Shown piece by piece: positions 1-27,669 of a DNA stretch of 27,669 bases. The stretch lies in the IMG/VR virus record IMGVR_UViG_3300048586_000138, positions 1 to 27,669 of that record. One strand, 5' to 3'. Made by a program: the position numbers and the translations under genes. Positions within the stretch are counted from its first letter, which is position 1; the number at the start of each line of letters is the position of its first letter. The notes under the pieces were generated by a model. That model was not told the origin of the DNA. It worked only from the letters and a program-made list of their open reading frames with translations, and ran no database searches. This DNA comes from a virus.

Positions 1-5
1 AGTCG

Positions 6-911
6 ATGCGCGTCCAACTGATCAGCCGCGAAAATGGCCTGGGCCTGTCCCACGACATGCAGGTGCTGCGCTCGGCGTTGGTGGGTATCAGCGGGGAGGC
101 CATGCAGGTGAGTTCGGTGGACTGGCAAGCCAAGCCAGCGGCGGCGGGTTCCTTCGATGTCAACATCTTCCTCGAACTGCTGAACCCGGCGCACTACCGG
201 AGCGCCAATCGGAACGTCCTGGTCCCCAACCCTGAATGGTTCGTGCGGGAATGGCGACCGCACCTCAATGGACTTAGCCAGGTATGGGCCAAGACGCGGG
301 ACTGCGATCGCATCTTCCAAGGGCTGCACCGGGACGTGAAGTACACGGGATGGAGTTCCTTCGACATGCACGACCCGACCGTGGAGCGCCGAAAGGCCAT
401 GCTGCACGTTGCGGGCGGTTCCTCGGCCAAGGGTACGGCGGCGGTGCTGGAGGCCATGCGGATGCTTCCCCAGCACCGGCTCACGCTGGTCAGTTCCCGG
501 CCCATCACATCGCCCCCGGAGAACGTCACGGTGCTGGGAAGGCAGGACGCAGCGGAACTGAAGTGGCTTATGAACGAACACGCGGTGCATGTCTGCCCGT
601 CCAGTTACGAAGGCTTCGGGCACTACATCAACGAGGCGCGTTCTGTTGGTGCGGTGATCGTATCCACGGCGGCTGCCCCGATGGACGAAGTGGTCGGCGG
701 CGAGTACGGGCTGCTGGCCGGGGTCGCTTCACGCGGCTGGCAGAACTTGGCTACACACCAGCACGTGGATCCTGAGGCGCTGGCAAAGTGCATCCGTTCG
801 GCGATGGCTTGCCCGCTTCCCATTCTGGTGGAACTTGGCGGCCATGCGCGGGAGCAGTACCTGTTGGACGCGGCGGCATTCGAGCACAACCTGATCGACC
901 TGCTGAAATGA
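6..911 (+). CDS. GT-B fold glycosyltransferase (GT4-like)
   Basis: Probably transfers a sugar from a nucleotide-sugar donor to an unknown acceptor in the cytoplasm. The 301-residue protein has the C-terminal donor-binding half of a GT-B enzyme: a strand-loop HVAGGSSAKGT near 134-144, and an EGFGHYINE stretch at 202-210 that fits the E-x7-E motif of GT4-type retaining transferases, followed by hydrophobic VIVST and then a PMDEV loop. The N-terminal half is shorter than in classical GT4 enzymes (usually 350-400 residues), so it may be a reduced phage form. The ATG at 6 is the first start visible, and an upstream one outside the window cannot be excluded. The stop overlaps the next start by 4 bases, so it is cotranscribed with the methylase. 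Fold is well supported; substrate is unknown. Confidence 0.85.
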   Translation: MRVQLISRENGLGLSHDMQVLRSALVGISGEAMQVSSVDWQAKPAAAGSFDVNIFLELLNPAHYRSANRNVLVPNPEWFVREWRPHLNGLSQVWAKTRDCDRIFQGLHRDVKYTGWSSFDMHDPTVERRKAMLHVAGGSSAKGTAAVLEAMRMLPQHRLTLVSSRPITSPPENVTVLGRQDAAELKWLMNEHAVHVCPSSYEGFGHYINEARSVGAVIVSTAAAPMDEVVGGEYGLLAGVASRGWQNLATHQHVDPEALAKCIRSAMACPLPILVELGGHAREQYLLDAAAFEHNLIDLLK

Positions 912-1591
912 TCAACCTCCACCACATCGACTGCATGGAGTTCATGCGCACCATGCCTGACAAGTGCTACGACTTGGCTATCGTGGATCCTCCGTATGGG
1001 ATAGGGGCCGCAAAAGGAACGTGGGGGTCGTCGAACTGTGGCAAGGTGACCAACTACGGGAAAAAGAAGTGGGATGACTATGCTCCGGATGCCGACTACT
1101 TCAACGAGCTGCGGCGCGTATCGGCCCATCAAATCATATGGGGAGCGAATCACTTCATTTCACGCATTCCTCTAGACAGCCCATCGTGGGTTGTTTGGGA
1201 CAAGGACAACAGCGGAGACTTTGCTGACTGTGAACTGGCGTGGACATCGTTCCCGTCTGCTGTCCGCAAGTTCACCTTCCGATGGAACGGAATGCTACAA
1301 CAGGACATGCGCAACAAGGAGCAGCGCATCCACCCCACACAAAAGCCCGTGGCCCTGTACCGCTGGCTCCTCCAGAACTACGCCAAGCCGGGGCAGAAGA
1401 TCCTCGACACCCACGGCGGGTCCATGTCCATCGCCATCGCATGCGATATCGAAGGGTTTGATCTTGACCTGTGCGAGCTGGACCGTGACTACTTCGAGGC
1501 AGGAAAGAAGCGGCTCGAAGCGCACCAAGCGCAGCCCAGAATGTTCGACGCACCGAAGGCACAACCCGCACAACAACTGACGCTCGAATGA
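908..1591 (+). CDS. DNA adenine-type methyltransferase (N6/N4 MTase)
   Basis: Likely methylates an exocyclic amino group in phage or host DNA, using S-adenosylmethionine. The 227-residue protein has the catalytic motif DPPYGIG at 27-33, a target-region stretch with FADCELAWTSF near 105-115, the family signature HPTQKP at 142-147, and a SAM-binding motif DTHGGS at 167-172 in place of the more usual D-P-F-x-G-S-G. The catalytic motif precedes the SAM motif, the beta-class order. No restriction endonuclease lies beside it, so it is probably an orphan phage methylase used against host restriction. An upstream in-frame start at 788 would overlap the glycosyltransferase by over 120 bases; the ATG at 908 gives the ATGA overlap used throughout this cluster. 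Recognition sequence cannot be read. Confidence 0.93.
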   Translation: MINLHHIDCMEFMRTMPDKCYDLAIVDPPYGIGAAKGTWGSSNCGKVTNYGKKKWDDYAPDADYFNELRRVSAHQIIWGANHFISRIPLDSPSWVVWDKDNSGDFADCELAWTSFPSAVRKFTFRWNGMLQQDMRNKEQRIHPTQKPVALYRWLLQNYAKPGQKILDTHGGSMSIAIACDIEGFDLDLCELDRDYFEAGKKRLEAHQAQPRMFDAPKAQPAQQLTLE

Positions 1592-2202
1592 TCCGCGTCG
1601 GCATCATCCACTACACCGCCTCGGAACGCTGCACGCTTCCGGCGACCATCGCATCGCTGCACGCCGCTGGCATCGGGTCCGTGAAGGTCTACGCCGACGC
1701 CGGGGAGTTTGGCCCCACGCGCAACCTGATCCGGGCCATGCGCGACCTTGCACAAGGCGACGGCCCCGAACTGATGGCCGTGGTGGACGACGACCTTGTA
1801 TTCGATCCGTCGTTCCTTTACCGCTTCAGGTGGACGCCTCGACCGCATCGCTCCGGGTACAGCCTCTGGACCATCGAACAGAATATCCCCCACGACCGAA
1901 GGGACGAACGCGGCTGGCTGGAGGTGCCCCCGCACTACCACCTATGGGGCGGATCGGTGGTCATGCCCTGCTGGCTGGCCCAGGCCGTGGCCGAGGCGAT
2001 GGAGCAGGTGATGGAGGAGGCTCCGGAAACCTTGGCCACCAAGCCGGACGCCGTTCTGTTCGAGGCCATGCGCCGGACCGGGACACGGCTCTACTTTCAC
2101 GTCCCGAGCCTTGCCGACCACATCGGCACCAGCGACAGCACCATCGGCAACGACCACCAGGACGGCCAGACCGCTGGCTACCTATTCCCCCGCAACGCAT
2201 GA
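1588..2202 (+). CDS. DxD glycosyltransferase-like protein (GT-A type)
   Basis: A probable GT-A-fold glycosyltransferase of 204 residues. It opens with a beta strand (VGIIHYT, residues 4-10) typical of nucleotide-sugar binding, continues with an SVKVYADAGEFGPTRNL segment, and has VVDDDLVFDP at 65-74, an acidic DDD cluster fitting the metal-binding DxD motif. A later LWGGSVVMP segment and the ending PSLADHIGTSDS (about 175-186) resemble the acceptor and C-terminal parts of GT2/GT25-like enzymes. It overlaps both neighbours by 4 bases, so it belongs to the same transcript as the methylase and the FkbM protein. It is short for the fold. Donor and acceptor are unknown. Confidence 0.75.
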   Translation: MIRVGIIHYTASERCTLPATIASLHAAGIGSVKVYADAGEFGPTRNLIRAMRDLAQGDGPELMAVVDDDLVFDPSFLYRFRWTPRPHRSGYSLWTIEQNIPHDRRDERGWLEVPPHYHLWGGSVVMPCWLAQAVAEAMEQVMEEAPETLATKPDAVLFEAMRRTGTRLYFHVPSLADHIGTSDSTIGNDHQDGQTAGYLFPRNA

Positions 2203-2909
2203 ACACCTACCAGATCACCCGCTACGGCCACACCTTCACACTGAAGGCCGACGACGAACTGATGGAGGCCCACTACCGGAAGGGCGAACTCTCCGAGCCG
2301 CACATGCTGGACTGGATGTACCTCAACCTTCCACGCGGCGGGGTATGGATCGACGCCGGGGCGAACATCGGGAACCATACGCTGCCATTCGCGCTGTGGG
2401 CGGACCAAGTGATCGCCTTCGAGCCGATGGATGTGAACGTGGACCTGCTCATGCAAAACATGGCGGCGTTCAAGGTCGAAGGTCGTGGGCGCATCATGGT
2501 CCTGTCCTGTGGCGTTGGCCGCGAGGAGGGCTTCGCGTCGGCCAAGGTGGGAGGCACTGGTAAGAATTGCCAGTGGGAACTTACGCCTGGAGACGAATGC
2601 GAGGCTGGCATCCCCATCGCCAAGATCGACAACCATGTACGGGATACCGATGACGTGCGGGTGATCAAGCTGGACGTGGAGGGCATGGAGCAGGACGCGC
2701 TGGCCGGGGCTATGGGAACGATCGCCCGCTGCCTGCCCGAACTGTTCATCGAGATCTGGGACGAGGCTATCCTGGCGGACATCACCGCTACATTGGCCCC
2801 GCTGGGCTACGTTCTTACCGAACGGTACAACGTGTCCCCGACCTTCCACTTCAGCGCCTCGGGACGCTACCCAGTGACTTACACCCCCGCAGCACGCCTC
2901 CGACCATGA
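2199..2909 (+). CDS. FkbM-family SAM-dependent methyltransferase
   Basis: FkbM-type enzymes usually O-methylate sugars or polyketides, so this probably modifies a glycan made or recognised by the adjacent glycosyltransferases. The 236-residue protein has the SAM-binding loop WIDAGANIGNHT at 50-61, an acidic end of strand 2 (FEP, 74-76), a CGVG element near 109-112, and the family signature KLDVEGME at 157-164, followed by ELFIEIWDE. A longer reading from 1830 would run through the whole preceding gene; the ATG at 2199 forms an ATGA overlap. Assignment to FkbM is secure; a sugar substrate is inferred from neighbours only. Confidence 0.9.
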   Translation: MNTYQITRYGHTFTLKADDELMEAHYRKGELSEPHMLDWMYLNLPRGGVWIDAGANIGNHTLPFALWADQVIAFEPMDVNVDLLMQNMAAFKVEGRGRIMVLSCGVGREEGFASAKVGGTGKNCQWELTPGDECEAGIPIAKIDNHVRDTDDVRVIKLDVEGMEQDALAGAMGTIARCLPELFIEIWDEAILADITATLAPLGYVLTERYNVSPTFHFSASGRYPVTYTPAARLRP

Positions 2910-3131
2910 CCGAGATCAAGTGCGCCTTCACCCCGTGCCAGTGTGTGAAGCTGATCCACGACCCGGAGAATCTTCACCGTATGATCACGCAGGTGTTCAT
3001 ACGGTGAAGGCGGGTCCATACGCTATGAGCTATCGTGCGGCGAAAAGGCGAGTGTCCACTACGAAGCCGAGATTGAACCCGTGGAGCAACAGGAGCAAGT
3101 TGTTGGCTTCCGCATAACCTTCACCCCATGA
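2906..3131 (+). pseudogene. Small gene split by a +1 frameshift
   Basis: Reading starts at ATG 2906, overlapping the FkbM stop by 4 bases, and encodes a peptide beginning MTEIKCAFTPCQCVKL that meets TGA at 3005-3007 after 33 residues. The frame one base ahead is open from 2985 to the TGA at 3129-3131, which itself overlaps the next ATG by 4 bases, and encodes plausible protein including YGEGGSIRYELSCGEKASV. If one base between about 2985 and 3005 is skipped, a single 74-residue protein results, with both ends joined to neighbours in the style of this operon. No homopolymer or classic slip site explains it. It could be a sequencing indel, a real mutation or a programmed shift. The alternative third-frame reading at 2920-3117 looks like a shadow. 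Function unknown; four cysteines are present in the joined protein. Confidence 0.55.
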
Positions 3132-3484
3132 GCAACCCCAAAGCCTACCGGATGCCGTTGCGCTTCCGCCTATTCAAGCTGCGCCGATGGATGTACGGAC
3201 GCATCAACTACCTGCTCCATCGCATCCGTTGGCGGGTCAACCGAGAAGTGGAATTCGACCCCATTATCTGGGCTGCTGGTGACGCCGGTGAACTCCGCAT
3301 GACCGTGAACCCATGCACGGCCGAGTGGGAGCTTCACATAAAAGTGAAGTCGAAGGACGGCTTCGACACCTACGAAGCCTACACGATCAACGAGGTGGAC
3401 GTGGTGACATCCGGTTACCGGATGCGGGACGCCATCGACCGGGTATGCCTTGACCACTGCATGAAGTACAAGATCCTGCCATGA
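3128..3484 (+). CDS. Hypothetical protein, 118 residues
   Basis: I do not recognise this protein. The N-terminal 40 residues are strongly basic and aromatic (MPLRFRLFKLRRWMYGRINY, then LLHRIRWR), suggesting nucleic-acid or membrane-surface binding. The rest alternates short hydrophobic and charged stretches and looks like a small beta-rich domain (ELRMTVNP, WELHIKVKSKDGFDTYEAYTI) ending in a helix with RVCLDHCMKYKI. It sits in a tight chain with 4-base overlaps on both sides, between the split small gene and a zinc-motif protein, so it is expressed with the modification island. Confidence 0.7.
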   Translation: MSNPKAYRMPLRFRLFKLRRWMYGRINYLLHRIRWRVNREVEFDPIIWAAGDAGELRMTVNPCTAEWELHIKVKSKDGFDTYEAYTINEVDVVTSGYRMRDAIDRVCLDHCMKYKILP

Positions 3485-3834
3485 AAGAAACCCACCGCAT
3501 CAACAGGAACGGGGCCGAGTACGACCTGACCATCGAGGAGTTCAAGGACCAGTGCGCACACTGCGGCGGCCGTGGCTTCCACACCTTCTTCACGCAGGAG
3601 GACGAGGACCGCTACGACCTGGCCGTGGACGAATGGAGCGACGGGGATATGGATGACGAGGCCCCCGAAATGCAGGAAACCGGAAAGCGGACCTGCGACC
3701 GATGCCAAGGGACCGGCGTTCACGAAGGCGACGGCACCGCATACAGCTACACGCTGAAGGCCGCGCAAGAGATCACCGTGAACCCGAACGGATGCGACCC
3801 AGCGCGATCCGGTGTACTCAAATACGAGGTGTGA
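3481..3834 (+). CDS. Small protein with DnaJ-type CxxCxGxG zinc motifs
   Basis: This 117-residue protein carries two CxxCxGxG motifs, CAHCGGRG at 25-32 and CDRCQGTG at 72-79. They are the paired zinc-binding repeat seen in the DnaJ cysteine-rich domain and in several small phage proteins. An acidic loop of about 40 residues separates the two knuckles, so together they probably bind one zinc ion. There is no J domain, so it is not a DnaJ chaperone. It may bind nucleic acid or an unfolded protein. It overlaps the previous gene by 4 bases and is followed after 2 bases by a glycosyltransferase. Zinc binding is well supported; the role is unknown. Confidence 0.8.
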   Translation: MKETHRINRNGAEYDLTIEEFKDQCAHCGGRGFHTFFTQEDEDRYDLAVDEWSDGDMDDEAPEMQETGKRTCDRCQGTGVHEGDGTAYSYTLKAAQEITVNPNGCDPARSGVLKYEV

Positions 3835-3836
3835 CC

Positions 3837-4718
3837 ATGAACGTAGTACTGATCCCCTGCTGGCGCCGCCCGGAAATGCTTTGGCACGCGCTGGAGAACA
3901 TCAAACGCGCCCACGGCTCCGACGCCTACCACTACATCTTCCGCCTGGACCGAGGGTACGACCCGGCCATCCATGAGGTGCTAGCTGGCTTCCCGTTCTC
4001 CCACCAGATCAGCGAGGCCGGACCGATCAAGTACCGCGAGATCTCCAAGCAGAGCCACAACCTGCTCCAAGGGTACGCCATGGCCGCCCAGCAGTCCGAC
4101 GCCTTGGTGATACTGATCGAGGAGGACATCATGGTGGCCACGGACTTCTTCGCCTTCCACGAGCAGGTGCACGAGGCGGACCCCACCCTGTTCTGCTCCA
4201 TCGCCGTTGCCAACCCGAACCGCAAGGTGATCGACCAAGGCACCAAGGACGCCTACTACCTGAGCGACGGGGACTACTGCAGCCTGGGCGTTGCCTTCCG
4301 CAAGGAGGTGATCCAGACGCTGATCATGCCGCACAACGTAGGCGACTACTTCGTGAACCCAGAGGGCTACTGCCGAAAGACATTCCCGAACAGCCCCATC
4401 GGGCACGGGTACGTGGAGCAGGACGGGTTGATACGCCGGATCCAGATGCGGCAATCCCGACCGATCGCTTACCCATGGCAGGCGAAGGCATACCACGCGG
4501 GCCTGTACGGGAAGAACCGGGGCAGCGGCCCCACGGGCAACTGGCGGCAGCGCCTGAAGTACGTCACCGACATCATCTACTCCGACGAGGCGATGCGTAC
4601 CTTCGCAAAACACCCGGAGTGGTACGAAGACAGCAAACCCATCAACCTGAACGCTGAACCATGGCAGACCCTGCACCTACAACCACTGGACCCGAACAGA
4701 AACCCGGTCCGCTTCTGA
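3837..4718 (+). CDS. Glycosyltransferase-like protein (GT-A, EED metal site)
   Basis: A likely GT-A glycosyltransferase of 293 residues. The N-terminus has the strand NVVLIPCWRRPEML that begins the nucleotide-binding fold, then YIFRLDRGYDP near 33-43, and after a hydrophobic strand (ALVILIEEDI, 89-98) the acidic EED at 95-97 that takes the place of a DxD motif. SLGVAFRKEV and HGYVEQDGLIRRIQ match acceptor-side and catalytic-acid regions of GT2-like or GNT-I-like proteins, and AYHAGLYGKNRGSG is a plausible flexible loop. The in-frame start at 3702 lies inside the zinc-motif gene; ATG 3837 follows that stop by 2 bases. It is the third transferase of the island. Confidence 0.75.
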   Translation: MNVVLIPCWRRPEMLWHALENIKRAHGSDAYHYIFRLDRGYDPAIHEVLAGFPFSHQISEAGPIKYREISKQSHNLLQGYAMAAQQSDALVILIEEDIMVATDFFAFHEQVHEADPTLFCSIAVANPNRKVIDQGTKDAYYLSDGDYCSLGVAFRKEVIQTLIMPHNVGDYFVNPEGYCRKTFPNSPIGHGYVEQDGLIRRIQMRQSRPIAYPWQAKAYHAGLYGKNRGSGPTGNWRQRLKYVTDIIYSDEAMRTFAKHPEWYEDSKPINLNAEPWQTLHLQPLDPNRNPVRF

Positions 4719-4891
4719 CCTACCTGAAGGGCGTCTATCGCGTGGGCATCCTCACCGCTGCTTTCCGGGGGGCACAGACAGCCATCGCTGCGGCAGTGTT
4801 CCTGCTGGTGGGCGGGTCGGTGTTTGCCATCTTGGGCAAGCCTGCCTACCTTGCCGCCCTCTGGATCTGGAACAACGTCTGGAACTTCTAA
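4661..4891 (+). CDS. Small membrane protein (possible holin-like)
   Basis: This 76-residue protein has a polar, proline-rich start (about 20 residues) and then a long hydrophobic stretch, roughly residues 33-72, enough for one or two membrane helices (ILTAAFRG, then AAAVFLLVGGSVFAILG, then YLAALWIWNNVWNF). The start overlaps the end of the glycosyltransferase by 58 bases in another frame. Size and shape fit a holin or other small phage membrane protein, but no endolysin is adjacent, so a lysis role is only one possibility. Confidence 0.65.
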   Translation: MADPAPTTTGPEQKPGPLLTYLKGVYRVGILTAAFRGAQTAIAAAVFLLVGGSVFAILGKPAYLAALWIWNNVWNF

Positions 4892-4898
4892 CCATAAC

Positions 4899-5168
4899 AT
4901 GATGAGCAACCGAAGCAAAATGGGACCCGCCGCGCCCCGTACCATCGCGGCACCAGCACACATGCCACTGCCTCCCGCATACGGACCGGGATACCAGCGC
5001 GGCCGCCAAATGGCATCCGAGGCGCTTGGCGAATTGTCGTGGGACGAAATGGCCGACTTCATCACGGGCTTCAAGACAACGCTGCGCGAGGAACTGGACG
5101 GACGCGGCCAAAAGCTCAAGGAGAGCGAGCGCCACATCGACGCAGCCATCAACGCCATCGAAGCATGA
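4899..5168 (+). CDS. Hypothetical protein, 89 residues
   Basis: I do not recognise it. It starts at one of two adjacent ATGs (4899 or 4902). The first 40 residues are rich in proline, alanine and glycine (APAHMPLPPAYGPGYQRG) and probably disordered. The C-terminal half is helical and charged (LSWDEMADFITGFKTTLREE, then LKESERHIDAAINAIEA) and may form a coiled coil. It follows the small membrane protein by 7 bases and ends in a 4-base overlap with the next gene. A reading from 4824 would overlap the membrane protein and is unlikely. Confidence 0.65.
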   Translation: MMSNRSKMGPAAPRTIAAPAHMPLPPAYGPGYQRGRQMASEALGELSWDEMADFITGFKTTLREELDGRGQKLKESERHIDAAINAIEA

Positions 5169-5395
5169 GCAAGAAGCCGAAGTACGTCCTCTATTTGGTG
5201 ACCCGCAACGCCACGCACCACTACCCGGTGATCATGAGCGCCAACGGCAAGCCATGCCTGAACGAACCCACAAAGCGGAAGAACGTCCTGCGCACCAGCA
5301 TGGAGCGGTTCCTGGACGCGGCCTACAACGGCAGCGAGCAGGTGAGCATCGTGCAACTGACCGGGGCCGAAGAAGAAGGCAGCACCCAAGGCTAA
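5165..5395 (+). CDS. Small protein, possibly DUF1508-like
   Basis: This 76-residue protein contains a strand-turn-strand segment (YVLYLVTRNATHHYPVIMS, then ANGKPCLNEP) and a helix ending RFLDAAYNG that loosely recalls one DUF1508 (YegP-like) repeat; the resemblance is by eye. It begins with an ATGA overlap. The last dozen residues (LTGAEEEGSTQG) are encoded over a stretch that, one frame over, reads GPKKKAAPKAKEVTFRKGQ and continues into the next small gene, so the true protein may be longer through a frameshift at the GGGG run near 5363-5366. Confidence 0.6.
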   Translation: MSKKPKYVLYLVTRNATHHYPVIMSANGKPCLNEPTKRKNVLRTSMERFLDAAYNGSEQVSIVQLTGAEEEGSTQG

Positions 5396-5399
5396 GGAG

Positions 5400-5576
5400 G
5401 TGACCTTCCGCAAGGGACAGAAGGTGACGGTGGACGCTGGCATCTGGGGCAAGTGCGAGGCAGTGGTGAAGGAGCGGGACCCGAAGTTTGAGGACCTGTA
5501 CTACCTGACCATCACCAAGGGGGCGCACAAGGGAGCCACCGGGCGCTACGACCATAGGCACATCACCCCCCGCTGA
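5400..5576 (+). CDS. Small KOW/SH3-like protein, GTG start
   Basis: A 58-residue reading frame from GTG 5400, 4 bases after the previous stop and ending in TGATG with the next gene. The sequence begins VTFRKGQKVTVDAG, then has GKCEAVVKERDPKFED and YYLTITKGAHKGATG. The alternation of short strands with K-G-Q-K-V-T-V and K-G-A-H-K-G-A resembles a small SH3/KOW-type beta barrel, though I cannot name a family. The frame is open 13 codons upstream of the GTG and encodes a lysine-alanine-proline linker, so it may instead be the C-terminal half of the previous gene. The stretch AAGGAGGTGA covers the start itself and is unlikely to act as its ribosome site. Confidence 0.6.
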   Translation: MTFRKGQKVTVDAGIWGKCEAVVKERDPKFEDLYYLTITKGAHKGATGRYDHRHITPR

Positions 5577-5815
5577 TGCCACCCAAGCCGTCCGGGGACT
5601 TCACGGCCTTCATGCACCGGTCCAACTTCGACCTGGTGATGTTCGGCTACGTCCAAGGAATGCGCCGGGCGCTTCCGGGACTGACCTTGGAGCGAATCAT
5701 GGATCAGTTCCTGGCCGAGTACCGCCTCACGGACCTCAAGGCCAAGAGCCAGCTTCGGCGATACCACCGGATGGCGATCGAGTACTACGGAGACCAGAAG
5801 ACAGCAACAGCATGA
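5576..5815 (+). CDS. Conserved-looking helical phage protein, 79 residues
   Basis: The 79-residue protein is mostly helical: FMHRSNFDLVMFGYVQGMRR, a turn with LPGLTLERIMDQFLAEYRL, then a basic tail RRYHRMAIEYYGDQK. It resembles small proteins often found just before the terminase genes in Bacteroidota phages, but I cannot give a function. It overlaps the previous stop by one base (TGATG) and the next start by 4 bases. It could be a small DNA-binding or packaging accessory protein; this is a guess from position. Confidence 0.65.
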   Translation: MPPKPSGDFTAFMHRSNFDLVMFGYVQGMRRALPGLTLERIMDQFLAEYRLTDLKAKSQLRRYHRMAIEYYGDQKTATA

Positions 5816-6099
5816 GCAACATACCCGAAGACGCCATCGCCATCCTCAAAGACACCCGCATCGAGGAGATTCCCCGAGGCCGGTGGGGCATCATTAAGTG
5901 GAAGGACAGCGTGACCATGGCCCGCGCCTTCAACCTGTTCAACGCCCACAGCAGCCGAGGCCCCATGATGAGCGGATGCATCCCATGCCATGCCAAGGTC
6001 TACAACTGGCTCCTTCAGGTGGCATTCGAGAGCGTTCAGGTCGGGCAACTGAGCACCGACAGCACACCGACCATGGCATTCGCCGACCCAGAGGAATGA
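5812..6099 (+). CDS. Hypothetical protein, 95 residues
   Basis: Not recognised. It begins SNIPEDAIAILKDTRIEEIP, has a central GRWGIIKWKDSVTMARAF segment and a SGCIPCHAKVYNWLLQ segment with two cysteines in a CxxC spacing. It overlaps both neighbours by 4 bases and lies directly upstream of the small terminase gene, so it is made with the packaging proteins. Nothing suggests a membrane or secreted protein. Confidence 0.65.
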   Translation: MSNIPEDAIAILKDTRIEEIPRGRWGIIKWKDSVTMARAFNLFNAHSSRGPMMSGCIPCHAKVYNWLLQVAFESVQVGQLSTDSTPTMAFADPEE

Positions 6100-6629
6100 C
6101 CCCAAAGGATTCCAAGCGAAAAAGGGTATCCCATGGGAGGGGCATTATAGCCGCGTCAGGATCCCAAGGAATCACCCCTTCCAAGGGAGGGCGACCAAGC
6201 ATGTACCACGATGGTCTGTGCGAGGAACTGCTGGACTACTTCGACATCCCGCCTTTCAGGAAGGAAACACAGGAGGTGTACGATAAGAAAGCGCAGGAGG
6301 TGAAGACCATAACGGTAACCATCGCCAACGAACTGCCGACCCTTGCAGGGTTCGCGTCTGTCATTGGCGTTCACCGGGATACGCTCAATGAATGGGAGAA
6401 AGTTCACCCCGAGTTCTCCGACGCTGTAAAAAGGGCGAAGGCGCATCAGGAGCGGATCCTTGTGTCCAATGGCCTGTCCGACAGGTACAACAGCACCATG
6501 ACCATCTTCGCGTTGAAGAACTTGGCAGACTGGAAAGACAGGCAGAGCCATGACCACAGCGGCTCCCTTGTCACCACGCCCCCGGTGATCAACGTGACGG
6601 TTCAACCGCCAACTCCTGAAGATGAATGA
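6096..6629 (+). CDS. terS: Terminase small subunit
   Basis: Small terminase subunits bind the packaging site on phage DNA and hand it to the large subunit. This 177-residue protein has a basic N-terminus (MTPKDSKRKRVSHGRG), a GGRPSMYHDGLCEELLDYF start to the core (about 31-49), a helix-turn-helix of the form LAGFASVIGVHRDTLNEWEK at 83-102, and the ending FALKNLADWKDR at 138-148, a segment common in this family. A longer reading from 5898 overlaps the preceding gene entirely; ATG 6096 gives an ATGA overlap. The large subunit begins 8 bases before its stop. Confidence 0.85.
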   Translation: MTPKDSKRKRVSHGRGIIAASGSQGITPSKGGRPSMYHDGLCEELLDYFDIPPFRKETQEVYDKKAQEVKTITVTIANELPTLAGFASVIGVHRDTLNEWEKVHPEFSDAVKRAKAHQERILVSNGLSDRYNSTMTIFALKNLADWKDRQSHDHSGSLVTTPPVINVTVQPPTPEDE

Positions 6630-8142
6630 GCAGGCCAGCGGCATACGTCCCCTGGGCCAAGGCGCATCGAACGCATGGCACTACCTCCACGACCAGGTAA
6701 AGAAGGAGGTCTTCTTCGGGGGATCGGCCGGACCCGGTAAGACCTTCCTCGGCTGCTTCTGGCTGGTGCTTGCCTGCCTGAAGTACCGCGCCATCCGATC
6801 GGCCATCTTCCGGGCCACGGCTGAAGACCTGCGCAAGTCCTCCCTTGTGACGCTGTTCGAGGTGCTGGAGAAGTCCGGGCTGAAGGACGGCACCCACTAC
6901 CGATACACCGAGGGCAAGGGCTTCCTGCTCTACAACGGGAGCACGATCGAACTGGACTACCTGAAGTATGAGCCCAAGGACCCGAACTATTCGCGCCTCG
7001 GGGGGCGGGCCTACACCTACGCCTTCGTGGATGAAGGGGACCAGGTGGAGGAGCGGGGCGTTGGGGTGCTATCCGGCCGCCTGCGCTACCGGACCACGGA
7101 GATATGCCACGCCTGCGCCGCCGAGGGGCTGGCCGTGAAGTCCAAGGCGGTGGACTGCGACGACGAGGGCAACCCGGTCCAGTGGGAGTGCTACAACTGC
7201 GGCACATGGAGCAAGGGACTGGTGCCTAAGTTGCTGATCACCGGCAACCCGGGCGACTACTGGACGAAGTACCGCTACGTGATGAACAAAGAGGGGGAGC
7301 GCGTCAAGCTCAAGCCCCACCAAGCCCGGGTGCTGGTGCTGCTGTCGGACAACCCGGACAAGGCGCACGTGGCCAGCTACCGCCGCCAACTGGAGGACGG
7401 GGACGACGAGTACGACAAGGCCCGCCTGCTGGATGGGGACTGGAACGCCACGCGCAAGACCGGGCGGGAGTTCTTCCACAGGTACGACAGGGCGAAGCAC
7501 GTCATGCGGATCCCGTACAACCCGGACCTGGCCCTTCACTTCACGATGGACTTCAACACGGCCCCCTACATCACCGGCCAGGCCGCTCAGATATGGTGGG
7601 AGGAGGACCGCAAGCGATGGCGGTGCCACTTCCTCAAGGAGTACTGCCTTGTTCACCCGTTCGCCACGACCGAGGCCCTAGCTCAATCCATGGCGAAGGA
7701 CATGCGGGACGGGGCGTTCGCGGGCCATGCCAAGGGATGCTACTACTACGGCGATGCTACTGGGAAGAACAAGACGACCCAAGTCGTAGGGGCCATCCGG
7801 CACAACTACGACATCGTAGAGAAGGATCTGCGGACATTCCTGCACAACAACAGCGACCGGGTGATCCGGCGCAACCCTCCGCACAGCGTGGTGCGGGACT
7901 TCGGCAACGCCTACTTCGATGGGAGGATCGGCCTGTGGGTGACGTTCGACCCGGGGATGGTCAACACCACGATGGACATGATCCAGGTGAAGGAGGCGGC
8001 GGACGGCGGGATCTTGAAGGTGATGGAGAAGGACAGGGCCACGGGGGTAACCTATGAGAAGTACGGCCACTGCTTGCAGGCGTCCTACTACCTGACGGTG
8101 GGAGCCTTCCCGGACCTGTTTGCGCGGTTCGTTCGGAAGTGA
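6622..8142 (+). CDS. terL: Terminase large subunit (ATPase-nuclease)
   Basis: The motor that cuts and pumps phage DNA into the procapsid through the portal. The 506-residue protein has Walker A GGSAGPGKT at 33-41, a Walker B-like YAFVDEGD at 133-140, a coupling motif ITGNP at 206-210, and a C-terminal RNase H-fold nuclease with acidic residues in FTMDFN (D310) and YYYGDATG (D378). Between the ATPase motifs lies an insert with two cysteine pairs, CHAC at 162-165 and CYNC at 190-193, likely a zinc knuckle. Length is normal. It is translated from an ATG overlapping terS by 8 bases. Its stop codon is part of the repeated promoter module P1. Confidence 0.95.
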   Translation: MNEQASGIRPLGQGASNAWHYLHDQVKKEVFFGGSAGPGKTFLGCFWLVLACLKYRAIRSAIFRATAEDLRKSSLVTLFEVLEKSGLKDGTHYRYTEGKGFLLYNGSTIELDYLKYEPKDPNYSRLGGRAYTYAFVDEGDQVEERGVGVLSGRLRYRTTEICHACAAEGLAVKSKAVDCDDEGNPVQWECYNCGTWSKGLVPKLLITGNPGDYWTKYRYVMNKEGERVKLKPHQARVLVLLSDNPDKAHVASYRRQLEDGDDEYDKARLLDGDWNATRKTGREFFHRYDRAKHVMRIPYNPDLALHFTMDFNTAPYITGQAAQIWWEEDRKRWRCHFLKEYCLVHPFATTEALAQSMAKDMRDGAFAGHAKGCYYYGDATGKNKTTQVVGAIRHNYDIVEKDLRTFLHNNSDRVIRRNPPHSVVRDFGNAYFDGRIGLWVTFDPGMVNTTMDMIQVKEAADGGILKVMEKDRATGVTYEKYGHCLQASYYLTVGAFPDLFARFVRK

Positions 8143-8153
8143 CGAACGGTTCG
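8143..8153. promoter_or_regulatory. Palindromic operator candidate, copy 1
   Basis: The 11-base sequence CGAACGGTTCG is a perfect inverted repeat (arms CGAAC and GTTCG around one G) starting directly after the terL stop. The same 11-mer lies at 12145-12155, in the same position relative to a promoter. A one-base centre cannot form an RNA hairpin, so a DNA-binding dimer is more likely than a terminator. It sits 9 bases upstream of the -33 element. Confidence 0.6.
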
Positions 8154-8162
8154 GGCCAAGGC

Positions 8163-8194
8163 TTGCAAATGTAAAAGCGGAGGCGGTATGTTTG
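8163..8194 (+). promoter_or_regulatory. Bacteroidota-type promoter P1
   Basis: A TTGCA element at 8163-8167 and TATGTTTG at 8187-8194 match the Bacteroidota sigma-ABfr consensus (TTG at -33, TAnnTTTG at -7), with start-to-start spacing of 24. The spacing and flanking bases equal those of P2 at 12165. Transcription would begin around 8198-8202, within a few bases of the ATG at 8202. Confidence 0.75.
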
Positions 8195-8201
8195 CCATAC
8201 C

Positions 8202-8588
8202 ATGAAACTCTGCTGCCCCCGTCCAATGCTCCAGCGCGTGAACGATACGCTGCGCCAGTGCCTATGCTGCGGCAAGGTGACCAACACGGTCAAGCGCAAG
8301 CCATCCAAGAGCCCACCACTGCCAGCCGCCCCGGACGGGTACGTGAAGGCGGCGGTACTTGCCGAACGCTACGGGGTCACATCCAAGGCGATCAACCAAT
8401 GGGCGCACCGGGGGCTGGTATCACGTTACGGCCTCTACCATTACTGGGAGAAGGACGTGGCGGCATGCGCTGACCACCTGCACGAATCGGTATCCAAGGC
8501 CGTGCGTACATCTTCGGTGAATACCCGTGGCCTTGGCACCAAGGTGAAGCACGGATCCATGAGCTACTACGGCAACCTGAACCAGTGA
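8202..8588 (+). CDS. Zinc-ribbon plus helix-turn-helix protein
   Basis: A probable DNA-binding regulator of 128 residues. Cysteines at 4, 5, 20, 22 and 23 (MKLCCPRPML and QCLCCGKV) form a short zinc-ribbon-like N-terminus. After a basic proline-rich linker comes a MerR/excisionase-type helix-turn-helix at about 48-85, with AERYGVTSKAINQWAHRGLV as its core. The start at 8202 keeps the first cysteine pair but leaves almost no leader after promoter P1; ATG 8226 is the alternative. It is the first gene after the twin-type promoter and a candidate to act on the nearby palindromes, though nothing in the sequence proves this. It overlaps the following membrane protein by 4 bases. Confidence 0.75.
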   Translation: MKLCCPRPMLQRVNDTLRQCLCCGKVTNTVKRKPSKSPPLPAAPDGYVKAAVLAERYGVTSKAINQWAHRGLVSRYGLYHYWEKDVAACADHLHESVSKAVRTSSVNTRGLGTKVKHGSMSYYGNLNQ

Positions 8589-9100
8589 ACCAAATGACCT
8601 ACCCCATCACCTGCCTCCTCTGCACGGTCATCCTCGCCATCGCCTCGGGCATCATCGAAGCCTTGGTCGTCCAAGTGAGGACCGCCACCGGCGTAGGCCG
8701 CAACCTTGAGCACGACATCCTGCTCACCGGACGGCTGCTGATCGGCGGGATCGGTATCGTGTTCCTCGGGTACATCGAGCAAGCCAGCGCCATGCAGATG
8801 CTGATGGTGACCTTCGCGTGCATGGCCGCCTTCGCCATGGTCCACCGGGTCGTGTTCAACCTGTGCCACCGGAAGCAGATCACATACATGGGACCCGAGA
8901 CGCGCACAGCAGAAGACGCGCAGTACGATACGCTCTGGCATAGCATCGCGGCCAAGGAGGAGGTCCACGAGCGCGTGTTGTTCAGGCCCGATGCGGTCCA
9001 GTACGTCCCCCGGTTCGCCCACGCGCCGTTCGTGTTCGCGGTCGTGTTCGAGGCTTTGGTGTGCGGAGTCTGTGTATTCATTGCCTTGGCGGTACATTAG
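8585..9100 (+). CDS. Multi-pass membrane protein
   Basis: A 171-residue protein with about four membrane helices: ITCLLCTVILAIASGIIEAL near 8-27, LLIGGIGIVFLGYI near 50-63, MLMVTFACMAAFAMVHRVVF near 72-91, and a C-terminal VFAVVFEALVCGVCVFIALA. A charged cytoplasmic-looking loop of about 50 residues lies between helices 3 and 4. Translation may start at the GTG at 8585, which overlaps the previous stop in the GTGA style, or at ATG 8594. Function unknown. Cotranscription with an HTH protein under its own promoter suits a moron acting on the host envelope, such as superinfection exclusion. Confidence 0.7.
   Translation: MNQMTYPITCLLCTVILAIASGIIEALVVQVRTATGVGRNLEHDILLTGRLLIGGIGIVFLGYIEQASAMQMLMVTFACMAAFAMVHRVVFNLCHRKQITYMGPETRTAEDAQYDTLWHSIAAKEEVHERVLFRPDAVQYVPRFAHAPFVFAVVFEALVCGVCVFIALAVH
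9069..9100 (+). promoter_or_regulatory. Weak promoter candidate upstream of portal
   Basis: TCTG at 9069-9072 and TACATTAG at 9093-9100 match the TTTG and TAnnTTTG elements with one mismatch each at the 24-base spacing seen in P1 and P2. The distance from the -7 end to the portal ATG (18 bases) is like that of P4 and P5. It overlaps the end of the membrane-protein gene. Confidence 0.35.
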
Positions 9101-9118
9101 CGGCCACAACGCCGCCCC

Positions 9119-11215
9119 ATGAAGCTCGAACAAGCCGTACGGATCGCCCTTCCCAACGTATCCCAGAAGCTCAAGCACGAGCACTACGAACGCGTCACGC
9201 ACCTGACCAGCCACTACTACCGGCCCATGATCACCGGCGAAGGGGCCGAGCACCTTATCCGGCGCTTCAACATGCGAGAGGACGAGGCGGCATACAAGCA
9301 GCGGCTACTCCTCACCCAACTGATCACCCCGGCGATCACCAATACGCTGATGTCACCAGCCCGCAAGGTGCCCAAGGTGAAGCCGGTGGTGGATAGCGCG
9401 ACCTTCGGGCAGGAGAAGGCTAAGGAGGATGAGAAGTTCAACGAAGCGGTCGCCAACTTCTACGCGGGCAAGAACGTCGACCACTACTTCGCCTCGGTCC
9501 TGATCGACCAGAGCGCCATCGACCCCAACGCCTTCTGCTTGGTGCTGTTCGACGACTACGATGCCACCTTCGAAAGCGCACGCGGGTATCCATCCATCGT
9601 ATCGAGCGCCGACGCATGGAACTTCCGCTACGCCAACGGGGAGCTGATTTGGCTGATGGTACACCGCGACATCAAGTACGTGGAGGCCAAGGTTCCGGAG
9701 AAAGGGAAGAAGCTGCCCACGGGCAACAAGCCCGAGGAGGTGGTGAAGGACGGGCACGCCTTCTGGCTGTACACGGACCGGAACCACATCACCTTCACCC
9801 AGGTGGACAGCGGCAAGCTGACCAAGGGAGCCGAGGGCCTGGTGCTGGACAGCAATGGCAACGCGGTGGGCAGCTTCGAGAACATCACCACTGGCAAAGG
9901 CGCTGGCTACTTCTACCGGGTAGGGCCCAACGAACTGTACGAGGTGGCCTTCTACGCCCACAACACGGGCATGGTGCAGGCGTTCCGCATCGGCTACGTG
10001 CCAGACCAGAGCACCAAGGGGGAAACCTGCGTGAACCTGTGGCACCCGGCGCTGCCATACCTGCTCAAAGGCATCAAGGCTGGCAGCGAGCTCGACCTGA
10101 GCGCGGCGCTCCATGCGTTCCTCCAGAAGATCATGTACGCGAACCGCTGCGAAGGGTTCCGGGGATCGGACGGCACGCTGACGGAGTGCAACATGGGGTA
10201 CGAGCCCGGAGGCGCAAAGTGTAAGGCCTGCAACGGCTCCGGCCTTCAGGTGCATCGCAGCGGGCAGGACCACATCACCCTGTCGATGCCCCGCAGCAAG
10301 GACGAGATCTTCCCCTTGGCGGAATTGGTCCACTACGTACAACTCCCGGTCGAAGTGCTGGAGTGGCAGGACAAGTACGTGGACAAGCTGGAGCAAGCGT
10401 GCTACCGGGCGGTCTACAACTCGGACCGCTTCAGGGCGAACGCTTCGGAGGTGACGGCCACGGGCGAGATCATCGACCTGCAAGCTGTGTACGATGCACT
10501 GAAGCCCCTGGCCGATTGGTACAGCCAGAGCCGGGTGCTGGTGTACAACCTCGAGGCGGTGTATGTGAGCAGCGCAGAGGTGGCCGACAAGTCCTTCACG
10601 GTCGCCCACGAGTTCCCCCGCAACATGCGCTTCGAGACGCTGGCCGAGCGGGTGAAGCTGATGGGAGAGATGCGGACGGCCGGGGCGAGTTCATCGGCCT
10701 TGGCACAGGTGAACAACGACATCCTGCAAGACCTGTACATCGACGACCCGCGTGAACTGCTCAAGGCACAGGTGCAGGCGTCCTTCGATCCGTTCCTTGG
10801 GAAGAACGAGGCGACGATCGTGAGCATGATCTCGCAGGACCTGACCACCGAGGAGAACAAGGTGCTGTGGACGAACTTCGCCTACGTGTTCGCCGAATGC
10901 GAGGAGAGGGCGGGAACGATGCCGGATGAGAACGGCAAACCCGTGGACTTCTATTCCATGTCCCGCGCCAAGCAGCAGGAGATGATCGACGAGGTGGTGG
11001 AGGAACTTATCGAGGAGATCGACGAGAAGAAGGAGGCCAACGTTGCGTCCTTCGGGATGCCGGGTACCGATGGGCAGGACGAGCAGGACAACGGCACGGG
11101 CGAAGGGGAGAACGCGGACAGCCCGGATGACATCGACGCAGATGATCCAGCCGGACAAGGATCCGGTAATACCGACGACCTGCCAGCAAGCCCCGGCAAT
11201 AGCGCCACGGCATGA
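9119..11215 (+). CDS. Portal protein
   Basis: The portal is the dodecameric ring at the capsid vertex through which DNA enters and leaves. Assignment rests on position directly after the packaging genes, size (698 residues) and architecture: an alpha-helical N-terminus, a central beta/alpha region (AFCLVLFDDYDATF, SSADAWNFRYANGELIW), a long helical segment near 400-470 (WQDKYVDKLEQACYRAVYN), and a very acidic C-terminal tail rich in D, E and G. Unusual is a cysteine insert near residues 343-375, with ECNMGY and KCKACNGSG in a DnaJ-like CxxCxGxG style, probably a zinc knuckle. The ATG at 9119 follows a short gap. Its stop overlaps the head morphogenesis gene by 4 bases. Confidence 0.82.
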   Translation: MKLEQAVRIALPNVSQKLKHEHYERVTHLTSHYYRPMITGEGAEHLIRRFNMREDEAAYKQRLLLTQLITPAITNTLMSPARKVPKVKPVVDSATFGQEKAKEDEKFNEAVANFYAGKNVDHYFASVLIDQSAIDPNAFCLVLFDDYDATFESARGYPSIVSSADAWNFRYANGELIWLMVHRDIKYVEAKVPEKGKKLPTGNKPEEVVKDGHAFWLYTDRNHITFTQVDSGKLTKGAEGLVLDSNGNAVGSFENITTGKGAGYFYRVGPNELYEVAFYAHNTGMVQAFRIGYVPDQSTKGETCVNLWHPALPYLLKGIKAGSELDLSAALHAFLQKIMYANRCEGFRGSDGTLTECNMGYEPGGAKCKACNGSGLQVHRSGQDHITLSMPRSKDEIFPLAELVHYVQLPVEVLEWQDKYVDKLEQACYRAVYNSDRFRANASEVTATGEIIDLQAVYDALKPLADWYSQSRVLVYNLEAVYVSSAEVADKSFTVAHEFPRNMRFETLAERVKLMGEMRTAGASSSALAQVNNDILQDLYIDDPRELLKAQVQASFDPFLGKNEATIVSMISQDLTTEENKVLWTNFAYVFAECEERAGTMPDENGKPVDFYSMSRAKQQEMIDEVVEELIEEIDEKKEANVASFGMPGTDGQDEQDNGTGEGENADSPDDIDADDPAGQGSGNTDDLPASPGNSATA

Positions 11216-12144
11216 ACCAAGGAGCCGCCAAGACCATCCGGGACGCTGAACGCCTGCTCGACCAAGGGCAGCGGGCGCGGCTTGCCGATATGGGGGCGCT
11301 GGAGAAGCTGATCACCATCCGCCTGCTGGCTGAACTATCCAGCGATCTACAGGAAGGCGAGGACGGCCGGGTGCGCTCCACGAGGGGATCGGTATCGGTA
11401 GCCCGGATGGTGGATCAGGTGTTCAAGGCCGTGGAGAAGCGGGGGCTGAAGAAGATCGGCCGGGATGCCGTCAAGGACATGCGCGGCGTGCTGGATCTCA
11501 ACGCCCGGTACTACGGGCAGATCGCCGAGCCCAAGGGCGGCAGCTTCCCCGAGATCAAGAAGACGGTCGATGCCATCATGCGCAAGCGCCTCGGCCTGAC
11601 CCCCAAGCACCAGATCAACCCCAAGGGGTACATGGGGGAGCTATCCAAGACCGACAAGGCGCGGGAGGAGGTGAAGAAGATGATCGCCAAGGCCATCGCA
11701 GCGGGTCGCCCCATGCGGGAACTGGAGCGGGCGGTGAAGGTGAAGGTGGCCGGGACGAAGAACACGCCCGGCGTCCTGGAGCGCAACCTGGGCGGGTTCC
11801 TTCTGGATGCGTATCAGGTGGCCGACGCGGTGACTGGCAACGAGTTCGCCAAGCGGTTAGACCTTCGCTACTTCATCTACTCGGGCGGGCTGATCGAAAC
11901 GAGCCGCGCATTCTGCCGGAAGCGGAACAACAAGGTCTTCACCACTGAGGAGGCTACGAACGCGAAGACGGGCTGGGCTACCGACCCGACGCTGCCCAGG
12001 ACCAAGGAGGAGAAGGACAGCGGGAGCGTTGCGGATTACGCGCCGCTGGAGGACCGAGGCAGATGGCAATGTCGCCACAGGCTGCTGTACATCAGCGAGC
12101 AAGAGGCCCGCCGCCGCCGCCCGGACCTGTTCACAGGAAAGTGA
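11212..12144 (+). CDS. Mu F-like head morphogenesis / minor head protein
   Basis: Minor head proteins of this group (Mu gpF, SPP1 gp7) bind the portal and help procapsid assembly. The 310-residue protein has a helical N-terminal two-thirds and a C-terminal domain with the family-type segments YSGGLIETSRAFCRKRN at 223-239, a following KVFTTEEA, a tryptophan-containing WATDP, and CRHRLLYIS from 287. The paired cysteines and histidine (C235, C287, H289) could form a metal site as in the Phage_Mu_F family. The ATGA overlap with the portal and the position fit. The stop codon is the first element of the second repeated promoter module. Confidence 0.8.
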   Translation: MNQGAAKTIRDAERLLDQGQRARLADMGALEKLITIRLLAELSSDLQEGEDGRVRSTRGSVSVARMVDQVFKAVEKRGLKKIGRDAVKDMRGVLDLNARYYGQIAEPKGGSFPEIKKTVDAIMRKRLGLTPKHQINPKGYMGELSKTDKAREEVKKMIAKAIAAGRPMRELERAVKVKVAGTKNTPGVLERNLGGFLLDAYQVADAVTGNEFAKRLDLRYFIYSGGLIETSRAFCRKRNNKVFTTEEATNAKTGWATDPTLPRTKEEKDSGSVADYAPLEDRGRWQCRHRLLYISEQEARRRRPDLFTGK

Positions 12145-12155
12145 CGAACGGTTCG
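12145..12155. promoter_or_regulatory. Palindromic operator candidate, copy 2
   Basis: Second exact copy of the inverted repeat CGAACGGTTCG, again directly after a stop codon and again 9 bases upstream of a TTGCA element. Together with the six preceding bases, AAGTGA, this gives a 17-base identity with 8137-8153. Confidence 0.6.
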
Positions 12156-12164
12156 CCGTTGGCC

Positions 12165-12196
12165 TTGCATATTTGAAACGGACGGCGCTATCTTTG
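12165..12196 (+). promoter_or_regulatory. Bacteroidota-type promoter P2
   Basis: TTGCA at 12165-12169 and TATCTTTG at 12189-12196 match the -33 and -7 elements with the same spacing as P1. By hand alignment, 42 of 58 positions from AAGTGA to the end of the -7 box are identical between the two modules, without gaps. Transcription would start around 12200-12204, ahead of the ATG at 12222. Confidence 0.75.
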
Positions 12197-12221
12197 GCGG
12201 GTGACTAAACAGCACCAGACC

Positions 12222-13061
12222 ATGCCAACACGAAAGAAGACCGCCCCTAAGAAGACCACAGCCAGGAAGGAACCAAAGGCATCGCCGAAGGCCCGCAAGC
12301 CGTCACAGCTTGACCGGATCGAGCGCATCCTGAAGGACCACGGCAGCAAGATCAACGAACTACTGGACCGCACGGAGGATAGGATAACGGGAAGTCCAGC
12401 GCCTATCAATATCCACATCACAGAGCAGCCTGAGGGATTGCAGCCAGGCGACTACACGGACGCATCGAAGGAGACTGCCGATGCACTGACGGCGATGGGG
12501 TTCAAGTGGCATGACCTCGACAGGACCAAGTGCAAACTGATTGAATGGAGGATGGATGCAGTAATTGTAAACTGGGATTTTCGCGGACGCGCCTACCTCG
12601 ACCCCGCCACGTTTCTTTCCCGTGCTGCCGTGACTGCCAAGGCGCTCGGGCTGGTTCCGGTGGAGCCTTGGGCGCCGGTTGTTGGTCAGTGGGTCAAGTT
12701 CAGGGATGGGTCATGGCAGCAAAAGAAGTACGGTGGTATCGCAAAGGTGAAGAGAGGACTAACCGAGGAAGGACACTACCTGACCGAATGTGTCAGCGCA
12801 GAGCCATCTGGATACTACTTCGAGGTCAGCGAGGCTCGCCCCGCCACGGAAGACGAGATAGCCGCCCACCTTGCAGAGCAGGATGCGATGAAGCCCGTGG
12901 TGTTCGGGACGCGGGTCAATCACACCACACTAGGCCAAGGGATATGGATGGGCATGGATGGAATCCTTCACGAGTTGGCGTTTCTGAAGCACGGGAAAGA
13001 CCATCAGCACCAATGGTCAACCATCCTGTGCCCACGCGCAATGTTCACCGTAATCGACTGA
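12222..13061 (+). CDS. Accessory protein with basic tail and phage repeat-like domains
   Basis: A 279-residue protein, function unknown. The first 35 residues are lysine, proline and alanine rich (TRKKTAPKKTTARKEPKASP), like histone-type DNA-binding tails, followed by a short coiled coil (LDRIERILKDHGSKINELLD). A first globular part, with ETADALTAMGFKWHD and AVIVNWDFRGRAYLDP, looks like a small domain common in phage accessory proteins. A second, with VVGQWVKFRDGSW, GIAKVKRG and YYFEVSEARPATEDEIAAHL, resembles small barrel modules seen in Bacteroidota phage proteins. A GTG start at 12201 would lie at the predicted transcription start, so ATG 12222 is preferred. First gene of the P2 cassette. 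Confidence 0.7.
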   Translation: MPTRKKTAPKKTTARKEPKASPKARKPSQLDRIERILKDHGSKINELLDRTEDRITGSPAPINIHITEQPEGLQPGDYTDASKETADALTAMGFKWHDLDRTKCKLIEWRMDAVIVNWDFRGRAYLDPATFLSRAAVTAKALGLVPVEPWAPVVGQWVKFRDGSWQQKKYGGIAKVKRGLTEEGHYLTECVSAEPSGYYFEVSEARPATEDEIAAHLAEQDAMKPVVFGTRVNHTTLGQGIWMGMDGILHELAFLKHGKDHQHQWSTILCPRAMFTVID

Positions 13062-13065
13062 GGTC

Positions 13066-13266
13066 ATGAAAGCCACAGCATACTCCATCAGCTACAATCA
13101 ACCAGAGAGGAGCGGCCCATTTCGCTGGCACGTTTACCGTACCATCACAGGGAAGCGCATTCACTTGGCAACCAGTGCGACAAAGGCCATAGCCATTGCT
13201 GAGGCGAAAGAGGTGGTCCGCAACCTCGGCGGTAGGCTTGAGGCAACGGGCTATCAGACTCTTTGA
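13066..13266 (+). CDS. Small protein, possibly DUF2188-like
   Basis: A 66-residue protein of the layout strand-strand-helix: YSISYNQPERSGPFRWHVYR, then LATSATKAIAIAEAKEVV and RNLGGRLEATGYQ. The order W-x-V followed by a helix of alternating A/E and a final GG-x-L recalls DUF2188, but the match is by eye and weak. It starts 4 bases after the previous gene and ends 1 base before the XRE-type gene, within the cassette. Base use is visibly less GC-rich than in the head genes on either side. Confidence 0.6.
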   Translation: MKATAYSISYNQPERSGPFRWHVYRTITGKRIHLATSATKAIAIAEAKEVVRNLGGRLEATGYQTL

Positions 13267-13267
13267 A

Positions 13268-13549
13268 ATGACCCAGAAGCAGATCGGCGCGGCAGTGCGC
13301 AAGGCAAGAGGCCAGCGCAGCATCCGGGAAGTAGCCGGGGCCGCTGGCCTCCACCGTGACCAGGTGACTGGCATTGAGCAAGCCACGAAAGCTTACACAG
13401 TGCTCAGTCTCTTGGCTCTGTGCAAGGCCGTTGGGCTGCATTTGGTATTACAGGCCAAAGGCTCAGAGGCTGCATTTGACAAGGGTGCAACTGGCTCAGA
13501 CGATGTTCGGGGGTATGCTTGCCACCAACTAGGAAATTGCCACAAGTAA
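13268..13549 (+). CDS. XRE-family helix-turn-helix regulator
   Basis: A 93-residue Cro/C1-type DNA-binding protein. It begins MTQKQIGAAVRKARGQ, then has a helix-turn-helix at about 18-40 with SIREVAGAAGLHRDQVTGIE and the following VLSLLALCKAVGLHLVLQ, the usual fourth and fifth helices of the fold. The last 25 residues are glycine-rich and probably disordered. ATG 13268 lies 1 base after the previous stop; the upstream in-frame ATG at 13196 overlaps it and lacks domain support. XRE proteins bind short palindromes as dimers, so it is a natural candidate for the CGAACGGTTCG sites at P1 and at its own promoter P2; this is inference. Confidence 0.82.
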   Translation: MTQKQIGAAVRKARGQRSIREVAGAAGLHRDQVTGIEQATKAYTVLSLLALCKAVGLHLVLQAKGSEAAFDKGATGSDDVRGYACHQLGNCHK

Positions 13550-13562
13550 CATAACATCGACC

Positions 13563-14075
13563 ATGAACATCGAAGATCAGGCACGCAGGGAGGCGGAGGA
13601 GTTACTACGATTTAAACTTCGTAGCGCCATTGCAGATAAGGAAATGGTGGTGAACCAAGCCAACCGTGACGTTCAGTGTTACGACGGGTGGTCCTGCGAT
13701 TACAAGGCGTGGCAGGATGACTGTGACGCTGTGATCAACGGGCTTCTGAAAGAAATAGAGGCAATATCCGAGAGGACCAAGGCACAGCCGCTAGCATCAC
13801 CATGGAACAAGCAGCAGATCATAGACGCCGCCGTTGAATCCTTCGACATTGGCCCCGAGGACGAAGATGCCGTGCTGCGCTTCGGGATGAAGTTGCAGGA
13901 CATGGAGGATGCCGAGCGCAAGGCACAGCCGCCGGCGGAGGAGGTGATGGAGGTGATTATGCAATGGCTATCGGAGCGGTCCAGCTTGACCGGAGAACTC
14001 CGCGACCGCCTCGCCACCCTGTTCACCACATCCGCAGCCATGGCAGACATTGAGCGGTGCCAGGCAAAAGGCTGA
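13563..14075 (+). CDS. Hypothetical helical protein, 170 residues
   Basis: Not recognised. The protein is acidic and mostly helical: DQARREAEELLRFKLRSAIA, a middle part with VINGLLKEIEAISERTKAQ, WNKQQIIDAAVESFDIGPED, and a final LSERSSLTGELRDRLATLF. Two cysteines lie near residues 39-45 (VQCYDGWSCDY). It follows a 13-base gap after the XRE gene and ends 17 bases before a strong terminator, so it is the last gene of the P2 cassette. Possibly a regulatory or anti-host protein; there is no direct evidence. Confidence 0.65.
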   Translation: MNIEDQARREAEELLRFKLRSAIADKEMVVNQANRDVQCYDGWSCDYKAWQDDCDAVINGLLKEIEAISERTKAQPLASPWNKQQIIDAAVESFDIGPEDEDAVLRFGMKLQDMEDAERKAQPPAEEVMEVIMQWLSERSSLTGELRDRLATLFTTSAAMADIERCQAKG

Positions 14076-14089
14076 GGGTAACTTTACCC
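14076..14089. repeat. Short inverted repeat before the terminator
   Basis: GGGTAACTTTACCC is a perfect inverted repeat with 6-base arms around CT, immediately after the TGA of the preceding gene and 3 bases before the terminator stem. Its two-base centre is too small for a stable hairpin, so a protein site or chance is possible. Confidence 0.35.
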
Positions 14090-14092
14090 CAT

Positions 14093-14128
14093 ACGAAAAG
14101 GGCGCTCACCACGGGCGCCCTTTTTCGT
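14093..14128 (+). terminator. Rho-independent terminator of the P2 cassette
   Basis: Arms ACGAAAAGGGCGC (14093-14105) and GCGCCC followed by TTTTTCGT (14115-14128) pair around a 9-base loop, with one extra T. The core 6-bp GC stem runs straight into a T5 tract. The A-rich left arm would also make it work in the opposite direction. It separates the accessory cassette from the scaffold and capsid genes. Confidence 0.85.
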
Positions 14129-14142
14129 GCGCACCATCTTAA

Positions 14143-14155
14143 TGACGCCGCGTCA
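14143..14155. promoter_or_regulatory. Palindromic operator candidate at P4
   Basis: TGACGCCGCGTCA is a perfect inverted repeat with 6-base arms around a single C. The design (odd, one-base centre) is like CGAACGGTTCG, but the sequence differs. It ends 1 base before the TACATTCG -7 candidate, so a bound protein would block that promoter. Confidence 0.5.
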
Positions 14156-14156
14156 C

Positions 14157-14164
14157 TACATTCG
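14157..14164 (+). promoter_or_regulatory. Promoter candidate P4 (-7 element only)
   Basis: TACATTCG matches TAnnTTTG with one mismatch, 22 bases before the ATG at 14187 and just after the cassette terminator, where the capsid transcript needs a new start. No TTG is seen at the -33 position. Confidence 0.4.
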
Positions 14165-14186
14165 GCCCCAACAAACAGAGCAGCAC

Positions 14187-14771
14187 ATGGCCTACGTAGT
14201 GATCGAGAACACCCGCACAGGGCAGCAGAAGACCGTCAGCGAGGAGACCTGGAAGCTGATGCGCAACACCCGCGACCAGGGGGATGTCCGCAAGGGATAC
14301 CGGATCATCAAAGGAGCACCCCAGGCGCAGGCGAAGGCCAACGCGAAGCTGGACCAGGTGAAGACCCCGACGATGATCCCCCCAGCCATCGCCGCCGCCG
14401 CACAAGCAGCACTGGAAGCGGAGCGGGCGGCGGAAAGCGGGATGATCAGCGGATCGCCGGAGCAGGCCGCACCGGCCAGCGAGGCACCAGCACCAGCCGC
14501 CACCCAGGAGCAGGAAGCAGCCCCATCGGTTGCCGCACCTGCGGAGGAGGCCCCCGCGAAAGACCTGCCAACGGAGCTCGACGGACTGGACCCATCCCTG
14601 ACGCCCAAGGTCGCGCAAGTTCTGGCCCAAGCCGGGATCAGCACCAAGGCGCAACTCAAGGCCGCCACCATGCCCGCCATCAACAAGGTGCTGGACGCCG
14701 CTGGCCTTGGGGCCAAGAAGGCACAGGCAGCGGGCTGGAAGTCCAAGGCCGCCGCCAACCTCAAAGCCTGA
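14187..14771 (+). CDS. Virion-associated protein with helix-hairpin-helix C-terminus
   Basis: A 194-residue protein in three parts. Residues 1-45 form a small domain (MAYVVIENTRTGQQKTVSEE and a following KGYRIIKG). Residues 60-130 are an alanine/proline/glutamate-rich linker. Residues 135-190 resemble a tandem helix-hairpin-helix of the HHH_5 type, with LDGLDPSLTPKVAQVLAQAG, ISTKAQLKAA and a final LGAKKAQAAGW. The N-terminal domain is related by eye to the whole next gene. A start at 14127 would lie in the terminator stem; ATG 14187 is preferred. Location next to the scaffold and capsid genes suggests a head accessory or a DNA-organising protein; function is unproven. Confidence 0.7.
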   Translation: MAYVVIENTRTGQQKTVSEETWKLMRNTRDQGDVRKGYRIIKGAPQAQAKANAKLDQVKTPTMIPPAIAAAAQAALEAERAAESGMISGSPEQAAPASEAPAPAATQEQEAAPSVAAPAEEAPAKDLPTELDGLDPSLTPKVAQVLAQAGISTKAQLKAATMPAINKVLDAAGLGAKKAQAAGWKSKAAANLKA

Positions 14772-14776
14772 GCGCC

Positions 14777-15010
14777 ATGTACAGGATCAAGAACATCAAG
14801 ACCGAGCAGGTCTACAACGTGACCAAGGAGGGCTGGGATACCATCATCGCCAAGGGCATGGGATCCCGGTACGAGATCGTGGAGGAGCTTCGCACCAGCG
14901 CCAATCGCGCATCGAAGATCCCCGAAGCGATCGCCGCCGCCGCCATCCTGGAGGCCAGCCGTGAAGTGACCAACGAGCAACCAACCAAAGGCCACAAGGC
15001 CACAAAGTAG
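14777..15010 (+). CDS. Small paralogue of the preceding N-terminal domain
   Basis: A 77-residue protein starting MYRIKNIKTEQVYNVTKEGW, with RYEIVEELR and IPEAIAAAAILEASRE. It follows the order of the preceding protein (YVVIENTRTGQQKTVSEETW, YRIIKG, then IPPAIAAAAQAALEAER), so the two are probably a tandem duplication in which this copy lacks the linker and helix-hairpin-helix part. It begins 5 bases after the preceding stop and is followed after 6 bases by the scaffold-like gene. Possibly a head decoration or capsid-assembly accessory. Confidence 0.65.
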   Translation: MYRIKNIKTEQVYNVTKEGWDTIIAKGMGSRYEIVEELRTSANRASKIPEAIAAAAILEASREVTNEQPTKGHKATK

Positions 15011-15016
15011 ACCACC

Positions 15017-15964
15017 ATGCCAACGGCAGAAGAAGTACTCACAGGGCTGCTGTCCACCAGCTACAAGTTGGACGAAACGGGAGTTACCTCACTCAAGAAC
15101 GAGGACGGGTCCTTCAAGGACGATGCACTGGACCACTTGACCAAGATGGATGCCGACCGGGTTGCCAGCCTGAAAGGTGACGTTGAAAAGGTCAAGGCTG
15201 ACACCTACTCGCGTGGCAAGCGGGAAGCGTTGGAAGGTCTGGAGCGCGAACTGAAGGACGAATTCGGCATCAAGGCCACCGACAAGAAGGGAAAGGATCT
15301 GATCAGGGAGATACTGGCGTCACGGACCAAGGGGGGCGATCCGCTCACCGAGGAGACCGTGAAGGCCCATCCCCTGTACCTCAAACTGGAGGAGCACGCA
15401 AACGCGCTGCCTAAGACGTTCGAGGAGCAGATCAAAGCCCGGGAGGAGGCCATCCGTGCCGAGTTCAAAGCTGAACGCGACTTCGATCGCGTCCGGGCCA
15501 GTGCCATGCGCACGTTCAAGGGGATGAATCCGATCCTTCCCAAGAACGAGGACGTGGCCAACGCACAACTGACACTGCTGGACCAGGCATTGAATGGCCT
15601 GAAGTACCAACTGGTGGAGAAAGACGGTGAGATCGCGGATATCGTGCCTATGAAGGCGGATGGCTCCGGTCGGCTTGAAGATGCCCACGGGCACCCTGTC
15701 AAGTTTGAAGCACTGATCAAGACCATCGGGGCCAAGTACTTCGAGTTCGCCGAGGGAGAGCAGCGCGAAGGTGCGGATGATCCCAACCGCAAGGGGAAGG
15801 AGAGTGGCAAGGGCGGCGGTGACAAGGCGTTCGACCCCAAGACCGTCGAACAGTACGCCAATGAGTGGCAGCGCATCACCGATACGGTGCGGGACCTGGC
15901 CGAGCGCCGGGACCAGCTTGACAAACTCAGGGAGGCTGGAAGGCGGAATGGGGTGGCCTCTTAG
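15017..15964 (+). CDS. Scaffold-like protein
   Basis: Scaffold proteins line the procapsid interior and leave before or during packaging. The 315-residue protein is strongly charged and helical, with coiled-coil character from about residue 45 to 160 (RVASLKGDVEKVKADTYSRG, GLERELKDEFGI, AREEAIRAEFKAERDFDRV), then a globular middle and a glycine/lysine-rich segment, and a C-terminal helix (TDTVRDLAERRDQLDKLREA). It lies directly upstream of the major capsid gene, the usual place. No protease motif is seen, so a separate head protease, or none, is needed. Assignment is from position and composition. Confidence 0.7.
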   Translation: MPTAEEVLTGLLSTSYKLDETGVTSLKNEDGSFKDDALDHLTKMDADRVASLKGDVEKVKADTYSRGKREALEGLERELKDEFGIKATDKKGKDLIREILASRTKGGDPLTEETVKAHPLYLKLEEHANALPKTFEEQIKAREEAIRAEFKAERDFDRVRASAMRTFKGMNPILPKNEDVANAQLTLLDQALNGLKYQLVEKDGEIADIVPMKADGSGRLEDAHGHPVKFEALIKTIGAKYFEFAEGEQREGADDPNRKGKESGKGGGDKAFDPKTVEQYANEWQRITDTVRDLAERRDQLDKLREAGRRNGVAS

Positions 15965-15989
15965 GTCCAACCTCAAACCCTGAACAACC

Positions 15990-17024
15990 ATGTCAACTAC
16001 AACCGCCGGGAATTTCGACTGCTCAAAGCTGCTCGAGATCAAGGCAAAGGTCTCCGAGATCTGGAACGAGGGCATCATCAACGCCGAGTACATCCCCGAC
16101 GTTGAGCCTGCCCTGGCTATCCTCTCCGGCCAGACCGCACAACTCCAGATGCTGGAGAACCCCGAGAAGGACCGCGAACTGAAGGTTATCTGGGTGGACG
16201 ACTGCGACGATACCGACCCCGAGGACTGCACCGACCAGTGCACCATCGACGGGGAGAAGATCGGCGACAACTGCGTGAACTACGAACTCACCGAGTGCTT
16301 TGAAAAGAGCTTCAAGGTGACGGAGGAGATGTTCCGCACCTCGATGCTCACCCGCGAGGAGGTGGTGGCCCGTGCGCTGCTAAAGAAGATGAAGCTGATG
16401 GACGAGTTCTGGGCCGCCAAGGCGATCGCGTTCTTCAACGCATCGGCTGGCGTCAACCAGTTCGCCGGTCAGTACACGGTGGTGGGCAGCGAGACGTACA
16501 TCCCTGCCGTGGCATGGAACCCGGACATCTTCGGGTACTTCGACACGGCCCTGTGGATGAACAAACTGAGCATGGGCAAGATGCTCAGTGGCACGCTCCT
16601 GAAGCAGTACATGTGGAAGATCGGCATGGAGACCACTGACCCCACGGGCCAGTCGAACCAGGCCAAGATGACCAGCTTCGGCGTGCCGTACTTCGATCGC
16701 CGGATGGACACCATCCTGGGTGAGAAGGCGCTGTTCATGTTCAACCCGAACAGCGTGGCGATGGCCACCAAGGCGCGTCACGCTGCCTACGGTGCCGCAG
16801 GCCGCGAGGTGCAGACGCCGACCGGGCCGCAGCGTTGGTACACCATCCCAAGCAACAGCCTCCCCGGCGTTGTGTACGATGTGGCATACCAGGAGCTGTG
16901 CTCGGGCAACGACATCAGCCACTTCTGGAAGATCAAGACCCGTGGGGACATCTTCCTGAACCCACTGGGCTGCGACAACGACCGGACGGGCGTGCTGAAG
17001 TTCGTCTGCGGTGCCCCTGCGTAA
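15990..17024 (+). CDS. Major capsid protein (HK97-fold expected)
   Basis: Builds the icosahedral head. The 344-residue protein shows the order expected for the fold: an N-terminal arm, a central region (FKVTEEMFRTSMLTREEVVA, ALLKKMKLMDEFWAAKAIAF), a long helix-strand core, and C-terminal strands (ALFMFNPNSVAMATKAR, FWKIKTRGDIFLNPLG). Position between scaffold and neck genes fits. Odd: cysteines at 72, 80, 84, 95 and 103 lie in a very acidic stretch (WVDDCDDTDPEDCTDQC), which could bind metal or cross-link subunits. Fold assignment is inferred from context and general resemblance to Bacteroidota phage capsids. The gene ends 26 bases before a strong terminator. Confidence 0.8.
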   Translation: MSTTTAGNFDCSKLLEIKAKVSEIWNEGIINAEYIPDVEPALAILSGQTAQLQMLENPEKDRELKVIWVDDCDDTDPEDCTDQCTIDGEKIGDNCVNYELTECFEKSFKVTEEMFRTSMLTREEVVARALLKKMKLMDEFWAAKAIAFFNASAGVNQFAGQYTVVGSETYIPAVAWNPDIFGYFDTALWMNKLSMGKMLSGTLLKQYMWKIGMETTDPTGQSNQAKMTSFGVPYFDRRMDTILGEKALFMFNPNSVAMATKARHAAYGAAGREVQTPTGPQRWYTIPSNSLPGVVYDVAYQELCSGNDISHFWKIKTRGDIFLNPLGCDNDRTGVLKFVCGAPA

Positions 17025-17050
17025 GGGACACGGCGTCACAAATTGGGACT

Positions 17051-17075
17051 GGCCCGGGGGATACCTCGGGCCTTT
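17051..17075 (+). terminator. Terminator after the major capsid gene
   Basis: GGCCCGGGG (17051-17059) pairs with CCTCGGGCC (17064-17072) across a GATA loop, 9 pairs with one G-U, followed by TTTCTCATTT. It separates head-shell transcription from the neck and tail genes. Confidence 0.8.
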
Positions 17076-17088
17076 CTCATTTGCCCCC

Positions 17089-17096
17089 TACATTTG
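17089..17096 (+). promoter_or_regulatory. Promoter candidate P5 (-7 element)
   Basis: TACATTTG is a perfect TAnnTTTG, 20 bases before the ATG at 17117 and just past the capsid terminator. The -33 position (17065) falls within the terminator arm and has no TTG. It would restart transcription for the neck and tail block. Confidence 0.5.
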
Positions 17097-17116
17097 AAGC
17101 CTAAACACACACGACC

Positions 17117-17347
17117 ATGGCGATGAAAGTACAGGGCGGGCGCTTCGTTGAATCGGGCCGTACCAATGCACAAGAATTGGCCAATACAAGGGCCACGCTT
17201 CGACCCTTGGCAGATGCGGCATGGAATGCTATCAAGGCGTTCGAGGATAAAGCTTCGGCACTGCGCGTTCTGGGCGCTTCGCAAGGCCCTGAACTGATGC
17301 GCATGCGCAATCGTATCCAGCAGATCAGCAAGGAGATCACCGGCTAA
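17117..17347 (+). CDS. Small helical protein, paralogue of the 18516 gene
   Basis: A 76-residue protein beginning MAMKVQGGRFVESGRTNAQE and continuing as amphipathic helices (RPLADAAWNAIKAFEDKA, MRMRNRIQQISKEI). Start, length, the M-A-x-K/R-x-Q-G-G opening and the helical remainder match the protein at 18516-18749, so the two flank one structural gene as probable duplicates. The position after the capsid suggests a decoration, head-closure or connector subunit. First gene after terminator and promoter P5; the next gene begins 3 bases later. Confidence 0.65.
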   Translation: MAMKVQGGRFVESGRTNAQELANTRATLRPLADAAWNAIKAFEDKASALRVLGASQGPELMRMRNRIQQISKEITG

Positions 17348-17350
17348 CCC

Positions 17351-18514
17351 ATGAGCGCCGACCTCGCCTGCTTCACGGATGTCTTCGGCCTGAGCCGCAA
17401 GGACTGCGCGTGCGTGGACCCCATTGCGGTGGGTGCCAACGTGAGCGAGAGCGGGCTGTACTTGGACGAGACGCCGGGGCTTTCCCTGCAACTCCTGAGC
17501 AACGCGCAGGACTGCGGAGACGGAGGGTTGTGGGACATGCTGGACAAGGCACGGGCATCGGGTATCGAGGACACGATCAGCGAACTTGGTGCCTGCATTG
17601 GCGCGGGTACCGACGCCCGCAGGCAGGACGGTATCGCGGTGATCGGCGACGAGAAGAACGCCACCAAGACGGCGCACCGCCTCACCAAGTCCTACCACGG
17701 CATGACCATCCAGACCGCGAAGGTCCGGGGCGGTCGCTTCCGCATCATTGCCATCGCCACGGCCTTCAAGGGCACGGTACCGGCAACGATCCCGGTGAGC
17801 ATCTACGGCCGCACGGAGTACGATGGAGACGTGCCACTGATTACCTACGACCTCCCCGCCACGTCTGGCCGCATCGTATGGACCACGCTCCCCGAGCCGC
17901 TGGACCTGGACATGAGCGAGCTCGGCACCGGCAACCCGCGCTTCTGGGCGTTGTACGAACCCACGGACGGGCTGACGGCGATGAACAGCGAGTGCAGTTG
18001 CGGTTGCGGGGGCTTCAAGCCTTCGTGGAACGAGAACAGCCCGCAATACCAGAGCATCCAGCAGAAGGGCGGCAAGCTGTGGACCGAGTGGTGCATGGCG
18101 GCAGGTACCTCCGGGGATGGCCTGGACCGCCGCAGCGAGTGGGGCACGGTGAACCCTACGCAGGGGCTGCTGCTGAAGGTGCAGTTCGAGTGCGACATCC
18201 GGTCCACCTTCTGCCCGGACGCTCCGAACTACCGCTATGACGAGGTGATGAACGTGCTGGCCCACACCATGCGGTTCAAGGCGGCGGCGAACCTGATCAC
18301 GCAGATCCTGCAGAGCACATCGATCAACCGCTACACGATGACGGCAGGCGACCAGTTGGAGGCCCTTCGCGATAGCTACAACAAGACCTTCAGCGAGGGC
18401 ATCCAAGGGTACCTGTGCGTGAAGTTTTCGGAGGAACAGAACATCAATAGCTACGGCGACTGTCGGCGGTGCAAAGACCGCTGGGGGATGCGGCGTAGCA
18501 CAATCCTAAGCTAA
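17351..18514 (+). CDS. Cysteine-rich virion structural protein
   Basis: A 387-residue protein I recognise only as a type recurrent in Bacteroidota phages, where it opens with a pattern like CFTDVFGLSRKDCACVDP and SGLYLDETPGL. It carries many cysteines, including CSCGCGG near residues 217-223 and CRRCK near the end. The middle (residues about 115-200) looks beta-rich: FRIIAIATAFKG, ATIPVSIYGRTE, GRIVWTTLPEP. The remainder is helical. It lies between two related small genes in the neck block. A head-tail connector or tail tube-related role is possible, not shown. The reading frame stays open throughout and starts at ATG 17351. Confidence 0.7.
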   Translation: MSADLACFTDVFGLSRKDCACVDPIAVGANVSESGLYLDETPGLSLQLLSNAQDCGDGGLWDMLDKARASGIEDTISELGACIGAGTDARRQDGIAVIGDEKNATKTAHRLTKSYHGMTIQTAKVRGGRFRIIAIATAFKGTVPATIPVSIYGRTEYDGDVPLITYDLPATSGRIVWTTLPEPLDLDMSELGTGNPRFWALYEPTDGLTAMNSECSCGCGGFKPSWNENSPQYQSIQQKGGKLWTEWCMAAGTSGDGLDRRSEWGTVNPTQGLLLKVQFECDIRSTFCPDAPNYRYDEVMNVLAHTMRFKAAANLITQILQSTSINRYTMTAGDQLEALRDSYNKTFSEGIQGYLCVKFSEEQNINSYGDCRRCKDRWGMRRSTILS

Positions 18515-18515
18515 A

Positions 18516-18749
18516 ATGGCAGTACGATTCCAGGGTGGTCAGATGATCCCCGCAAACAACAACAGCGGTGCTGCGGCACAGAACGCTGCCGGTCGCTTGA
18601 GCAACATCGCATCCGGGGTGGACGAGGTGGTCCGTACCCTGAAGCGGGACGGGCGAGGCGATGCCAAGCTGCTGGCCTTGGCCGCTGAACTCGATGGCCT
18701 TCGTTCCCAACTGGCCGGCGTATCCCGCAAGCTGGCCGCTGTGCGCTAA
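18516..18749 (+). CDS. Small helical protein, paralogue of the 17117 gene
   Basis: A 77-residue protein beginning MAVRFQGGQMIPANNNSGAA, followed by helical segments (RLSNIASGVDEVVRTLKRDG, LAAELDGLRSQLAGVSRKLA). It shares the M-A-x-R/K-x-Q-G-G opening, length and C-terminal helix with the 17117 protein; the similarity in the middle is weak. It lies 1 base after the cysteine-rich protein and 3 bases before the tail-completion gene. Probably a small virion or assembly protein. Confidence 0.65.
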   Translation: MAVRFQGGQMIPANNNSGAAAQNAAGRLSNIASGVDEVVRTLKRDGRGDAKLLALAAELDGLRSQLAGVSRKLAAVR

Positions 18750-18752
18750 CCC

Positions 18753-19319
18753 ATGACCCTCGAAACCCTTGAAGCCCGCCTCGGTGAGTTGGTGCCGGTC
18801 CTGCTTGGTGCATTGCGCACCGAGATGGAGACGGTCGCCACGGACGGGCTTTCCAAGGTGATCCAGCGGGTGAGCGAAACGGGCCGCGACCAGAACGGGA
18901 CGCCATTCAAGCCGTACACGCCAGCGTACGAAGCCTTCAAGCGGCAGGCGGTCGGAGGCAACAAGTCGGCCAAGCAGCGGGCACGTCGGGCCACGGCACC
19001 GGCAACGGCAGAGCAGCCTGTTGGCCGCTTCACTGGCTTTGTGAACTTCACACTGAGCGGACGCATGCTCTCGAACATCGGCCCTGTTGAATCGGCCCTT
19101 GGCGGATCGGCTGGGATCGGTGTTACCGATGTGACGGATACCTCCAAAGGCGTCCGGGTGATCGTCGCGGGCCGCACCGAAGAGACGCGGGGCAAGATGG
19201 AGGGCAACGACAACTACCGGAAGGACTGGTTCAGCCTTTCCCAGAAAGAAGTGGACGAACTTGGCGCCGACAGTAAAGAGCGGATGACCGGGATCGCCGA
19301 ACGATTCCTTGAAGCATGA
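18753..19319 (+). CDS. Tail completion / virion morphogenesis protein (Mu gpG, P2 gpS-like)
   Basis: Proteins of this group cap the tail tube or join head to tail. The 188-residue protein has an N-terminal helix pair, the signature NGTPFKPYTPAY at 48-59 after a helix, a basic loop with KSAKQRARR, the segment LSGRMLSNIG at 101-110, then beta strands (RVIVAGRTEE), and an ending WFSLSQKEVDEL with C-terminal helix. This fits phage virion morphogenesis proteins and HK97 gp10-like connectors. It overlaps the next gene by 4 bases. Confidence is moderate for the family and lower for the exact position in the neck. Confidence 0.7.
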   Translation: MTLETLEARLGELVPVLLGALRTEMETVATDGLSKVIQRVSETGRDQNGTPFKPYTPAYEAFKRQAVGGNKSAKQRARRATAPATAEQPVGRFTGFVNFTLSGRMLSNIGPVESALGGSAGIGVTDVTDTSKGVRVIVAGRTEETRGKMEGNDNYRKDWFSLSQKEVDELGADSKERMTGIAERFLEA

Positions 19320-21403
19320 TCCACCGCATCGCCACCATCCTCAAGGATCGCATCGCCGCGTACACCTACGTGGACAAGATCGGCGGGCTCACGCGGATTG
19401 CCAGGCAGCAGCGTGAAGGCCGCGAGGTCGTGATCCCCGTGGCGGGTGACGTGGACGAGGCGTATGCGTGCGACCCGGCAACGATCCGGGACATGGTGCC
19501 CGATGACCGATACGGGTGCATGGTCTACTTCGAGGACCGGGGCACCACGCGCATCACCGAGCGCACCCGTGGCACCAGCTACCGGGCATCCTTGCGGCTT
19601 GTCTGCTGGGTGAACACGCTGAAGTTCGGAAGCGACCCCATGACGGCGGACCGCATCCTGGAGCAGTTCGTGAACGACCTGAACGTGGGGCAGCCGTACA
19701 ACACGGACACGCTGATCGGCCTGAAGCATTCGGTGGAAGGCTTCCCCCAGCGGGGAGCGTCCATCTTCAGCCAGTACACCTACCCCGAGGCTGCGCGGCA
19801 ATACCTGTTGTGGCCTTTTGATGCCTTCGCGCTGGACATCACAGCCACGTACCGGATCAAGCCGGGCTGTGAGGAGGCACCGGTGCCGGACGACGATGCC
19901 TGCTGGACGCCCCCGGTGACCAAGAAGCGCCGGAACCCCTCGGAGTTCACGTGCGACGAACTGACGGACCCGGCGACGGGGCTTACGGCTGCGCAGCTTG
20001 GGCCGGAGTGCCTGGACTGCGAAGGCGGCGGACCTTGCCCACCCACAACGGTCAACGGCACGGAAAGCGACACACCGACGATCTTGGTTCAACAGGGGGG
20101 CGTGAACGTTGGGACATTGAACCCTGCCACGGGCGTGCATACGGTGCCGGAGTGCGACCCTTGCCCACCTTGCGACCCGCTGACGGTGACGCTGGATGGC
20201 GTGGAGATCGTGAACGAGGCGGACCCTTGCGGGGTGGATGTGGAATTGACGTGTGCGGATACGGTGGACGCCGTGTGGGTGAATGGTGCTGGCGACAACA
20301 ATTCAAACGGCATCTATATCTTCGATGGGTACGGTGGCCCTGCCGGAATAATGGCGGCGAAGAAGTATAGAAACTCATTTGGACACATTATCGCAGCAAG
20401 CGACTTCGACGGTCCAGAAGGCCCGTTTGGATGGACGTTGTATGATTCAACGGATGGACAAGACTATTCTAGCGGTAGTCTGGACTTCAGTACATTCCCT
20501 AGCGTAGGTCAGTGGATTTCTGGATCAGGTGTAGACCCAGCCCCAACCGTACGCCAAGCCACCATCGGCGACATCTGCGGCGGTGGCGACTGCCCGGCGT
20601 GCGAAGATGTAACGGTCCAGCTTCGGGACAGCGCAGGCAACAACATCGGCGCGGCTGACGTGTACCCAGCAGGCACCACGACCACGAAGACCGCGCCGGA
20701 TGCGAGTTGGACGCTGAAGGATCAGGATGGCAACACGCTTGACAGTGGCGCGATCGCCAGCGGTGGGGCGGCGGATATTGTGGCTCCGGATGCCAAAGTG
20801 CAACTTCTGGACAGTGCTGGAAACAACATCGGGAGCTCGAATAGCTACCTGAGCGGCAGCATCAACAACCTGACGGCCCCGGATGGAACGTTCAGGACCA
20901 CGGACGGGCTGACCACGATTGCGCCGGTGAAGAGCAACGGCACGGCTGACGCACCACAGACGCAGGTACCATACAAGGACGCAGCCAACGCCGACCAACT
21001 GACCACGGCTGAGGATACGGTGTTCGCAAGTGGCACGCTTCGCCCTGATACCATCATCCCGCGCATCACCATCTACGAAAGTGACGGGGTGACGGTGCAG
21101 GGATACACGGACATCGGCAACCCGTTCTACACGGTGGATGCCTGCCCGCCATCAGCGCCCGCATTCGTGAAGTTCATTTGGCAGGCTGGTGATGCCGACA
21201 CGTACCTGTGGACGGTCACTGCCGATGAAGCGGGAACATACGGCACCTACACGCCCACGGGCACCAACGGAACGCTGACCTACAGCAAGAACGGCGGCGG
21301 CTATGCTGCTCTGTCAGGGGCTATCACCTTGGCGGTGAGTGATACCATCACCGTGCGCCGCACCACCACCACCAACGCCGGAAGTGTGAAATGGGAAGCC
21401 TGA
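19316..21403 (+). CDS. Neck-type N-terminus fused to multi-domain virion adhesin
   Basis: A 695-residue mosaic protein. Residues 1-190 look like a tail-terminator or neck protein (RIATILKDRIAAYTYVDKIG, DRILEQFVNDLNVGQPY, FALDITATYRI). The rest is a chain of beta-rich modules with cysteine hinges at 232/235/241, 280/283/286 and 421/426/429. Residues about 318-410 are an NG-x-Y module ending in PAPTV and encoded by visibly AT-richer DNA. Residues 434-463 and 495-524 are two copies of a VQLxDSAGNNIG repeat. The last 80 residues (YLWTVTADEAGTYGTYTPTG) look like an Ig-like or beta-sandwich domain. Probably a virion protein with receptor- or surface-binding parts; the fusion may be natural as the frame is unbroken. 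Confidence 0.65.
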   Translation: MIHRIATILKDRIAAYTYVDKIGGLTRIARQQREGREVVIPVAGDVDEAYACDPATIRDMVPDDRYGCMVYFEDRGTTRITERTRGTSYRASLRLVCWVNTLKFGSDPMTADRILEQFVNDLNVGQPYNTDTLIGLKHSVEGFPQRGASIFSQYTYPEAARQYLLWPFDAFALDITATYRIKPGCEEAPVPDDDACWTPPVTKKRRNPSEFTCDELTDPATGLTAAQLGPECLDCEGGGPCPPTTVNGTESDTPTILVQQGGVNVGTLNPATGVHTVPECDPCPPCDPLTVTLDGVEIVNEADPCGVDVELTCADTVDAVWVNGAGDNNSNGIYIFDGYGGPAGIMAAKKYRNSFGHIIAASDFDGPEGPFGWTLYDSTDGQDYSSGSLDFSTFPSVGQWISGSGVDPAPTVRQATIGDICGGGDCPACEDVTVQLRDSAGNNIGAADVYPAGTTTTKTAPDASWTLKDQDGNTLDSGAIASGGAADIVAPDAKVQLLDSAGNNIGSSNSYLSGSINNLTAPDGTFRTTDGLTTIAPVKSNGTADAPQTQVPYKDAANADQLTTAEDTVFASGTLRPDTIIPRITIYESDGVTVQGYTDIGNPFYTVDACPPSAPAFVKFIWQAGDADTYLWTVTADEAGTYGTYTPTGTNGTLTYSKNGGGYAALSGAITLAVSDTITVRRTTTTNAGSVKWEA
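20615..20704 (+). repeat. Internal protein repeat, copy 1
   Basis: Encodes residues 434-463 of the mosaic virion protein, of the form VQLRDSAGNNIGAADVYPAG and ending TAPDA. A matching copy begins 61 codons later. Confidence 0.7.
20798..20887 (+). repeat. Internal protein repeat, copy 2
   Basis: Encodes residues 495-524, of the form VQLLDSAGNNIGSSNSYLSG and ending TAPDG. The DNA is not identical to copy 1 (for example AGTGCTGGA against AGCGCAGGC), so the duplication is old or under selection for protein. Confidence 0.7.
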
Positions 21404-22170
21404 TCGCGCCATCGTCGTTCCTGAACCAGAAGTGCGTCGACTTCGACGGGGGGGCTGATTACATGTACGTGGATGACCCATCATTCAAGGCCGACACGGC
21501 CGGGGCTTGGTCCTTCTGGGCGAAGCTGGACAGCGTGTTCGTAGCGGATGGAGTACATCCAATGTTCGGTTATGGTGTACGGTCTGGTGCGAATAACGCT
21601 CAGTTCCTTTTTGGTCCACGAAGGGTAGTAGCTACAACGGGTGCCAACACATTCATGTCAATTACGCACCGGCCTACGAACGGCGGGACAATATCTGGAT
21701 ACTCGGGCACCACAACGCAGCTCGTTGCGGGTGTATGGATGCACTTCGTGGTCCAGTCCAACGGTACGGCTTGGTCCATGTGGGTAAACGGAGTTGCGCA
21801 GACTATGACGCAGTGGAATGTCACAGGAAGCAACAACGGAGACTGGTACGGCGATGTGAGCGGTGCCGACCACCGAATGACCGTAGGCGTGAACTACGTC
21901 AGTAACGGACCGGGAATGGGGTACTATCCCGGCCTATTGGATGAAGTGACCTACCTCAGTGGCCGCATATTCACAGCCGGGGAGGTGGCATCGCTGTACA
22001 ACGGTGGCACCCCGGCTAACCCGCGAAAGCTCGCATCCATCCAAGCGGACCTTGAAACGTGGTACCGCATGGGCGACAGCCGCGACGATGCCACCACGGT
22101 GTTCGATGAAGTGGGCAGCAACGACCTGACGCTGGTGAATATGGACGCATCGAACTACGTCACCCCATGA
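21391..22170 (+). CDS. LamG/concanavalin A-like lectin-domain protein
   Basis: A 259-residue protein with a LamG-type jelly-roll. It has FDGGADYMYVDDPSFKADT near 18-36, AWSFWAKLD, then LVAGVWMHFVVQSNGTAWSM with the typical W-x-H-x-x-V, a VNGVAQ strand and GLLDEVTYLSGRIFTAGEVA with SLYNGG, the ending seen in LamG-type phage and bacterial adhesins (the acidic pair before V binds or positions metal). A short C-terminal extension follows. It overlaps the mosaic virion gene by 13 bases and has the same AT-richer base use in places. Likely binds host surface glycans as a tail-fibre or decoration protein. Confidence 0.8.
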   Translation: MGSLIAPSSFLNQKCVDFDGGADYMYVDDPSFKADTAGAWSFWAKLDSVFVADGVHPMFGYGVRSGANNAQFLFGPRRVVATTGANTFMSITHRPTNGGTISGYSGTTTQLVAGVWMHFVVQSNGTAWSMWVNGVAQTMTQWNVTGSNNGDWYGDVSGADHRMTVGVNYVSNGPGMGYYPGLLDEVTYLSGRIFTAGEVASLYNGGTPANPRKLASIQADLETWYRMGDSRDDATTVFDEVGSNDLTLVNMDASNYVTP

Positions 22171-22520
22171 GCACCGTGGCATCCATCATCCTTGTTGCCC
22201 TCCTTTGGGGCCTCGCGTGCGCCTTCGTCGGCGTGGTCTATGCCGTGGTGCTGGCAGAGGATGATACGCCGCTGAACAAGTGGTTCGACCTGCTTCGCTG
22301 GGCACAGGAGCGCGGCGGCTGGACCTCGTGGGTATCCTCCCCCCTCGGCGGCTGTCAAAACTGCTTCAGCGGGCAACTGGCCCTGTGGTCGTTCTCCATC
22401 GTTCTTCCTTGGTCAACCGACCCGCTATCCACCGCCGCCCACCTGTTCGCCGGGTGCAGTGCCGTTATCTTCGCCCACATCATAACGACACTCCACCGAT
22501 GGCTGAAGAACATGATCTGA
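22167..22520 (+). CDS. Membrane protein, 117 residues
   Basis: The protein has an N-terminal membrane helix (VASIILVALLWGLACAFVGV), a 40-residue loop with LLRWAQERGGW, then GGCQNCFSGQLALWSFSIVL, which starts a second helix, and AAHLFAGCSAVIFAHIITTL as a third. A GGCQNCFSGQ motif with paired cysteines recalls the CxxC entry of DUF1360-type membrane proteins. It overlaps the LamG gene by 4 bases and the tail chaperone start by 22 bases. In siphophages this interval sometimes holds small membrane proteins of unknown role; no lysis function is shown. Confidence 0.65.
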   Translation: MSTVASIILVALLWGLACAFVGVVYAVVLAEDDTPLNKWFDLLRWAQERGGWTSWVSSPLGGCQNCFSGQLALWSFSIVLPWSTDPLSTAAHLFAGCSAVIFAHIITTLHRWLKNMI

Positions 22521-23083
22521 ACGAGCACACCCGGGTGGGCCTTCGCAAGTTGGACCCCGAGACCAAGACCTTCGAGGCCAACGGAAGGCGGTACACGGCC
22601 GTCACGTCCCTGACCGTTGAACGCTACGAAGCGTACGAACTCTATCAAGCGGAGATCGGTATCGGCCGCACCTTCGAGGAGATCCAAGGTGGCATCAACA
22701 AGGCGTTCGAGCTATGCAACGAGGTGGCCACGGGGAAGAAGGTATTTGCCGAGATGGCGGTCCTGCTCCACGACCTGTCCATCGGATGCACGCTGGTGGG
22801 CACCACGCAGCCCCACGCGGTGCTCAAGCTATGCGCCCTGTTCCTTGTCCGTGACGGGGAGGACCTGCGCACGATCGACGACCAACTGGTGCAGGACAAG
22901 ATCGACGACTGGAAGGCCGAGGGCATCGACATGGGGTATTTTTTCGGCTTTGCCCTGCGTTCTATTCCAGGCTTTCTCGCGGCTTACAGAGCCGCTTCCC
23001 TGAGTTCTTCACCAAGGGCGACGACGAAGGCGGAAAGCACGCAGGGCCACCCGAGTACTACCCCCAGCGGATCGCCCGCATAA
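22499..23083 (+). CDS. Tail assembly chaperone, upstream (gpG-like) product
   Basis: Chaperone that holds the tape measure protein during tail assembly, made in two forms by a -1 frameshift. The 0-frame product has 194 residues. The core is helical: LTVERYEAYELYQAEIGIGR, IQGGINKAFELCNEVATGKK, FAEMAVLLHDLSIG, AVLKLCALFLVRDGEDLRT, then IDDQLVQDKIDDWKAEG and MGYFFGFALRSIPGFLAAYR. Beyond about residue 165 the 0-frame sequence becomes low-complexity serine/threonine/proline, as expected for a tail after the shift site. The position right before the tape measure is the classical place. ATG 22499 is chosen over a longer reading from 22280 that overlaps the membrane gene fully. Confidence 0.8.
   Translation: MAEEHDLNEHTRVGLRKLDPETKTFEANGRRYTAVTSLTVERYEAYELYQAEIGIGRTFEEIQGGINKAFELCNEVATGKKVFAEMAVLLHDLSIGCTLVGTTQPHAVLKLCALFLVRDGEDLRTIDDQLVQDKIDDWKAEGIDMGYFFGFALRSIPGFLAAYRAASLSSSPRATTKAESTQGHPSTTPSGSPA
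22939..22945 (+). promoter_or_regulatory. Slippery heptamer for -1 ribosomal frameshift
   Basis: TTTTTTC lies in the zero frame as T TTT TTC, preceded by the codon TAT, so tandem slippage to TTT TTT is possible. A -1 shift here joins the chaperone frame to an open frame that continues to 23355 without a stop. It is the only six-T run I noticed in the window. Confidence 0.75.
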
Positions 23084-23355
23084 AGGCCCGGCACCATGGG
23101 CTCATGGCAGCGATCAGCGACGGGAAGATGGGAGAGGCCAACGTATGGCGGGCGATGGACGTGTTCGACTTCTTCTACGCACTGAGAGCGCAACAGGCAT
23201 ACATCCGGGACAAGACGGCAACGATCAAAAAAGCACAAGGCCATGGCGAAGAAGGTGGAACTGGAGTTCGAGGCGGCGGGAAGTCTGTTCGACGACCTCA
23301 GGGCAATGGCCCAGGCCGTGGGGCAGCTTCGGACCGAGACGGGCAAGGCGACTGA
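22945..23355 (+). CDS. Frameshift extension of the tail chaperone (gpGT-like)
   Basis: The -1 frame is open from before the heptamer to TGA at 23353-23355 and encodes protein-like sequence: RFPEFFTKGDDEGGKHAGPP, EYYPQRIARIKARHHGLMAA, and MGEANVWRAMDVFDFFYALR. If the ribosome slips at the heptamer the fusion has 285 residues. The 0-frame after about 22996 reads as low complexity while this frame stays amphipathic, so coding passes between frames somewhere between 22945 and 22996. The stretch after 23243 overlaps the tape measure start and becomes G/R-rich. The only internal ATG near its start is 23104, so without a shift it could be a separate short gene. Confidence 0.7.
   Translation, partial: RLCPAFYSRLSRGLQSRFPEFFTKGDDEGGKHAGPPEYYPQRIARIKARHHGLMAAISDGKMGEANVWRAMDVFDFFYALRAQQAYIRDKTATIKKAQGHGEEGGTGVRGGGKSVRRPQGNGPGRGAASDRDGQGD
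22979..22995 (+). promoter_or_regulatory. Short GC hairpin downstream of the slip site
   Basis: GCGGCT and AGCCGC pair around TACAG, a 6-bp stem with a 5-base loop. It begins 33 bases after the heptamer, farther than the 5-9 bases usual for a stimulatory structure, so its part in shifting is uncertain. Confidence 0.35.
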
Positions 23356-26300
23356 CGGCATACAGGCGGACCTCAAGGACAGCGCCCGCGATGCGCAGCA
23401 GTTCAGCAAGGCCGTGGAGGGCGGCACCAAAGTCGTGACCGCACTGGGCAAGGCTGTGGCGGCATCCAACACGGGCGGGTTCGTCAAGGGCATCGATGCG
23501 GCTTCGGCTGCAACGAAGGGACTGGAGGCATCCGTCAAGGGCGTGACCGACCAGACCAGCAAGGCGTCCGACAACCTGGAGGCCATCGCGGCATCGGCCC
23601 GGACGGCATCCACCAGCGGCAAGGCATCACTGGCCGGGCTCGGTGACCAAGCGGTACGTTCCCAGCAGCAGATCGCCCAAAGCCTCGGCATCACCGTAGC
23701 GCAGTACGAAGCCATCCGCGAGGAGGTGCGGGCCACGGGCATCGACAGCGATGTGTTCACCGAGGCCATCGCGGAGGCGGTCGCTGAACTGGCTGCGGCC
23801 GGGGTGCAGGCAGAGGACTTGGCGGCGAACTTCGAGGAGGTGACCGACCCGGTGGTGAGCCTGCAACGACAACTGCGGGCCGCAAAGCTGGAGGCCGGGG
23901 CCTTGGCTGCTGAGTTCGGTATCGACAGCGAACAGGCATTGGCGGCCCAGCGCCGGGTGGCTGAACTTGGGGATGAGGTAGGCGACCTGACGGCCCGCTT
24001 CGATGCCTTCAACCCCGACAAGAAGTTCGAGGCGTTCAACCAGCTCCAGTTCTCCCTTGTGGCGGGCCTGTCCGCCGTTCAGCAGTCGGTCGGGCTGTTG
24101 GCCGGTGATAACGAGGGGCTGCAAAAGGTCCTGTTCGGGTTCCAATCCTTGCTGTTCGCTACCCAGAGCCTCCAGCAGTTCACCGGTGGGTTCGGGGATG
24201 CGCTCAAGACCCTGCGTGCGACCTTGGGCCTCACCAGCACGGCCACGGCGGCACAAACGGCGGCAACGGTGGCAAGCGGTACGGCTACGGCTGCGGCGGG
24301 TGGTGCGGCTGCGGCATCGGCTACCGGATGGGCAGCGGCCACGGCAGCGGTCAAAGCCTTCACGCTGTCCCTGCTCACGAACCCCATCTTCCTGGTCGTT
24401 GCCGCCTTGGGTGCTTTGGCCGTAGCGGTAGCAACCTCCGGGAATGACGCGGAGAAGGCCATGAAGCAGTGGGACGACCTGTTCGACAGCCTGGACCAGT
24501 TCCGGGGGATCAGCGACCAGACCATCGACCTGGACAAGCAGCTCACGGACCTTGACATCGCCCGCCAACGGATCGCGGCCAGCGAGGGGGACTTCGCCAC
24601 GGCCCGCCGCTTGGTGCAGGACAGCGCGAACGCGGAGATCGAGGCCATCAACGCCAAGGCAGCGGCCAGGCGCCGTGATGCTGCCGAACTGCAGCGGGCC
24701 CTTGATGTGCTGATCGCTACGGGCGACCTTGAGGTGGAGGAGATCCGCGACCGCCAGCAGCAGATCGACGGCATCCTTGAGGAAGCGTCCAACACGTACA
24801 GCCAGCAGTTGGTGGTGCGCCGGGCCGCTGAGAACGAACTGGCACAGATCGACAAGGAGGCACTGGACCGCGCCAAGGAGAACGCCCAGCAGCGCAAGGC
24901 GCTCAACGAGGAACTGGTCCAAGCCGCCCGTGACCTCGCCCGCCGCGTGCGCGATGCCCAACGGGAAGCTGCCGGACAGGATGACCCATTCGAGAGGGTG
25001 CGCATCGAACGCCAGGTGGCACAGGAGGAGGTGGACGAACTCCAGCGGGGCTTCGAGCGCAAGCTGGCGGCCATCGAACTCCAGAAGCGGATCGGCGTGC
25101 AGGCTTGGCAGGACTTGTCCGATGCCGAGAAGGACGCTCGCGCCGATGCACTGATCGACAACGGCGACATCCGCCTACCGGCCCAGCAGCAGGAGCAGAT
25201 CAACGCCCTGCGCCTACTGGCCGAGGAGCGGTACTTGGAGCAGGTGGACGAACTGTTGCAGGAACAGGCCCGCCTGCGCATCGAACTGATCGAGGACAGC
25301 AACGAACGCGAACGGGCAGTCTTTGTACAGGGCCTCAATGAGCGGTTGGATGCACTGCGTCAGGCCAAGATAGAAGAGGACGAGATCAACCGATTTGCAG
25401 CCCTCGAACTTGCCCGCTTTGAGCGAGAGGTTGCACTTGCCAAGGTCGCCTTGGACGAGCAGATCCAGACGGCCCGGGTGAACGCCTTGCAGAACCAAGG
25501 GGAGCCGGAGAAGGTCTTTGTACGCCGCAAGGAACTGGAACTGCTGGCGATCAAGGAGGCCAGCGCCCAGGCCCAACTCAAGATCATCGAAGGGCAGACT
25601 GGCAAGGAAGCCGAACTGGTACGGGCCAACCTTGCCGTGATACTGGCGGAGATCGCCCGATCGCGTGCTGAACTCGCCAACAACCCTGTGAAGCTTGACC
25701 TACTGGACCTCCTCGGGGTGAAGGAGGAGGACAAGGAGGACTACAAAAAGGCCGTGTCCGACCTGTTCGCCGCAACGACAGAACTGATCTCGGCCGGTAT
25801 CGAGGCGCAACAGCAGGAGGTTGACGCGCGTATTTCAGCGACCGACCAGATCATCGCCGATGCCCAGCGCCGCCGCTCCGAACTGACCAGCGAACTGGAA
25901 CGCGAACTGCAAGCACAGCGGGAGGGCTATGCCAACAATTCGGACGCCATCCGCGCCGAACTTGAAACGGTGAACCAAGCCGAACGGGATGCGACGGCAC
26001 AGCGCAAGATCGCCATCGCTGAACGGCAGGCGTTGGCCCGTAAGCAGGTAGCCATCGACGCAGTGACGCAAGGTTCGGCTCTCGCAACGTCTGCGGCCAA
26101 CCTTATCATCGGATGGAGCAGCCTGCCGTTCGGGGCTGGCCTTATCTCCGCCTTCGCACAGATCGCCAGCATCTACGCCTTCTTCGCCAAGGTCCGTGCA
26201 CAGAGCAAGGCCGCCAGCCAGCCGGACCAGTTCGAGGACGGCGGATGGGTGGGCGGAAAGCGTCACAGCCAGGGCGGAACGGTGATCGAGGCCGAGAGGG

Positions 26301-26668
26301 ACGAGTTCGTGGTGAACCGTAAGAGCGCCGGGAAGTACGCGCCGCTGATCGAGGCCATCAACGACGACAACCTCGCAAGCCTTCGCCCGCCCGACCTCAA
26401 AGCGTTCCTCGGGGCCATGGGCATCCGCATGAGCGACGAGGCCGTGAAGGACGTGGCCGATACCCACCGGAACGAACGGGCGATCAATATCACGGGCGGC
26501 AACCTGAAGACCGACCGCCTCGAACAGCGCGTGGTGGAACTGACCAACGAGGTGAAGGCCCTTCGCGCCGATGCCAAGGCCAAGGACGAGGAGACCATCC
26601 TGCCGGACGGTACGCGCATCACCAAGCGCAAGGGAGTGACCACCATCATCCGAAAGCGTAAGCCATGA
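23243..26668 (+). CDS. Tape measure protein
   Basis: Sets tail length and is later ejected. At 1141 residues it is the longest gene here. It opens MAKKVELEFEAAGSLFDDLR, has long alternating helices, and two hydrophobic zones, near residues 372-400 (SLLTNPIFLVVAALGALAVA) and near 945-985 (GAGLISAFAQIASIYAFFAK), as expected for membrane-crossing parts. The middle has long coiled coils (LAQIDKEALDRAKENAQQRK, QQEQINALRLLAEERYLEQV). The C-terminus has GGWVGGKRHSQGGTVIEAER and DEFVVNRKSA, a pattern common in Bacteroidota phage tape measures. No lysozyme or peptidase motif is seen. By the usual 1.5 angstrom per residue rule the tail would be near 170 nm. It starts inside the chaperone extension and overlaps the next gene by 4 bases. 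Confidence 0.92.
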   Translation: MAKKVELEFEAAGSLFDDLRAMAQAVGQLRTETGKATDGIQADLKDSARDAQQFSKAVEGGTKVVTALGKAVAASNTGGFVKGIDAASAATKGLEASVKGVTDQTSKASDNLEAIAASARTASTSGKASLAGLGDQAVRSQQQIAQSLGITVAQYEAIREEVRATGIDSDVFTEAIAEAVAELAAAGVQAEDLAANFEEVTDPVVSLQRQLRAAKLEAGALAAEFGIDSEQALAAQRRVAELGDEVGDLTARFDAFNPDKKFEAFNQLQFSLVAGLSAVQQSVGLLAGDNEGLQKVLFGFQSLLFATQSLQQFTGGFGDALKTLRATLGLTSTATAAQTAATVASGTATAAAGGAAAASATGWAAATAAVKAFTLSLLTNPIFLVVAALGALAVAVATSGNDAEKAMKQWDDLFDSLDQFRGISDQTIDLDKQLTDLDIARQRIAASEGDFATARRLVQDSANAEIEAINAKAAARRRDAAELQRALDVLIATGDLEVEEIRDRQQQIDGILEEASNTYSQQLVVRRAAENELAQIDKEALDRAKENAQQRKALNEELVQAARDLARRVRDAQREAAGQDDPFERVRIERQVAQEEVDELQRGFERKLAAIELQKRIGVQAWQDLSDAEKDARADALIDNGDIRLPAQQQEQINALRLLAEERYLEQVDELLQEQARLRIELIEDSNERERAVFVQGLNERLDALRQAKIEEDEINRFAALELARFEREVALAKVALDEQIQTARVNALQNQGEPEKVFVRRKELELLAIKEASAQAQLKIIEGQTGKEAELVRANLAVILAEIARSRAELANNPVKLDLLDLLGVKEEDKEDYKKAVSDLFAATTELISAGIEAQQQEVDARISATDQIIADAQRRRSELTSELERELQAQREGYANNSDAIRAELETVNQAERDATAQRKIAIAERQALARKQVAIDAVTQGSALATSAANLIIGWSSLPFGAGLISAFAQIASIYAFFAKVRAQSKAASQPDQFEDGGWVGGKRHSQGGTVIEAERDEFVVNRKSAGKYAPLIEAINDDNLASLRPPDLKAFLGAMGIRMSDEAVKDVADTHRNERAINITGGNLKTDRLEQRVVELTNEVKALRADAKAKDEETILPDGTRITKRKGVTTIIRKRKP

Positions 26669-27669
26669 CCACGCCAATTCCCAAGCGGTTCCAAGTATCG
26701 AGCGACGGTGGCGCAACGTGGACGGTCGTTACCCCCGACAACGGCGCGAACATCCGCCTTCAGGACGGCCGCAACATCGAGACGGGCCAGATCTTCGCAC
26801 GGCGGAAGCTGTCCACCGATCCCGTGTTCAGCGGGTCGGACTACCAATGGCTTTGGAACTTCGAGCGCGACCCATTGCGCCGGTGCTTGGACCTGATCCT
26901 TCGGCTGGACCAGAAGTGCAGCGGATCGTGGCGGGAGGTATGGCGCGGGCAGTTCTCCAGCGGCTCCTGCGAGTTCGACCTTGACCACTGCCGTGCCACG
27001 GTGAAGACCAAGCCTCTGGACCGCTACTCCTGCCTGCTGGACGCCTACGAGGTGAAGCGGAACATCCTGCAAGTGGAGCCGGTGGATGCCAACGTGGTGG
27101 TCCTGCCTTCGCTGGAGTTCATCCTGTGCGAGATCATCTTCGGCACGCCCATCTGCGGAAGCATCGACGACACGGGTTTCACCGCTGTGCATTCCTTCAC
27201 GCCCATCGGAGGCGGTCCCCAACTGGCGGTACTTTGGCGGGAGGTCGGCGTCACCGAGTGCATCGGCGGAAACCCGGTGCCTCCACCTGGTGCTGGCTGG
27301 ACCCTGCTGGAGGACAACTGTGCGACCACGGGCACGGCCAAGTACTACAGGACCCCGCTGATCTCCTACACATGGGGCGACCCGCAGTTCTTCCTTGACG
27401 GGGATGGATACCCAGAGCCGCCGCCAGACACCTGCAACTTCCTGGAGATCGGGACCTTTGACTTCACCATCATCGCAGACCCTCCCGGCATCGTGCCGTT
27501 CTACATCTGCCTCTCGGACGGAACACCCACGGAGGTGAACCGCGCCCGGGTGCTGAAGGACGCCTTCGAGTACCTGATTACGCAGACCGGGTGCGCGGAT
27601 CTTGCAGGCATCCGCTCGGACTTCTTCGCATGGGACCCAGTGGGGGATGCGCCCGGGTATGTGGCAGGG
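26665..27669 (+). CDS. Distal-tail/baseplate protein, 5' part (runs off window)
   Basis: An open frame from ATG 26665, overlapping the tape measure stop by 4 bases, continues for 335 codons to the window end without a stop. It begins MTTPIPKRFQVSSDGGATWT, then has IFARRKLSTDPVFSGSDYQW, a SWREVWRGQFSSGSCEFDLD strand pair and KTKPLDRYSCLLDAYEVK. This opening is a type I associate with the protein following the tape measure in Bacteroidota siphophages, a place normally held by distal-tail or hub proteins. Cysteines are frequent. No enzyme motif is visible so far; later domains are outside the window. Confidence 0.75.
   Translation, partial: MTTPIPKRFQVSSDGGATWTVVTPDNGANIRLQDGRNIETGQIFARRKLSTDPVFSGSDYQWLWNFERDPLRRCLDLILRLDQKCSGSWREVWRGQFSSGSCEFDLDHCRATVKTKPLDRYSCLLDAYEVKRNILQVEPVDANVVVLPSLEFILCEIIFGTPICGSIDDTGFTAVHSFTPIGGGPQLAVLWREVGVTECIGGNPVPPPGAGWTLLEDNCATTGTAKYYRTPLISYTWGDPQFFLDGDGYPEPPPDTCNFLEIGTFDFTIIADPPGIVPFYICLSDGTPTEVNRARVLKDAFEYLITQTGCADLAGIRSDFFAWDPVGDAPGYVAG

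Follow-up and report, generated by a model that had tools for sequence, protein, structure and literature searches.

A conserved 11-bp sequence upstream of sigma-A type promoters is probably a control site in one group of Bacteroidota phages

Two places in a Bacteroidota phage look alike: in each, a short palindrome precedes a promoter and then a set of accessory genes. Do the two modules form a small regulon, and what kind of protein might read them? The window that we analyzed is the whole stretch of 27,669 nt (positions 1 to 27,669 of IMG/VR virus record IMGVR_UViG_3300048586_000138). It is a phage fragment without the replication region, and its two copies were counted outside that region. 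The first-pass annotation of this DNA reported a 17-mer, AAGTGACGAACGGTTCG, repeated exactly and overlapping the terL stop codon at its first copy, with the palindrome CGAACGGTTCG and both promoter boxes at identical spacing. We found the same (Table 1). The terL stop codon is the TGA at 8140-8142, and the second 17-mer begins at, and overlaps, the stop codon of the gene at 11212-12144. At both copies, TTGCA starts nine bases past CGAACGGTTCG, and the -7 box begins 24 bases after the start of the TTG. An ungapped 58-base comparison gives 42 matches, as annotated by hand, and this is the sole such pair in the window; the best 58-mer pairs in three shuffles reach 36-39 identities. Within the window, the exact palindrome is limited to the two modules (8143-8153 and 12145-12155). 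Near-matches with at most two mismatches number 38, versus 10 expected (with palindromes scored once per strand), and no promoter lies near any other near-match in the window.

Table 1. Features of the two modules and the genes behind them, in window coordinates.
Feature	Position	Strand	Remark
17-mer AAGTGACGAACGGTTCG, copy 1	8137..8153	+	exact repeat, 58-mer comparison
Conserved core GTGACGAACGG, copy 1, orientation A	8139..8149	+	about -60 to -50 from predicted start
-33 box TTGCAAATGTAAAA, promoter 1	8163..8176	+	
-7 box TATGTTTG, promoter 1 (TTG-N21-TAnnTTTG)	8187..8194	+	
Cassette 1: MerR-like HTH protein, 128 aa	8202..8588	+	phrog_2474, 1.1e-6
17-mer AAGTGACGAACGGTTCG, copy 2	12139..12155	+	
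Conserved core GTGACGAACGG, copy 2, orientation A	12141..12151	+	
-33 box TTGCATATTTGAAA, promoter 2	12165..12178	+	identical in many Bacteroidota phage promoters
-7 box TATCTTTG, promoter 2	12189..12196	+	
Cassette 2, gene 1: 279 aa	12222..13061	+	no family match
Cassette 2, gene 2: 66 aa	13066..13266	+	no assigned function
Cassette 2, gene 3: XRE/Cro-C1-like HTH protein, 93 aa	13268..13549	+	HTH_31 5.5e-4, below cut-off
Cassette 2, gene 4: 170 aa	13563..14075	+	no assigned function
Terminator-like hairpin AAAAGGGCGCTCACCACGGGCGCCCTTTTT beyond cassette 2	14096..14125	+	read by eye

Which part of the module is kept in related phages? The best matches of terL are in Bacteroides and Flavobacterium phages, and we found five close relatives whose terL is 93-95% identical over the part present (g1, g3, L066, L068, and L069). 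Searching with the RecT of g3 led to g6 (93%) and, at a greater distance, to g7 (64%); the terL genes of g3 and g7 are only about 62% identical. (g1, g3, g6, and g7 are IMG/VR records G001, G003, G006, and G007, and g3 is the reverse complement of IMGVR_UViG_3300042992_001231. Sequences and coordinates are turned to the window's orientation.) In 169 kb from four motif-bearing related phages (the window phage, g3, g6, and g7) and g1, the 11-mer GTGACGAACGG has nine exact copies, versus 0.1 in shuffles. All nine are intergenic, just upstream of promoters, and are followed by a [TC]AnnTTTG box. (The 11 bases are invariant at these sites by definition, as they defined the search.) The next three bases are TTC at five sites and TGC, TGT, AGG, and GGG at one site each. 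Because this right arm of CGAACGGTTCG varies, the conserved unit is the asymmetric GTGACGAACGG and not the palindrome, which had been annotated as the binding unit.

This bears on the proposal that CGAACGGTTCG is a dimer operator recognized by one of two proteins, the HTH protein encoded at 8202 and the XRE protein encoded at 13268. Both window copies are palindromic, and both proteins are encoded behind the sites. But a classical dimer operator has both arms conserved, and here the right arm is not kept at four of the relatives' sites (g3 24856, g6 3158, g7 20355, and g7 32792). Moreover, neither protein has a homologue in g1, g3, g6, or g7, three of which bear the sites, so neither can be the conserved reader. 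We consider a dimer operator very improbable.

The relatives also show which genes lie behind the site. A 127-bp direct repeat stands at the two ends of both g3 (48 kb) and g7 (52 kb), which implies that they are complete circular contigs; g3 has exactly three copies of GTGACGAACGG and g7 exactly two. In g3, one site precedes the RecT/exonuclease operon, and the other two follow a NinB-like gene and a helicase gene; g6 and g7 have the RecT-operon site and the one that follows the NinB-like gene. The RecT-operon and post-NinB sites are syntenic in the three phages, and at the RecT operon, the -33 sequence and the orientation of GTGACGAACGG differ among relatives. (We dropped a one-mismatch site at g7 36162, which is part of the helicase coding sequence.) Since related phages keep this tag unchanged before recombination and replication genes, GTGACGAACGG is probably a control site of the phage group. 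Both copies in the window do head accessory cassettes, as annotated, but in the relatives the site heads core operons, so its use extends beyond accessory genes.

Outside the group, the motif is rare. In scans of the IMG/VR records other than the window's own, the motif with TTGCA was found only in g3. In genomes, the same search gave 11 scattered matches, none labelled Bacteroidota; one was from Chlorobiales, whose phylum in GTDB is Bacteroidota. Among 395 genomes from that phylum, 11 had one match each to the motif-promoter pair, similar to a reversed control, and terL relatives in this sample were distant only. No prophage relatives were found by terL in 85,000 genomes. (A looser search of IMG/VR for the palindrome plus a promoter matched 61 stretches that differed in arms, spacing, and context. 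This is close to a rough chance estimate, and we set these matches aside.) The motif marks nine promoters in four related phages and is nearly absent elsewhere, which supports the annotated idea of a small regulon.

The placement of the site suggests how it might work. If the -7 box spans -12 to -5 (PMC9723704), the center of GTGACGAACGG is at -55 at the four forward sites (two in the window, one in g3, and one in g6) and at -56, -57, -58, -59, and -48 at the five inverted sites. In other words, it is 55-59 bp before the predicted start at eight of nine sites, and the outlier at -48 is about one helical turn closer. All nine promoters point rightward. Use in both orientations with a set distance to the start is consistent with a protein on the DNA that contacts RNA polymerase. 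The pattern suggests a regulator that binds DNA, in the simplest case an activator. A role as RNA or as a terminator is unlikely given that both orientations occur while the promoters all face one way. (Folding is also unremarkable and Rfam gave no match, and we rejected such a role.)

Two other kinds of bound protein have to be weighed. One would be an insulator or roadblock, which halts transcription arriving from the upstream gene. At most sites, GTGACGAACGG does overlap or closely follow the upstream gene's stop codon, but short intergenic spaces would explain this. A roadblock needs no tight distance to the promoter, yet eight of nine sites keep one, and the mixed orientation is unlike that of stoperators, where orientation matters (PMC9283540). 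This makes a roadblock quite improbable. The other would be a phage or host repressor that holds these promoters off until they are needed, or auto-limits them. Phage recombination and replication operons are often repressed, asymmetric sites bound by monomeric repressors are known in mycobacteriophages (PMC9283540), and the RecT operon might encode a small regulator. Against this, the site lies upstream of the -33 and -7 boxes and overlaps neither. We found no matches to integrase, resolvase, HTH_3, HTH_17, or CI-like proteins in g1, g3, g6, or g7, and thus no sign of lysogeny; a caveat is that a divergent repressor could escape such searches. Overall, a repressor operator seems unlikely.

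The promoters themselves hint at activation as well. Sigma-A promoters of Bacteroides and Flavobacterium have a TAnnTTTG box at -7 and a TTG box at -33 (PMC7366714, PMC9723704). The sequences at both window copies, which were annotated as promoters, have this form: TAnnTTTG at the two -7 boxes and TTG at 8163 and 12165. They differ from the known sigma-A (sigma-ABfr) promoters in that the spacer is 21 rather than the expected 20 or so, the 11-mer lies upstream, and at three sites of the group, a C replaces the T in the -7 box. All seven motif-bearing promoters with a recognizable -33 box have a 21-bp spacer (two in g7 have no clear -33 box), versus a 20-bp spacer in 11 of 14 promoters that share the -33 stretch but come from unrelated Bacteroidota phages. 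This comparison is weaker than its p-value implies, because some of the sites share ancestry (g3 is close to g6). The -33 stretch TTGCATATTTGAAA is present in many unrelated phage contigs, and Bacteroidota phages commonly have the promoter box by itself. One promoter of the group lacks the motif; it lies in the late region (g3 5841 and g1 14155) and has a 20-bp spacer. (It reads TTGCATATTTGAAA-N9-CACCTTTG, without the 11-mer, and precedes small genes whose products start with MAMK.) The 21-bp spacer suggests a promoter that may need help.

What might bind the site? One candidate is an 89-amino-acid protein in the RecT operon that is common to g3, g6, and g7 (91% and 36%). By eye, it looks HTH-like, and searches of Pfam, PHROGs, predicted folds, the PDB, and phage records gave no match that supports this. 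(The genes behind the 11-mer, at g3 24950-25219, g6 3252-3521, and about g7 21528-21773, encode 82-89 amino acids.) A binder encoded by the host is equally possible.

We also examined the cassettes, each of which lies within the late structural operon. Positions 8163-8593 are missing in five of five close relatives. Positions 12146-14087, with four genes, are missing in g1, g3, L066, and L068, which are all four of the relatives that cover the second junction. In cassette 1, the start codon at 8202 is about 3 nt past the predicted transcription start, which would make the transcript near-leaderless, and in cassette 2, an alternative GTG start of the first gene, at 12201, would be leaderless. 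(The 8202 protein has a Cys-rich N-terminal stretch, CCPRP...CLCC, that resembles a zinc ribbon joined to the HTH; its predicted fold was of too poor quality for use.) The hairpin AAAAGGGCGCTCACCACGGGCGCCCTTTTT is found in g1, g3, and L068 too, where the site has no cassette, so it is not part of cassette 2.

Both copies in the window are at the left end of genes that the relatives lack, and in g1, g3, and L068, whose second site is empty, GTGAC is already present there. This would fit a cassette-end or recombination sequence that guides the insertion of accessory genes. But the relatives place the same element before core recombination and replication operons, we saw no matching right-end repeat, and no integrase or resolvase was found. 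Also, at the first site, the relatives keep a worn-looking, degenerate promoter module, which matches the window's at 27-28 of 36 bases (28 of 36 after one 22-bp deletion); the 22 bp that are left out carry the -33 box and sit between two AGGC repeats. We doubt strongly that the repeat is a cassette end.

Upstream of terL, window positions 6-4718 contain several genes that, by eye, are glycosyltransferase-like or methyltransferase-like, which is an unusual load for a phage. A further accessory-gene spot, between the portal and MuF-like genes, has no 11-mer (it spans the contig ends in g3, from 47546 to 1870, and is at 3495-5754 in L068 and 2992-3900 in L069). It has methyltransferase-like genes in g3 and nothing in the window or g1.

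Overall, we propose that GTGACGAACGG is a DNA-level site of this one phage group that is bound by a protein, most likely for activation (we put the probability at roughly 0.55). In one orientation or the other, the site lies about 50-60 bp before the start of sigma-A type promoters of the form TTG-N21-[TC]AnnTTTG. It would be bound by a protein specific for this sequence, encoded by the phage or the host. Binding would most likely activate a promoter that is kept weak by a spacer that is one base too long and sometimes by a poor -7 box. In the relatives, the site would control the RecT/exonuclease operon and the operon behind the NinB-like gene; their gene content suggests that these operons are "early." In the window phage, the same site and promoter head the two cassettes, and sharing this site would make the cassette genes follow the recombination operon's program instead of being expressed late. 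The sequences themselves show the site and its conservation, that it keeps a set position and accompanies promoters, and that relatives lack the cassettes; binding, activation, and timing are what we infer. A more specific version, to which we would give somewhat less than even odds, is that the group shares an activator that reads the asymmetric 11-mer either way at around -55 and turns on suboptimal sigma-A promoters, and that the cassettes in the late operon have joined the recombination/replication program. To our knowledge, little is known about how Bacteroidota phages time the expression of their genes. Because the 11-mer is invariant and keeps its place before sigma-A promoters, it offers a short and testable way to find the regulator, and it suggests a way for inserted accessory genes to come under a phage's existing control program.

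How does this compare to known systems? The stoperators of L5-type mycobacteriophages are short asymmetric sites, intergenic and near stop codons, with over 20 per genome, and their orientation matters (PMC9283540). The site described here is likewise a short, asymmetric, intergenic site of a phage group, near stop codons, with a conserved 11-mer and a variable right arm. But the complete contigs have just 2-3 copies, four forward and five inverted sites all serve rightward promoters at one distance, and neither a repressor nor an integrase was found in the relatives. The cassettes resemble phage morons, which are genes of one phage that are missing from close relatives and have their own promoter: both are absent between the same neighbors in the relatives, and both have a promoter by sequence (8163-8194 and 12165-12196). 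Neither seems to have its own terminator, as none was seen behind cassette 1 and the hairpin of cassette 2 is also at the empty site. Unlike in morons, the promoter here carries the control site of core operons from the same phage group. Finally, upstream-activator sites of phages, such as the Ogr sites of P2, lie near -55. Compared to Ogr-type sites, the 11-mer is asymmetric and usable both ways, it lies on recombination-type operons, and its binding is putative; what it shares with them is the position at about -55 and the use of one site by several operons.
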